64,000 bases of DNA. It comes from Histomonas meleagridis (taxonomy: Eukaryota; Parabasalia; Tritrichomonadida; Dientamoebidae). Under the pieces are notes generated by a model, which saw only the letters and a list, made by a program, of their open reading frames with translations, was not told where the DNA came from and did not search any database. Positions 1-64,000 of this stretch are shown here, one piece after another (position 1 is the stretch's first letter; each line of letters begins with the position of its first letter). The position numbers were made by a program, and so were the translations under genes. The stretch is from NCBI GenBank assembly GCA_020186115.1, contig WSYJ01000033.1, positions 248,001-312,000 on the forward strand, given 5' to 3'.

Positions 1-439
1 GATTTTATTTAGACTTTTGTCAAGCAATTTTTGCTGTGTATGGAACATAAATACTAAATGTAAATTATATTGAACTAATGTTAGAATAACAAACGAAAAT
101 ATTACTAATGTGCTAAACAAAAACATCAGCATCCAACAAAATACTCTTAATAAAACAATTGGTTCACTTTCTTGAAATTGCATTTGTTTGCATCCTTGTA
201 TCTTTAGAAGATGTATGTTCACTAAAAAGAACTAAGTAACAATTTACTTCTTTCACGGGAAAGGGATTTTATCATTAAAATGCCTATCGCTGATTTGTAA
301 TGTATTGTGGTAACATTTCACAATTATTAATAATTTGTTTATTTTATTTTGAATTAAAAAATTATCGAACACATCACCACTTATCACTAATTTCATCAAT
401 TATTGAATAAAACACAAATGACTTCACTTATTAATTGTC
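1..439. other. Left-edge non-coding stretch
   Basis: AT-rich DNA with no reading frame or RNA gene that I can recognise. Its right end holds an Inr-like TCACT at 424-428, 11 bases before the ATG of the decayed gene at 440, so the end of this stretch was probably that gene's promoter. Confidence 0.5.
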
Positions 440-813
440 ATGAGAGCTTCTATTGAAGATTTTAATAAGGTTCAATAAGTCGCATATAAGTATGCTGAAG
501 CTGTTGAAAAAGGAGATCCAGAAATATGCAAACCAATCTTTGTTCCTTATGCAATCGGTGCTGGTTATCTAGATGATAAAAATAATTCAGGTTCTATTTA
601 AATACTCTATGATGTACTTCGTGAAGCAGGTGCGCCTGAAGGATATATCCACGAGCACGTGTAGATGTAGTTTTTATTGATGGATCTGTTGCTGTTGCAC
701 GCGTTCTAGAAGATCAACGGGCAGGAAGAGATTTTTCTGATTATTTAGCACTTCATAAGATTGATGGTGAATGGAAAGTTATTGCAAAATTATTCAACCA
801 ACTTCCAAAATAA
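440..813 (+). pseudogene. Decayed lumazine-binding/NTF2-like protein gene
   Basis: Reading from the ATG at 440 gives a small NTF2-fold protein of the putative lumazine-binding (Lumazine_bd_2) type. Recognisable parts are YKYAEAVEKGDPE near the start and DYLALHKIDGEWKVIAKLF at the end, the usual last strands of this family. The frame is broken by TAA at 476-478 and 599-601 (each a likely CAA to TAA change), then TAG at 662-664 and 668-670. A one-base deletion near 659-661 puts the conserved C-terminal half (VFIDGSVAVARVLEDQ) in another frame, which ends at TAA 811-813. Three independent lesions argue for a real pseudogene rather than one sequencing error. Proteins of this family often act as small ligand-binding or cyclase-like domains, but no function can be given here. 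An Inr-like TCACT lies just upstream. Confidence 0.75.
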
Positions 814-1184
814 ATAAACATTAATTTTGGAAAATAATTTTATATATAATAATACTTCTATGTGTAAAAATAAAATCTATTATAACAAAAAATCCTAATT
901 TTATATATAGTATAATAATGTTCATTTGTTGAAGTAATAGTTGTCTGTGAAGATATCTATAATCCATTACAAATAATATTATATTCATCAAACTTTATTA
1001 TTATAGAGTAATCTTTAATTTGATAAATTTAAAATTTTTTATTGTAAGAAAAACATATTCCATAATTATATAAATGATTTTACTAAGGCAACTTTTCACA
1101 TTAATTATTTTTAATCAAATTTAATACAATTAGAAATAGGCTTTGATGAAAAAAAATTATAATTCGAGAAAGGCTTTGTGTTGT
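814..1184. other. AT-rich spacer
   Basis: The spacer lies between the 3' ends of the lumazine-binding pseudogene and the convergent ORMDL gene. It contains short A/T runs only; I see no gene, repeat or RNA in it. Confidence 0.5.
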
Positions 1185-1640
1185 TTACGAGTTAATGCCA
1201 AAAATCCTAACCTTATGCATGATTGGGAGTTTAGCAATCAAAAGAATGGCGCAGCAAAGTAAGTTAATCCAAAAGTATGCAAGATCCCATCCAGCTGAAT
1301 CAACAGAAACCAAAAATAAAATTATTGGTATAATTGTTAAGAACTTTCGAGCACGTGTATATTGTATTTGATCATCAATTTGTTCCCAAAATGTCATTTG
1401 TGAATATTGCCCATGATCATCAACAAAAGGTGAGCCCTTGATCCAATGGAATAAGAAAAATGACAGCAAGCCATGTGTCCAATTAATAATTGTCCAGGCG
1501 ATCTTTGAGGAAATGCCAAAACCTGCAAGAACTACTCTCATAATGATAAAAAGGCATACGTAAAAAACCCAACTTAATGGATTATCAATGAAGGATACAT
1601 TTTTGTTCAGGATTGTAGGAAGAGAAGCGCTCTTCTTCAT
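1185..1640 (-). CDS. ORMDL: ORM/ORMDL family regulator of sphingolipid synthesis
   Basis: A 151-residue membrane protein of the ER. ORM/ORMDL proteins bind and restrain serine palmitoyltransferase, the first enzyme of sphingolipid synthesis. The family pattern runs through the whole protein: N-terminal LNKNVSFIDNP before the first membrane segment, then the hallmark INWTHGLLSFFLFHWIKGSPF, then FWEQIDDQIQYTRARKFLTI, a second hydrophobic pair and the C-terminal KLPIMHKVRIFGINS. The last block matches the conserved end of animal ORMDLs (PKLPQLHGVRIFGINKY). Length agrees with the family (about 153). The open frame begins earlier with TTG; I chose the first ATG (1640-1638), which gives MKKSASLPTI. 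The regulatory Ser-rich N-terminus of fungal Orm proteins is absent, as in ORMDLs. It is convergent with the decayed gene on its left and points away from the HSP70 repeat on its right. Confidence 0.93.
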   Translation of the reverse strand: MKKSASLPTILNKNVSFIDNPLSWVFYVCLFIIMRVVLAGFGISSKIAWTIINWTHGLLSFFLFHWIKGSPFVDDHGQYSQMTFWEQIDDQIQYTRARKFLTIIPIILFLVSVDSAGWDLAYFWINLLCCAILLIAKLPIMHKVRIFGINS

Positions 1641-1913
1641 TTTAAGTATGTTTTTCAATTGACGATAATTTTTTTGGGAACTTTACATTAGATGAATAAG
1701 TGCCGCAGTGGCCACTCCTGAGCACTTTTTGAATAAAAATATCTTCTTAAACGCAAAATATAAATTTTGATTTCCAGAATATACATACACAAATCTGAGT
1801 CATAATGGAAATTAGGCCAAGCCTTTTTTTTATAGGTTATAAAAATTTAAATTAACAATCAGATTTTCATTTTCTGGAAATACTATACTTAAACTTAACT
1901 GGTTTTGTTCACG

Positions 1914-4043
<2,130 letters not shown>

Positions 4044-4488
4044 CATATAACAGAAGATCAATTTTCTCAAAATCATAGGCGATTTAATTTAATAAAAATT
4101 TGCTTAAATTACATTAAAACAACTTTGGTTTCCCTTTGATCAATGTAACAACTGTTTGTAATCAAACTTTCAAAAAAATTATTCAAATAAAAAATGATTC
4201 ATATTGTAATTTTGTTTTTTTTAATTTAATTGAAAATATATTTCAAAATCAACATAATAAACTTAAAATTTGAAATTAAATGTTAGCCAAAACCACAAAT
4301 AACTTATTTATTACTGTGATGGAACTCATGCAGGTTTGCAAATTGAAATGGATTTCATGCGATTTAATATCCTTTTTTCGTTGTTTATTCATGTGATGAT
4401 GCAGAATCATTTGGTTTAATCCGTTATTTGATTTTTGCACTTTTCTTTACATTTCACTCTTTTTCATGTTTCTCAAAAGCCGTTTAAA
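4044..4488. promoter_or_regulatory. Divergent intergenic region, HSP70 / TMEM62-like
   Basis: No gene is seen. The right end is the promoter of the phosphoesterase gene: an Inr-like TCACT at 4454-4458 and an M3/Myb-type AGCCGTTT at 4478-4485, ending 3 bases before the ATG at 4489. The left end abuts the HSP70 inverted repeat. Confidence 0.45.
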
Positions 4489-6309
4489 ATGGACAAAAAA
4501 TTGATCACCCAGCACATCTGGCTTATTTTAATAATTCTCCCACTTGCCCTCTTTTTACCTCTTTACCCTGGGCAAAGAACAAAAGATTTTGTTTCTTACA
4601 GGAAAGATTGGAACTCTTCTTTTAATCCAATTTGGTTTCTTCATGCTTCAGACACACATCTTTCTTCTGTCTGGCCTGAATCAAAACCACATATATTTTC
4701 TTCTCTCAATAAGTCAATAAATATCTTCAAACCAAAAAGAATAATGCTTACAGGAGATTTGGTTAGAAATTATATTCAACATCCAGTAAGACCATATCAC
4801 CAACAAAATAAAGAAGATTGGGAACTTCTAAAGTTAATGTACAAAGAATTAAATTTTACCAATGACAAAGTAATATCAGTTGTTGGGAACCATGATCTTT
4901 TTCTTATACCAGACTTTGATTATCCCAACAACTATGGGAAAGATTTTTTATATGACAAAGATACATTCCACATGAATGTTTCATTTTTCACACAAGATAA
5001 TTTCAAAGTTAAATTTATTTCTATAAATGTATTTGATTTCCCCATAGGTCCCATTTGCTTTTATCAATCCATGTATATCTCAAATGAGTTTGAACAACTT
5101 CTTAAAACCGAACTTTCCAAAAGCAACTCTGATTATACAATCATTGTTTCACACATACCAATATTTCGGTTTGTAGATCATCAAAGGCTTATTAAGATCC
5201 TTAGTATCTCCAAAAATTTAAGGTTCTTCATTTCGGGGCACCTCCATCCGGCTAACGGTTATTTTATGCATTTTGGTGACACTTTTGAAGCGGTTGGTCC
5301 ACCCCTATTCAAATCCAGTAATATCGGCATTGTCACCATTGATAATTTTCATTCTGCATATCACATTATCAATTTAGATAACCCACCATTAGCTATCCTT
5401 ACCAATCCTGTTCCAACAAATCAAACCAGTAGTTATGATTCGTTTTCTCAAAACAACACAGAAGTTCGAGCGTTACTTTTTTCGGATGATATAAATGTTA
5501 ATTTATCTATAAAAGGATCCATTAATGGGCAATTAAAATGCGCGAAAAAACTTGAAGAAGGAATTTACTTATGTTCATTACCAATTAATTTAGATGCAGG
5601 CGAATATTCGTTCGAAATGATTGGCGATTGGAAAGGATATATCAATTTCACTGTTGGTAATAAAATCAAAGGATTCATTGAGCATAGATATGATACGTTT
5701 GAAAAGCAAACAATAATTATCACATGTTTTGTTATTAATTTAATCATTATAATAATGATTTTTTTACCCGCAAAACCTTCCACAGATTGTAAAAGAAAAT
5801 TCGCTTTGTTATCAAGTTTTGATATGTTAAGAACAAGTATTTATTCATTACCAAAATGCTTTTATTACCTTTTATTAGCATCTTTCGTGTGGTCCTTGTT
5901 TTTGCCACACGTTTTCTTCACAAACGAAAATTTGATCGGTTTCATGTCACTTTTAGGGTTTACACAAGGAACCAAATTCAAGTTCCACTATATGGGCTTT
6001 ATCTACGCATTATATTTCTTTTATTTCCACTTGTACCCGATTTTCGTCGTCGTAAACGCTGTTGTTTTTTCAAAGAAAAAAAGAAAGATTTTGTTGTTCG
6101 ATTTGTTTTTGTTCGTTTCGTCTTTTTTGGGAGTTTGGTATGAGTTCATTTGGCTGATTAATATGTTCGGAGTAATTCCTTCTTTGATTAGTCCGTCGTT
6201 TTCCATATTGCCAATTGTAATGTATGTAATGTTGGCATTTTGGGTTTATAAGCAAAAAAGAGGAACTGAAAATTCTGATGAAGTGGAGGCACTATTGTTT
6301 TCTGTTTAA
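4489..6309 (+). CDS. TMEM62-like membrane-anchored metallophosphoesterase
   Basis: A 606-residue membrane protein with an N-terminal calcineurin-like phosphoesterase domain. After a signal-anchor (WLILIILPLALFLPL, about residues 11-26) the metal-site motifs follow in order: SDTH (54-57), TGDL, VVGNHD, SHIP and SGHLHP. A beta-rich domain comes next, then at least five hydrophobic segments in the C-terminal third. This order and length match the TMEM62 family (about 640 residues in animals), whose substrate is not established. All expected metal ligands are present, so an active enzyme is likely, with the catalytic domain on the lumenal or outer side if the N-terminal segment is an anchor. The frame is open upstream to a TTG, but the first ATG is at 4489, directly behind an M3-like motif. 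The stop codon TAAA could double as the trichomonad UAAA polyadenylation signal. Confidence 0.8.
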   Translation: MDKKLITQHIWLILIILPLALFLPLYPGQRTKDFVSYRKDWNSSFNPIWFLHASDTHLSSVWPESKPHIFSSLNKSINIFKPKRIMLTGDLVRNYIQHPVRPYHQQNKEDWELLKLMYKELNFTNDKVISVVGNHDLFLIPDFDYPNNYGKDFLYDKDTFHMNVSFFTQDNFKVKFISINVFDFPIGPICFYQSMYISNEFEQLLKTELSKSNSDYTIIVSHIPIFRFVDHQRLIKILSISKNLRFFISGHLHPANGYFMHFGDTFEAVGPPLFKSSNIGIVTIDNFHSAYHIINLDNPPLAILTNPVPTNQTSSYDSFSQNNTEVRALLFSDDINVNLSIKGSINGQLKCAKKLEEGIYLCSLPINLDAGEYSFEMIGDWKGYINFTVGNKIKGFIEHRYDTFEKQTIIITCFVINLIIIIMIFLPAKPSTDCKRKFALLSSFDMLRTSIYSLPKCFYYLLLASFVWSLFLPHVFFTNENLIGFMSLLGFTQGTKFKFHYMGFIYALYFFYFHLYPIFVVVNAVVFSKKKRKILLFDLFLFVSSFLGVWYEFIWLINMFGVIPSLISPSFSILPIVMYVMLAFWVYKQKRGTENSDEVEALLFSV

Positions 6310-6454
6310 AATAATTTAGAATAAAGGTGTAATTTAGAAATAATTTTTTTTTTGTTTTGGTTTTTTGAGTGGGTCTGTTTACGATAGAAAATTACGTTTG
6401 GTTTCAAACGAACATTGTCAATTCCAAACGAATAAAAAACGGCCGCTAAAAAGG

Positions 6455-6766
6455 ATGGTGAAGAAAAATTTAACATTAAAGCCAGACATTAATGCTGCAT
6501 ATGTTTTAAAAGGTGACCTCCCAGACTCACGCGAATGGGGTGATGTAATTTCATTATTTTTGCTTTGTTTAAGTGCAATAGGACTTCTCAAAAAACATCT
6601 TTTATTTGGATGGATCTCGATTTTTGGACTCGTATCATTGCTGATTAATCGCCGGTATGGGAAACATATGGTGTTCTTTCAAATTTTTGCAATACTTTGT
6701 TTTGTTCTTTTTATCGTATTTTTCCAATATCATACGATCTTAACAGGATTACAAAGCTACTTCTGA
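6455..6766 (+). CDS. Asterix / PAT complex subunit (WDR83OS family)
   Basis: A 103-residue ER membrane protein. Asterix, with CCDC47, forms the PAT complex, an intramembrane chaperone that protects transmembrane helices with polar residues during insertion. The family pattern is visible: a short cytosolic start, an acidic stretch (KGDLPDSREWGD), then three close hydrophobic helices (VISLFLLCLSAIGLL, GWISIFGLVSLLI, MVFFQIFAILCFVLFIVFF) with SLLINRRYGK at the place of the family's FANSRSSED. Length agrees with other members (about 105). The frame is open upstream from a TTG at 6365, but 6455 is the first ATG and follows an AAACGGCCG motif that also precedes the gene at 39443. It lies 146 bases behind the TMEM62-like gene on the same strand. 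Confidence 0.75.
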   Translation: MVKKNLTLKPDINAAYVLKGDLPDSREWGDVISLFLLCLSAIGLLKKHLLFGWISIFGLVSLLINRRYGKHMVFFQIFAILCFVLFIVFFQYHTILTGLQSYF

Positions 6767-6960
6767 TATTCATCTGTTAAGTTCCTTTTTTATATATTAT
6801 ACCGCTATTCACAAATAAAATTTTTGTTTCCACATTTTTTAAATTCAAATACTGTTCAAGGAAAACATTTTTCAGATATTTGGTATGTAATAACTTACTA
6901 ATCAAACCAAATATAAACATAAAATAAAATTTTTTTTATTCGATTCATTGCTAATAACAT

Positions 6961-7455
6961 TTAATTATCAAACATGAAATCAGTCAAATTAATATCAAAT
7001 ACATCACTCGCTTTCTTTTCTTCTTCACTTGTTGGTGCTTCAGGTATCTGAGTATTTGGTTGAGGAATTTGATTTGGAGAGGGTTGTCTTTGGAATTGTG
7101 GTATTGGCTGAGAAATTATTTGTACCGGTGGAGGTGGGGGAATTGGCGGCTGACGTTGCTCTTGTTGTTGTTGTTGTTGTTCTGAGGGAAATAGTTCAAG
7201 TAATTCTGAAAAAGCAAGATCATATACAAACTTTACGGAAAGAGCACTTTCTAGTGTTGGATCTTGACCTCTTGCTTGAACGAATTGTTGAATTTTTTCT
7301 GGTGGAATTGTTTGTCTAACAGTTTCCAATAATAATGTATATGCATCATATGGTGTAGCAAATGATGTATCAACCTGGACATTTATTTGAGGTTTTGTTA
7401 ATTTTTGGACTAATTTGTCCATAAGTTCTTGGTCAATTTCTTGTTCTTCAAACAT
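6961..7455 (-). CDS. Unrecognised protein with a Gln/Pro-rich C-terminus
   Basis: A 164-residue protein that I do not recognise. The first 95 residues look folded and mostly helical (EEQEIDQELMDKLVQKL, YDAYTLLLETVRQTI, VKFVYDLAFSELLELF). From about residue 96 comes a low-complexity tail: a run of seven Gln interrupted by Glu, six prolines, several QP and PQ steps, then an acidic end (SEEEKKASDVFDINLTDFMFDN). Folded head plus Q/P tail is common in transcription or chromatin subunits, but this is only an analogy. It is divergent from the gene at 7491 with just 35 bp between the two ATGs, so the two are probably co-expressed. An Inr-like TCACA on its strand lies at 7475-7471. Confidence 0.75.
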   Translation of the reverse strand: MFEEQEIDQELMDKLVQKLTKPQINVQVDTSFATPYDAYTLLLETVRQTIPPEKIQQFVQARGQDPTLESALSVKFVYDLAFSELLELFPSEQQQQQQEQRQPPIPPPPPVQIISQPIPQFQRQPSPNQIPQPNTQIPEAPTSEEEKKASDVFDINLTDFMFDN

Positions 7456-7490
7456 TTTGATGACATGTTATGTGAAATCAATTCACACGA
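7456..7490. promoter_or_regulatory. 35-bp divergent promoter
   Basis: This holds an Inr-like TCACA for each direction: 7475-7471 for the left gene and 7483-7487 for the right one. Placed there, transcription would start 6 bases before the right ATG and 18 before the left one. Such short leaders are normal in trichomonads. No M3-like motif is present. Confidence 0.5.
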
Positions 7491-7793
7491 ATGAGAAGTT
7501 CAAGGTTTTCCCTAGTACCTCAAGAAAAAGAAACATCACCAAAAAGCCAACAGAAAAAGGCATCTAAAACACGCAAGTTATCAAATAAAAAAGAAAGTGA
7601 AAATATCAATCAAAAAAATACTACTCCTGAAGATGAAGATGATGGAATAGTAATTGATGAAGACTTCCCAACAGACGTTAGTAGGGAAAAGTTAAATCAA
7701 GATTATCAAACAGCGCTTCAAGAACATGATATGTTATTAAAACAATTAGGCCGTGTTTTAGAAAGATTAATGGAAAGGGCAACTGCTGCTTAA
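7491..7793 (+). CDS. Small basic-acidic protein of unknown function
   Basis: A 100-residue protein with no recognised family. The first half is basic and disordered (MRSSRFSLVPQEKE, then many Lys and Ser), followed by an acidic patch (PEDEDDGIVIDEDFP). The end is a likely amphipathic helix or coiled coil (REKLNQDYQTALQEHDMLLKQLGRVLERL). The basic N-terminus could be a nuclear targeting stretch; this is inference. Its head-to-head arrangement with the Q/P-rich protein on the other strand suggests shared control and possibly a shared complex. The frame is clean from ATG to TAA, and the Inr-like site 4 bases upstream supports a real gene. Confidence 0.65.
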   Translation: MRSSRFSLVPQEKETSPKSQQKKASKTRKLSNKKESENINQKNTTPEDEDDGIVIDEDFPTDVSREKLNQDYQTALQEHDMLLKQLGRVLERLMERATAA

Positions 7794-8347
7794 TTAAATT
7801 ACAACGTGTTCATCCGACCATATATTTTTATTATTTAATTATTTGAGCATATTTATAAACAAAAGTATTTTCTATTTAAACTTTACTTAAATGGATTTTA
7901 ATTATTAGGAACTTAAAAAAATGAAAAAGTCTTTTTGCTTCTAATTTTTACTTATTATCCAAGGAAATCATCTAACATTGCTTGGTAAAATAAAATTATT
8001 GTTACCACACTCACTAAATGAAGTTATTGTCTCGAACATTTGTTTGCATTAATTTTCTTTTTTTCTTTATATCGAAATATTATAAAATTTTGTTTTTGAC
8101 TTACATGAATTTACTAAGCGTATATCATTCCATCATTAATTAAATTATGCAAACATTTGATTTAGATCTGTTTTAAAGCATTGATATGAAAATTCTTTTT
8201 TATTTTTATTTGCATTCATTTTGTAGAAATTTTAAAAAATCACAACAATTAATTAATTTTATTAGTTATATATTAGTTAAAAAGAAGATCATAAGTGATA
8301 GTTCAATTTCTTCTTTCATATCAATAAACTGAAAAGTGACGCCGGTT
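7794..8347. other. AT-rich spacer
   Basis: About 550 bases between two genes on the same strand. It has long A/T runs and no open frame, repeat or RNA that I recognise. The ribosomal protein promoter lies at its right end. Confidence 0.5.
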
Positions 8348-8367
8348 ATGGTCCTCCCTTTTTCGAA
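8341..8367 (+). promoter_or_regulatory. eL6 core promoter: Myb-like motif plus pyrimidine tract
   Basis: GCCGGTTATGG at 8341-8351 is followed by the pyrimidine run TCCTCCCTTTTTC (8352-8364). The run contains CCTTT at 8357-8361, the M5 element at which transcription starts in T. vaginalis. Only 6 bases separate it from the ATG at 8368. An ATG at 8348 would lie upstream of the start site and so should not be translated. Confidence 0.55.
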
Positions 8368-8832
8368 ATGACTGATTTGCTCTTCTTAACACCAATCCAA
8401 AAAAAGGATCCAAGAAAACCAACATGGCACGGCATTCCACGTGTTGCCTTAACACGTCCAGCTGTTGCTGCTGAAATTGATCCAGTCAAACCCGAAGAAA
8501 TTCCAGTCCCAGAAAGGAAGACACGTGATTCCTTACAAATTGGAACCATTGTTATCATTCTTGATGGTGAGTTTAAGGGCAAGCGCGGAGTTGTTTTTGC
8601 TGATAATGGTAAAGGAATTGTTAAGGTTAATGGCCCAGCTATCAAACCAATTGAAATTGATCAAGACTTCTTAATTGCCACATCAACCAAGCTCGAAATT
8701 GGAAATGTTGATGAAGCAAGTTCTGCTAAAGCAATTGATGCTGCTGCAGAAAAAATCCCTGAAATGGCTGACTATCTTAAGGCTACATTCTCCCTCAGAC
8801 CAGGAGATCGCCCACACCTCATGAAGTTCTAA
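8368..8832 (+). CDS. RPL6: 60S ribosomal protein eL6
   Basis: A 154-residue ribosomal protein of the large subunit. The central KOW-type SH3 fold is clear: LQIGTIVIILDGEFKGKRGVVF, then GIVKVNGPAI and the hallmark DQDFLIATSTKLEIGNV, which corresponds to KFVIATSTKIDISNV in animal eL6. It is on the short side: the long basic N-terminus of animal eL6 is missing, and the protein starts with MTDLLFLTPIQKKDPRK. The end (ATFSLRPGDRPHLMKF) also keeps the family's short helix and tail. The start is fixed by the M5-like pyrimidine tract only 6 bases upstream. The stop reads TAAA, a possible overlapping UAAA polyadenylation signal. The codon choice (many GCT, GGT, ATC, AAG) differs from the AT-extreme neighbours, as expected of a highly expressed gene. 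Confidence 0.92.
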   Translation: MTDLLFLTPIQKKDPRKPTWHGIPRVALTRPAVAAEIDPVKPEEIPVPERKTRDSLQIGTIVIILDGEFKGKRGVVFADNGKGIVKVNGPAIKPIEIDQDFLIATSTKLEIGNVDEASSAKAIDAAAEKIPEMADYLKATFSLRPGDRPHLMKF

Positions 8833-8981
8833 ACAACGCCTAATTTATAATTATTATTTTTTAAATTTCTTTTTAATTAACATATCTGGCATGCTAATGG
8901 AGTTTACAGATATCTCTTAAAATAAAGATTTTAGCTTCCTTCACTCACTTGGCTGGCTTTTTTTCTGCAATTATTTTTGGT

Positions 8982-10676
8982 ATGTCATATCCTTTTTCTC
9001 AATATCTGAACAAATTAAAAGAAAAAAAGATCTGTCAAGGAAGAATGCAACTAAGCTTCAAACAACCTCTTGTTAAAAGGAACATCAAAAATAAAGCACA
9101 CCTCATTACCTCAACACGCAAGGGTCCATCATCTAATGATGTTGATCAATATAAAATCGATTTAGAACAGATAAAAATTAAATTTGAACAAGGTCTGGCG
9201 GATGAAGAAGCTATTGAACATGTAGAAAATCTCATGTACATGGTAAATAACAGAATATACAAAGACCGTGGAATTTTTATTGAAATTTTTGCTGATTTAA
9301 ATTGTCTTGATTTTTTCATAAACATCTATATGAATTGTGAAATCAATGCCTTATCCATGGCTGCCTTATTCATCATATACAATTTTTCATATTTTAGACC
9401 GGAATATTATCAATATTTGTTTGAAAAAGAAATTTACTTTAAAGCATATAAAACCATTCTTGATCAAACCAACAATCATAAGATTATCCTCCTTTCAGCC
9501 TATTTCTTCCAAAACGGTCTTCTGGAAGTTCCAAATTTACGAAATACTTTTCTTCAAAGTGAATATCAAAACTTTCTTAACTTTTTTATGAATGAAACCA
9601 TTGATCCTGAGGATGGGGATTCATATGGATCCATTATCCATTACTTATGTACTATTAAATACACCGAAGAAGAGCCAAGTTTAACAGCTGAGCAAAAAGT
9701 AAATTTACTTTTTCCAGCTCTTGGCAAACTGTATCAAATAGAAGCATTTTATTCCTTTTTATATAGTACTTCAGCATTAATTGAAAACCAAAATCTTATT
9801 ACACATTTATTTAATGATTTTCATATCTTAACTCCTTTATATGTTATATTAGGAAGACTTAAAGATGTTGTTGGAAGTTTTATTTTTGATCTTGATAAAG
9901 TAGATGAAACCCAAATTCGGGTAAAAAAAAACCAAATTAAACTTTTAATTCTCGCAATCGATGTGTTGAAAGAATCACTTGATAAAGCACTACAATGTAC
10001 AGAACTTGAATTATTTCCAATTGATATTGTTCAATTTCTTTCATTATATTGTTTTAAAGTTAATAATAACGTAAAAGATAATTATTTTAATGGTATAAAT
10101 GTAACATGTTCCTCCTTAAGGCTTTTGTCGAATTATATTAAGGTGGACACAGAGAAAGCAATAACAAATATAACAAATTTTGGTATATATTCGGAATTTA
10201 TGCAAAAAATTGATGAGGTTCCTTTTTGTATAATTGAAGAATTCATTTTTTTCGTTTGTGAGACATTTAAAAATTGTAATATTGACCAATATATGGCATT
10301 TGTGGATGAAAGATTCGGTTTGTTTGAGTGCATTTTGAATAAAATTGATATCGGTAATAAGGATTTTTATTATGCAATTAATAGTGTGATTAATAGATGG
10401 AGTGAGGAGTTCTTTTGGGATAAAAATAGAAGAAGAAATCCGAAATTTTTTGAGCCTTTACGATATTATGCTGATCGTATTATCGAATTGGCTGAAGAAG
10501 CTGAATATAATATGGAGGAACAATCGTCAATTTCGTTGTTAACAGTGCAATTGTATAAATATTTTAATGCCTGCGATGATGAAATTGAAGAGGAACCAAT
10601 TCTCTATGGAAGGAATATGGAATATTATGACGATGCTTCACCAAATGCTTCTGATAACGAAGATGATCAATATTGA
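8982..10676 (+). CDS. Armadillo/HEAT-like alpha-solenoid protein
   Basis: A 564-residue, mostly helical protein without a clear family name. The N-terminus has a basic stretch (KQPLVKRNIKNKAHL, KGPSSNDVDQYKIDL) that resembles an importin-beta-binding region. The body shows repeated pairs of hydrophobic helices such as NALSMAALFIIYNFSYF and HKIILLSAYFFQNGLL, as in ARM repeats, and the end is acidic (DDASPNASDNEDDQY). This layout recalls importin alpha, but the canonical ARM-groove Trp/Asn positions are not evident, so a divergent importin-alpha-like or unrelated ARM protein are both possible. The start is uncertain. The open frame begins at a TTG (8949); the first ATG is 8982, and the next in-frame ATG at 9045 (MQLSFKQ) would begin right at the basic region. 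An Inr-like TCACT lies at 8941-8945. Confidence 0.6.
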   Translation: MSYPFSQYLNKLKEKKICQGRMQLSFKQPLVKRNIKNKAHLITSTRKGPSSNDVDQYKIDLEQIKIKFEQGLADEEAIEHVENLMYMVNNRIYKDRGIFIEIFADLNCLDFFINIYMNCEINALSMAALFIIYNFSYFRPEYYQYLFEKEIYFKAYKTILDQTNNHKIILLSAYFFQNGLLEVPNLRNTFLQSEYQNFLNFFMNETIDPEDGDSYGSIIHYLCTIKYTEEEPSLTAEQKVNLLFPALGKLYQIEAFYSFLYSTSALIENQNLITHLFNDFHILTPLYVILGRLKDVVGSFIFDLDKVDETQIRVKKNQIKLLILAIDVLKESLDKALQCTELELFPIDIVQFLSLYCFKVNNNVKDNYFNGINVTCSSLRLLSNYIKVDTEKAITNITNFGIYSEFMQKIDEVPFCIIEEFIFFVCETFKNCNIDQYMAFVDERFGLFECILNKIDIGNKDFYYAINSVINRWSEEFFWDKNRRRNPKFFEPLRYYADRIIELAEEAEYNMEEQSSISLLTVQLYKYFNACDDEIEEEPILYGRNMEYYDDASPNASDNEDDQY

Positions 10677-10944
10677 TAAAATATATTAATAAACATCAAA
10701 TACATTTAAAATATTTTAAGCTGCAAATTAAGCACGCTCATATTCAATGTAATTAAAGATATTTTTAATTATAACTGATATTGTAACAAGTTTCAATAAA
10801 CGATAGACAAATTCCACATAAAAAGTCATCGTCATTTTGTAAGTTCTATCGTTTTATGAAATTCTTTGATGTGATTTTCATCAAACCCACGTTAAAACAA
10901 ATTATTATTTGCACATTTATTCAGAAACTAAATACTTCGCGAGT

Positions 10945-12219
10945 TTAATTCGCTTTATTCCGAAGAGTTCCATAAAACTCTACGGCAGACAAACACATGA
11001 AGTTATTCCCCGCGTGATTCTCGCCAATCTGACGTATCCTGATGAAGGATACTTCGATTTGGTTCTTACACGGGTATGTTTTAGTTGCGTTTTTATTGTT
11101 TAAGTCATTACAATTGAGGCGCGAATCGATCTCCGACCAACTTTCATTATCATTCGATCCTTCAACAACCCATGACTTAAGATGTCCACCACGTGGTCCT
11201 ATTGGAACCGATTTAAGCGTGTAACTCGTAATTGAAACAGTCGAATTGATGAAATGAAATTTGATCCAATTCGTCTTGGAGTCAAGAGAATAGTAATAGT
11301 CGGGTGACGAGAAGTCAGCAACAACAGAGGGATGCCTTTTTGGTGATTTAAGAGCGGTTTCAGATGTTATTATTACAATTCCTTTTTCGTTGACATTACC
11401 ACCACACTTCTTTGTAAGGTATGAGATGATGCCCTCGAATGGTTTTTCACATGGAATTTCGACAACTTCATTTTGCTTGGCATTATCAGAATTGGAAGAT
11501 GAAGTTGTTGAAGTGGCTTCCGTTTGATTAAGCATACGCTGGCATAAGGAATCCCATACTTGTGGAGAGATGTCTTCGAAAGTGACAGTTTTGATGAATC
11601 TTTGCATTTTATCTGTGCTGATATTCTCGAAATGAATTGCGTCAAGTAAAAATAAGTTGCTTTCCTTGTCATAGTCAATGAGGTCGAGAATTGCATCTAG
11701 TAATGCGTTTTCGGATTTGACTTTGAGATTTTCATTGGTAAGAATTTGATATAATATGTTAGGATCAATACTCTTTACAAGATCTGCGCTGACTTCAGTA
11801 AGCATTGATGCGAATTTATCAACTTCTTTTTGGAAAACATTTCCTTGTGAAAAGTGTTCCAAAATTTGTTCTATATTTATGTCTTTCTCTGATGCAACCT
11901 TTTCAACAAGCTCATTGTTGCCAAGGAGAATGCCAACGTGCATTAAGAATTGTGATGAATTTTCATCAACCGATATAGATTGACCATTCATTAATTGGAT
12001 CACTTTATTGAAATTACCATCTGTATCGTGTACATTTATGCTGTATGAATTGATTGTAGGATCAATTAAATGTAGACGAGAGATGTTTGGAGAAATAAAA
12101 TCAGCGCAAACTCTATTGCAATGATACTCTTTTTCATCAACATAGAACACAAAATCTTCACTCGTATTATTGGTCTGTAAGTTCACTATCCCCTTAGCGG
12201 ATAGGTTGATTTCTTTCAT
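10945..12219 (-). CDS. BTB-BACK-discoidin-type protein
   Basis: A 424-residue protein of an architecture expanded in trichomonads. Residues about 20-100 look like a divergent BTB fold (DFVFYVDEKEYHCNRVCADFISP, with the family's switch from beta strand to F-x-SP). About 115-240 is a helical BACK-like segment (FASMLTEVSADLVKSIDPNIL, ENALLDAILDLIDYD). A Ser/Thr-rich linker follows, then from about 280 to the end a jelly-roll domain of the F5/8-type C (discoidin) class, with WIKFHFINSTVSITSYTLKS, WVVEGSNDNESW and IRIRQIGENHAG...LSAVEFYG as key pieces. BTB-BACK proteins usually serve as substrate adaptors of cullin-3 ligases; here this is by analogy. The open frame begins at a GTG; I chose the first ATG (12219-12217). 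It is convergent with the ARM-like gene. Confidence 0.8.
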   Translation of the reverse strand: MKEINLSAKGIVNLQTNNTSEDFVFYVDEKEYHCNRVCADFISPNISRLHLIDPTINSYSINVHDTDGNFNKVIQLMNGQSISVDENSSQFLMHVGILLGNNELVEKVASEKDINIEQILEHFSQGNVFQKEVDKFASMLTEVSADLVKSIDPNILYQILTNENLKVKSENALLDAILDLIDYDKESNLFLLDAIHFENISTDKMQRFIKTVTFEDISPQVWDSLCQRMLNQTEATSTTSSSNSDNAKQNEVVEIPCEKPFEGIISYLTKKCGGNVNEKGIVIITSETALKSPKRHPSVVADFSSPDYYYSLDSKTNWIKFHFINSTVSITSYTLKSVPIGPRGGHLKSWVVEGSNDNESWSEIDSRLNCNDLNNKNATKTYPCKNQIEVSFIRIRQIGENHAGNNFMCLSAVEFYGTLRNKAN

Positions 12220-12780
12220 CAATGTAACATTCAATGTATTCAATTTCACAAAAATAAAACTTCGTTATTTTGAAGTTTCTAGAAAGAATTTATATAAATA
12301 AATCTAATATTGAAATAGAATATTTATTATGTTGATTTTATGCAAGTTGTTTTTCATTTTTTAATAAGACAAAAAAAGATAAATTTATTCATATTTTTTC
12401 ATCCAGAAACATCACTCACAAAAAAAAACCGTTTTGTTTTGGATAGCATTTCTCACTTTTCAGTCCAGCTAAATCTGCCGATACGGTTTTTATGAGAAAC
12501 GATATGTAACTCACACAATTTTGCTAGCGGCGTTACAAAAAAATAAACGTTCTATATATTTCTGCAGAATAGTTAAACTGATGAACTTGTTCTTTCTTTC
12601 TTTTATTCTGATAATGTTGAGGCAATGTTATAGAATTCAATTTACTAATTTTAATATTAATACCATTTTTTAAAGTGAATTGAAGTTTCTAAACATGTTT
12701 TACATTCACTTAACTCTATCTTGAGTACCGTTTTGTGCTTTAATTTATACGCTTAAAAGTATAAATGTTTTTGCTTTTAT
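12220..12780. other. Spacer with two Myb-type motifs
   Basis: No gene is seen. It holds the BTB gene promoter on the left and the 3' flank of uS2 on the right. ACCGTTTT near 12431-12438 and ACGGTTTT near 12483-12490 are M3-like in opposite orientations, but they lie about 200 bases from the BTB start. Confidence 0.4.
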
Positions 12781-13542
12781 TTACCAACCAGCACCTTCGC
12801 CAGCATTGTTCCATTCTTGTTCTGATTGTGCTGCACCACCATCAGCAGTAGGTGTAGAATCAACTGTTGTAACATCAGTTGCGACTGCTTCTTCTCCTTC
12901 GTGATCGATTTGTTCTTGGATGTTTTGTTCATCGCGTGTATCACGATAGAAGTAAAGATCGGGAAGAACTTTCCATTCTTGTGTGCGGAGAAGTTCGCCA
13001 CGAAGACGTAAGACTTCGCGTGTAAGTAACCACATGACAAGACCAATTGAGGTCTTATTCTTGGTGTTGTAGAGAATGACACAGTCAACAAAACGAAGGC
13101 TGGCATCAGTGTCACAAAGTGCAATGCATGGGATGTTAGCATATGCAGCTTCAGTGATAGCTTGTGTATCAGTGTTTGGATCACAAACAATGATAAGACG
13201 TGGTTCCATAAATTTACCTTTGATTGAGTGGTTAGTGAAGAAACCTGGCGTGAAACGTTGGTTAATGCAAAGGCAACCAAGGGATTAGTGAAAACTTATG
13301 AACTGCACGTTGACCGAATGGTTTAGCGGAAATAGCAAGAACATCACGTGGTTCTTCAACTGCATAAATCATACGTGCTGCAAGTTTGATCTTTTCATAA
13401 GTCATTCAAGGTTAATGATGTGTGTTCCTGTTTTTGTGCGTGTGAATACATATGGTTGCATTCCAAACGAAAGATTGGATGAACCAATGTGAACTTTAGC
13501 AGCGAGCATCTTCTTGATGGAGGATTCTCTATCAGCTTGCAT
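12781..13542 (-). pseudogene. RPSA: 40S ribosomal protein uS2 (SA/p40), two compensating frameshifts
   Basis: The locus encodes a complete small-subunit protein uS2, but not in one frame. The start MQADRESSIKKMLAAKVHIG and [18 protein letters not shown] correspond to the family N-terminus. A one-base loss near 13401-13408 moves the next part ([30 protein letters not shown]) to another frame. A one-base gain near 13277-13290 restores the first frame for [21 protein letters not shown] through to the acidic end. The summed length (253 residues) is normal. Two compensating indels in an otherwise perfect ribosomal gene suggest a consensus error in a multicopy gene or a very recent lesion. The ATG is 7 bases behind CCTTT (13554-13550), the M5 element, and the C-terminal half alone spans 12781-13209. 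The 5' flank holds three Myb-type motifs. Confidence 0.82.
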
Positions 13543-13660
13543 CGGGAGCAAAGGAGGGCCAAAGCCGTTAACTTATCGTTAGGTCACAACAGAAACCGTT
13601 AATTTATTTTTACGTTTAAAAAGAAACCGTTAATATGGTCGAAAATGTCACTTTTTTATA
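13543..13660 (-). promoter_or_regulatory. uS2 promoter: Myb-type motif cluster plus pyrimidine tract
   Basis: Read on the minus strand, ATTAACGGTTTC occurs near 13628 and again near 13604, and TTAACGGCTTTGG lies just before the pyrimidine tract CCCTCCTTT (13558-13550). The tract contains CCTTT, 7 bases before the ATG at 13542. The arrangement parallels that of eL6. Confidence 0.55.
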
Positions 13661-13733
13661 ATGAGGGGTTGAATCACAAAAAAATGTAGAAACGCTCGAT
13701 ATAATTTATTTGTTATTATTATTTCGGGGCCCG

Positions 13734-14501
13734 TTATTTTTTTTTATTTTCTTCGTGTGGTGGTTTCATCATTTCATGTGGATCGATTGAATCCTGAAGT
13801 GATTCTTGTATCACTCGCCGAAGTTCTTCATCATCAATGAGATCATCTTGATTATCCTCAAGAGACATTTGGATTGTCAATGCTAAATCTGGATCAATAT
13901 CGGGATCTTCAAGTTGTGATCCATCGCCAGGTCCGATTTGTGACGCTAAAACAACATCCGATAGAAGTGTTGAAGATGAGCTTTCTGCTTTTACAATGTA
14001 TGATGGGCATTTGATCATTCCTACAAGCTCTTCAAGAATATCATTATTATCAACATCACTTCCCATCGAAACTATGTTAATTGAAACATTTGATTCATTT
14101 GCAATTCTGGCGATAACTCCTGCATTGTCACGATTGACATCATTATGTGTTCCAATAAATGCAATTATAGATTTTTCCATGAATGAAGTATCTGTGTTCT
14201 TAAATGCAAGAAATGAACACCTTATTGTATGAATAAGCTGTGCTTTTCCGCCTGTTTGAATTGATAAAATTGAATTTGTTAATATGATTGAATCACTTGT
14301 AAGAGATGTAACAACACCAGGACCATTTTTACCAATAACACCAATTCCAAATTGTGCATGATTTGATTGTTTTGATAGATACTGAATTAGTCTTGAAGCT
14401 GCGGTTTTTTGCGCCTCAAGACGATTTGGATAGAAATCTCCATCTATTGATGTGTCTGTATTATCAATTATAATTATGTATGCTCGCGGAAGCACAGGCA
14501 T
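13734..14501 (-). CDS. RPN10: 26S proteasome regulatory subunit Rpn10 (PSMD4)
   Basis: A 255-residue ubiquitin receptor of the 19S proteasome particle. Residues 1-190 form the von Willebrand A domain that docks Rpn10 to the proteasome: YIIIIDNTDTSIDGDFYPNRLEAQ matches the family's [21 protein letters not shown], and SIIAFIGTHNDVNRDN matches its RIIAFVGSPVEDN. The C-terminal part has two ubiquitin-interacting motifs, DPDLALTIQMSLEDN and EELRRVIQESLQDS, each with the L-x-x-x-x-x-S core. The protein is shorter than human PSMD4 (377) and close to yeast Rpn10 (268), though it has two UIMs where yeast has one. The open frame begins one codon earlier with TTG; the first ATG is 14501-14499. It ends with a Lys/Glu-rich tail. 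Confidence is high. Confidence 0.95.
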   Translation of the reverse strand: MPVLPRAYIIIIDNTDTSIDGDFYPNRLEAQKTAASRLIQYLSKQSNHAQFGIGVIGKNGPGVVTSLTSDSIILTNSILSIQTGGKAQLIHTIRCSFLAFKNTDTSFMEKSIIAFIGTHNDVNRDNAGVIARIANESNVSINIVSMGSDVDNNDILEELVGMIKCPSYIVKAESSSSTLLSDVVLASQIGPGDGSQLEDPDIDPDLALTIQMSLEDNQDDLIDDEELRRVIQESLQDSIDPHEMMKPPHEENKKK

Positions 14502-14957
14502 CAACCTTGTCTAATTCAAACAGAGTATAGTCAATAAAATCGGAAAAGTGTCATTTAGAAGTTTAAGCTTGTAAAAAATGTGCCACTAGATTTTTGAATG
14601 ATTTTTTTCCTGCCAAGCCAATTGCTTTTTGGACCACCCCAAAAAACCGAATCATTTTTTTGTGAGGTTTTTACTTTCTTCATTATGTGCCAAAATTATA
14701 GCTGTTTCCTAAAATTTCAGAATGTTTAAACTATCAAATATCATTTATTCATTGAATGAAATGCGCAATGGAGATTTCTATCCAAATTGACTCTTCAGCT
14801 GCCCCGTTACAAAATTTATCCTCCCGATGATTCCCTCTAAATTGTGTGCATTTTTCAATAGTTTATTCGGCTTGGAAAAACTGTTTTTTGTGAAACTTCG
14901 CTCAAAACACGTGTTACTTTTGATTCAAAATTTCTGACTAACTTTGAACGATTACCC
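14502..14957. other. Divergent spacer between Rpn10 and a BspA-like gene
   Basis: About 455 bases with no recognisable gene. A short stretch near 14754-14800 resembles the codons of the Rpn10 start region (AATGGAGATTTCTATCCAAATTG encodes NGDFYPN) and may be a decayed copy of it. Confidence 0.4.
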
Positions 14958-17482
14958 ATGTGTTACTCCTTTTTCACAAAATTAGCTCAAGATTCCAAAA
15001 GTCTCATTATTATACATGGGTACTTTATCTTTCACGTAACACTTATATGCTTAATAGGATACCTACGAATCGAATTAAGTGAATCAACATCGAATAATAA
15101 TGTATTTCACCATACACCAAAATTTAAAAATAAATCTTCTTCGAATGTTGAATTACTTAATTTTTGTTATTCATTATTAATTAGAACAAAACATTCAATT
15201 TTATTCCATCTTAAAGATTTGAATTTTTTTTCTATTTGTTATAATCGAATGAGTAATGACGCAAAAGTTTTTGATATTTTTTTATGTTCCTTCTTATCAA
15301 TGCAACATCAAAATCCATTTATGGCGTTTGAAATAGATTCATTATTTTCTTATAACCGAAAAATCTCATCTATTAATTATTCTATACACAGCATAAATAT
15401 GGGGTTTACTCCAATTTCAAAAGGTTTTCAAAAATATTTTTCGATTTTATATCAATCCATTCAAAATTCTTCAAATGTTTTGCTAGTCACATTATTTGTT
15501 GTTGTTTATTCAAAATTGATATATCAAAGTAACAATCATAAAGAAAAATTTCATCGTAATATTCTTCATCTATTATTTGTTTTCTTTTTTGCACAAACAT
15601 TTGAAGAATATGATTCAACAACTAAAACACTTAGTATTCTCACTATGACTGAATATAATGATAGAAGCACATATGAAAATTTGGCACAACATCTTATAAT
15701 CGGAGGTAGTGTTAGCACTATTAGAGAAAGCAGTTTTAATGAATGGCCTTTATTAATTTCAGCTGAAATCGGGGATTCAATTACTTTAATTGATGATTTT
15801 GCATTCTTTAGATGTCCCAAGTTGCAAACAGTAACGATTGGCCAAAATGTGAAAACAATTGATAATTGTGTGTTTTGTAATTGCACAGCATTAACAAGTC
15901 TTATCATCCCAGATTCAGTCACCAAAATTGGACTACTTATATGTCAAGCATGTATCAAATTGCAAACAGTTATTATTGGAGAAAGTGTAGAAACTATTGG
16001 AGATTATGCATTTTCTTATTGTCCATTATTAACAAATATCAAAATTCCTAAATCAGTTATTTCAATTGCTACTGATACTTTTATGTGCTCGAAAATTCAA
16101 TTTTTCGAAGTTTCTGTAGAAAATAATTATTTTGCAAATGATAATGATGGGATTCTTTATAATAAAGATTATTCTACGATTTTTTGTTGTCCATACGGAT
16201 TAACAGATAAAACATATAAATTTAGTTACAACTATTGGAGAAAATTCGTTTTATGGTTGTTCGTCATTAACGGGTATTACAATACCAAATTCTGTTGTAA
16301 CAATTAAAGATTCTGCATTTCAGTCATGTACATCATTAGTAAATATAATAATTCCGGATTCAGTTATAACAATTGAACAATTTGTTTTTTATCAATGTAC
16401 TAAATTCGGAACTGTTATCATTGGCGAAAATGTAGAGTCAATTGGAAGTTCGTCATTTTCAGCGTGTGGTAATTTAAATTGTATATATTTCACAGGTAAT
16501 GAAGCACCAACTGGAAGTTCAAATGCCTTCAATAGTGTGCCAGCAAAAAATGTTATGACATCAGATTTATATCAAGGATCAACATTTGGAACGCTGAGTG
16601 TATTAAAAGTTACAGCCACACCTGAATGTGATCAATATCTTTGGGCAACACATACATTTACTAAATCAAATGCATTCACTAAATCTAATACATTTACTAA
16701 ATCAAAAGTTTTTACTAAATCTAATACATTTACTAAATCAAATGTTTTTACTAAATCAAATACATTTACTAAGTCAAATACATTTACTAAATCAAAAGTT
16801 TTTACTAAATCAAATGCATTCTCTAAATCTAATACATTTACTAAATCAAAAGTTTTTACTAAATCTAATACATTCACTAAATCAAATGTTTTTACTAAAT
16901 CAAATACATTTATTAAATCGTATCCATTTACTAAATCGAATATATATACGAAATCAAATTCATTTGCTAAATCTGAAACATTTTCTGAATTAATTTTAAA
17001 TAATATCACATTATCATTTACATATTTATTAACTTATTCATTTTCAATTTCATATTCATTAAGTCTTTATGAAAAACAAACGAAATCATATTCATTACTT
17101 ATTGTTAATTCGACAAATATTTATCTTTCGACAGAAATTCTTTATTATGATTATACGATCATTATTTATTCGACATATTATAAATATTATTCAAACTTGT
17201 TTTTATATATTAATATTTATGAAAATCAAACGAAAGATAATAATAAAATGACGACAATTATTATAATTATTGTTTGCGTTATTGTTATCATTATTATTAT
17301 TGATATTAATTATTATAAACATAATTCGTCATAGAAATCAAAACAAAACATCAGAAATTACAGAAAACGAAAATGAAAACGAAACAATAAATGTATTTTC
17401 AACTGTGATAACTAATACAAATATTGAAGAAGATCCATTTGCAGATGATTTCAAAGAAGAAAAATTTATGGCACAATTATAA
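14958..17482 (+). pseudogene. BspA-like leucine-rich-repeat surface protein, frameshifted
   Basis: A surface protein of the BspA-like (treponemal TpLRR, LRR_5) family that is hugely expanded in trichomonads and linked to adhesion. Order: a hydrophobic stretch (ILHLLFVFFFAQ, encoded near 15565-15600) that looks like a signal peptide; TpLRR units such as LQTVTIGQNVKTIDNCVFCNC from about 15700 to 16480; 18 copies of a six-residue T-F-T-K-S-N unit (16654-16977); a Ser/Thr/Tyr-rich stalk; a transmembrane helix around 17250-17320; and a short acidic cytoplasmic tail ending EEDPFADDFKEEKFMAQL. Frame changes lie near 16215-16225 (inside an LRR) and within the membrane segment, about 17290-17325. Repeat and tail are otherwise well kept, so the lesions are young or artefactual. 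About 200 residues open upstream of the signal-like stretch have no known domain. A related tail occurs in the relict at 41774-42956. Confidence 0.75.
16654..16977 (+). repeat. 18-bp tandem repeat coding for (T/V/A)FTKS(N/K)
   Basis: Eighteen units of 18 bases, consensus ACATTTACTAAATCAAAT, give the six-residue unit TFTKSN with variants VFTKSN, AFTKSN and TFTKSK. The last four units diverge (TFIKSY, PFTKSN, IYTKSN, SFAKSE). Rich in Thr, Ser and Lys, it is probably an extended, glycosylatable stalk between the LRR domain and the membrane. Confidence 0.9.
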
Positions 17483-18059
17483 TTGCTTAGAAAAAATTTA
17501 ATATTTAATTCGAAATGTATTTACGAAACAAAATAAAGAAATTACGCAAAATTCAAAATTTTGTTTTAATTTCTCTATTCTCAAATGTTGATTTTATTAT
17601 TGAAATTTTTTTATTAACCAACTAAAAAATAAAAAAATGTCAATGATATACATTAATCTTGTATTTTTAGATGATTAATATTTTCGACATTTAAAAGGCT
17701 TTTGAAAAAAATATAACATAGAAATATAAATAATAATATTGCAATATTATTACCAAGTCAAAGTCGTATGAATAATAAAGTTATAAATTATGTAAAAAAT
17801 GCTCCAGAAAAAAGTGTGACTTTATTAGAACAATTAAATGGACACGTTGCTGGATTCATCTCCACTAAATTTGATGTTCTCCTAATATTTCAGAAATAAT
17901 CATCAAACACGACTTGAGCATAAAGGTTTTTATTATTAAAATTGATAATACGTTCAGATCCAGTTTTAAAGTATTCATTAATTTCTGTGACAAGTGTAAT
18001 ATATTAATAAATAAGTCTTATCGATATTATAATACTATTATTTTCCTTTTCTCGAATTA
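17483..18059. other. Spacer with one short unassigned ORF
   Basis: Mostly AT-rich DNA. A 43-codon frame from ATG 17768 to TAA 17899 (MNNKVINYVKNAPEKSVTLL...) has protein-like composition but no recognised family. On the other strand, around 18000-17890, ITLVTEINEYFKTGSERIIN also looks coding-like. Either may be a remnant; neither is called as a gene. Confidence 0.35.
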
Positions 18060-18595
18060 AAATTGATTTGATGAAGTAAATGTATTATTGATTTATGCAA
18101 ATGTATTTTTAGTGAACGTGTTTTTTGGCAGGGATATTGAACACATTCATTAACACATACTCCTTTAATACATTAAGTGTACCAAATGTTGTGTTTCGAA
18201 TAACTCCGATGTCATAATATATTATAAAATGTATTTGAACCTATAAATTGTGATTCATATCAGGTGTAATAAATACATTTATATTCATTGCAATACGAAA
18301 ATGATGGTCTCCTTTTAAAACTGAATTTGCATTTTTAATATTTATCAATGATGAACAATAAGAAATGCAAAACTTTGAAATAATTGCTTTTCTCTACTAA
18401 GTCACTGGTATCCTTGAATAATTTTCGATTGAGCAAAACTATTATTAAGTAAAATTGTTTGATTAGTATTATCCCAATATAATAACTTCCAATTAATGAT
18501 TCTCCAATGATAACTGTATTCAAGTTAGAACATTTTGAAAATGCATTATTTCTAATATATGTAACAGAGATACCAATTATGATATAAATCAATGA
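18060..18595 (-). pseudogene. Relict of a second BspA-like gene
   Basis: Reading the minus strand from 18595, several pieces of the BspA architecture appear in the correct order but in different frames. A TpLRR unit (SVTYIRNNAFSKCSNLNTVIIGES, 18565-18490) is followed by LYWDNTNQTILLNNSFAQ, the end-of-LRR segment, then TTFGTLNVLK (18192-18166), matching STFGTLSVLK of the gene at 14958. Near 18130-18070 come degenerate T-F-T-K repeats (NTFTKNTFA, NNTFTSSNQF). Stops and frame changes interrupt it throughout. It faces its intact relative tail to tail, as after an inverted duplication followed by decay. Confidence 0.6.
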
Positions 18596-18924
18596 CTCCC
18601 ATGAAAAAAAGTCACATGAATTTATTTCTTCAATGATCTAAAAAAATATTAAAAATATATTTTAAAAAAAAATCATATCATTAATTATCAGACAAAATGA
18701 TACACAAACTTTTTATATAAATAAGAAAAAAGCATCTTTCAATTCAATGTCACATAAAATATAATCTGAATTAAAACATAATCATGAAGATAAAGTATTA
18801 ATTTTTATTATAAGATTGATTACTTATTGGGGCAGTCCGTGTTAAACGTCCTTTTAATTTTTTGAATACATTAAATGGTCGAATATTTAAATTGAATCAA
18901 TAAATGCTCAACCAAAAAATGCCT

Positions 18925-18945
18925 TCATAACATCATTTTTTTATT
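18925..18945 (+). promoter_or_regulatory. Inr-like sites of HSP70
   Basis: TCATA at 18925-18929 and TCATT at 18933-18937 fit the trichomonad initiator TCA[C/T][A/T] and would give leaders of about 19 or 11 bases before the ATG at 18946. A CCTTTT lies further up, at 18850-18855, within TTAAACGTCCTTTTAA. Confidence 0.45.
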
Positions 18946-20889
18946 ATGTCAGCTATAGGTATTGATTTAGGTACAACATACAGTTGTGTTGGTGTTTTCA
19001 GACACAATCGTGTTGATATTATAGCGAATGATATGGGTAATCGTACAACACCGTCTTATGTTGCATTTACAGAAGATGAACGACTTGTTGGTGATGCAGC
19101 AAAGAATCAAGCAGCCATGAATCCAACAAACACAGTCTTTGATGCTAAACGTATGATAGGACGTAAGTTTAGTGATCCAGTTGTTCAAAAAGATATGCAA
19201 CATTGGCCATTTAAAGTTGTTCGTGGAGAAGCAGATCGTCCAAGGATTCAAGTTCAATGGAAAGGCGAAACGAAACAATTTTATCCAGAAGAAATCTCAG
19301 CTATGGTATTAGGTAAAATGAAAGAAATTGCAGAAAGTCAACTTACAGACAAAGTCAAAGATGCAGTTATTACAGTTCCCGCATATTTCAATGATGGCCA
19401 ACGTCAAGCCACAAAAGATGCCGGTGTTATTGCAGGATTAAATGTATTACGTATTATTAATGAGCCAACAGCCGCTGCTATTGCATTTGGTCTTAATGAA
19501 AAATCTGATAAAGAGCGTCATGTTCTTATTTTTGATCTTGGCGGTGGTACATTTGATGTTTCATTACTTGATATCGATGGCGGCATGTTCGAAGTTCGTG
19601 CCACAGCAGGTGATACACATCTTGGTGGTGAAGACTTTGATAATCGTATGGTTAATTACTTTGCAGATCGATTCCAAAAGAAGTTCAAGTGTGATTTAAG
19701 ACAATCACCACGTGCACTCCGTACATTACGAACAGCATGCGAACGAGCTAAGCGAACATTATCCACAGCCACATCCGCATCCATTGTTTGTGATTCATTA
19801 TATGAAGGTCATGATTTCATGGATAACATCTCACGTGCTATGTTCGAGAACTTAAATGATGAACTTTTCAGATCGACGATGACACCAGTTGCACAAGTAT
19901 TAAGAGATGCAAATATGTCAAAGTCCGATGTCACTGATATTGTTCTTGTTGGTGGTTCATCACGTATTCCACGTGTTCAACAATTGTTACAAGACTTCTT
20001 CAATGGCAAGCAGCCATGCCGTGGTGTTGATCCTGATGAAGCAGTTGCATATGGTGCAGCAGTGCAAGCAGCAATTATCAAAGGTGATACATCAGATACA
20101 GTGAAAGATATTTTATTGTTAGATGTTGCACCACTTTCATTAGGTATCGAAACAGCAGGCGGAATGATGACAGTTCTCATTCCACGTAACACGACAATTC
20201 CAGCGAAGAAGTCAAATGTCTTCACGACCTTCTCAGATAATCAGCCTGCAGTTACAATCAAAGTTTATGAAGGAGAACGTTCGCGAACATGCGACAACAA
20301 CTTACTTGGCACATTTGATTTAACAGGTATTCCGCCAGCACCACGCGGCGTACCACAGATTGAAGTTACATTCGATGTTAACGCGGATGGTATTATGAAT
20401 GTTTCTGCACAAGATAAGTCGACAGGTAACGTGAAGAAGATCACGATTAAGAATGAGAAAGGACGTCTTTCACAAGCAGATATCGACAAAATGGTTGCAG
20501 ACGCAGAGAAGTACAAAGCACAAGATGAAGAAGTGCGTAAGAAAGTGGAAGCGAAGAACGCACTCGAAGGATACTGCTTCGGCGTACGCAACTCATTAAA
20601 TCAAGAACAGTTCGCTAACGCATTATCACAATCAGATAAGGACACAATCAACAGAGAAATCAATGACACGCTCGCATGGATGGAGTCAAACCAAGACGCA
20701 GACGTCGCTACAATCGAAGCGAAACAGAAGGAACTCGAAGGCAAACTGATGCCAATTATGCAATCAGCTTATCAACATGCAGCAGGTGGCGCACAAGGCG
20801 GAATGCCAGGCGCGAACATGCAAGGAGGAAGTGGAGCATCAGCGAATAGTGGACATTCATCAGGACCACGTGTTGAAGAAGTTGATTAA
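18946..20889 (+). CDS. HSP70: Cytosolic heat shock protein HSP70
   Basis: A 647-residue ATP-dependent chaperone, intact in this copy. The nucleotide-binding domain begins with [15 protein letters not shown] (phosphate loop 1) and contains [13 protein letters not shown] (phosphate loop 2) and [14 protein letters not shown] (adenosine motif). The substrate-binding domain follows from about residue 390 ([20 protein letters not shown]), then the helical lid and a Gly/Ala/Met-rich tail. The C-terminal EEVD, which docks TPR co-chaperones such as Hop and CHIP, marks it as the cytosolic form rather than an ER (KDEL) or hydrogenosomal one. Codon use is biased toward GCA, TCA and GGT, with less AT-extreme composition than neighbours, as in highly expressed genes. 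A frameshifted near-identical copy sits at 1968-3914 in inverted orientation. TAAA overlaps the stop. Confidence 0.97.
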
Positions 20890-20943
20890 ATGAATGAATA
20901 AAATGTAACATAATGAATAACTTTGAGTTTATATTAAACGTTT

Positions 20944-21189
20944 AATAGATAAATTCAACACATTCATTTTTTAGAATCAAAAATTGGTCATTTATTGCTT
21001 TCCAAATGATAATTTATATACAATTTTTATCTTAATAAATAATTTTCATCATCAATAGAAATAAAAGCTTTGATATTAAAAAAAAATTCGAGGAAGATAT
21101 AGTTCATACATATTTTTATCAATGAATATTATTCTTTTAATTGGGTTCATTGGTTCGATTCCCAATTCGCGGCTTTTTTATTTTATTTC
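20944..21189. other. Spacer with a hairpin resembling a tRNA T-arm
   Basis: AATTGGG (21139-21145) pairs with CCCAATT (21161-21167) around a loop that contains GGTTCGATTC, the look of a tRNA T-arm and its B box, and a T run follows (21174-21179). The rest of a tRNA is not present. It lies 22 bases upstream of the ankyrin gene start. Confidence 0.4.
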
Positions 21190-23144
21190 ATGAAGTCATG
21201 TGAACTCAGCGATCTTTTTCCAAAAGAATCGCTAAAATATGCTAAAGAGCTTGCTCATTTACAAGACCAACTCCTTCGTATCACTAATGAAAGTTTCGAG
21301 GAAACATACAAATTATTTTTAGAATCATCATTTAATCATGAACAATTAGCCAGACTTATCACAAAGTTTGCTGCTTTAAGATACGAAAAGATTTCACTTC
21401 TTGCCGATCTTTACATTAAATTTGCAACTGAAAATGAATCAATAATTGAAATGAAATCATTCCTTTTCGATAAATTTATTTTAAACTGCCAAAGGTTCAT
21501 AATTTGTCTTGCTACCAAAGGGTTTATTACTGCACAAGAAATTGCTGAAGCATCTCGATCACTTTATAATGTTGGAACTGATTTGTCTCAATACATTCCA
21601 ATCATTGCATACTTTGCGCCCGAAATTGAACTTTATTATCCACAAGTAATTAAAAGTTTTGAAGCTCGGATTGACCAATATCTTAAAAAAAATGTTGATG
21701 ATTTATTACCCAGTGAATCACAATTTCTTCTTGGGTTTGAACATTACCATGAAAATGACTGGGAGCTATTGAATGATAGAAGACTTAATACATATGAACC
21801 ATCTTCACTTCCACAAATCATCAAGTCAGATGATATTGATACTTTTCTTATGATTTTAGGAACATCACATTTTCATATCAATCAAATAATTCCTCATACT
21901 GTATATACAGACACTGTATATCCTTTTTCTGATCCCACCGTTATTCAATTTGCAGCATTTCATGGGGCGATAAAAATTTTCACATATTTACTCGAAAAGT
22001 GCAAACTTGACAAAACTAATCCTGAAGGAATAACTCTTGCACAATTTGCTGTAGCAGGTGGTCATCGAGAAATTATTAGTATTCTACGCTCCAAAGGCGT
22101 TAATTTCAAGCATACTCTTCAAGCTGCTGCATCATTTTATCAAAATGATATATTTATTGATTTATATTATGATCATGTTCAAGATCTAAATGATTTTGAC
22201 ACGACACTTGATACAGTTTTAAATTGTTGTGTATCACAATCGAATATGGAACTTGTTTTATTTTGCTTAGAAAATGGAGTAAATATAAATCAAAAAGGAA
22301 AAGTTTCTTTTTTCTTTATTTTAACTATTATCCAATTCATTGTGCAATTTCATATTGCAAAAATGATTTCATTTCGTTCATATTATCACATAATAAAATT
22401 AATGTAAATGTTAAAGAAGTCACAGGTCAAACGCCTCTTTTTTTAGCTGTTCAATTTGGTAATTCGGAAACTGTTAAATTGATTCTTGATAAATCCGAAA
22501 TTGATTTATCGATTAAAGATAAATATGGAATTTATTTAATGCTTTTAGAACACCACTTCATTTCGCTGTTGAAAATGATGATAAAGAAACTGTTAAAGCT
22601 CTTCTTGATTCAGGAAAATTCGATGTAAATCAAACCGATAGATTTCACGTTTCATTTTTATGTTTCAAACTCCAATGCATATCGCTGCTAGAACAGGATT
22701 ATATGATATTATTGATGTGCTTGTGCAAACAGGTTCTGCGGATTTGACAGTTGAGGATTTAGGAGGCGTTCTTTTGTTTGTTTTCAAACTCCAATTGATG
22801 TTGCAAGAAGGCATGGAAATATGTCAGTACTGCATAAATTAGGATTGGTTTCTTCAAGCGAAGATGAATCTTCAGATCCTGATACAACAGAATATGAGGA
22901 CGAGGAAGAAGAAGAGGAAGAAGAAGAATCAATATCAGATTCTGATGTAGATAAAGAAATAAATGATAAATCAAATGATAATGAAAAAGAAACTGAAAAA
23001 TCAGATAACAATAATAAAGAAATACATGAAAAATCAGAAGATAATGAAAAAGAAACAAATGAAATATCAAATGATGATGATACAGAAATACATGAGAAAT
23101 CAGGTGATAATAATGATAGAGAAATACATGAACAAGTTGTATAA
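21190..23144 (+). pseudogene. Ankyrin-repeat protein, several frameshifts
   Basis: The first 375 codons are clean: a trichomonad-type helical N-terminus (LSDLFPKESLKYAKELAHL, then FILNCQRFIICLATKGFITAQEIAEA) leading into ankyrin repeats (PTVIQFAAFHGAIKIFTYLLEKC, GITLAQFAVAGGHREIISILRSKG). After a homopolymer-rich spot near 22305-22325 the repeats continue in another frame (GQTPLFLAVQFGNSETVKLIL). Further frame changes near 22535, 22650 and 22775 separate NDDKETVKALLDSGKFDVNQ, QTPMHIAARTGLYDIIDVL and PIDVARRHGNMSVLHKLGL. The last part (22855-23144) is an acidic low-complexity tail with EEE runs and repeated NEKET/EIHEKS units. All repeats keep consensus residues, so the breaks look young or are consensus errors. 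Function is unknown; such proteins are numerous in trichomonads. Confidence 0.75.
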
Positions 23145-23821
23145 TGTTCCAAAAATTAAAATAATAAAAGATTTAAATTGTTTTATGTTATTTGTATGTC
23201 GTATATGTTATGTAATCATAGCAAATGAATTTTTAATGGGGACATGTCCTTCTTTCATAAAAAAGAATTCAAAATAAATTAATATGGAATTACAACTTAT
23301 AAGTTACACGAGAAATATATATGTCACTATATTTCTTTAAGCTATCTTAAAACCATGCTTGAGTGTAAATTATTTGATCAAATTCAAAATTGTCATCAAA
23401 TTAGATTGATCTTTATTAACAAGCATATTAAATCCTTAATCTAAGGGAACCATAACAGCCAACTTTTAGGTAATCAAATTTGTTGTGAAGTGGGTGCATA
23501 AAATACATATGTAGCATTATATTTCAAAGTCGGGCGTATCTTAGGAAAATTTGTTGATTGGGTTTCCAAAAATTATATATATATATATATTAAATTATTG
23601 AATTTTCTAAAAAAAAATTCATATAAATTCAGTTGTACATCAAATTAATATGTACATAATGATTAAATTTTACAAAATAAAAAGAATTTCATGTAAAAAT
23701 GAAGTTTGAACATATTAATTGAAGCCAAACATCGACTCAAAGTTACTAATTGAACGCTTCTAAACTTCCAATAACAATTTTTCCATCCTAAACATAAACA
23801 TTCATTTAATTAGCTTCACTT
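23145..23821. other. Convergent AT-rich spacer
   Basis: About 680 bases between the 3' ends of the ankyrin gene and NAA15. It holds an (AT)n run near 23574-23590. No gene or RNA is recognised. Confidence 0.5.
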
Positions 23822-25978
23822 TTATTTATTTTTCACGAGAAACACTTCGTCCAATGGTTCGTATTCGAACTTAAGTTGATAACTTTGATATTTCGACTTA
23901 ATTTCCTTTTCGATTTTCTCTGCGAATTCGTCATCGTTCATTTCGTTCTTTGCGACTGTGTACAAGTCGAGCGCCTCCTTATAACCATATTCGAAATCCT
24001 TTGCTGCCATTAGTAACAATTTCTTTGCTTCTTCGATATTCCCAATCAAAACATTACCTCTTCCGGCAGCAACGCAATTCTTAAATGTGTTTTCGAACTT
24101 TTCGTCGGAAGGTTTATACACTTCATTAATAACTTCTTTGACTAACTCTGGAACGTTTGAAACATTTTGCATCATTTTCTTTATAGCTGGATCGCAAATA
24201 TATTTCGAACTATTGTTCACTTTAATATAACATTTAAGTGCGGGTATGTAATCATTTTGTAATGCGAAGTATACTGCTGCATACGCAAGCGCTAAGTTAT
24301 CCGTAGCTGTTGTCATCTTTAATGCAACTGTTTGTGCTGACTTAAGATCCTTTTGTAGAAGTGCAATCTTAAGTAACCCAACAGATGCACGTGCAAGCAT
24401 TGGATGCGAATGAAGTTGGTCTTCCCATTTAATGACTTTATAAAGCGCTGATATATGTCGCATTCCCCATGAAAGATAATTAAATTGTGCTTTTCGATAT
24501 GCTTCAAAGTTTTTGATTACATCCGAATAAAACTTGTTCGCAGTGGTATAATCTTTTGCGCGATATGCTGCATCTGCAACACGGACATGGAAATCATTAA
24601 ATTCGGTACGAGTGAGTTTGGGATTATGTTTGTAGTCAAGTGAAAATGGTAACGCAGTCTTGAATGCTGTGTTTAGTTGGCCAAATCGTAATAACGCATT
24701 AACATATAATATGTTGGAATTACGATCTGCTGGATCTGCTTCAGAAAGATTTTTGCCGCATTCAACTGAAGCACTAATATTTCCAATTTTACGATTAAAT
24801 CGGATTAATGTTGCTATAAGTTCAATACATGTTGGTGTATGTTTAAGACCTTTGTTAACTTCTTCAATTGCTTCAACATATTTACCATTAGAGGCTAAGA
24901 CATTAGCTTTGAAGAGATGAACAATTGGAACTGATGAAAGTGGTACTTCTGCATCTTCTGCTATCTTAACGGCTACCTCAAGCTTTTCTGGAGAAAGTTC
25001 TTGTAAAGTAGTGAAAATTTGGGGTGCTCCTTTGACGAGGTAGGGAACCAAATAAGATTTGAGAAGGCTCTCAAATTGTGGATCGTTAACGTTCATCAAT
25101 TCGAGGATTCTGATTTCAGCGTAACGGCTATGGTTCTTTTCTTTGATAGTCTTAAGTTCATTCATGTACTCTTCAGGAGTAAGTAAGCGTTCAAGTTCAT
25201 TGAAATAGTCGCCATTTTCTGGATATACATTTATGAGTTCATGAATTGTTTGAATGGCTTTATCTTTTTGATTAAGCTTGAGATAACACTGTAATTGTTT
25301 CTCAAGAACAGATTCATGGTCTAAAATATTGGCTTTAACACGATCTAAATAAGTTAAGCAATCTTCATACTTTTCAATTTCTAAAATCATAGTGGCATGG
25401 AAAAGATACAACTCTGAACGGAATAATTTTTCATCATCAGTTTTTGGAGGTAAGAAATTGGTTTCATATGTATTTAAGAAATTGATTGCAGTTTGTGTAC
25501 GCTTATTCATATGAAGGGCAAGTGCATACCTTACAAGGGAGTTGGGCCCTGTGGATGTTTGAACAAACTTTCTGGAATGTTCAAGGAATGAAGGCCAATT
25601 TCGTTCAAAAAGAAGTAAGTTACAAATATCAAATAGAACTGACTCATCTTTTGGATCCATTTTATAGGACTGAGTGAATGATTGTAGAGCTTTTGGATAA
25701 TCCCCTTGCTCCTTTAAAATTGTTCCATTGATTTTCCAAACACGAGGATTTCGTATATCTTTACGAATCGCAATATTTATGTTTTCAATGGCTTCTTTTT
25801 TATGTTTCGTGAATTGAAGGAAAAGACTTTTCCAAGCAATGAGTTCTCCATTATCTGGGTATTTTTTCAATAACTTATTTACAAATTTTAAGCCACGAGC
25901 ATACTCATTGTTGTTGTATAGTTTTCCCGCTTCATTTAATTGCTTTGCAAGCGGATTTGGTTGAGTTGTTGCTTTCAT
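23822..25978 (-). CDS. NAA15: NatA auxiliary subunit NAA15 (NARP1/Nat1)
   Basis: A 718-residue TPR solenoid that wraps the catalytic subunit NAA10 and anchors it to the ribosome for N-terminal acetylation. The N-terminal half shows TPR pairs: YNNNEYARGLKFVNKLLKKYPDNGELIAWKSL, NPRVWKINGTILKEQGDYPKALQSFTQSYKMDP and VLFDICNLLLFERNWPSFLEHSRKFV, as in NARP1. Later parts keep the family's order (KYEDCLTYLDRVKANILDHESVLEKQLQCYLKLNQKDKAIQTI). The NAA15-specific segment FNYLSWGMRHISALYKVIKWEDQLHSHPMLARASVGLLKIAL corresponds to the animal [30 protein letters not shown] block. Length is shorter than in animals (866), with the usual charged C-terminal extension missing. On the coding strand GACCGTTTA lies about 70 bases upstream of the ATG. 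The next gene leftward is on the opposite strand. Confidence 0.85.
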   Translation of the reverse strand: MKATTQPNPLAKQLNEAGKLYNNNEYARGLKFVNKLLKKYPDNGELIAWKSLFLQFTKHKKEAIENINIAIRKDIRNPRVWKINGTILKEQGDYPKALQSFTQSYKMDPKDESVLFDICNLLLFERNWPSFLEHSRKFVQTSTGPNSLVRYALALHMNKRTQTAINFLNTYETNFLPPKTDDEKLFRSELYLFHATMILEIEKYEDCLTYLDRVKANILDHESVLEKQLQCYLKLNQKDKAIQTIHELINVYPENGDYFNELERLLTPEEYMNELKTIKEKNHSRYAEIRILELMNVNDPQFESLLKSYLVPYLVKGAPQIFTTLQELSPEKLEVAVKIAEDAEVPLSSVPIVHLFKANVLASNGKYVEAIEEVNKGLKHTPTCIELIATLIRFNRKIGNISASVECGKNLSEADPADRNSNILYVNALLRFGQLNTAFKTALPFSLDYKHNPKLTRTEFNDFHVRVADAAYRAKDYTTANKFYSDVIKNFEAYRKAQFNYLSWGMRHISALYKVIKWEDQLHSHPMLARASVGLLKIALLQKDLKSAQTVALKMTTATDNLALAYAAVYFALQNDYIPALKCYIKVNNSSKYICDPAIKKMMQNVSNVPELVKEVINEVYKPSDEKFENTFKNCVAAGRGNVLIGNIEEAKKLLLMAAKDFEYGYKEALDLYTVAKNEMNDDEFAEKIEKEIKSKYQSYQLKFEYEPLDEVFLVKNK

Positions 25979-26152
25979 TTAGAGCTGGCCAAACAGACCA
26001 TTCAAAATCATTTTTGTAAACTATTTAATTTTCAACACTTAAACGGTCTCAAATTATGCCAAAAAAAAAAAATCAATTCTTTATTAATACAAATTGTTTA
26101 ATAAATTATAAAAGCCATAAAGATATTTGTTATAAATTGATATTATTTTTTT

Positions 26153-26803
26153 TCATCCTGAATCTTCTTGTTCTTGAGTTAATAAATTTTGAATAAGTCG
26201 AAAGAGAGATTCTGTTCTTTGTTCAAAATTATTAACATCAATGTCAAGAAATGCCTCTTCTAGAAGATCAAGGTCACTATCTGATGGAATATTCCTTTCT
26301 TGATTTCGATATAATAAATGATTCACTGCTTGTTCTACATCATAATGTGATGCTCTAAGAGCTACTTCACAATCTTCATATGGATATCCCATGTCATGTA
26401 ATTGATCTACTTTTTCTTTGAAATCAGGAGGAATTTGTTTAACTTTTTGTGCATAATCTCTATATTGAGCCTTTTTATCTGAACTAATTTTTCGTCCGGT
26501 TGCTTTAATTAGTGAATGTAAATATTGTGATACTTCAATAAGATTTTCAGACGGATTTTGATTAGCTTTTGGTATGACCTGATAAAATAAAATATTTTTT
26601 AAAGGTGATGCAACATTTGTGACATTTGTTTGTTCATCTAGAAAAACTTGTTTAGGAGTTTTGGTTGTATCAAATATTTTAATTATAGAATTTTCGATAT
26701 TCATCTTCTCTGAAAGAGCAACAGTTAAATCATGAATTGTCCATTCGGGTTTACATTTAATTTCTGTTTCATTTCCTGAGATATCAACAAGAGAGATATC
26801 CAT
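26153..26803 (-). CDS. UBL-UBA domain protein
   Basis: A 216-residue protein with ubiquitin-like and ubiquitin-binding parts. Residues 1-76 look like a divergent ubiquitin-like fold (MDISLVDISGNETEIKCKPEWTIHDLTVALSEKM, a beta-grasp start followed by its helix). Residues about 130-166 form a UBA domain: KEKVDQLHDMGYPYEDCEVALRASHYDVEQAVNHLLYR, with the typical M-G-[F/Y] loop, A-L-R helix and D-x-E-x-A-V-N-x-L-L end. UBL-UBA proteins (Rad23, Dsk2/ubiquilin, Ddi1) shuttle ubiquitinated cargo to the proteasome. The lack of a second UBA, STI1 or XPC-binding domain means it cannot be assigned to any of them. The C-terminus (about 170-216) is acidic and helical. The start ATG at 26803-26801 opens with the conserved beta strand, so it is probably right. 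Confidence 0.8.
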   Translation of the reverse strand: MDISLVDISGNETEIKCKPEWTIHDLTVALSEKMNIENSIIKIFDTTKTPKQVFLDEQTNVTNVASPLKNILFYQVIPKANQNPSENLIEVSQYLHSLIKATGRKISSDKKAQYRDYAQKVKQIPPDFKEKVDQLHDMGYPYEDCEVALRASHYDVEQAVNHLLYRNQERNIPSDSDLDLLEEAFLDIDVNNFEQRTESLFRLIQNLLTQEQEDSG

Positions 26804-26930
26804 TTTGTAAGGTCATAAACCTGACAGACTTATTCAAAAATTGAAAGCATTTTTTGTAACAGTATCAATTTGTTTGAAAGATTTATGAGATGTCAAATAT
26901 CCGGTTATATTGATATCGGCAAATAAGCAG

Positions 26931-29900
26931 ATGAAACCAAATTCTAATGAAATCGCAATTGATGCTCTCAATGCAAAAATTTCATTAAGTTTTTCTTCTT
27001 ATTTACAATCAATTATTAAGGAATTGGCATTTTATAAAATCACTTCTCTGAATACAAAATTTTTTGATTTTGTAAGTTCTTTTCCATGCGTCGATGAACC
27101 AACTTTAACATCCATTCGTAAATGTATTTCTCTTGCTGAAAATCAACCAGAATCATGTTTTCCGAAAATGTTTTCTTATTTTGTACCAATAGATTTAGAT
27201 ATTACTAAACCAATTTCAGCTTCAAAAATTGCATCGACCCATTATATATCACGTCTTAAATTAACAGAGACGCAAAAGTCAGATTTAATAATTCGTTCAC
27301 TTTTATTCATATTTTCTGATGGTATTATTGCAACTATTCTAAAACAATTTTTTGAAAGTAAAAATCGCAATCTAGAAGATGATTTATCATTTCTATTTGA
27401 TTACTTCTTTTCATATTATACAACACCCGAACAATTTTCTACTAATCCACTTATTGGTGTACTTAAGCAATTTCATGCACGAAAATATGAAACAGTTTTA
27501 TATCAACTATCATTAATTAATCCTCCAAAGACATATTCCTTATTAGTCAGAGCATTAAATGAAATGCCTAAATTCCAAGAGTCTGTCACATTAATTCTTA
27601 TGCTCTTTAGTTCTATTTCTACAAAAGGAATGGAAGCAGAAGACGTGTTAAATCTTGGAAACCTCAACTCGTTCAGAAAAGTATTGAATCTAATTGAATA
27701 CAAACCGAAATTGAGTAATCAGCAAAAAGCCGCTTCGTATTTTCTTTCGAATCTTGTTTCTAGTGAAATAACTATTTCTTTAGAGAGATCTAAATCTGAC
27801 CTCATACGTTTAATTGAACAAAAAGCTCTTCGATCACAAAATTCGCCAGCTTCGATACCAATTTTAGCCACTATATTATGTCTGAAAGCCGAAAGTTTTG
27901 AAAGTGAAATTACTACTGAAATGATATTACAAAACTCATTTAAATTATTAGAAGAATTTCAAACATCATCATTAATTATTTATGGATTTACACAGTTAAT
28001 AAATGGGAAAACATTATTAAATCGATGTAATAAACCAGTTGTATATGAAAAACGTAAAAGTATATTAAATGATGAACAAATTAATTATTGTTATCAAAAG
28101 ATATTTTCATATGGAAAGAATTCATCACAAAAAGAACTTCAATCATTTATAATCCAAGATATTGTTAATGATTTCCCATTATTTATGGAGAATCAATTCC
28201 AAAATTTCAAGAAGCCATTGTATATAACTAATAATGGAAATATATTATTTGGAATTGTTGGCACTGTTTTATCAATTGATTTTCTTAAGACGAATTATCC
28301 AAATGAAATTAAAACATTAAAAGAAGACTTTAATAAAATAATTCAAAATTTAATAAAATCAAATCCTCCAAATGTTGGATCGAATATTTATTCAATTTCA
28401 ATATTCCCTTGTAAACTTAAAAATATATTAAAATCAACAAAACCAATACCTGCAACATTAACTAATATAAAAAGTTTTAATGATATTAAAATATGGAAGA
28501 AAATATTCGATGTTAATGAAGATTTAAACTTTTTTGTACAATCAACAGAAAACCCAATAAATACAATATTTACATTAGAGAATGATGAAACCATTAATTA
28601 TATGTTTCAAATCATACCAAAACTTGATTATTCATTAGAATTAATAAGTTCTATTTGTAAATATATTTATGATAAATCACCTAAGAAATCAGCATTAGCT
28701 TGTCGAGTAATACAATTAGTGATCAAAATAAATTATAATAAAACAGAAGAAATTTTAATGAAATTAATCGAAAATATACCAACAACTAATGAACAATTAT
28801 TTATACTTATAAACTTATTAATTTCCATTTTTTATGTACTTAAAAATAAAGTTACAGAAGAAATTATAAAAATCGTTTCACCAATTATAATATTTGGACT
28901 TTGTTCTTCATCTTATTCAATACGAACTAATGTATTTAAATTAATCGAATTAATTCCACAATTATTACAATTCATAAAAGAAAATCCACAAAACTTTTTC
29001 GAAAGTTTTATTATTAAAATGTATAAAATGATTACATTTGATTATGACATCGGGAAATTATTATCAGTTCCTTATCATTCATTTAGAGAATTTGGTTATT
29101 CTAATTATGAAATTTTATATCATATATTTTTATCAATTCTATTTAGAAGAATGAATTCTAATCCAAAAATCCAATACATAATTCCGAATACATTAAATTT
29201 CATTATTACACAATTTAATGAAACATTTGATGAACTTAAAACTAAAGATATTATGTTATTATTAAACATGGCAACATTTATTATCTCGAATGGTACAATA
29301 GAATTAACAAATACAAAAGAATTTAAGAAAATATTTGAAATTTTACCATTGATATCTGATAATCAAATTTTGTTTGATTCATTTGTTTCATCAATTTCGA
29401 TACAATTATCATCTACATTACTTATTAATATTATGACATATAATGATACATTTATTCAAGGATTAACTTATACAAGTCGAATTATTTGGGAGAATTATCA
29501 AGATACACCAATAGTTGCAATGAATACAATATTACCATTATTTGATAAATTAATCCAAATATTCGACGAGAAGAATATTATTTATTCGAAGTTAATCTTA
29601 CCAACTAAAATTAAACAAATTAAAATGAAAAAATATTTGATCGATATATTAATATTAATATCAGATATATTTAAGAAATTTAAAGAAAATCATAATGAAA
29701 ATGTTTCAGGACCTTTTATGCGTTCTTCATTTTCAGAGCCAATTGAAGATAAATTTAATATAAATTATGAAAATTGGTACTTTTTCATATTTAATTTATC
29801 ATTAGATGAAAATGTCGAAATTAAAAATGCGGCATTTAGAGCATTTTCGAATTATTGTTCTGTTGCTTCGATTAATGATCAAACGTTTAATATCTTTACA

Positions 29901-32627
29901 AATAATTTCTCATTAATAGCTAAAAATAGTGTCGAAACAGCAATAAGTATAGTATCGCGTTCATATCAAACGTTTATACCATATTTATTAAAGAATTCTC
30001 ATCAAAATTCATCATATTTCATATGTATTGCATCACAATTTGAAGACTTTGTTTCTGTTAATGATATTATTTCATTCATTGAAGAAAAGTCTTTGTTACG
30101 AATGAACCAAAATGATAAAGAATTCTCACAATTAATATATAATAATCTTGGTTATTTATTAGCTAATTCTTTATTATATTTGTCTGATAAATCTGGTTGT
30201 CAAAAATATTCATTAAGAATTATCAAAAGTATTTCATTTTCATTTTGTTTAATTAAAAATAATTCAAAAGATTTTATTAAACTTATTAAATATTTCATTA
30301 AAAATAATAAAAACGATTTTTCATTTGAATCTTTGCTGACATTAAATGGTTTACTCAGTAAAGCATTCAATTTCTGCGCCGAACAATTCCTTTATGCATC
30401 GTTAAAAATTTTATCTGAAAAATATTATTCATTCTTTGTAAGGTTATTAACAGAATGGATTTATAATATTAAATTAATAGAGACACAAGAAATAGGTATT
30501 GTAACTAATGGAGAGGCAAGTTTTATATCATTTTCATCATATTCATTTATTGAAATGTTATTAAATGCATTATTTAAAGAATCAATTGAAGTGTCATCAA
30601 CAAATATAATTGATGAATTAGCATCAAATGAAGATAATTTACAAGTTATGTTTGTTATTTGTTTATATAATTATGATAATCTTCATGATAATTCATTACG
30701 ATTACTTCAATATTTATGTCAAAGATTTCCTCATTTAATTACTTATATAAATCAAATATTAAGATTTAAATATTGGTATTATCAACAAATACAACTTCAT
30801 AAATTTGATCAATCATTTGATATCAATAAATTTATGGAATTTTTAGGAAAAAAAGAAGAACCGGAAGAAAACAAAGAAAAAAATAAAAAGAAATTAGAGC
30901 CAATTATAGATGAATATAAAAACATTACAAATTTCGTAATAGAATTAACACAATTAATTGATACTTATGATACTTTACCATATGTAATTTCATATTGTTT
31001 AATAATCCAACAAACAGAAATCACTAAAAAAATATTAAAAAATATTTTCGGAACTGAAAACCCAACAAATTTAATGGTACAACGAAAACTTGACAAAAAC
31101 CAAAAGAAATTATTCTTTGAGTCATGTTTCGAATGGTGTTCATCATGTGGCGACATCAAAATAGCGAACAAAGCGATTTTTATTGCATTAAATAATATAA
31201 CACATTCAACACCAGAAATGATTAATATTTTAATACGTACTTTAAGTATAATAATCACTTTAATTAAAGAAAAGAATTCATCGACAATAGTTCGACATAA
31301 TTATTTAATATTTGCTGATGATTATTCAATTGACATGAAAACACTTTATGATTACATTGCAAATATTCTTAAATTACTTTCCATATTAAATTTGTTATTA
31401 GAGAAACCTCAAGAAAAAGTCTTTTGGATAATATCCGAATTTTTATTAGCTTCTGATCATGAATTTAATGGAATATTCGATGTAACTATTAATGCGATTG
31501 AAACATTTTTAGATAAAGTTAATGAACTTAATCACATACCGAATAATTATGAAGGATTTCTTAATAAATTCGCTTCTGTTGATTTGTTATTAGATCCACG
31601 GAATTTACCGAAATCATTAATATCATTTTGTAGATCGATATTAAAACTTGCGATACTTGGTAAATATGAAGTTATTGTCGGATCATTTAAAGATAAATAT
31701 TACATCAAAAACGCAATTGCAATTACAATACTATTTTTAATACCTTATTTCGCTACTTATTGTGATAAAAAGTTATTTGATGAATATTCTAAAATTGTAT
31801 CAAACGTTATAAATATTACACCAATTTGGAAAGTGTTCCGTGAGAATTCGATTAATATAAATGAAACAACTTTCATTAAAGAACTTATGAAATTAAATAT
31901 TCCAAATTTAATGCCATTAATTTTAAGGATTTATGCATTAATGATTAAAAACGCACCAATTTGTACATATTCGATTTGTACTATTTGCGTTGAAATGCTT
32001 TCAATTGATGATTGTAATGTTTCTTATGAGAATTTCGGTAGAATTATTAATTATGCAATTAAAGATAAAGATGAAAATAATAATTCGATAGAGTGTAAAC
32101 TTCTGAAAGTTTATCAGAAAAAGGCACCTTTTTGTAAGCTGGCAACGTATCCACCGCCGAACAAATTCCCCGTCAAAAAGATCATTGAGAAGTTTATACC
32201 AGAAAGTTTCGAGGCAAACAAAGAAATGAATACTTTGGATTCAATGGTTTATTTGCCGCCGTTTTACCCTATCGATCAAACTTTAATAATTTTACCCTTT
32301 TCAGAACGTATTATGCAAAATTGTTGTAGTCATTATAAAGTTATACCTTTTACTAAATGGAATGAAATATTATTTAGTGTTAAATCTATTACAGTTGATC
32401 CCGAAGAAATTCATGAAACTAAATTTGTATTTAATATTAATGAAAAAATCATAAATGAATATGATTCAAATATAAAACGAATCCAAAATAAAGGTAAAGA
32501 TAAAAATAAAGTAAATGATGTCAAACAAAATAATTATGACATAAATGATTGTTTGAAAATGTCAAATAAATGTTTCTTACCAACTTTAAACGATATTGAT
32601 AAATTTGGTGAAGAAATATTTGGATAA
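26931..32627 (+). CDS. Very large HEAT-type solenoid, Furry/Tao3/Mor2-like
   Basis: A 1898-residue, almost wholly helical protein. The N-terminal 500 residues follow the order of the Furry (Fry/Tao3/Mor2) cell-morphogenesis region: SFSSYLQSIIKELAFYK...FFDFVSSFPCVDEPTLTSIRKCISLA, then NPLIGVLKQFHARKYETVLYQLSLI (compare the Furry stretch on F-x-S-V-x-x-R-F), and later SIPILATILCLKAESFESE...MILQNSFKLLEEFQTSSLIIYGFTQLI, which parallels Furry's W-P-V-A-Y-P-L-x-x-x-L-L-C-x-S-P block. Furry proteins scaffold NDR/LATS kinases in polarity and mitosis. The match is by eye and weak at residue level, so another HEAT giant cannot be excluded. The open frame begins with TTG at 26910; the first ATG is 26931, behind CCGGTTATA at 26901-26909. 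It is unbroken over 5.7 kb. A TOR-family gene follows 95 bp downstream on the same strand. Confidence 0.55.
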   Translation: MKPNSNEIAIDALNAKISLSFSSYLQSIIKELAFYKITSLNTKFFDFVSSFPCVDEPTLTSIRKCISLAENQPESCFPKMFSYFVPIDLDITKPISASKIASTHYISRLKLTETQKSDLIIRSLLFIFSDGIIATILKQFFESKNRNLEDDLSFLFDYFFSYYTTPEQFSTNPLIGVLKQFHARKYETVLYQLSLINPPKTYSLLVRALNEMPKFQESVTLILMLFSSISTKGMEAEDVLNLGNLNSFRKVLNLIEYKPKLSNQQKAASYFLSNLVSSEITISLERSKSDLIRLIEQKALRSQNSPASIPILATILCLKAESFESEITTEMILQNSFKLLEEFQTSSLIIYGFTQLINGKTLLNRCNKPVVYEKRKSILNDEQINYCYQKIFSYGKNSSQKELQSFIIQDIVNDFPLFMENQFQNFKKPLYITNNGNILFGIVGTVLSIDFLKTNYPNEIKTLKEDFNKIIQNLIKSNPPNVGSNIYSISIFPCKLKNILKSTKPIPATLTNIKSFNDIKIWKKIFDVNEDLNFFVQSTENPINTIFTLENDETINYMFQIIPKLDYSLELISSICKYIYDKSPKKSALACRVIQLVIKINYNKTEEILMKLIENIPTTNEQLFILINLLISIFYVLKNKVTEEIIKIVSPIIIFGLCSSSYSIRTNVFKLIELIPQLLQFIKENPQNFFESFIIKMYKMITFDYDIGKLLSVPYHSFREFGYSNYEILYHIFLSILFRRMNSNPKIQYIIPNTLNFIITQFNETFDELKTKDIMLLLNMATFIISNGTIELTNTKEFKKIFEILPLISDNQILFDSFVSSISIQLSSTLLINIMTYNDTFIQGLTYTSRIIWENYQDTPIVAMNTILPLFDKLIQIFDEKNIIYSKLILPTKIKQIKMKKYLIDILILISDIFKKFKENHNENVSGPFMRSSFSEPIEDKFNINYENWYFFIFNLSLDENVEIKNAAFRAFSNYCSVASINDQTFNIFTNNFSLIAKNSVETAISIVSRSYQTFIPYLLKNSHQNSSYFICIASQFEDFVSVNDIISFIEEKSLLRMNQNDKEFSQLIYNNLGYLLANSLLYLSDKSGCQKYSLRIIKSISFSFCLIKNNSKDFIKLIKYFIKNNKNDFSFESLLTLNGLLSKAFNFCAEQFLYASLKILSEKYYSFFVRLLTEWIYNIKLIETQEIGIVTNGEASFISFSSYSFIEMLLNALFKESIEVSSTNIIDELASNEDNLQVMFVICLYNYDNLHDNSLRLLQYLCQRFPHLITYINQILRFKYWYYQQIQLHKFDQSFDINKFMEFLGKKEEPEENKEKNKKKLEPIIDEYKNITNFVIELTQLIDTYDTLPYVISYCLIIQQTEITKKILKNIFGTENPTNLMVQRKLDKNQKKLFFESCFEWCSSCGDIKIANKAIFIALNNITHSTPEMINILIRTLSIIITLIKEKNSSTIVRHNYLIFADDYSIDMKTLYDYIANILKLLSILNLLLEKPQEKVFWIISEFLLASDHEFNGIFDVTINAIETFLDKVNELNHIPNNYEGFLNKFASVDLLLDPRNLPKSLISFCRSILKLAILGKYEVIVGSFKDKYYIKNAIAITILFLIPYFATYCDKKLFDEYSKIVSNVINITPIWKVFRENSININETTFIKELMKLNIPNLMPLILRIYALMIKNAPICTYSICTICVEMLSIDDCNVSYENFGRIINYAIKDKDENNNSIECKLLKVYQKKAPFCKLATYPPPNKFPVKKIIEKFIPESFEANKEMNTLDSMVYLPPFYPIDQTLIILPFSERIMQNCCSHYKVIPFTKWNEILFSVKSITVDPEEIHETKFVFNINEKIINEYDSNIKRIQNKGKDKNKVNDVKQNNYDINDCLKMSNKCFLPTLNDIDKFGEEIFG

Positions 32628-32699
32628 GTCAATAAACTCTTTTAATAATGTTTTAATAAATTTCTTTCTTCTTGTTGTAAAATGAAATTTGAATTTGGA

Positions 32700-32722
32700 A
32701 ATAAACGGTTTTGAATCTTAAG
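32700..32722 (+). promoter_or_regulatory. M3-like motif upstream of the TOR gene
   Basis: AACGGTTT at 32704-32711 fits the T. vaginalis M3 consensus (A/G/T)(A/G)C(G/C)G(T/C)T(T/A/G) exactly and lies 11 bases before the ATG. The whole gap behind the Furry-like gene is only 95 bp, so the promoter must be within it. Confidence 0.5.
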
Positions 32723-35700
32723 ATGTCCAAAAGCATCGAACCCATAATGAGCAGAATTTCAGATTACATAGATAATCTGGAGTGGAATTCATTTAGTGAT
32801 GACAGGCCGCATGTTTGGAAAATCTTATATGACGAATTTACAACCACTGATAATCAAAATGATTTACAAAATAACATCTGGAATTCAGCTCATAACTCAC
32901 TTAGAAGACACGTTAGTGCACCTAGAATGAGATATCAATCTCTTTTGGTACTTTCGTTTCTAATTGAACTTGAAGATGATCATTCTCGTTTATATCAATT
33001 AACAATAGATTTAGAGAAAATTTTACCAATTGATTCAATTCCTATACTTGAAGGCATAGCCCATATTTTTAAACGAATTTCACAAATTATATCTCAACCA
33101 TTTTTACCACGAATTTATGATCGTTGTATTCAGTTTTTATCAAACCGTTTAACATCTTCGGCAGTACAAACTTCTGTTTTTTTATTAGACAAATTATCAC
33201 CAAATGTATTTCCAAATGATTTACCAAATTTATTATTAAATGCTTTAAAATTTCCGGAAGAAATTATTCAGTCCAAAGCTGTTGATTTATATTTTCATTG
33301 TTTATCCAATTTTTCATATTCTGATGAATTCATCAAAGGTACAATTTCGATGTGTATTGCATCCATTCGATCTAATGCGAGTTATGGACATCTACTTATC
33401 ATTAAAGGGCTTATAGAGCGTGATTATGATGTTGTCATATCGATGATCAGTGAAATTTTTTCTGCGATTACAAATTTGTTGATTAAAAATCCAAAACCAA
33501 ATTATTTATCAGTTTATTATTTTTTATGTAAACATCCTAAAACGCATCAATTTGCGCTTACATTTAAAGACCAAATTACAAATGTATTAAATGAAATCAA
33601 AAACAACAAAGATATAACAGTTCGAAAATATATAGTTAAAATATCGAAACAATTTCCAAATGATTTTGGTAAATTTTGTTATCAACAATCGAATACATTA
33701 ATACCAGAACAACCCGATTATTATTTCAAACTCATTTCAGTGAAATTTGATGAATATGTAAACAAAAATGAAATAATGGAAAAATATAACAAAATGAATT
33801 TATCCAAAAATTTAATAAAATCGTCGAAATTATTTATGAAATCATTTCCACAATATACATTTAAATTAGTGAAAATATTAGTACAAAAAACAAAAGAAAA
33901 TTTGGAATCGAAAAATCCGATTTTTACATATTTCTTAATACGAAAAATGGAATCGAATCCAATTTTCCCATTTGAACAATATTGGGAACCATTATTTAAT
34001 ACATTCTTAACAAAAAAAGATTTAAACATTAAAACAAAACAAATATTAATAAAAGCGTTATTAACTATTATTAAAGAATCGAATTTCTCACAAGAAGGAC
34101 GACTTATCCAATTATTATTTGAAATAGAGAATGAAACGAAACCAATTATCATAACATTATTAAGAAATATTGATGACAACTTATTAAAATATTTCATAAA
34201 TAACGCATTGTTATATTTAGGAAAGTTTTATTTCCAATATTCTTCACGATCAATACAAAATTCGACAATTTTATTATTCCAAAGATTACGAAGAATTTGT
34301 CCATTATCAACTTTTGAGTTTTTTATGATAATATTAAATACAAATCCTATTTCATTTAAACAACATTCATCAATTATCGAACATCGTAAAATTATTGAAG
34401 TTTGGCCTTTAATCATTGATTCAGCAGGTGATTTTTTAATACCATTTTCGAATGATTTATATAATTTTTTTATTGATTTAATTAATTCGAAATTAAATCC
34501 AAGTCAAACATTAAGTGAAAGAATTAATTTCCATCGAATAGAGAAACAAGATATACGAATTCATATTGCAGCGATGAAATGTATTCAAAAACTAATTGAA
34601 TATCATTATAAATATGATTTACAAATTATTGTTGATTCAGTTGTTAATCAATTATTAACAAATTATAATGAAAATATACAAAAAACAGCGTTAATAACAT
34701 TACATTCATTATTTAAGAATTTCGGAAATGAAAACATAAATTTAAAAGAATTACATTCGAATTTATATAATTTTATGATGAAATCGAAAAACCAAAAAAT
34801 TTTATATTTATTATTACGAGTTTTAGGTACAATTGGACCTAATGATCCAGTTAATTTTCATTTATCAAATTCTGATGTTGATTCAACTACACCATTATTT
34901 GATAAGCCTAAACGTGAATATTATTATTTACGATTTGTTATGAATTATTTATTAGATCATTTAAAGAAACAAGTTAAGAAACCAATTCTATTAGAATATT
35001 CAGTACATTTAAGTGCCATATTATATATCTTTCAATTTGATTCGAATAAATCTTCACCATATTTCCCTAAATTAATATCAATATTAAAAGATTTAATAAC
35101 ATTTGAAAGTTGTAGTTCTATATTTCATATAATTCGTTCGATAGTAATATATGCTGAAATTGATATATATCCATATGCTGAAGCAATATTATCAATGTTA
35201 AAACCTTATTTACAACCAAATACATCACAAATGCAATTATTAGAAGCTATTAAAACATTAAGTTCAATCATATTTAAAATGAAATATAATTTCCGTAAAT
35301 TTACAATGGAAATATTTTCAATGGTATTAACATTATTATCATTAAATTTGGATATGGATATTGATTTATATTTATTACAAATATTAACACATTTAGTTAT
35401 ATATGCAGGAGGTTCACAACAATTATTCTTTCGACAAATAAAAATTCATGCATTAAAAAAGAATTTAATAAGTCCAAATGCTTTAAGTTTTTTAGGACAA
35501 GTAATATCGAATACTAATTATGATGATTTATGGATTCCTTCAATAAATTTATTAATTACATTAATAAATGAAACTCAAAAACCATCCGAAAGTATAATAT
35601 CATTATTAACTTTACTTGCTACAAAATGTAAACAATATATACCTGAAACTTATTATTATTTAATACAATCTAAACCAGATAATTATGAAATTACTTCTGA

Positions 35701-38700
35701 TCCTTATCGATTAAGTAATCCACCACCGATATATGTTTTTACATTAGAAGAAACTATTGATAAAAAGAATGCGATAATCCAATTTGATAAAAATAATTGG
35801 GAAACTTGGCTATTACATATATCACAAAACTTAGTATTATGTAGTAATTCACCTGCAATTAGAGCATGTCATCCATTATTACAATTATCACGTACATTTG
35901 AACAACAAATATTCCCATTAATTATTATATCTGTCTGGGAAATAGCTAATAATGAAGGACGGAATAGTTTATCTAATTTATTATTAAGTGTAGCACAAAA
36001 CTCTGAAATACCAATTGAATTATTAACTATAATTAGTAACACGTGTGAAATAATGGATAGAGCTGGTTATAAATTGTTCCCTCAATTAGAAGTAAGTTGT
36101 CGAGTTGCTGAACGTTCTGGACATTTATTTAGATCTTTACGATTTGCAGAATGTTTATCATATAATGATGACACTATTAAATATGAAATGATTCGAATAC
36201 TTTCAAGTTTACAACAACGTGAATCAGCTTTAGGGATATTTTATGTAACACCTAATGCTAAAAATAACCCGAAAATATTACAAGATCTTTCATTATGGAA
36301 TCAAGCGAAGAAGTTTTATTCGCCTGATAAAAGTAATTCCGATTTATATGAATATATTTATTGTTCTTTTAGGATCGAAGATTGGAAATCAATTGAAGAA
36401 TTATCAATAAAATTCGATGAGTTATCACCCGAAAATAAGAAGAAATGCGGACTTTTCTTTGCTATTAGTGCGTATTTATATGATAAAGATTATCAAAAAT
36501 TTATTAATGATCAAATGGATAATAATACTTTCGAATTAATATGGAGAACAATTTTTGCAATTTCTTCAAATCAATTAAATTTGGCTAAAAGTTTAATAGA
36601 AAAAGGTATGAGAATTAATTCATTTAATTTCGCTCCTTTTTTGACTGGTAATTATCAACCAACTTTGCCTCAAATAATTAACGCTTCGATTTTCGAGGAA
36701 TTAATTAATGTAATCGATTGTAAATTAGGTTTAATCGATAAAAAATTCATCGTTTCAAAATGGGAAAAAAATAATTTATGGAAACAAACGGATTTTTTGG
36801 ATCAACAAATATTTTTTTGTCTTAGGAAACTAATTAAACCTGATGATGACTTAATTATAGCTTTAGAATTCTTAAATGACTTAAGGAAACAAAAACAATG
36901 GGAAATTTATGACAACGCTTTTGAACGTTTAGTCGGAAATAATTTGAATGACGATAGAGTACGTTTATTGATCGCACAAGTCAATTTTGATAGAGAACAG
37001 AAAAAGGACTTCACTGAGATTGAAAACGTTATAAAAACTACATCAAATTCAGAGGTTTATGCCAACGCTGTCTGTTTTTATGCTACAAGATTATCTAATT
37101 CTAATCCTGAAGTATTAAATATGTTACAAAACATTATCAAAAGTAACCCAAATAAAATTCGGCCTTGGAAACATTGGACTTATGGGAATTTAAATCTATA
37201 TAATTCTACAAAAGAAATACAATATGCAAATAATGCAATTAAAGGTTTTATTCAACTAATTAAATTAAATGGACCAAATTTACATTACTTATGTCAACTA
37301 TGTTCTTTATGTTTTAATCATGAAACAACTATTACAACATTCTTTGAAGAACTTTCACCTGAATCAATTGAACAAATTGTTCAACAACTTTTAACTTATT
37401 TCGATAATCCATCAGAAACAGTTCGAAATAGTATTAATTCCATATTATCTAAACTTGCAGATCAATATATTCAATCACTTTTATTCCCGCTTTCATTTAT
37501 GGTTAAGATCCAGAAAAACTCAAAAAATTTAATTGATTTTTATGATAAAATTCATAAAACTTATCCAAATTTAATAGAAGAAACAAAAGTTATTTCAGAT
37601 GGTTTAATTAGAATATCTTTAACAGATACAGAACTTTTAATTTATAAAATAGGGAGATTAATTAATAATAAATATAAAGACGAAAACGATTTTATAAAAG
37701 AAGTTCATAAAATTATGAAAATATTAAACCAAAATCATATGAAAATTGATGCACAAATTCTTGACAAAGAAATCATTGAAAAACTTGCAACGATAGATAA
37801 TCAAATACATTCAAATTCAATCGAAAATATTCGAAGTAAACTTATCAATATTTTGGATGAACTTCACCAACGTTTCGAAAAAATAAATGAAATTAATGTC
37901 GATGAAAATGTTCAACAATTAACTGATTCCTCACCTTATAGTATTGCTGTTCCTGGATTTTATAAAATGAATAACGAAGATTTTCCAAAAATTACTTCAT
38001 TTGTCAATATTGTTGAAATCATTAAAAGTATAAAATCACCAAGAAAGATACAAATTATAGGTAGTGATGGTAAAACTTATAAATACCTACTTAAAGGTAA
38101 AGAAGATCTTCGAGTAGATCAACGAGTAATGAAATGGTTTACATTAGCAAATTCTTTATTACATGATAACAAATACGGAGTTAAAATGGATTTATCAATA
38201 GAAAGTTATCCAATTATACCATTAGGTAAACATTCAGGTTTAATTGCATGGGCAGAAGGTGGAGATACATTATTCAAACTTATCAATCGATACATCCGTA
38301 TAACCAATCCTGATTGTCCGCAGGAAGAGAAAGAGCTTTTAGAAGAATATAATCTTCAACCAACTCCAAATAAGATCCGAACCAATATTCAAAGTTTAGA
38401 AATCTATCGCTCCCTGAAACAAATCTATCCCTCTGATTCCCTGCGTGAGATTATCTGGCTTAAGTCTCCCAATAGTGTTATTTGGTTTAGTCAAAAAACG
38501 AATTATGCTCGATCATTAGGATTAATGTCTATAGTTGGATATACCATTGGCCTTGGCGAGCGCAATCCCCAGAACATATTATATATGAAGCGGAACGGGA
38601 AAATTGTTCACATTGACTTCGGCGAATGCTTCGAGAAGTCGATGAAACGAAAACATTGGCCCGAAAAAGTGCCATTCCGATTAACGCCGATGTTAATCAA

Positions 38701-38986
38701 AGGTTTGGGCGTTAGCGGCGTTGAGGGAATCTTTAAAATGACTGCGCAATTCGTGATGACGTTGTTGCGTAAGAACAAGTCGACGTTACTTTCGTTCTTG
38801 AACACATTTGTGAGAGAGGACAAACAGTTCAACATAAGGTACAAAAGAGTTAACGACAAGTTAAACGGAATCGAAAATAACGAAATGGAACTAACGCCGG
38901 AGGAACAAGTTGATCACCTAATTAAAGAGGCGACGGACGAAATGAACTTGGCGCAAATGGGACTCGGATGGGCGCCGCACTGGTGA
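32723..38986 (+). CDS. TOR: TOR-family PIKK with altered catalytic loop
   Basis: A 2087-residue PI3K-related kinase. HEAT repeats fill the first 1000 residues and a FAT domain the next 600 (for example ALGIFYVTPNAKNNPKILQDLSLWNQAKKF). A degenerate FRB-like segment starts near residue 1627 (GLIRISLTDTELLIY). The kinase domain is TOR-type: IAVPGFY, RKIQIIGSDGKTYKYLLKGKEDLRVDQRVM, with the ATP Lys at 1791 and Asp at 1799; SLGLMSIVGYTIGLGERNPQN; and HIDFGECFE, with the DFG Asp at 1965. The end, LIKEATDEMNLAQMGLGWAPHW, is a clear FATC domain. In TOR the catalytic loop is GDRHPSN; here it is GERNPQN, so the catalytic Asp is Glu (1946) and the His is Asn (1948). Activity may be lost or reduced. The first ATG (32723) follows AACGGTTT at 32704-32711. 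The frame is intact over 6.3 kb. Confidence 0.9.
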   Translation: MSKSIEPIMSRISDYIDNLEWNSFSDDRPHVWKILYDEFTTTDNQNDLQNNIWNSAHNSLRRHVSAPRMRYQSLLVLSFLIELEDDHSRLYQLTIDLEKILPIDSIPILEGIAHIFKRISQIISQPFLPRIYDRCIQFLSNRLTSSAVQTSVFLLDKLSPNVFPNDLPNLLLNALKFPEEIIQSKAVDLYFHCLSNFSYSDEFIKGTISMCIASIRSNASYGHLLIIKGLIERDYDVVISMISEIFSAITNLLIKNPKPNYLSVYYFLCKHPKTHQFALTFKDQITNVLNEIKNNKDITVRKYIVKISKQFPNDFGKFCYQQSNTLIPEQPDYYFKLISVKFDEYVNKNEIMEKYNKMNLSKNLIKSSKLFMKSFPQYTFKLVKILVQKTKENLESKNPIFTYFLIRKMESNPIFPFEQYWEPLFNTFLTKKDLNIKTKQILIKALLTIIKESNFSQEGRLIQLLFEIENETKPIIITLLRNIDDNLLKYFINNALLYLGKFYFQYSSRSIQNSTILLFQRLRRICPLSTFEFFMIILNTNPISFKQHSSIIEHRKIIEVWPLIIDSAGDFLIPFSNDLYNFFIDLINSKLNPSQTLSERINFHRIEKQDIRIHIAAMKCIQKLIEYHYKYDLQIIVDSVVNQLLTNYNENIQKTALITLHSLFKNFGNENINLKELHSNLYNFMMKSKNQKILYLLLRVLGTIGPNDPVNFHLSNSDVDSTTPLFDKPKREYYYLRFVMNYLLDHLKKQVKKPILLEYSVHLSAILYIFQFDSNKSSPYFPKLISILKDLITFESCSSIFHIIRSIVIYAEIDIYPYAEAILSMLKPYLQPNTSQMQLLEAIKTLSSIIFKMKYNFRKFTMEIFSMVLTLLSLNLDMDIDLYLLQILTHLVIYAGGSQQLFFRQIKIHALKKNLISPNALSFLGQVISNTNYDDLWIPSINLLITLINETQKPSESIISLLTLLATKCKQYIPETYYYLIQSKPDNYEITSDPYRLSNPPPIYVFTLEETIDKKNAIIQFDKNNWETWLLHISQNLVLCSNSPAIRACHPLLQLSRTFEQQIFPLIIISVWEIANNEGRNSLSNLLLSVAQNSEIPIELLTIISNTCEIMDRAGYKLFPQLEVSCRVAERSGHLFRSLRFAECLSYNDDTIKYEMIRILSSLQQRESALGIFYVTPNAKNNPKILQDLSLWNQAKKFYSPDKSNSDLYEYIYCSFRIEDWKSIEELSIKFDELSPENKKKCGLFFAISAYLYDKDYQKFINDQMDNNTFELIWRTIFAISSNQLNLAKSLIEKGMRINSFNFAPFLTGNYQPTLPQIINASIFEELINVIDCKLGLIDKKFIVSKWEKNNLWKQTDFLDQQIFFCLRKLIKPDDDLIIALEFLNDLRKQKQWEIYDNAFERLVGNNLNDDRVRLLIAQVNFDREQKKDFTEIENVIKTTSNSEVYANAVCFYATRLSNSNPEVLNMLQNIIKSNPNKIRPWKHWTYGNLNLYNSTKEIQYANNAIKGFIQLIKLNGPNLHYLCQLCSLCFNHETTITTFFEELSPESIEQIVQQLLTYFDNPSETVRNSINSILSKLADQYIQSLLFPLSFMVKIQKNSKNLIDFYDKIHKTYPNLIEETKVISDGLIRISLTDTELLIYKIGRLINNKYKDENDFIKEVHKIMKILNQNHMKIDAQILDKEIIEKLATIDNQIHSNSIENIRSKLINILDELHQRFEKINEINVDENVQQLTDSSPYSIAVPGFYKMNNEDFPKITSFVNIVEIIKSIKSPRKIQIIGSDGKTYKYLLKGKEDLRVDQRVMKWFTLANSLLHDNKYGVKMDLSIESYPIIPLGKHSGLIAWAEGGDTLFKLINRYIRITNPDCPQEEKELLEEYNLQPTPNKIRTNIQSLEIYRSLKQIYPSDSLREIIWLKSPNSVIWFSQKTNYARSLGLMSIVGYTIGLGERNPQNILYMKRNGKIVHIDFGECFEKSMKRKHWPEKVPFRLTPMLIKGLGVSGVEGIFKMTAQFVMTLLRKNKSTLLSFLNTFVREDKQFNIRYKRVNDKLNGIENNEMELTPEEQVDHLIKEATDEMNLAQMGLGWAPHW

Positions 38987-39442
38987 CAGTGTTTATATAT
39001 TTGATATTCTAAATAAAATGTTCTTTGTAAATAACTATGGAAGAAATCAATTTATAAGCAAATGAAGTGTCGAAAGTTTCATTGTCTTTGATGATATCAG
39101 AAAGTGTCGCACTAATGCAAAGGTTTCTTCATAAGCATTTTTGAATTAGGTTTTCATTTACAAAAAATTACTGCGGAAAAAATTTAGAGCATGAAGTAAC
39201 TTTGGGTTATAGGTAAGAGAAATACACTTTCTAACACGATTTACACATGATTCCTAAGATTTTTCTAGCAATTAGAAATTGTAAACAAATGATTAATCAT
39301 ATGTATATTGTACTTTAAAGAGAAAATTTTTTTGACATTAGCTTGTCGTTAGAGGTGCTTAATGACATTTAATGTAATGTAACACAAAACATTTGATTAC
39401 AATGTGATAAAATTAGTTGGAATTTAAACGGCCGACATCTAG
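38987..39442. other. Spacer between TOR and a BTB-like gene
   Basis: No gene is seen in these 456 bases. The right end has AAACGGCCG at 39426-39434, eight bases before the next ATG; the same nonamer precedes the Asterix gene. Confidence 0.45.
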
Positions 39443-40450
39443 ATGGAAGGGAACTTATCGATTTCCCATAATGGAAATTTTTTTACAGTCAATAAACAAA
39501 AGTTTTGCGCACTCTCACTGAGGTGTGACAAAATTCTAAAAGAAAATAAATCATCTGAATTAGTCATTCAAGAAAAATTAAAAACTAGTAATTTTGCTTT
39601 ATTGATATCATATATAAAAAATGGTGAAGGGATACTTCAAAAAGCAAATCTTGTTGGAATGCTGCAAGCATCTTTATTATGGCAATGTAATGATCTAATT
39701 GAAATACTACAAAAGAAAATAATTGCCAAAGAAAACCAAAAAGAAATTCTTCGAGCCATTGTTTTTGACCTTACCAATGGTTATACATTAACAACAATTG
39801 AGCAGTATGTCATTAACAATTTTTTTGATTTCACAACGCAACCATCTTTTCTCACGCTTAATGTCGATATCATCAAGCGCGTGAGTCCATGGCCATTTGA
39901 CTCCACAATTGATTCTCAACAACTTTTTAATTTTTATACAGATGTTTTTAACAAGCAAGGAAAAGTCGCTTCTTCGTTATTTCAATATGTCAACCTTGAA
40001 CAAGTCAATTTGAGCGACATAATCAAACTTATATCAGACATTCATTTTGATCGATCTGTTTTAATCGGACAACTTGTTTCACTTGTATCGAAGTATGAAA
40101 ACGAACTTATTAATTCGGAAAACGAATTACAAAAACAGACGCAAATTGCGAGTAATCTTGAAAAGGAAGCAATTGCATGCGGACAAATCTGTGAAGAAAA
40201 AGAAAATGAATTACTCGAATGCGAACATAACATTTTAATTGTTCAGTCAGCGATCGAATCGAGTTTACATATTTCAACGTATCAAATGAACGACGGAATA
40301 AATGAAATTTATGAAATGCAATGCAAGAAAAATGAGTTGTTGAAGGAGGGCGCGAAAGTCAGCGACGAACTGAAGGCAGCAGAGGAACAGTACAACGAAG
40401 CAATGGCTAAGCTGAAACAGAAAAGGAAAAAAAGTGAAAACAAAAAATAA
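39443..40450 (+). CDS. BTB-like protein with coiled-coil C-terminus
   Basis: A 335-residue protein. The first 110 residues resemble the divergent BTB fold found in many trichomonad proteins: LSISHNGNFFTVNKQKFCALSLRCDKILKENKSSELVIQE, with strands followed by helices and ISYIKNGEGILQKANLVGMLQASLLWQCNDLIEILQKKI, the end of a BTB domain in which the last helices carry L-x-x-A-x-x-x-x-x. A BACK-like helical part comes next (QKEILRAIVFDLTNGYTLTTIEQYVINNFF). From about 220 to the end, a coiled coil (KYENELINSENELQKQTQIASNLEKEA, ELKAAEEQYNEAMAKLKQKRKK) may mediate self-association. Related in layout to the BTB gene at 10945, but with a coiled coil in place of the discoidin domain. Function is unknown. 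Confidence 0.65.
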   Translation: MEGNLSISHNGNFFTVNKQKFCALSLRCDKILKENKSSELVIQEKLKTSNFALLISYIKNGEGILQKANLVGMLQASLLWQCNDLIEILQKKIIAKENQKEILRAIVFDLTNGYTLTTIEQYVINNFFDFTTQPSFLTLNVDIIKRVSPWPFDSTIDSQQLFNFYTDVFNKQGKVASSLFQYVNLEQVNLSDIIKLISDIHFDRSVLIGQLVSLVSKYENELINSENELQKQTQIASNLEKEAIACGQICEEKENELLECEHNILIVQSAIESSLHISTYQMNDGINEIYEMQCKKNELLKEGAKVSDELKAAEEQYNEAMAKLKQKRKKSENKK

Positions 40451-40577
40451 AAATTGTTGTGGCGGATTATTACATTTGTATTTTAAACTTGAAGTAATTA
40501 TATTTTTTGTTTTTATATAAAGAATTAATCAATTGATGTAATTATTAAATAGAACACAAAAAAAGATAAAAATCTGT

Positions 40578-41540
40578 GTAGACTCAAGTAATCCAATCCA
40601 TAATCCCATGAAATTGTTTCCTGGGTCAAACAAATATTACAAGTTGAAAAGACCGGACATTCAGGCACACTTGATCCCAAAGTTACCGGTGTTCTTATCA
40701 TCTGTTTAGAGCGTCCCACTCGTATTGCTAAAGCCCAACAAAATGCCGGTAAAGAGTATGTTGCTGTTCTCAAGTTATTTGATCTTGAGAATGCTATGAA
40801 ATTCTTTACTGGCCGTGTTTATAAATGTCCACCATTAATATCAGCTGTCAAGAAAGAACTTCGTGAAATATATATAAAGATGAAGTTATTGAATTTGACC
40901 AAGAGAATAATTTAGCCATTCTCAAAGTATCCTTTGAAGCAGGCACATACATTCGAGTTTTATGTGAACATTTAGGATTGATCTTAAGAGTTGGTGGTGA
41001 AATGGCAGAGCTACGACGTACGCGCACAGGGCACATCACATAGAACACTGGCATGAACACAATGTACAATGTCTTAGATGCCCTGGCTCTTAGACAGCAA
41101 AGGCGACGAATTGTATCTTCGCTGAGTCGTTAAGTCATCAGAATGGATGTTAACTCGATACAAACGAATCGTAATGAAGGACTCATCGGTCGACGCAGTG
41201 TGTCACGGCACTAAAATTATGATTCCTAGTATACTTCGATTTGAGAACGGAATCGAAGTTGACGAAGTTGCTGTGACCATAACGACTAAAGGAGAAGCAA
41301 TCGCATAGTGAAATGCATTAATGACGACAGAGCAAATGTACAATGGTGACCATGGTTTCGCTGCAAAGATTAAGCGGGTCATCATGGACAGAGGCATATA
41401 TCTGAAGTTGGGGCGAGGGGCCCGTCGCGCAGGAGAAGAAGAGAATTATTAAGGCAGGCCTGCTCAACGAGAAGGGGAAGCCAAACGAGAAAATGCCCCC
41501 AAATTGGATAAGGAATTACTTCGAAGGGAAACTGAATTAA
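40578..41540 (+). pseudogene. CBF5: Dead copy of Cbf5/dyskerin (H/ACA pseudouridine synthase)
   Basis: Pieces of Cbf5, the TruB-type pseudouridine synthase of H/ACA RNPs, appear in order but in several frames. [10 protein letters not shown] and, after a frame change, [19 protein letters not shown] correspond to the family start. The catalytic-loop motif GTLDPKVTG is intact. [36 protein letters not shown] and [36 protein letters not shown] follow. Then comes the PUA-domain part in other frames: [58 protein letters not shown], then TAG and TGA, and HGFAAKIKRVIMDRGIYLKLG. The first 50 or so residues, including the start codon, are missing. Many stops and frame changes show a genuine pseudogene, so a working CBF5 must exist elsewhere. 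It lies directly behind the BTB-like gene, with no promoter of its own visible. Confidence 0.88.
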
Positions 41541-41773
41541 TGATTTTAATAAAGAAATTATTCAAAGTGAAAATTCGTTTTAGTAAATTTTAAATTTAAA
41601 TTTTGTTGAAGTTTTGATTTTGATATATTATTAATGTCCATATCTAATAAATTAGCAGTGATATTATGCAGTTAAATAAAAAAACACAACATATCTCATG
41701 CTAAAAATATTATTCAACTGGTAAATTTAAGTTTTACCGATTATTTTTACTGCATTAAGCAAATGTTTTTATG

Positions 41774-42956
41774 TTAAATATAATTAATGAATTTTTCTTC
41801 TTTGAAATCATCAGCAAATGGATCATCATCAATATTATTCGTTGATGTTCCCATTGCAAATGTATTTTCTTTTTCATTTTGATTTTCTTTGAAACTTTTT
41901 GCTTCTTGTTCATTACTTATTTGTTTTTTATTATGAATTCGCACCAAAACTATGATAAGTATTGCAATTATTACAATTACGACAACTGCAAAGCATACAC
42001 TTATAAGTATTATTGTGTTTTTATTATCATCTTTAATATTTTCATTTTGATATATAATTGTAAAGAAATTACTATAGTATATGTAATAAGTCGAATATAC
42101 AACAACAGTATATTAGTAATAAATAAATTCACTCAAAACGTAAGTTAATACCGAATTAAAAATAGAAACAGAAAATGAATTCGAATACGTCTATTTATAA
42201 ACACGTATTGTTTGCGTAATAGATAATGATTGTGTTAATGTTATTCGTTAATGTTATACCATTCGAATATGAAAAAGTAAATGAATTTGAAACAACAAAT
42301 GAAATTTCATATGACTTCGTTAGTTTATTAGATTTGGTATATGGATTTGATTTCGTTAATGTATTAGACTTGGTAAATGTGTTTGAGTATTTGTTCTATT
42401 GTGTGAACGATTGCGTTGGTGGGAGACATTCATCAATGACTGTTCCTTTACTGACATTTATACCGCAGAATGTTTGGCCCCTATAGAAATCGATTGTCAT
42501 GACACTTCTGATTAAATTATTATCAAATACATTCGATGTATTCGTTGGTACTGTTTCGCCATAATAAAAAATACATGTGAGATTGCAGCATGATGCAAAT
42601 GCATTATCTCCAACTGATGTTATATTGCATGGAATTTCGATGTTCCTTAATGAGATACAATTAGAGAATGCATTAACACCAATTACACTGACATTTGTTG
42701 GGAATGTATATGTTTCGTTTGTTTTCCCGCATGGATAACAAATGATTTTAGTGATGTTTTTGTTATATAAAATCCCATCCTCGTTATAATTGGAATAATT
42801 TGCATTTTCGCTGGAAACTTTTATCATTTGAAGTTTGGAACAAAATGCAAAAGCAGAAATTCCAATTTCTGTTACATTGTTTGGAATTGTAATATTTACT
42901 AATGATCTGCAATATGAAAATACATTAACTCCAATTCTTCGGATCAAAATACTAAG
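41774..42956 (-). pseudogene. Truncated BspA-like gene with conserved cytoplasmic tail
   Basis: The minus strand carries a 5'-truncated BspA-like gene. The first 175 codons (42947-42420) are clean TpLRR repeats (IGVNVFSYCRSLVNITIPNNVTEI, VIGVNAFSNCISLRNIEIPCNITSVGDNAFASC) closing with the end-of-LRR segment (GTVIDECLPPTQSFTQ). A TAG follows, yet the frame goes on with NTFTKSNTLTKSNPYTKSNKLTKS, the same stalk repeat as at 16654. Stops near 42200 and frame changes precede an intact membrane helix (TIILISVCFAVVVIVIIAILIIVLV) and tail ending NIDDDPFADDFKEEKFINYI, whose stop is at 41776-41774. No start codon or signal peptide is left. The tail matches that of the gene at 14958 (EEDPFADDFKEEKF), which shows common descent and marks the tail as the best kept part. 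Confidence 0.75.
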
Positions 42957-43726
42957 TAGTTAATTGTTTTGTTGAATCACGTCGAAACAAGTCGGAAAAA
43001 TACAAATTACCAGAAATACAATGTAAATAAATTTTTATAAAATTATGTTTTGAGTTATTAAATATTTATCTATATACATTTATTTCATAAATATTTTAAC
43101 GCAGCATTAATTAACATTCATTTTTAAATTTAACTTCGTGCAGAGGTAAATACTTAAAGATATCACTTGAATGAAATTTAAATCACTCGATTCAACAATT
43201 TTTTTTTTTTCATTTTTGAATGCACGTTTATTTTTTCTTTGTGCTTTCAAAGCATAAAAAGACTTACAAAATTTGATGACTTAATTCTTGTCTCATGTGT
43301 GTGCCATTAATTTAGTAGAATATCTCCAAAACATTTCATTTAAAATTTAAACATGAACACAAACATCAAGAATTTCCATTGAAACATCGATATTTTTAAC
43401 TAAGTCTGTTTCATACACAGTTATTTTCATATAACATGTCAAAACGGCATTTTTATTTTTAGACATACGTCACAAATGCCAAAAGCCTTAAGCATGAATT
43501 ATATTTATTTTTACTCATGCTTTATATCATCGTAAGCAAGCTTTGGTTATTCCCTCACTTAATTTATACTTCGACACTTTACTTTCGTGTTAAAAATTTT
43601 TAACTAAAATATTTTGTTAAAATCATAAACCCACACAATGCTCAAACAGGCACTTTAACATATGTTATGATAAAAAACCAACAAAACATTTTTTTTAAGA
43701 TTCCTTTAGAATCCAAGTGTTATGTT
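42957..43726. other. AT-rich spacer
   Basis: 770 bases with a T run near 43199-43209 and no recognised gene. The missing N-terminal part of the BspA relict is not found here in any frame I read. Confidence 0.45.
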
Positions 43727-45457
43727 TTACGCACCTTCTTCCATTCTTTCCTTGTAAACCCTTAAGATGTTCGTTATGCTAAGTTGGACTTTGCTATTCG
43801 ATAAGTCGGTCAAAACGTCGATAAATATGTTTCCAATTGTTAACAACGCATCTTTACCACTTCTACGAAGAAGAGACTGAAGTACAGATTCAATTGTTGG
43901 TGTTACACCGGAAAGGAAAGGAATAACTTTACCCACGACGCCAAGTACAATTGATCCTAATGATAAAATTCCTTCTTTTATATCTGATTCTTTTGGTAGA
44001 ATTAAAGCTAATTCAGCAAGTTCGCCTTTTTCAATTGGAAGATTAAAAGCGCGACAAATCCCGATTAATAAGTCAGTAATAATTGGCGCAAATTTATTCA
44101 GGCTCTCTTCATATATGACAACATTTTTTGGAATTCCTGAATTAAGAATAAATTGGCCAAGGAATTGATGAGCTGCACTTGCATATGCTTCGATATCATT
44201 AACTTGTGATGTATTTAATATATGACTTGAAACCTTATAAAGATAATATTCATGAAGCTTAATGAACTCTTTTAATCCTCTTGCATGTATTACACCAGCA
44301 GCAGACTCAAAGTCTTTGGAAATTATACGATGAATTGCAATGTTTGATTTGGTAAGTTTTTTAAATTCAATTTTTCTTGCATTTCTATATTCTAACTCTA
44401 AGAAGTCATCATATGTAGCAGCATTTAAGATTACTTTCATTTGGTTTTCGACAGCTGCATAAGGATCAATTGCAAGTGTATATACAACAAATACTGGAAT
44501 AAGTTTCGCAACTTCTTTGATTGTATGTATATCAATTGCTTGATTCCTATGACTTGTTTCTTTAATACAATACCATAAAATATGTATATGGTCAGATGGA
44601 TTTGGTGAACTTCTTCTTCTTTTAATTAAATTAAGTAAATTTTGTAAATTATCTGATTCGCCAAGTTCAAATCCAGGAGTGTCAAATATAGTTATCGGCT
44701 TTCCTGGCAAATCATAAGGAATGATTTCTTTTGATACCGATTTTCCAACACCTGATGGACAAATGTCATCACCATAAATCGCATTAATTAATGTACTTTT
44801 GCCTACACCTGAAATTCCTCCAACAACAATGTTTAAATGACCAATTTCTTGATCTTGAACAGCAAGAGTAATTCCATCGAAATCAATTGTTTCAGGCTTT
44901 GTTTCTACATTATGATAAATTGTTGCCTTGCGCATATTAATAAGTGTTTGCCAGTTTGATTGATATTCAGGTTCAATATAAATGAAAGTGTTATCTATTA
45001 ATTGGGAAAGAGCAGATTCTTCTGTTAATACTGATCTATCATCGAAACGTGGAAGTTTTATTATTGAAGGATTTTCAACGATTTCAGAGATCAAATTATT
45101 ATATACACTTGATTCCATGTTATCTACATTAGTTATAACAAATACAATTGTATCAAAGTAATCATATAAGCATTCTATAATTTCTTTATCTTTTTGATTT
45201 ATAGATTGTATATCTCCAGGAAGTATGTACCAACAAAGATTAGGTTTAAGCCTTTCAGAATCAAGTTCCCTTTCAAGTTCATCTTTTGAACCAGGGTTTG
45301 CATCGATGAATATTACCGGAATGTTGTTTTTGCTTACTTCAAAGAAAGGAAGAGCATTATTAAACTGTTCAATGGGAATATCAAGTAGAGAAGATAATAT
45401 CTTCTCTTTCCCAGAACTTTTTGGGCCAGCGACCAAAAGATGATATTGGTTATTCAT
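43727..45457 (-). CDS. Two-G-domain GTPase-like protein
   Basis: A 576-residue protein with a degenerate and a canonical P-loop domain. The N-terminal domain (1-170) starts as a GTPase (HLLVAGPKSSGKEKIL, with Glu where Ser/Thr is needed) and keeps a G4-like ITNVD (108-112). The second domain (about 205-420) has a perfect P-loop GGISGVGKST (213-222) and G3 DTPGFELGE (259-267), but where G4 (NKxD) is expected it reads YTLAID. The last 130 residues are helical with a hydrophobic stretch (LSLGSIVLGVVGKVIPFLSGV) that could touch membranes. The P-loop domain is closest in look to the AIG1/GIMAP, IRG and YfjP group of TRAFAC GTPases; a precise family cannot be given by eye. The gene is divergent from the larger GTPase at 45553, with which it shares the order of domains and the rare D-T-x-G-F-E-L-G motif. 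Confidence 0.8.
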   Translation of the reverse strand: MNNQYHLLVAGPKSSGKEKILSSLLDIPIEQFNNALPFFEVSKNNIPVIFIDANPGSKDELERELDSERLKPNLCWYILPGDIQSINQKDKEIIECLYDYFDTIVFVITNVDNMESSVYNNLISEIVENPSIIKLPRFDDRSVLTEESALSQLIDNTFIYIEPEYQSNWQTLINMRKATIYHNVETKPETIDFDGITLAVQDQEIGHLNIVVGGISGVGKSTLINAIYGDDICPSGVGKSVSKEIIPYDLPGKPITIFDTPGFELGESDNLQNLLNLIKRRRSSPNPSDHIHILWYCIKETSHRNQAIDIHTIKEVAKLIPVFVVYTLAIDPYAAVENQMKVILNAATYDDFLELEYRNARKIEFKKLTKSNIAIHRIISKDFESAAGVIHARGLKEFIKLHEYYLYKVSSHILNTSQVNDIEAYASAAHQFLGQFILNSGIPKNVVIYEESLNKFAPIITDLLIGICRAFNLPIEKGELAELALILPKESDIKEGILSLGSIVLGVVGKVIPFLSGVTPTIESVLQSLLRRSGKDALLTIGNIFIDVLTDLSNSKVQLSITNILRVYKERMEEGA

Positions 45458-45552
45458 TAATTAAAAACAATGAAAAAGCAAAATAATATCAAAATTGATA
45501 AGTAATTGGAGGTTCACTGCGAAAAATAAATGCCACATCTCACTTTAGAAAC
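45458..45552. promoter_or_regulatory. 95-bp divergent promoter of the GTPase pair
   Basis: Inr-like TCACT at 45540-45544, 8 bases before the ATG at 45553, serves the right gene. On the other strand TCATT at 45473-45469 lies 11 bases before the ATG at 45457. No CGGTT-type motif is present. Confidence 0.55.
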
Positions 45553-48500
45553 ATGAAAAAGGCTGTTAAAAATGTGTTGATTACCGGACCTATTCCTCGC
45601 CAAATAAATCAATTCCTGGACAGTATGTTAAGCAACCCGGAAATAGAACCTATAGACGAATGTGACTTTGAAGTTTATAAAGATGAAAACAACTCACGTG
45701 TGTTCTTAACATATAGTTCTAATAATGTTTCACACTTTGAAAGTGACTATGAAAGCTTACCAAGGGACCTTAAATGCGAAGTATGTTGTTATGTTGTCAC
45801 AGCTTCATGTGACATAACAAAATATGCACAAATGATACAAGCACTTAAGAAGAGGATGAGAGTACTATATGTAATAACGAAATTAGACGGAAACCAAGAA
45901 AAGTTACAACAACAAATTTTAAATGAATTTGGTCAAGAAGAACAAGTGTTCATAGTTCAATCAATGAATAACAAGAATAGCATCCAAAGTATAATTAATA
46001 TTATAAATTCAGCAAATAGTGTCAATAATGTTCAGGCAAGACCACGTGCGGTAACTAATGTATCTTCTCAAAGGAAAAGCACTAAAATTGAGGAGTTGAG
46101 ACTTAAGTTCGAGCAACAAGAACAAAGTAACACACCAAAATATACATCATCATCACGTCCAGGTAGTGGTAACTATCAACCACCACAACCTGCTGCATAT
46201 CAACAACAAAAATCACCTGTATATCAACCACCACAACCTGCTGCTTATCAACAAAAAAGACCAGCTGTGTACCAACCACCACAGCCAGCTGCTTACCAAC
46301 AACAAAGACCAACTGTGTATCAACCACCACAACCTGCTGCTTATCAGCAATCACAAAGAAAAACACCAAGTCCACCTGTTCAAAGAAAAGAAGAATTCCA
46401 ACAAGAACAAAATAATCAAGCGCCACAAGCACGTGTTGAAAGAAAAGGAAGCATAATTGAACAAATGAAACAAAGGTATGAACAGCAAAATACAGAAAGC
46501 CAAACATCAAATTCATATCAGCGACAAACACAAGAAAGATATCCACCACAAACGCAAGAAAGATATCCACCACAAACGCAAGAAAGATATCCACCACAAA
46601 CACAAGAAAGATATCCACCACAAACGCAAGAAAGATATCCACCACAAACACAAGAAAGATATCCACCACAAACGCAAGAAAGATATCCACCACAAACACA
46701 AGAAAGATATCCACCACAAACACAAGAAAGATATCCACCACAAACACAAGAAAGATATCCACCACAAACGCAAGAAAGATATCCACCACAAACACAAGAA
46801 AGATATCCACCACAAACGCAAGAAAGATATCCACCACAAACACAAGAAAGATATCCACCACAAACGCAAGAAAGATATCCACCACAAACACAAGAAAGAT
46901 ATCCACCACAAACGCAAGAAAGATATCCACCACAAACACAAAGGACATATCAACAACAAAACGCATATCAAACAAGCACAAGTGTCTATCAACAAAAAGA
47001 AGATGAACAGGCAAACTCTGATAAAACGTCAAAGAAGTCTTTATTTAAAACAATGAAATCAATAATTCCCAAATTCCAGAAATCAAATTCGGACTCAAGT
47101 CATTATTATATTTTAGTCATTGGGGAACCAGGAGTTGGTAAGTCCACCATTATTGATACTGTATTATTAAACAAAGAATCAACTAAAACTGAAATTAATC
47201 CAGGTGAACCATTCCAATTTATCGAAAAATTCAATCTTTCGCTTACATTTGCTCGATATGATCGTTCTTTCTTAACTATTAAAGCTGAAGATTTCATGCG
47301 AGATGTTGAAAATGTATCACAACATGTTCAATTTTCTTTATGTTGGGCAATCACAGAGAAAAGTGGTCCATGCATCCAAATGAAGAAAGCAATTAAATTA
47401 CTTAAAGATAAAATGGAAATTCAAACATTTTCAATCTATAATAAGATCCGAAATATTAAAGAACTTGAACAACAAATGAATAAAAGCATGGCATTAAACA
47501 AAAGTGGAAATAATATGGATGACATGTGTATTATACCTGATTTTACTTCAGGAGCACAAAAGTCACAATTTGGTGAATCCATATCATCATTATTAGAAAA
47601 GAACATACAATATATTGGTAATGGTTCTGTAATTCGTAAACTGATAAAAGAAAGAGAAGATATATTCAAAGCTTCAAATGTTGAACAATATGAAAAGATT
47701 GATCTTAATGAACTTGTTGATGCACAAGCAAGTAGAGGTTATTCCCATTTAAATATATTAATCATTGGTCAAACAGGTGCAGGTAAATCATCATTAGTTA
47801 ATGCATTTTCAAATGCACTTTTTGGACAAAGTGTAGCAATCGAAAGTTCAACACAAAGTTGTACAATGGGAATCATTGAATATCCATTAAAAGGTTATCC
47901 TGTTACTTTAATTGATACGCGTGGATATGAACATGAAAAATTTTTAGTTAATAAGAGTCAAATTGAAACTGAAATCACTCGAAGACAACGAACAGGTAAA
48001 AAAGAAGATTTAATTCATATGATATTATATTGTTCAAATAGTACTGGCTCACGTTTAGTCGAAACAGAATTTGCAATTATTGAAGGATTTGCTCAAATGG
48101 GAATTCCAGTTATAATTATTGTAACCAAACAAATCTCAAAAAACAACAATTTGGAACAATCAATTAAAAATGATTATAATATACCGACATATAAAGATAT
48201 AAAAAATGCAGAAAAAATGGGCGTCGGGAAGCTATCATTAGAACTTATGAAAAACATTTGCGTAATTAGTGTTTTAGCTAAAGGAATGTATATAGATAGT
48301 GGACCAGTAAAAAGATTTATTCAACCAACAGGTGTACCACAATTAATTGATCTTTTAAGATATTATATTCCTGATTATAGAGTACTTATCGAGAAAATGA
48401 AATTAGAACAACAAAGTCATTTACCTGCGTTACAAAAAGCTTTAAGTGGAAGTCGCTTAAAACTTTTAAATATTTTAGTTATCGGTCAATCAGGTGTTGG

Positions 48501-49548
48501 GAAATCAAGTTTAATTAATCGATTATTTGGTTATGATATTAGTAAAGCAGGTTGTGGTAAAGCAGTCACTGATTGTTTAACAAAACATCAGTTACCTAAG
48601 TCATCACTTAATATATTTGATACTGTTGGTTTCGAATTAGGGAAACCTGAATATGTTGACGACATTAAATATTTAATATATCGAAGAAATGAAGATTCAG
48701 ATAATGCTTCTAAACATATTCATGTTGTCTGGTATATTGTAAATTCTGGATCAAAACGTCTTCAAGAACTTGATAAGAAATTAATATTATTCTTTAAGAA
48801 AAGAAATATTCCAATTATTATTGTTTTAAGCAAATGTATCGAAATGAATTCTGATCTTTATCTTTATTTAAGAGATGGAGTAATGTTTGATTTTAAAGTT
48901 CCTTCATATACTGATTTAATGAGTTGTTCTGATGATGAACGAGAACGCTTAATTGAAGAGAAAATCGCATGTGTTGAAACGAATTCAGTTGAAGAAGAAC
49001 TTCAAGAAGGTATTAAGATATGTGTATTTGGAATGAATGAATTACTTGATTTAACAAGTTTTTATTTACCTATAGCTGAGAAGATTTCATTACAAGCAGC
49101 ACAAAAGAATGATATCAATGATAAGTTTTCAAGTGCCGATTTATTTGTTGTTGATACATGGACTGATTATATTGAAGAAAAATGGGTTAAGTCAATTAAA
49201 TCATGTAAACATTTGTTGAAATACACAAGAGAACATATGCTTATCGAGGTTGCTGATGTTTATGGGTTGGATTGGAATACTTCAAACGCTGAATGGGTAT
49301 TCGATAAATTAAAAGAAGAATCTTCAAAATATGCAAGGAAAAATGGTAAGTTACAAGGATTCTATTTCCCTTTGATATCTTCATTGAGAACGAAATCAGA
49401 CGCAATAAAGTTTATCGCAAAAATAGGAAATTTGATCAATGAATCATTTAGGGAATTGTCATTGCAAAGATCAAGTATACCCGAGGAAAATGAAGAAATT
49501 GGACTTGACGAATTTTATCAAAAGCTAAAGGAAAGCTTGGAAGAATAA
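45553..49548 (+). CDS. Giant multi-G-domain GTPase with PQ-rich repeats
   Basis: A 1331-residue protein. Residues 1-160 are a GTPase-like domain whose P-loop is lost (ITGPIPRQI) but which keeps a G4-like ITKLD (108-112). Residues about 200-275 hold four copies of a 15-residue Y-Q-P-P-Q-P-A-A-Y-Q-Q-Q unit, and 325-460 seventeen copies of QTQERYPP; both are disordered. Three P-loop domains follow: GEPGVGKS (524-531, no clear G3), GQTGAGKS (739-746) with DTRG (788), and GQSGVGKS (978-985) with DTVGFELG (from 1023). In the last two the G4 position reads VTKQI and LSKCI, without the guanine-binding Asp. The C-terminal 200 residues are helical. The G domains resemble those of the neighbour at 43727, so the pair probably arose by duplication and may work together, for example as a membrane- or vesicle-associated assembly (inference). 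The frame is intact; the start is supported by an Inr-like site. Confidence 0.82.
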   Translation: MKKAVKNVLITGPIPRQINQFLDSMLSNPEIEPIDECDFEVYKDENNSRVFLTYSSNNVSHFESDYESLPRDLKCEVCCYVVTASCDITKYAQMIQALKKRMRVLYVITKLDGNQEKLQQQILNEFGQEEQVFIVQSMNNKNSIQSIINIINSANSVNNVQARPRAVTNVSSQRKSTKIEELRLKFEQQEQSNTPKYTSSSRPGSGNYQPPQPAAYQQQKSPVYQPPQPAAYQQKRPAVYQPPQPAAYQQQRPTVYQPPQPAAYQQSQRKTPSPPVQRKEEFQQEQNNQAPQARVERKGSIIEQMKQRYEQQNTESQTSNSYQRQTQERYPPQTQERYPPQTQERYPPQTQERYPPQTQERYPPQTQERYPPQTQERYPPQTQERYPPQTQERYPPQTQERYPPQTQERYPPQTQERYPPQTQERYPPQTQERYPPQTQERYPPQTQERYPPQTQERYPPQTQRTYQQQNAYQTSTSVYQQKEDEQANSDKTSKKSLFKTMKSIIPKFQKSNSDSSHYYILVIGEPGVGKSTIIDTVLLNKESTKTEINPGEPFQFIEKFNLSLTFARYDRSFLTIKAEDFMRDVENVSQHVQFSLCWAITEKSGPCIQMKKAIKLLKDKMEIQTFSIYNKIRNIKELEQQMNKSMALNKSGNNMDDMCIIPDFTSGAQKSQFGESISSLLEKNIQYIGNGSVIRKLIKEREDIFKASNVEQYEKIDLNELVDAQASRGYSHLNILIIGQTGAGKSSLVNAFSNALFGQSVAIESSTQSCTMGIIEYPLKGYPVTLIDTRGYEHEKFLVNKSQIETEITRRQRTGKKEDLIHMILYCSNSTGSRLVETEFAIIEGFAQMGIPVIIIVTKQISKNNNLEQSIKNDYNIPTYKDIKNAEKMGVGKLSLELMKNICVISVLAKGMYIDSGPVKRFIQPTGVPQLIDLLRYYIPDYRVLIEKMKLEQQSHLPALQKALSGSRLKLLNILVIGQSGVGKSSLINRLFGYDISKAGCGKAVTDCLTKHQLPKSSLNIFDTVGFELGKPEYVDDIKYLIYRRNEDSDNASKHIHVVWYIVNSGSKRLQELDKKLILFFKKRNIPIIIVLSKCIEMNSDLYLYLRDGVMFDFKVPSYTDLMSCSDDERERLIEEKIACVETNSVEEELQEGIKICVFGMNELLDLTSFYLPIAEKISLQAAQKNDINDKFSSADLFVVDTWTDYIEEKWVKSIKSCKHLLKYTREHMLIEVADVYGLDWNTSNAEWVFDKLKEESSKYARKNGKLQGFYFPLISSLRTKSDAIKFIAKIGNLINESFRELSLQRSSIPEENEEIGLDEFYQKLKESLEE
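46166..46348 (+). repeat. 45-bp repeat coding for VYQPPQPAAYQQQ(K/R)P
   Basis: Four imperfect 45-base units (the second one codon short) code for a Pro/Gln/Ala/Tyr-rich stretch. They lie upstream of, and are unrelated in period to, the 24-bp array. Confidence 0.85.
46525..46932 (+). repeat. 24-bp tandem array, 17 units of QTQERYPP
   Basis: Seventeen uninterrupted units of CAAAC[A/G]CAAGAAAGATATCCACCA, followed by a partial unit. The only variable base is the third position of the Thr codon. The order of A and G is A G G A G A G A A A G A G A G A G, largely an alternation, which suggests growth by 48-bp dimers. The array is also open in the other frames, which creates long false reading frames on both strands. 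Confidence 0.95.
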
Positions 49549-49986
49549 GAAGATTTAAAAAATTAAGTAAATCTTCTTTGAAGGATTTTGTTTTTGTGAT
49601 TTAATTTTAGAACAATTTGATTTCTCATTTTGATATTAATTATAATTGCAACAATTAGAAAATTTCGACAACACAAAAGTTTTACTTATGTTTTCACCTT
49701 TAGATTTGATATATTTGGAGCGATTCATTAATTATTAAGCCCAATTTTTTGGTATACCCCTTAATGGGTCGTCTTAAAAAGGCTGTAGTATGCTGCGTAT
49801 GTCATATTTCATCACATTTTTGGAAAAGCAGCAAAGATTTTGTGATGTGATCTAATCTGCGTTCCATTGCACTTTTACTGTAAACTTAATAATAACTATT
49901 GAAATATTTCAATGATCAATGATCAAAATTAAACGGTTAAAATATTGAAATTTAAATTCTGAATAAAATCTTTATGAATATTGGCC
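49549..49986. other. Convergent spacer
   Basis: The 3' flanks of the large GTPase and the PITP gene. I see no gene, repeat or RNA in these 438 bases. Confidence 0.5.
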
Positions 49987-50808
49987 TTATTCGTATGTAT
50001 TTTGTGCAAGCGAATCCTTTGTTTTGTTTTCAAGGTTCATCAAATCCTCTTCACTCATATGGAACCATTCATTAATCCATATCAGCATTGAACGGTGTGT
50101 ATCAAGGTATGTCTGTGGCATAATTGTCTGAGTGACGTATTTCTCGACAAACGATTGGATGCCGTGGAATTTGAGCCTGAACTTAACAGTTTTAACAATG
50201 CATACGAGAGGGCCATCGTAACCCTTAAGCCAATGTGGAGGCTTTGAAGAGTCGCTGTGTGACTTCTTTGTTGGGAATGGTGGGATTCCTCCTTCTTCGA
50301 AGGAATATCCGTGGATATCAAATTGCTTATTTTTTGATTCTTTTCCATCTAATATATCTAAATATACAATCTGTCTTTTCTTAAGCTCTTTTTGGCTGAA
50401 TCCCATAACATTATTTAATGTGTTTTCAAGGAATTCTTCGAGTGGAGTACCTTTTTCATATTCGAAATGCTTTGTTTCGGTATCAAAAATTAAGTCATCA
50501 CCTAAGTTTGGTATAAAGAAGTTAGCTTGATAATGAGGGAAGCAGTTACGATTATCTTCATGTATAGATGAATACTTTTCTGGAACTGCCCATCTAATTG
50601 CAGCAGGTACTTGATTTTTGAAGTGTAATATACGATGTACATGTCGACCTACTTGTCCATTTTCTTCGAAGTTATCAGCTTCAACAATTTCGAATCCATC
50701 ACCTCCTCCAGATTCTTCAGTAGTACGCCTGTTGACTGCGTACTTCGAAGCGGCACGGCACCAAGGGAGTTGGAATGGCATGAAGATACGAAATTCGACA
50801 ATCTTCAT
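49987..50808 (-). CDS. Class I phosphatidylinositol transfer protein
   Basis: A 273-residue START-like lipid-transfer protein that moves phosphatidylinositol and phosphatidylcholine between membranes and supports phosphoinositide signalling. The family order is followed over the full length: VEFRIFMPFQLPWCRAASKYAV (animal [22 protein letters not shown]), TEESGGGDGFEIVEADNF (the GGGEGVEVL loop), GQVGRHVHRILHFKNQVPAAIRWAVPE, then IHEDNRNCFPHYQANFF (IHEKAWNAYPYCRTV), and the C-terminal YDGPLVCIVKTVKFRLKFHGIQSFVEKYV ([24 protein letters not shown]) with HRSMLIWINEWFHMSEEDL closing the cavity. Length equals human PITP-alpha (about 270). The membrane-docking WW pair reads RL in this copy (FRLKFHG), which may weaken docking. 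An Inr-like TCACA lies at 50817-50813, a few bases before the ATG, and a CCGGTT/AACCGG site about 50 bases before it. Confidence 0.93.
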   Translation of the reverse strand: MKIVEFRIFMPFQLPWCRAASKYAVNRRTTEESGGGDGFEIVEADNFEENGQVGRHVHRILHFKNQVPAAIRWAVPEKYSSIHEDNRNCFPHYQANFFIPNLGDDLIFDTETKHFEYEKGTPLEEFLENTLNNVMGFSQKELKKRQIVYLDILDGKESKNKQFDIHGYSFEEGGIPPFPTKKSHSDSSKPPHWLKGYDGPLVCIVKTVKFRLKFHGIQSFVEKYVTQTIMPQTYLDTHRSMLIWINEWFHMSEEDLMNLENKTKDSLAQNTYE

Positions 50809-51479
50809 TTAATGTGAGAAGTGATCGTGTAAACGTTTTTGACCGGTTATAATTGAATTTTTCAATAACGTTGGTATTGATAGGGGAATAAAAAATCGAA
50901 AAAACGAAGTTTCGAACAACAAACAGTATATCTTGAAAGAAATTTAAACTACCCATTAATATCTCCACTTAAAATCTCAATACATTCTATATTTATTTCG
51001 ATATTAACCTAAATATTCGCAAAGTATGTCATAATATTCCCCTTTTTACAACCGGTCGATGTTTGAATGGCATTCACCGACGATTGAGTGGCCTACCGTC
51101 ACAATCGACCAAATACTAATTCAAACCACAAAGAAAAGTCAATAAATGCCAACCGTCTAACCGAAGATTTTGCACCACGAACCATTTTTGCCATTAAAAT
51201 GCAATTATGACTTATTTTACTTTGGCTATGCATTGAATTATTGGCCAAATGTACACATTTCATGCGTATAATTGGTTCAATTAATACAAAAACTAATATT
51301 CATAATAATATTATACCAGACATATATAATAACACAGTAAAGAAATTCCAATTAATGACATAGATGTGTTTGTATACGAATATTCCGAAGTCTTTTTAAA
51401 TTTACTTTATGGTTTTCGCATGTTTTTACTGAATAATAGAAACCGTTAACTAAAATACGGTTATGACCGTTTAATCAAA
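50809..51479. promoter_or_regulatory. Divergent region with a triple Myb-type motif
   Basis: No gene is seen. Directly before the reductase start are three M3/Myb-type sites: AACCGTTA (51441-51448), ACGGTTAT (51457-51464) and ACCGTTTA (51467-51474), the last ending 5 bases before the ATG at 51480. On the left, an Inr-like site serves the PITP gene. Confidence 0.55.
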
Positions 51480-52268
51480 ATGGATTTTAATCTTTTTCTT
51501 GAGGTATTTTCAAGTTTAAAAATGTTTTACTTACACTCAGTTGTACAAGTTTCTCTTGCAATATTAATTTTATTTTACAAAAGTTTTGCAAGAGTTACAC
51601 ATGGTAAATTGTATACACCAAATACTTCAATGTTAAAGATTGAAATGCCAGATCGTATTTCTTTTATTATATCACATATTTCAGCACCGGCGGTATTTAA
51701 TTTTGTGTATGAACATATTGCAAAAACAAATCTTCATTCACTTCCATCGAAATTATTCTATCTTTATTATTTATACAGAATTATCATTTATCCTATTTTT
51801 AGATCAAGACACTCTCGTCCTTGGCCTTTAGAAACTATCATATTCTATTTTCTTGTAAATAGTAATTTTGGATTTTCTATAGCTACTCTTTTAGTAATTT
51901 CGCCTCGTAATTTGTCAAATAATTTTAGTTTTACTATTGGGTGTTTTTTCATTATCATTCTTATCCTCCTTATTATTCACGATTTTATCATATGCCTAAG
52001 TCGCCGCAAAGGTATTGATGGATACGCAATCCAAAGTATGTTTTTGTTTAAATACATTACATGTCCTCAATATTTTCTCCAGTTTTCTCTTTGGATCGTA
52101 TTCAGTTTATTCATTTCTAACTTTTTCGGATCCCTTTCATATCTCATTTGGTTTTGGCATCTGTTCGTTCGTAGGGCAAACTTATGCCACTCATTTTTTG
52201 TTGAGAAATGGCCAAAGTATGAGTTGCTCAACAGATATCCAATTTTTCCATTTATTTCTAAAAAATAG
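51480..52268 (+). CDS. Steroid 5-alpha-reductase-like membrane enzyme
   Basis: A 262-residue multi-pass protein of the steroid 5-alpha-reductase/polyprenol reductase family (SRD5A, DET2, SRD5A3). These ER enzymes reduce a carbon-carbon double bond with NADPH. The C-terminal signature is clear: GIDGYAIQSMFLFKYITCPQYFLQFSLWIVF corresponds to the family's G-x-x-F-x-Y-V-[S/T]-x-P-[H/N]-Y-x-x-E block, with Gln in place of His/Asn and of Glu. It is followed by a membrane helix and RRANLCHSFFVEKWPKYELLNRYPIFPFI, matching the end K-x-Y-P-x-x-R-x-x-x-I-P-F. Six or so hydrophobic helices are visible. The loss of two usually polar positions (P-Q-Y-F-L-Q) leaves activity uncertain. SRD5A3-type polyprenol reductase, needed for dolichol and N-glycosylation, is the likeliest role in a protist, but steroid or enoyl-CoA substrates cannot be excluded. 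The start follows a triple Myb-type motif. Confidence 0.72.
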   Translation: MDFNLFLEVFSSLKMFYLHSVVQVSLAILILFYKSFARVTHGKLYTPNTSMLKIEMPDRISFIISHISAPAVFNFVYEHIAKTNLHSLPSKLFYLYYLYRIIIYPIFRSRHSRPWPLETIIFYFLVNSNFGFSIATLLVISPRNLSNNFSFTIGCFFIIILILLIIHDFIICLSRRKGIDGYAIQSMFLFKYITCPQYFLQFSLWIVFSLFISNFFGSLSYLIWFWHLFVRRANLCHSFFVEKWPKYELLNRYPIFPFISKK

Positions 52269-53313
52269 AACAAAAATTATAGCGTTAACACAGCGCTTGC
52301 GAATTTAGTGTTAAATTATTTTCACGAGTAAATCAATCTGAATCATGACGCATTGGCAAGTTCACTTTTGCGTAATCAAAATAACGTTTAGGATCCATTG
52401 AATTTACTTGCAAATGGGAATGTTGGATGTGCGTGTTCTTACTCCACGGAAACAAATTTCGATTGAAAAAAAGTTCTATTATTACAAAATAGCTATGTGA
52501 AAATCATATGCAATATGTTTTTTGTAACTGTTGTTGGTTTGTGTTATTAAACCCTGTTTGTACTTTCTTTTTCGTTTTTACTCATATTTGATCAAATATG
52601 TTTTTGGATATTTAAATTGAATAAAAAACAATCGTTTATGATTCAAACATCAATCAATTCTCTATCGGTCAGATTTTACAAAAAGTTTAAGTTGATTGAT
52701 GAATTCCTTGATTGTACTATCATTGTTGCCTTGTTCTCGAATTGAACAAACAATTTAAATAACCTTTAATATCAACGATTTATTCAACTTGAAATTTTTT
52801 TGCACATGATGGTGTCAAAATATCTGTTCTTTTTTAATGCTTTACAACATGTATAAACTTATTATTTCTCACAAAAATGTTAAAGATTTTATGTATTATG
52901 AGACTTCCTTGATGTTAATGATGCGCTTAGGGTGAATTACATGTAAATTCTTATGAGTGCGTATTATCGCATAATTTTTTTCGAACATATTCAGAATGGG
53001 AATGTTTAATTTAACATAGAAAGGTTGAACGATTTGTTTTATAATAAATAACTCCATTTAAAACGATTTAAATTTTTGCACAATTTTTCTGATTTGTTTT
53101 ATGGTCTATTTAAACGTAATTATTAAAATTATTTAATTGAAAAATATATTATATACTTGGATCTATAATATCTTTTTATTCTCTGTTTAAAATTGAATTA
53201 CTCATATAAGATATTAGAGGAAAGTTGATGATAAGCATATTTTATACTCCATTATACACAAGTATTAATAATACGGTGATAAGCATATATATATTATAAT
53301 AAGCATATTGGTG

Positions 53314-53352
<39 letters not shown>

Positions 53353-54238
53353 TTTTTTGGATTTAATCTACCCTAATTTTGCTAAAATAAACAGTTAATT
53401 TAACGACAAATCTTCAATACAACAAATGTTGCTTTATTCATGAAGTTGTATTGTTGGACCATGATCACTCAAATTATTTTAAAAGTAATAATTGAAAACC
53501 TATTGTGAAAGTAAAATAATAAATTATTTAAAAACTTCGAAAATATATTCACAAATTTTGTGAACAGTGTTCACCGAACACCATATGGAACAAAGGCACT
53601 AATGTATTCCAACAATCACCAAATTTTTCTTGAATTATAATGTATTATAGGAAGGTCATTCGTTCAATATATTCCTATTTTTCTCAGTTATGATATTCAA
53701 ATATTTTGTAGTTAAATTTATATCTATTGCAAATGAATTTTCATTATGATTTCAATAGAAGCAATTCAAACAAGTAATTTATATTGTCTAGTACAATCAT
53801 TAATTTTATTATGGAAAAATAAAAGAAAAAATCACCCAGAATATGATATATTGACGATATTACAAAAGTGATATTGACCAAAGTTTCGAAATAAACGTTC
53901 AATGAGGAAAGTGTCATCAATAATGAAAATTATTCAATCTAGTTCAATCGTTAATACTAATAAAAAAAGACGATAGATTCGTCAGCTGCGTTTGTAGATG
54001 CTGACATGTCAGGTAAAACAATAATTTTATCACACGTGAAATGTTGTCAAAATATGATCGGTCATCAACTTGTTCAGTTGATAATGATCGTTTATAGCAA
54101 CATATTAGAAATTCAAACATTTTACTATTTATATTTCTAACATTACTTCGGACATGACAAACCCATTCTATATCCCCAAAACCACAGTATTATCCGATTG
54201 TTTTCTACAAAAAGTCCAAATTCTTAATCATTATCTTT
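52269..54238. other. Gene-free AT-rich block with a TA microsatellite
   Basis: About 1.97 kb, the longest stretch without a recognised gene. It contains (TA)n at about 53315-53349, flanked on the left by three AAGCATAT copies (53234-53312). I read both strands for protein-like segments and found none that I trust, and no tRNA or rRNA. Confidence 0.5.
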
Positions 54239-55324
54239 CTAATCTCTACACAGTTGCGGCGAAGTTGATCCCTCAGGGAAATAAAAATGAATTTCATTGT
54301 CTGCTGAAAATATACTTCTGCACAATTCGATAGCTTCTGCAACTGTTTTTGCATGTTGATGCAACGACACAATTTGGTTAATTGGAGCATGGAACCTTCT
54401 GCATTGTAATGTATCATTTATGTCATTAAGTTTTGGACATTTCTCTAAATCGTCGAATGACTTAGCCATCAAACGCTTTATGTCATTTGCTAAGAAGTTA
54501 TGACCCAAAAAGTGTGTCGAAGACGCATCGTAAATCGAAATGTTTAAGAACTGAATGAACTTATTATGGCAAACATCTTCGTGTGATGCGCATGACCTTA
54601 TTATATTTTCGTAATGCGGAAGAATTAGTTCTACAGCTTTACGTGAATATAAATAACCAGAGCCGCCTTGAAGAAATGATAAAACTCTGTTCTTTATGCA
54701 CCCTCCAAGAATTACAGGCTGCTTAAGGGGATCATACTTTTCCTCAAGTGATTCATAATACTTATCGAGAATTCCAACATTAATAGAGTTATCAACAGTG
54801 CCCCTATGAACCCATCTATAGTTGGTTTCATAGTAGAAGTACGAAAGTGCAAAGTAAGTCTTTCGAAAAATATCAATGTCTTTAGCGTTAAAAGTAGATG
54901 TGACTCGAATTGTAGAAACTAAATCAGTATAATACTGTGGTGGAGAAAGGTTGGGAATGTCTTGTTCGTTAGTTGTGTTAAAATCCTTCCAGTTTATATA
55001 GGTCGCTTTATAACCAGCGAGTTCATTTAAAGATGATACAAAGAATTGATGCATAAAGGGTGGTTTTTCATCCCTGGGCATGGAAAGGATGATAAAGAGC
55101 ATTTTGCTTTGGTTATTTTCATAATGTACATTGTCGGGACCTTCGATTTTTGGTTCGAGAAAGTTGTTATTAGTTTTTGATAAGTTAACTCTAATAATAG
55201 TACTAAAATTTACTCCTTTGATGATGATATTCATACAAATAAGATATAAGGTAAATGTAAACAAGGTGACATATAATATATTAATGAGTTTTCCATGGCA
55301 AAAGGTCAACATGAAGCCCTTCAT
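54239..55324 (-). CDS. GT31-like glycosyltransferase, type II membrane protein
   Basis: A 361-residue Golgi-type protein of the C1GALT1/Fringe-like (GT31) group. From the chosen start, residues 9-32 are a signal-anchor (ILYVTLFTFTLYLICMNIII). The catalytic part has YFALSYFYYETNYRWVHRGTVDNSINVGIL at the place of the family's Y-x-x-x-x-x-W-F-L-K-x-D-D-D-T-Y-V. It then has LQGGSGYLYSRKAVELILPH, matching the GG-A-G-Y-V-x-S-R-x-A-V loop, and SCASHEDVCHNKFIQFLNISIYD, matching E-D-V-x-x-G. The metal-binding DDD reads T-V-D, so only the third Asp remains. The longer start at 55369 is also an ATG, but there an AACGGTT motif falls inside the first codons and the anchor would sit deeper, so I prefer the second Met. 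Substrate is unknown; a role in glycosylating surface proteins is plausible. Confidence 0.72.
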   Translation of the reverse strand: MKGFMLTFCHGKLINILYVTLFTFTLYLICMNIIIKGVNFSTIIRVNLSKTNNNFLEPKIEGPDNVHYENNQSKMLFIILSMPRDEKPPFMHQFFVSSLNELAGYKATYINWKDFNTTNEQDIPNLSPPQYYTDLVSTIRVTSTFNAKDIDIFRKTYFALSYFYYETNYRWVHRGTVDNSINVGILDKYYESLEEKYDPLKQPVILGGCIKNRVLSFLQGGSGYLYSRKAVELILPHYENIIRSCASHEDVCHNKFIQFLNISIYDASSTHFLGHNFLANDIKRLMAKSFDDLEKCPKLNDINDTLQCRRFHAPINQIVSLHQHAKTVAEAIELCRSIFSADNEIHFYFPEGSTSPQLCRD

Positions 55325-55663
55325 CCCATTATGGCGGTTTGAACTTACAAAAGAACCGTTCTTCAACATTTTGAACCTTCAGAAAATTGTATTAATTCAA
55401 TTTTTATTTCTATACTTTATTAAATGCAATACAATGCTTTACAAATTATCATATCACTTTTATTGCTACCGTGTTTTGTTGCAAACGTTGTTGTATTTAT
55501 TTTAAAATAAATTGTTTGATTTATATGTCAAAATATTCATATAGCACATTCAGGGTAAATAAGTCAATTTATTTATCAACTTTTTCAAGCAAGGTTAAAT
55601 TTGGGGTTATATAGGGTGTCCCATTTTTTCATTTTGGTTTTTAGATAGAAAGATTTTTTATTT
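55325..55663. other. Spacer between two minus-strand genes
   Basis: This is the promoter region of the glycosyltransferase and the 3' flank of the coiled-coil gene. On the minus strand an AACGGTTC lies at 55358-55351, inside the optional N-terminal codons of the glycosyltransferase. Nothing else is recognised. Confidence 0.4.
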
Positions 55664-58600
55664 TTATTCAAGATTAACAATTGGATATTTTTTTGGCGAT
55701 TTTTCCTTTTTCTCTTTGGTTGGCTTTCCCTTAATATACATTACATCACCTTTATTTGCCAAATACCCATTATAATTTAAATGACCCGACAACTTTTTCA
55801 CTCTGTAAACGCAGTTAAACACTGTTACTAAAGTTAGAATTGATATTTTCTTTCTTGGTGCTCTATTATTTAGCAATCCTGATTGGAAAATATTTTTCTC
55901 TGTTCTTAATATTTCTATTTTTCTCCAATTTTTCCTTTGACCTATTGTACTCAGTAATGCTTCTTCAAGTTCATTCTGAAGTTCTTTTGGTGTTTTCGCT
56001 ATTGAAAACTGATCTGTTATAAACAAATGTAATCTTTTAGCCCATTGCTCCCATTCTTTTGAAGCGTTTTCTTTATCATTTAATAACATTGCTTTCTTTA
56101 TCATATTATCCGCTTCTATTCTTTCTTCTTGTATTAACTTTTCATTTTTCTCGAAATCGTCGACTTTTTCTTTTAATTGTTTAACTTTATAAACAATTGA
56201 TTCATTTGGCTGCAATAAAAGCATTGTTCTTAATGAATTTAATTCATCATTTGCATTAACTAATGATTTACTATTTGAAATTTCTTTTGAAACCTTTTGA
56301 AGAAGTGATAAAATCGAAGACTTTGATATTGGTTCATGTTCATCGAAGAAATCTTTAAATTGTTCACATATAATGAGAAGGAATTTATACATTTCTTGAG
56401 AACTTTGATATTTAAACTCTTCCATTTTAGTTTTATAATCAGTATCAAGTTCCATTAATTTCACTCTCATTTGTGCTTCATAAGAAGACTTTTCACGATG
56501 AATTTTTTCTTCTGTTGCTTTTAATTTCATAGTTTTTATTTTATTATCAATGCTTTGCTTTGAAAGTGAAGCTTTTGTTTCCTTTAATTCTGATTCCATT
56601 TGTGTATATTGCTTTTGCATATTTAATTCCGATTCTCTTGATTTAGCTAATTTATTCTTTAAGTTAGAAATTATTGGCTCGAAATGTGAACGAAGCGCTT
56701 CTGCTTTTTGCGTTTGAAGATTACATTCATTTTGAAGTTTCTTTATTTCAATACGAAATAGATGTTGAAGATATTTTTGTTCTTGTTTTGACTTATTTTC
56801 TGTGCTTTGAATGCATTTATTTAGATTATTTATTTCGGATTCTTTTTGGTTTTGAAGTTCTTTAATTTTTTCTTCAAATTCATTTTGTTGAGCTTCAAGT
56901 TCTTCCATACGAAGTTTATGAAATGATTCAATTTCTTTGTTTTGTGTTTCTAATTTTTGTTTTATTTCTTTGTTTTCTTTTTGAGTTTGCTCAAGTGAAT
57001 TTTGAAGTTCAATAACATTTACTTCGATTTCCTTTAAATGTTTGGAAACTTCTTCGTTCTTTAATTTGTATCCATTTATTTCTTCTTCATATTGTTTACT
57101 TTGTTGTATCCAAGATTTCGCATTAGATTTCATTTGGAGATTTAAATTCTTAATAACTCCTTCATATTCATTTTTATTATGTGTTATTAACTTATTTGCT
57201 TTATTTAATCTATGTTCAAGTTGACGAATATATTTTTCAATGTTAAGATCATTTTCATCTTCTTTATCATTATTCTTTTGATTAATAAGATCAATACATT
57301 TAACGAAAATTGAATTGTCATTTGGATTTTTTGCGTTACGTAAAATATTTTTAATTTTATTCAGAACTTTGTTTTTATCTTTTTCTTCTTCAAGTTTTGT
57401 ATGTAAATCTGATGTAGTTTCTTCTACTTTATCTTGCAATGTATTATTTGCTTCTTCTAATTCATTTTGCATTGATTTCATATCAAATAATAAATGTTTA
57501 CATTGTAATTTAATTTCTTCATTAAACTTTCTTAAAACATCATTTGCATATGCGGATTGCTTTAATAAAATCATTAATTCTTCAACACTTGGATTCTCAA
57601 TTTGAGAAGCAACATTTAAAGAATAATTTGGCAAATCAAAGAAATCATTAGTTTCATTTTCATAATTCAAATCATTTATTCTTAGAAATGATTCCACTCT
57701 TTTACATTGAGATATTAAATGTTCTCTAAATAAAGGATTATTATTTGTATCTATTAACCATCCTTGTATTTCTCCACTATTAGAAATCTGTTCCATAAAA
57801 CCAAGAAGATTCGAAATATAATTTAATAATCTATGATTTTCTTCTTTATATTTATCATCTTTTATATTATGATTTTTTTCATTTGAATATTCTTTTTTAC
57901 TTTCATTCATATTCTTTTTAATGAGATCAATTATATTATTGATCTTTTTCGGTATTGGAATTGATGTATCATTTAACATTTTATGAATTTCTTGTTCATT
58001 TTCTTCAAAATATGAATTAAGTAAGTTAATAATTTCTTTTTGATCATTTTTGAATTGTTCTAATTTGTTATTTAATATTGTTGAATCTTCTTTAGTTTTA
58101 TGTAATTGATTAGAAAGTTTCGTATTAGTTATCTCTGCAAATGAAAGTGCGTTTGTTTGTTTTTGAACAATTTCGAAAAGTTTATTTCTAATTTCTGTTT
58201 CTTTCATAAGATTATCATTAACACTTTCCATTTCATTTGAAAGTTCTTGTAACGCAGTTTGTAAATATTGAATTTGTTGTTCTTGTATTTTTGTTAAGTT
58301 TTGGGATGAAGAAAGAAGATTTTGTCGGATTTGCGTTTTAAGATCTTCATTTTCTAATGTTAATTTTTCATTTTCAAGTTTAATTGATTCTAATTCTTCT
58401 TTTTTCTTTATTAGTTGTTCAGTCTTTAAAGAATTTTCATTTTTAATCATTTCTAATTTCTTTTTATTATTTTTATTTTGCGATTCAAGTTTTTTATATT
58501 GTTCCTTAAAAGATTTAATATCATTTTCTAATATAAAAGTATTTGAAGATGATGAATTTTCGATATTCTCATATGAATCAAGTGCCTTTTGAAGAGTGAG

Positions 58601-59332
58601 TATCTTTTCATTCATATCTTTTATTAATTGTTGGTTATTGCTAAGCTCAAGTTTTAAGAATTCATTTTCGTGTCGAAGCATTTCAGGTTCAAATGATTGA
58701 TTTTTAGATTTTTGATCAGATTTTAATGGATGTTCATCCAAATCTTTTTTCATATTTTCAATTATGTTTGAATGATTGGTATCAGGAGGTAAATTAAACT
58801 TCTGAATCAGATACTTAATGAGCAGCGCATTTGCTCTTTTGCTTTTTTCATACTTTTTCTTATATTTTTCAAAATTAACTTGTAATTGTGAATTTTCTTT
58901 TTGAAGATTAGTACATGACGCTTGACTGGTTTCTAAAGCTAATTTAATTGCTGTTATATCTGACGAACTTTCTAAAAGATCATCATATTTTTGCTGCATT
59001 TTTGATAATTTTTGGTTTGTAGAATTATTTTGTAAAATGATCAGCGAAAAAACTAATATCTTGTAAGCCTCAAGAGTTGTTGGTCCATTTCCAATATTTG
59101 TTGAAGGTCCGAAATCTGATGAAGTTAGATCAGAAATAATTTTTGATACTAATGAACTAATGTTTTTTACTTCATTATATTCGAGTTTTCCATTAAAATT
59201 TAGTGTTAATTTTAGGGAATTTAATAAATTAGATAATTTTACAGAATGAAGATAAAGCGGATTATCACCATTAAGCGCTGGATTACTTCCTATTGCTTCC
59301 TTTGGAAATGTATCTTGCTGAATTTGAGTCAT
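55664..59332 (-). CDS. Long coiled-coil protein
   Basis: A 1222-residue protein that is coiled coil over most of its length. Residues 1-115 may be a small folded domain (LYLHSVKLSNLLNSLKLTLNF, TLEAYKILVFSLIILQNN). From about 115 to 1080, heptad-like segments rich in Glu, Lys, Asn and Gln dominate (QLQVNFEKYKKKYEKSKR, LNNKLEQFKNDQKEIINLL, LQNSLEQTQKENKEIKQKLE). The last 60 residues are basic and hydrophobic (RKKISILTLVTVFNCVYRV, KGKPTKEKKEKSPKK) and could bind membrane, nucleic acid or a partner. Such proteins are frequent in trichomonads and serve as cytoskeletal, centrosomal or Golgi tethers; nothing here decides among these. No myosin or kinesin motor is attached. Upstream, AACCGTTTTC (59384-59375 on the minus strand) is an M3-like site about 45 bases from the ATG. 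The frame is intact over 3.7 kb. Confidence 0.8.
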   Translation of the reverse strand: MTQIQQDTFPKEAIGSNPALNGDNPLYLHSVKLSNLLNSLKLTLNFNGKLEYNEVKNISSLVSKIISDLTSSDFGPSTNIGNGPTTLEAYKILVFSLIILQNNSTNQKLSKMQQKYDDLLESSSDITAIKLALETSQASCTNLQKENSQLQVNFEKYKKKYEKSKRANALLIKYLIQKFNLPPDTNHSNIIENMKKDLDEHPLKSDQKSKNQSFEPEMLRHENEFLKLELSNNQQLIKDMNEKILTLQKALDSYENIENSSSSNTFILENDIKSFKEQYKKLESQNKNNKKKLEMIKNENSLKTEQLIKKKEELESIKLENEKLTLENEDLKTQIRQNLLSSSQNLTKIQEQQIQYLQTALQELSNEMESVNDNLMKETEIRNKLFEIVQKQTNALSFAEITNTKLSNQLHKTKEDSTILNNKLEQFKNDQKEIINLLNSYFEENEQEIHKMLNDTSIPIPKKINNIIDLIKKNMNESKKEYSNEKNHNIKDDKYKEENHRLLNYISNLLGFMEQISNSGEIQGWLIDTNNNPLFREHLISQCKRVESFLRINDLNYENETNDFFDLPNYSLNVASQIENPSVEELMILLKQSAYANDVLRKFNEEIKLQCKHLLFDMKSMQNELEEANNTLQDKVEETTSDLHTKLEEEKDKNKVLNKIKNILRNAKNPNDNSIFVKCIDLINQKNNDKEDENDLNIEKYIRQLEHRLNKANKLITHNKNEYEGVIKNLNLQMKSNAKSWIQQSKQYEEEINGYKLKNEEVSKHLKEIEVNVIELQNSLEQTQKENKEIKQKLETQNKEIESFHKLRMEELEAQQNEFEEKIKELQNQKESEINNLNKCIQSTENKSKQEQKYLQHLFRIEIKKLQNECNLQTQKAEALRSHFEPIISNLKNKLAKSRESELNMQKQYTQMESELKETKASLSKQSIDNKIKTMKLKATEEKIHREKSSYEAQMRVKLMELDTDYKTKMEEFKYQSSQEMYKFLLIICEQFKDFFDEHEPISKSSILSLLQKVSKEISNSKSLVNANDELNSLRTMLLLQPNESIVYKVKQLKEKVDDFEKNEKLIQEERIEADNMIKKAMLLNDKENASKEWEQWAKRLHLFITDQFSIAKTPKELQNELEEALLSTIGQRKNWRKIEILRTEKNIFQSGLLNNRAPRKKISILTLVTVFNCVYRVKKLSGHLNYNGYLANKGDVMYIKGKPTKEKKEKSPKKYPIVNLE

Positions 59333-59885
59333 TCTGTAAAAAAATTTCCTTTAGAAATGCCGCCAAAATTATAAGAAAACGGTTAAACCACCAAATCCCT
59401 TCAAAAAAGTTCAAGTTTCAACGGTTTATTCATTTTTTTCGAACCAAACAGAGAAAAGTCAAGAAACATTAATGTTTATTAGAAAGCAGCAAAGCCAATA
59501 ATGTCACATTACTGCAATATTGAAGTAGTTGAAGAATTTAAGTAATACTATGAAAATCAATTAAATGAAAAAAAATTTCACCTATATTAATCAGATGGAA
59601 AATGAATAAAATCTTATAGTGACTTATATAAAAACTTTAAATATGGTTTGGAATAACAATATACTTTTGTTTAGCAATCATTAATTATCAACTGTTTTAA
59701 GTAATCCAAATCCAATTTTTATTTTCAAAATTTGTTAGAAATGATTTTAAAAAAAAAATTAATAAAAAAATTAACAAGAGACAAAGACTCAAGAGACTTC
59801 ATATTTGCAGAAAATTTTATTGAGCGATACATAAATTGACAAGCTTTGTTCAAACAATTTTTTCACATAGCATTTCCTAATTCTA
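59333..59885. promoter_or_regulatory. Divergent region between coiled-coil and phosphatase-like genes
   Basis: An M3-like AACCGTTT on the minus strand near 59384-59377 serves the coiled-coil gene, and an Inr-like TCACA at 59863-59867 serves the gene at 59886. The rest is AT-rich DNA without a recognised feature. Confidence 0.45.
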
Positions 59886-60605
59886 ATGGGTATCGTCGAA
59901 AAAGCAGTAATCCTTGTTGCTGATGGTGTTCTTGGGAATCCTGTTGCCAAGGCAGGACAATATCAGAGCTTAGACATTCTTGCTAAACGCAGTCAAAGTG
60001 GCTATTTATCAACATTCTCAGATTGCAATGACACGATTACACAACTTACAGGCGTTAACTATCATACTGTGGATTTCATATTAAAAGATTATGGACCAAT
60101 GAAGATATCTATATTAAAGAAAAAGTCTACATACAATTCATCCTTAGGAAACGTCGAAGAAATTAATGATCTGTCAGAGGACCAGATTTTCCAAAAGATT
60201 GATGACAAGTTGAAAGAATATTCTGTTATTGTCGTTGAAATTTCTACATTGAATGAACTTGATCACATTGTTTCTAAGCTTCTTCCAAAAATTGATGCAG
60301 ACAACGTTGGTGTCTGTGTGATTTGTGGTTACGCTAAAGACGCTACATTACCTAATTTCACTGTTCCTCCACCAGTTGTTGATCCATCTTGGAAAGTTAT
60401 TGGTCCAGATGTTGTAGACAAGCTCTCACTTGAGCATCCATTCTTATTCTTTTCGGCTTCTAAAAATTTAACTCGAATCGATAAGGTTCAAGCTTTCGAT
60501 GAAAAAGATTTCGAAAATAATAACTGTATGGGAATTCTTCCAATTTGCCAACTCTTCCGTGAATACAGTTACTACACCGGCTCATCATGGAAATATGGAG
60601 CATAA
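59886..60605 (+). CDS. Small alkaline-phosphatase/PGAM-like protein
   Basis: A 239-residue protein. The N-terminus (KAVILVADGVLGNPVAKAGQYQSLDILAKRSQSGYLSTF) resembles the first strand and loop of the alkaline phosphatase superfamily, especially cofactor-independent phosphoglycerate mutase (compare K-V-V-L-L-I-G-D-G-L-G). The Asp of V-A-D-G would be a metal ligand. The later metal-binding motifs of active family members (for instance the D-H-G and H-D region) are not evident, and the protein is about half the usual length, so it is probably not an active mutase. The central CNDTITQLTGVNYHTVDFILKD and the end GILPICQLFREYSYYTGSSWKYGA are well-formed but unassigned. The identity is weak and could be wrong. 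An Inr-like site 19 bases upstream supports the start. TAAA overlaps the stop. Confidence 0.6.
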   Translation: MGIVEKAVILVADGVLGNPVAKAGQYQSLDILAKRSQSGYLSTFSDCNDTITQLTGVNYHTVDFILKDYGPMKISILKKKSTYNSSLGNVEEINDLSEDQIFQKIDDKLKEYSVIVVEISTLNELDHIVSKLLPKIDADNVGVCVICGYAKDATLPNFTVPPPVVDPSWKVIGPDVVDKLSLEHPFLFFSASKNLTRIDKVQAFDEKDFENNNCMGILPICQLFREYSYYTGSSWKYGA

Positions 60606-60919
60606 ATAAATCAAAAAATTCAAATCAAATTTTTAAACGGTCTTTTATAATCGGATAAATTTATCATTCGAATTCAAAAAATAATTTAAGAAACTCCTTA
60701 ATTAACCTTAAGATTTATAAATTAACTTCTGAATTAAATTTTTTTCCTCTAATAGCTGGTTTTAAATTTATTTAAAAGAAAATGATTTGCAAATATCATT
60801 TTTTCAAGGGAAATATACATAAAATTTAAAAGCTAAACTTTACACATACACCTTGAAGAATTGGTCACGAATAAGGATTTTAATTTATATTGATTAAAAA
60901 CAAAATATGAAAATCGATT
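60606..60919. other. Convergent spacer
   Basis: 314 bases of 3' flank with one AAACGGTC near 60632-60639. No gene or RNA is recognised. Confidence 0.45.
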
Positions 60920-61375
60920 TTATTGTGGGGTCTTTGGAGCCGACCTATAGCTGCTAAGCTTTTGATTGATGATTTGCACAGTAACTTGATATTGTTGCTG
61001 TTTTTCTTTGAATTGAGTTGCTAATTTCTCTTGTTGACTATTTAATCTGCTAATCCTTCTGCTAAAGAATTGAGTAGCATTGTCAACTGACGTTTCAGCA
61101 AAGTATCCTGCACCAATTTCAATTATTGGGCGTTTAGTTTCAAGAATTGTGCCATGAACATACATAGATTCTGTCATGGGAACTAACATTTCTTTCCCAG
61201 GTTGTGAAGCACTGTATGTTGCAAGAGCTTCTTTTGCATTTTGGGAATTTCTAACTGATTCATTGGTCATTTTTATTTGTGCTGTGAGTTTATCAAGATC
61301 TCCTTCTAATTGCGTTTTTAACATCATAAGTTGATCGACTGAAAGCGAAGAAAGCGGAAGTTGCTGTGCAGCCAT
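60920..61375 (-). CDS. PFDN5: Prefoldin subunit 5
   Basis: A 151-residue subunit of the hexameric prefoldin chaperone that delivers nascent actin and tubulin to the chaperonin CCT. It is an alpha-type subunit: an N-terminal coiled coil (LSSLSVDQLMMLKTQLEGDLDKLTAQIKMTNESV), then the central beta-hairpin block GKEMLVPMTESMYVHGTILETKRPIIEIGAGYFAETSVDNATQFF, which matches human PFDN5 ([45 protein letters not shown]). A C-terminal coiled coil (RISRLNSQQEKLATQFKEKQQQYQ) closes it. Length fits the family (154 in human). The ATG at 61375-61373 gives a short Ala-Gln start. With its high cytoskeletal content a trichomonad should need the full prefoldin complex; other subunits are not in this window. 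Confidence 0.93.
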   Translation of the reverse strand: MAAQQLPLSSLSVDQLMMLKTQLEGDLDKLTAQIKMTNESVRNSQNAKEALATYSASQPGKEMLVPMTESMYVHGTILETKRPIIEIGAGYFAETSVDNATQFFSRRISRLNSQQEKLATQFKEKQQQYQVTVQIINQKLSSYRSAPKTPQ

Positions 61376-62084
61376 TTGAAGTCACTTTTTAAAATACAAA
61401 CAGACTTTGTCAAAATAATCGGTTTGAACTTCTGGGTGATGAATGTGTGTTAATTGTTAGAATTGAACAAAAATAGCATAATGTATGGATAAAATTGTAT
61501 TATATTGACCTACAGTACAAAAACATAAGAGAAGAATTCGAATTCTAAATAGTGATTTTTTTTTCGAAAAGTAAATTAATCAATTACCTGATTACAATAT
61601 GTTTCAATTCTCTTACCAAATTTTATTATTTCACTTTTTCAAAAACTACTGCGTATATAACTCATTATCCTTTTTATATCTTTGCATTTTTTATGTTTTA
61701 CAATAAACAACAAGAATTCTTGATTACACATTTTGTCTAGGTGAATAGCTATAAATGTATTTCGAAAATTCGAGGTTATAAAAGTCATTTGGAAAAAATC
61801 ATTTTTTTCTTATTAATGATGCAATGTTACTTTTATTAAATTTTGAGGTAGTATCAGTAGTAACTAAAAAGTGATCAAAAATGTTATCTTATTAGTTCAT
61901 GAACAACAAATTTTTTTGACTGTGTATTTGGCGCAACGATAGCCGGTTTTTTCCAAACCATGATCTCAAAAAGTTTAAAGTTCGTTCGTTATTTCTGAAT
62001 GAACGGTTTTTATTTGTCAAGTAAAATACAGAAAAAGTCGTTTAACGATTCTTGAATTTGAAAACAAAAAAACGTAACTTCATA
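61376..62084. promoter_or_regulatory. Divergent region before the TMEM151-like gene
   Basis: About 710 bases. CCGGTTTT (61942-61949) and ACGGTTTT (62003-62010) are Myb-type sites, and an Inr-like TCATA (62080-62084) directly abuts the ATG at 62085. No gene is recognised; a 62-codon frame near 61552 has no protein-like features. Confidence 0.45.
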
Positions 62085-63176
62085 ATGCTTTTCACAATTT
62101 TCTTTTCAAGCTGTTCGACAGCAAATTATTTTCGTGCAGATGGCACTTGCCCAGGCTCAAAGAAAAGTTGCTATGATTATTGCCTTCTTGAAAGTAAGGA
62201 CGAATATGTTTGCCTTTCTCTCACAACAATTCGTTTTTGTTACGACTTTCGTTCATACTTTTTCATTATATGGGCATGCTTTGTTCTTCCAGTAATAATA
62301 TCCTTCATATGTTCTTGCATTTGTTGTCGCAAATTCAGACCTCCATTTCTAGCAATATTTCTTAATCTCCTGATCGGAACTTATTGGTCTATAGCGATAA
62401 TGGGCATTTATTGTATTGCAAGTACTGATTCAACCGAATTTATTCCAATTATCATTTTTCCATTATTCTTTACACTTGCTGTCTGCTGCATATCCAGTAT
62501 TTGTGGTTGCCAGGGTTGCAAACCGAAAAATGATCCTAAATTTATTCATCAAATGATGATTGAAAAATGTTTAGAAAAAGATGAGTTTGAAAATTATGTA
62601 AATACTATACTTCGTGGCCCACCAGTTATTCATCTGAAAGGAGGTATTCATTATTCTTTTCGTAGAGGTAAAAGTGTAACATCATTTACAATTCCATTTC
62701 AACAAGCAGCTCCATATGTTTCATGGGAAGAACGTAGTCCAATTTTACATGTTTCTCATAATAAGTACATGTTAGTCAAGACAAAACTTAAATTCAAATA
62801 TACAAAAGAACTAAAAGACTATATCCATGAAATGAAGAAAGATATGACTACCAGAGAAATAGAGAACGGTGCTGAACCCGAAAACATATCAATTGAAACA
62901 GAGCAATTCGTTGATGGAATGAAACCGTTTTTAATGGCGACCGGTAAAGGAAAAGTGCCACGTTTTCACAAGTTTACGAGCAGTTGCTTTGGAAAATTTT
63001 TATGGTTCTTCCTAAGTTTTCTTGGACTTAGTACTGTGTACGAATCAATTTATTGTGCAGGTGTTAAAAGGGTTAAGGTGAAATCAGTGAAATATATTTC
63101 ATCAACACCTTGTTTCCATTGTCCTGCTTATGAATATGATGATGGTTTACAATTCGTCGAGTATGGCAATAACTAA
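62085..63176 (+). CDS. TMEM151-like multi-pass membrane protein
   Basis: A 363-residue membrane protein. It starts with a hydrophobic stretch and a Cys-rich lumenal or outer segment (GTCPGSKKSCYDYCLLESKDEYVCLS). Three membrane helices follow at about 55-77 (FFIIWACFVLPVIISFICSC), 85-110 and 115-140, and another at about 307-328 (FGKFLWFFLSFLGLSTVYESIY). Between them lies a soluble domain with GPPVIHLKGGIHYSFRRGKSVTSFTIPFQQAAPYVSWEE, which recalls the TMEM151 pattern (P-P-V/I-x-H-x-x-x-C-Y-H-Y, then R-x-G-x-x-x-T-x-x-x-x-x-x-x-x-x-A). The following F-x-x-x-F and the C-terminal L-S-x-x-x-x-x-E helix also fit. Function of the family is unknown. The open frame starts at a TTG (62052); the first ATG is 62085. 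Confidence 0.65.
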   Translation: MLFTIFFSSCSTANYFRADGTCPGSKKSCYDYCLLESKDEYVCLSLTTIRFCYDFRSYFFIIWACFVLPVIISFICSCICCRKFRPPFLAIFLNLLIGTYWSIAIMGIYCIASTDSTEFIPIIIFPLFFTLAVCCISSICGCQGCKPKNDPKFIHQMMIEKCLEKDEFENYVNTILRGPPVIHLKGGIHYSFRRGKSVTSFTIPFQQAAPYVSWEERSPILHVSHNKYMLVKTKLKFKYTKELKDYIHEMKKDMTTREIENGAEPENISIETEQFVDGMKPFLMATGKGKVPRFHKFTSSCFGKFLWFFLSFLGLSTVYESIYCAGVKRVKVKSVKYISSTPCFHCPAYEYDDGLQFVEYGNN

Positions 63177-63638
63177 AAAGTAAATATGTAGTGATTTTCT
63201 CGTTTTTTTACACTTTAGATATGTTTTATAATAAATGAAATTAATGTAATTAACAAGAAATTATACTCAAAGTATCAAATGATTAATAACTTGTTCATGC
63301 TAAACATGTTTAAGAATATTCTGAGCAATTATTTACAGGAAGATCATCCAGAAAGATTTTTGCATAACCAAAAAATTGAGTTATAAAACATTTTAACTTT
63401 TTCTTCAAAAATATATATATATATATATATTGTAAATCCAGTGCTTAATGGTCTAGTTAATGATTTAATTGGACAAAAATTATCATAAAAGACAAAACCG
63501 TTAATATTCAATATCAATTCAAAATAATTTATTTGGGGTGCCCTGAAGACAATTTTTTTTGAATTGAAAACGTTTAATTACATTGTGGGAATGTTTAGTT
63601 AAAAAATAAAAAATCATGCTGATTTTTTAATTAATACC
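63177..63638. other. Convergent spacer with a short AT microsatellite
   Basis: Contains (AT)n at about 63412-63430 and an AACCGTTA near 63497-63504. No gene is recognised. Confidence 0.45.
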
Positions 63639-64000
63639 TTAATGTATGGTTGAAGCTTGTTGTTCTCCCATTGAAGGAATTCCTGTTGGGATATCAGCCA
63701 TTTGTAACATGGCATCTTCATTATTTTCTGCTTCAAGAGCAGCAAGAAGATCCTCAGCTCCAGCGTTTAATTCCATTTCACCCTCAGTGTTATTCATTAA
63801 ATCGTTTGCAGCTCCCATTCTTGCCTTTAATCCGTCCATCTTGTTACGGTTTGCAGAAATTTTTTCTAGGTTAACAGATTTGCTGCATTTTTCCATTCCT
63901 GCTGTAGCTCTGTTCATTGTTCTTGCCATGTCTGCAGAAACTTGAGCTTGACGCATATCAGTGGCGAAACCTTGAGTTGTTGCACAGCTTTGAAGAAGTT
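63639..64000 (-). CDS. ESCRT-III (Snf7/CHMP family) subunit, partial at the right edge
   Basis: The C-terminal 119 residues of an ESCRT-III protein; the gene continues beyond base 64000, so the start is not seen. The frame stays open from the internal Met at 63956 to the edge (LLQSCATTQGFATDMRQAQVSADMARTMNRA). The visible part has the family's helices 3-5: TMNRATAGMEKCSKSVNLEKISANRNKMDGLKARMGAANDLMNN, close to the CHMP1/Did2 pattern A-L-x-x-M-x-L-x-K-I-S-x-x-M-x-x-F-E. An acidic helix follows (EDLLAALEAENNEDAMLQMADIP), then a short tail. ESCRT-III polymers cut membranes in endosome sorting and division. Between CHMP1/Did2 and Vps2/CHMP2 I lean to the former, but the C-terminal MIT-interacting motif is too divergent to decide. 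Confidence 0.65.
   Translation of the reverse strand, partial: LLQSCATTQGFATDMRQAQVSADMARTMNRATAGMEKCSKSVNLEKISANRNKMDGLKARMGAANDLMNNTEGEMELNAGAEDLLAALEAENNEDAMLQMADIPTGIPSMGEQQASTIH

What the first reader, a model, noticed from the sequence alone, without database searches (positions are those of the whole stretch)
38555..38620. TOR-family kinase with Glu and Asn in place of the catalytic Asp and His
The catalytic loop reads GLGERNPQN where TOR and nearly all PIKKs have GLGDRHPxN. The catalytic base is GAG (38558-38560, residue 1946) and the His position is AAT (38564-38566, residue 1948). The ATP-site Lys (1791), Asp 1799, the loop Asn and the DFG Asp (1965) are kept, as is a full FATC domain. 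The gene is otherwise intact over 6.3 kb, so this is not simple decay. It could be a nucleotide-binding pseudokinase scaffold or a TOR with unusual chemistry.
Basis: partly seen in the sequence, partly recalled or inferred. Interest (0 to 1): 0.8.

Follow-up and report, generated by a model that had tools for sequence, protein, structure and literature searches.

The report
TOR-like protein with altered active site
A poultry parasite with dozens of TOR-type kinase genes has one full-length copy whose two acceptor-handling catalytic residues are changed while its relatives keep them, so it is probably a non-catalytic TOR-type protein that arose in this lineage.

Summary
The gene at 32723-38986 (+) encodes an intact 2087-residue TOR-branch PIKK with the loop GLGERNPQN (Glu1946, Asn1948) where mTOR has Asp2338 and His2340. 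The ATP/Mg residues and FATC are kept. Glu/Asn is private: 137 of 137 other motif-bearing homologues examined keep Asp/His, including six orthologues, and so do the two nearest paralogues. So it is neither an ancient TOR variant nor the cell's only TOR: of 40 PIKK-type genes in this genome, 35 keep a complete active site. The kinase domain is the best-conserved part and models well as mTOR, so this is not general decay. Best reading: a lineage-specific TOR pseudokinase with its ATP site kept, serving as a non-catalytic subunit in an enlarged TOR-complex repertoire (20 Raptor-type, 9 Rictor-type domain matches). Residual activity through Glu is not excluded; nothing functional was tested. The search also met a separate pseudo-TOR subfamily (three genes here, three metagenomic relatives) that lacks the catalytic His, metal-binding Asn and DFG Asp. 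That is the more novel item.

The parts
32723..38986 (+). TOR-branch PIKK gene, 2087 codons plus stop, one open frame (ATG at 32723)
   Evidence: best PDB match mTOR, 2.5e-89
32723..35680 (+). N-terminal HEAT-type region (approximate), including a below-cut-off mTOR_dom (PF11865) match
   Evidence: 22.2 bits, cut-off 27.6; alignment with relatives
35708..37630 (+). FAT-type region (approximate); part of it aligns with mTOR 1245-1657
   Evidence: PF02259 itself was not called in this protein but is listed for orthologues P0002, P0005 and P0006
38078..38818 (+). PI3/PI4-type kinase domain (PF00454)
   Evidence: 160.5 bits; model pLDDT 86.5, pTM 0.82; mTOR structures head the matches
38093..38095 (+). 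ATP-site Lys1791, kept
38558..38560 (+). Glu1946 (GAG) at the catalytic Asp position (mTOR Asp2338)
   Evidence: mTOR numbering from PMC8391992
38564..38566 (+). Asn1948 (AAT) at the catalytic His position (mTOR His2340)
   Evidence: mTOR numbering from PMC8391992
38573..38575 (+). metal-ligand Asn1951, kept
38615..38617 (+). DFG Asp1965, kept (motif HIDFG; its 20 closest relatives P0002-P0021 have DFS, DLS or DFT)
38687..38689 (+). Pro1989 in or just after the activation segment; Arg in every other clade member that has a residue there (at least 14 of 21)
38801..38803 (+). Asn2027; Asp in every other clade member that has a residue there (at least 14 of 21)
38891..38983 (+). FATC domain

Best explanation
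A lineage-specific TOR-branch PIKK of Histomonas meleagridis that has changed the residue pair which positions and activates the phospho-acceptor hydroxyl (Asp to Glu, His to Asn), while keeping the fold and the ATP/Mg residues. Most likely it still binds Mg-ATP but transfers phosphate to protein poorly or not at all. It would work as a non-catalytic TOR subunit: its HEAT/FAT/FATC body would occupy Raptor- or Rictor-type partners, or pair with active TOR paralogues, and so tune an enlarged set of TOR complexes. Shown here: the residues, the intact frame, a confident mTOR-like model, privacy of the change in the sequences examined, orthology to Tritrichomonas genes with Asp/His, and the presence of many paralogues with complete active sites and of partner-type domains. 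Inferred: ATP binding, loss of transfer activity, complex formation and regulation.
For: Residues and intact frame. TOR branch: mTOR 303 bits, SMG1 162, MEC1 152, ATR 149, ATM 133. In SMG1 the two equivalent residues position the acceptor Ser, and mutation of either in SMG1, mTOR and other kinases inactivates (PMC7334022, passages). Roles of mTOR D2338, H2340 and N2343: PMC8391992 (passage). mTOR D2338A is kinase-dead: PMC2698930 (passages). Kinase-dead mTOR keeps some function: PMC5558967 (passages). ATP/Mg residues kept. The kinase domain is not diverging faster than expected: kinase/FAT tip-branch ratio 0.70, rank 15 of 22 clade members. Well-modelled mTOR-like fold. Paralogues with complete active sites and Raptor/Rictor-type matches supply possible partners.
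Against: Glu keeps a carboxylate, so residual activity is possible, and I found no published test of Glu or Asn at these positions. All six orthologues are Asp/His, so no conserved scaffold role is shown; the change may be recent and neutral. At clade-invariant kinase columns this protein has 5 of 58 changed, more than 20 of the 21 other clade members (0-4; only P0021, with Asp/His, has more, 7 of 60), which may mean some loss of constraint. No expression, binding or activity data. Pfam detects no FRB or FAT domain in this protein.
Confidence: 0.58

Rival explanations
1. An active TOR kinase with altered chemistry: Glu1946 takes over from Asp and Asn1948 partly replaces His, giving a slow enzyme or one with changed substrate preference.
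For: The carboxylate and all ATP/Mg residues are kept; the kinase domain is the best-conserved part of the protein (51-60% identity to the six orthologues against 41-47% in FAT); the motif after the loop is the standard HIDFG, while its 20 closest relatives have DFS, DLS or DFT and the 7 more distant ones DFG, a change that might accompany a rearranged site.
Against: None of 137 other motif-bearing homologues uses Glu or Asn; mutation of either residue inactivates other PIKKs (PMC7334022, passage).
Confidence: 0.22
2. Early decay after redundancy: with dozens of PIKK-type paralogues the gene lost selection on catalysis recently and is drifting towards a pseudogene without any new role.
For: The change is private and absent from all six orthologues; Phe1928 to Tyr, Arg1989 to Pro and Asp2027 to Asn also hit clade-invariant kinase columns, 5 of 58 in all, second highest of 22; GC3 of the last 100 codons is 0.61, the highest of 18 PIKK genes measured, so local mutational or conversion bias may have acted there.
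Against: 2087 intact codons; other active-site residues kept; no excess divergence of the kinase domain against FAT. Contrast L042, which has lost Lys, catalytic Asp and the DFG-type motif together and has a tip branch of 1.06 against 0.47 in L006, its sister at 71% support.
Confidence: 0.15
3. Sequencing or assembly error at the two codons.
For: No independent reads or second assembly could be examined here.
Against: Two separate changes at exactly the two catalytic residues, with Pro1989 and Asn2027 nearby; the stretch has one match in the genome at DNA level, so mixing with a paralogue is unlikely; the published assembly used long and short reads (PMC8529796, passages).
Confidence: 0.03

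Closest known systems
TOR/mTOR (PIKK family)
   Same: Order of regions, size class, kinase fold, ATP/Mg residues, FATC; best match by sequence and first in both structure lists (ATR is within 1 Z unit)
   Different: Catalytic Asp/His are Glu/Asn; FRB not detected by profile
TRRAP/Tra1, described as the only PIKK classified as a pseudokinase (start of abstract of PMC8926402, seen in the listing)
   Same: PIKK that would act without phosphotransfer
   Different: TRRAP scores only 27 bits against 303 for mTOR; this protein keeps the nucleotide-site residues
Tritrichomonas orthologues, e.g. TRFO_16184 (P0006) and M9Y10_014320 (P0002)
   Same: 48% and 44% identity; P0006's best place in this genome is this gene (1148 against 842 bits)
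   Different: They have GLGDRHPNN or GLGDRHLSN, and HIDFS
Kinase-dead mTOR D2338A (laboratory mutant)
   Same: Changed at the same catalytic Asp position
   Different: Ala instead of Glu; the His position is not reported as changed in the passages seen (PMC2698930)

Membership tests
TOR protein family, by descent | Closer to TOR than to SMG1, ATR, ATM, DNA-PK or TRRAP | tested here: met
   mTOR 303 bits, SMG1 162, MEC1 152, ATR 149, ATM 133, DNA-PK 80, TRRAP 27
TOR protein family, by descent | PI3/PI4-type kinase domain followed by C-terminal FATC | tested here: met
   both above the curated cut-offs
TOR protein family, by descent | HEAT and FAT regions before the kinase | tested here: met
   Met by alignment only: one search aligns 994-1388 with mTOR 1245-1657 (numbering of 5h64), one search aligns the whole length with relatives. 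The Pfam FAT model was not called and mTOR_dom is below its cut-off
TOR protein family, by descent | FRB domain | tested here: inconclusive
   PF08771 not found in this gene (26 other places match), but the model aligns over 1-452 with mTOR 2024-2549, which spans the FRB
Catalytically competent TOR kinase | Catalytic-loop Asp and His | tested here: not met
   Glu1946 and Asn1948
Catalytically competent TOR kinase | ATP/Mg residues (Lys, Asp, Asn, DFG Asp) | tested here: met
Catalytically competent TOR kinase | Phosphotransfer activity | not testable with these tools
   needs an assay
TOR complex subunit | Binds LST8 and Raptor- or Rictor-type partners | not testable with these tools
   Raptor- and Rictor-type domains exist in the genome; LST8 was not searched; binding is inferred only
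Pseudokinase (lacks one or several conserved motifs for nucleotide binding or catalysis; start of abstract of PMC4718504, listing) | Loss of at least one conserved catalytic residue | tested here: met
TRRAP/Tra1 | Closest relative is TRRAP/Tra1 | tested here: not met
   TRRAP 27 bits against 303 for mTOR

The most novel reading that the evidence does not exclude
In tritrichomonad-type parasites, expansion of the TOR complexes has repeatedly produced TOR-branch pseudokinases (an older subfamily plus later single-gene changes, of which this gene, with its ATP site kept, is one) that serve as dedicated non-catalytic TOR subunits. They would be a kind of PIKK pseudokinase separate from TRRAP.
Probability: 0.45. 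Interest if true: 0.7.

Novelty: new variant of a known kind. Interest (0 to 1): 0.5.

Why it matters
TOR is usually one or two genes per cell and its catalytic residues are treated as fixed (recalled, general knowledge). A genome with 40 PIKK-type genes, 20 Raptor-type matches and five PIKK-type genes with changed active sites offers natural cases in which the structural and the catalytic roles of TOR may be separated. The paired Glu/Asn change with a preserved ATP site makes a clean question: can a PIKK work with Glu/Asn, or is this a non-catalytic subunit?

Tried and rejected
Conserved unusual chemistry: rejected, as all six orthologues have Asp/His. Sole TOR-type kinase of the cell: rejected. 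A second, closer Asp/His copy in this genome: none listed; the whole-length matches are only L040 and L022 at 36 and 34% identity (which scored 23 of 134 candidates; a search with P0006, 39 of 61 scored, agrees). TRRAP orthologue: rejected for this gene; for L024 and L026 no TRRAP chain is among the 22 and 23 matches at E 0.001 or better. Another Glu/Asn protein: the search with the catalytic-loop region gave 15 proteins, all with DRH. General decay of the kinase domain: not supported by branch ratios, though 5 of 58 clade-invariant columns are changed. dN/dS was not attempted, since the nearest paralogues are only about 35% identical. The sequence upstream of 16 PIKK genes and this one was compared by eye for a shared start motif: nothing convincing. 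Literature: of ten searches, eight were aimed at TOR/PIKK in these parasites or at PIKK pseudokinases; among the 4 to 20 rows listed by each, no title or abstract start describes TOR expansion or TOR pseudokinases in parabasalids. The library holds only open-licence PMC papers, and supplements were not seen: PMC3218828 annotated the T. vaginalis kinome in an additional file (passages), and PMC8529796 lists 609 kinases in a supplementary table (passages), so such genes may be tabulated there. The main text of PMC8529796 has no occurrence of PIKK, TOR or rapamycin. PMC12467227 says Trichomonas keeps both TORC1 and TORC2 (passage).

Full report
WHAT IS THERE. The window lies at C27:248001-312000 of a 43.3 Mb assembly. 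Two of its contigs are 3,384,422 bases (C120) and 673,467 bases (C63) long. These equal the largest contig and the N50 that Table 1 of PMC8529796 gives for the virulent strain of Histomonas meleagridis (passage), so the organism is taken as that poultry parasite. The published table has 187 contigs and 43.4 Mb; 121 contigs are held here.

The gene at 32723-38986 (+) is one open frame of 2087 codons. Pfam finds the PI3/PI4-type kinase domain and FATC above their cut-offs, and a below-cut-off mTOR_dom match. By sequence mTOR is the best solved match (303 bits), ahead of SMG1 (162), MEC1 (152), ATR (149) and ATM (133). The loop reads GLGERNPQN with Glu1946 (38558-38560) and Asn1948 (38564-38566); Lys1791, Asp1799, Asn1951 and Asp1965 are kept.

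IS IT PRIVATE? Of 508 homologues the best 120 were listed. The 27 aligned in detail all have Asp and His. Of the 127 proteins held, 124 carry the loop motif: 123 Asp/His and the window protein Glu/Asn; the three without it are P0122-P0124, discussed below. A search with the catalytic-loop region alone gave 15 proteins, 14 of them new, all Asp/His. The closest orthologues are P0002-P0006 and P0011 (39-48% identity): two from Tritrichomonas musculus, one from T. foetus, three unnamed. The clade that holds L022 and P0007-type proteins is split from them and from the window protein with 100% support in all three domain trees; P0014 lies outside that clade too, but its exact place is unresolved (81% towards that clade in the kinase tree, 48% towards the orthologues in FAT, not in the HEAT tree). 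The T. foetus protein's best place in this genome is this gene, 1148 against 842 bits. So the change most likely arose on the Histomonas branch.

THE GENOME'S OTHER PIKKs. Fifty PF00454 places were found. Forty are PIKK-type: 39 of them have a FATC match, and the fortieth, L043, has a 2134-residue frame. Of the 40, 35 keep Lys, Asp, His, Asn and DFG Asp. The other five are the window gene, L042 (Lys to Leu, catalytic Asp to Asn, DYK in place of DFG), and L024, L026 and L043. Not all 40 are shown to be TOR; ATM- and ATR-type members are probably among them (L021, L034 and L036 stand on long branches). The genome also has 20 Raptor_N (one a short fragment), 9 Rictor_V and 26 FRB matches. Counts from domain matches may be lower bounds.

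HOW IT LIKELY WORKS. In PIKKs the catalytic Asp and His position and activate the acceptor hydroxyl; mutation of either in SMG1, mTOR and other kinases inactivates (PMC7334022, passage; residue roles in PMC8391992, passage). Glu is one methylene longer than Asp, and Asn cannot carry the charge that His can (established chemistry, no call). I found no published test of Glu or Asn at these positions. With the ATP/Mg residues kept, the simplest reading is a nucleotide-binding TOR-type protein with little or no phosphotransfer that acts through its large body. Kinase-independent mTOR function has a precedent (PMC5558967, passages). Partner choice is inference.

THE OLDER PSEUDO-TORs. L024, L026 and L043 (open frames of 2129, 2103 and 2134 residues) have loops of the type G.VD[ST]SP: they keep the catalytic Asp position but lack the His, the metal-binding Asn, the DFG Asp and the ATP-site Lys. 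L024 and L026 match yeast TOR2 best (111 and 79 bits), with no TRRAP listed; L043 was not searched alone. Three unnamed metagenomic proteins (P0122-P0124, 36-42% identity to L026) share the loss of His, Asn and DFG Asp and a shortened activation segment; in that alignment none of the six has Lys in register, but P0123 has a Lys one residue away, so its ATP site may be partly kept. The group is a 100%-supported clade on a long branch, and its position in the tree is not resolved (which held the three Histomonas genes only). This shared loss is firmer evidence of retained non-catalytic TOR-branch proteins than the window gene itself.

LIMITS. No reads, expression data, second strain or assay were available. 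The literature library holds open-licence papers only, and supplements were not seen.

Noticed in passing
L024 (G000:C40:1404000-1413900), L026 (G000:C40:2026400-2036300), L043 (G000:C71:343900-345300): Three TOR-branch-like proteins of about 2100 residues lack the ATP-site Lys, catalytic His, metal-binding Asn and DFG Asp; three metagenomic relatives P0122-P0124 also lack the His, Asn and DFG Asp, so a pseudo-TOR subfamily is conserved beyond this genome.
   Followed up: partly
Own genome G000: TOR-complex parts are strongly expanded: 40 PIKK-type genes, 20 Raptor_N matches, 9 Rictor_V matches, 26 FRB matches.
   Followed up: partly
L042 (G000:C40:2071000-2072300): Another TOR-type gene with a broken active site: Lys to Leu, catalytic Asp to Asn, DYK in place of DFG; its tip branch is long.
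   Followed up: partly
38540-38983: GC at third codon positions is 0.53-0.67 in 30-codon steps from about residue 1940 on, against 0.19 for the whole gene. The last 100 codons are above the gene mean in all 17 other PIKK genes measured (0.24-0.48, against 0.61 here), though in L010 and L012 the 5' end is higher still.
   Followed up: partly
L016 (G000:C59:84030-93970): An Asp/His TOR-type gene with an in-frame TAG; its C-terminal open frame is 594 residues.
   Followed up: no
26910-32627: A 1905-residue open frame directly upstream of the TOR-like gene with no Pfam match above cut-off.
   Followed up: no
45553-49548: A 1331-residue protein with several P-loop/GTPase-like segments, two of which match MMR_HSR1 on their own.
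   Followed up: no
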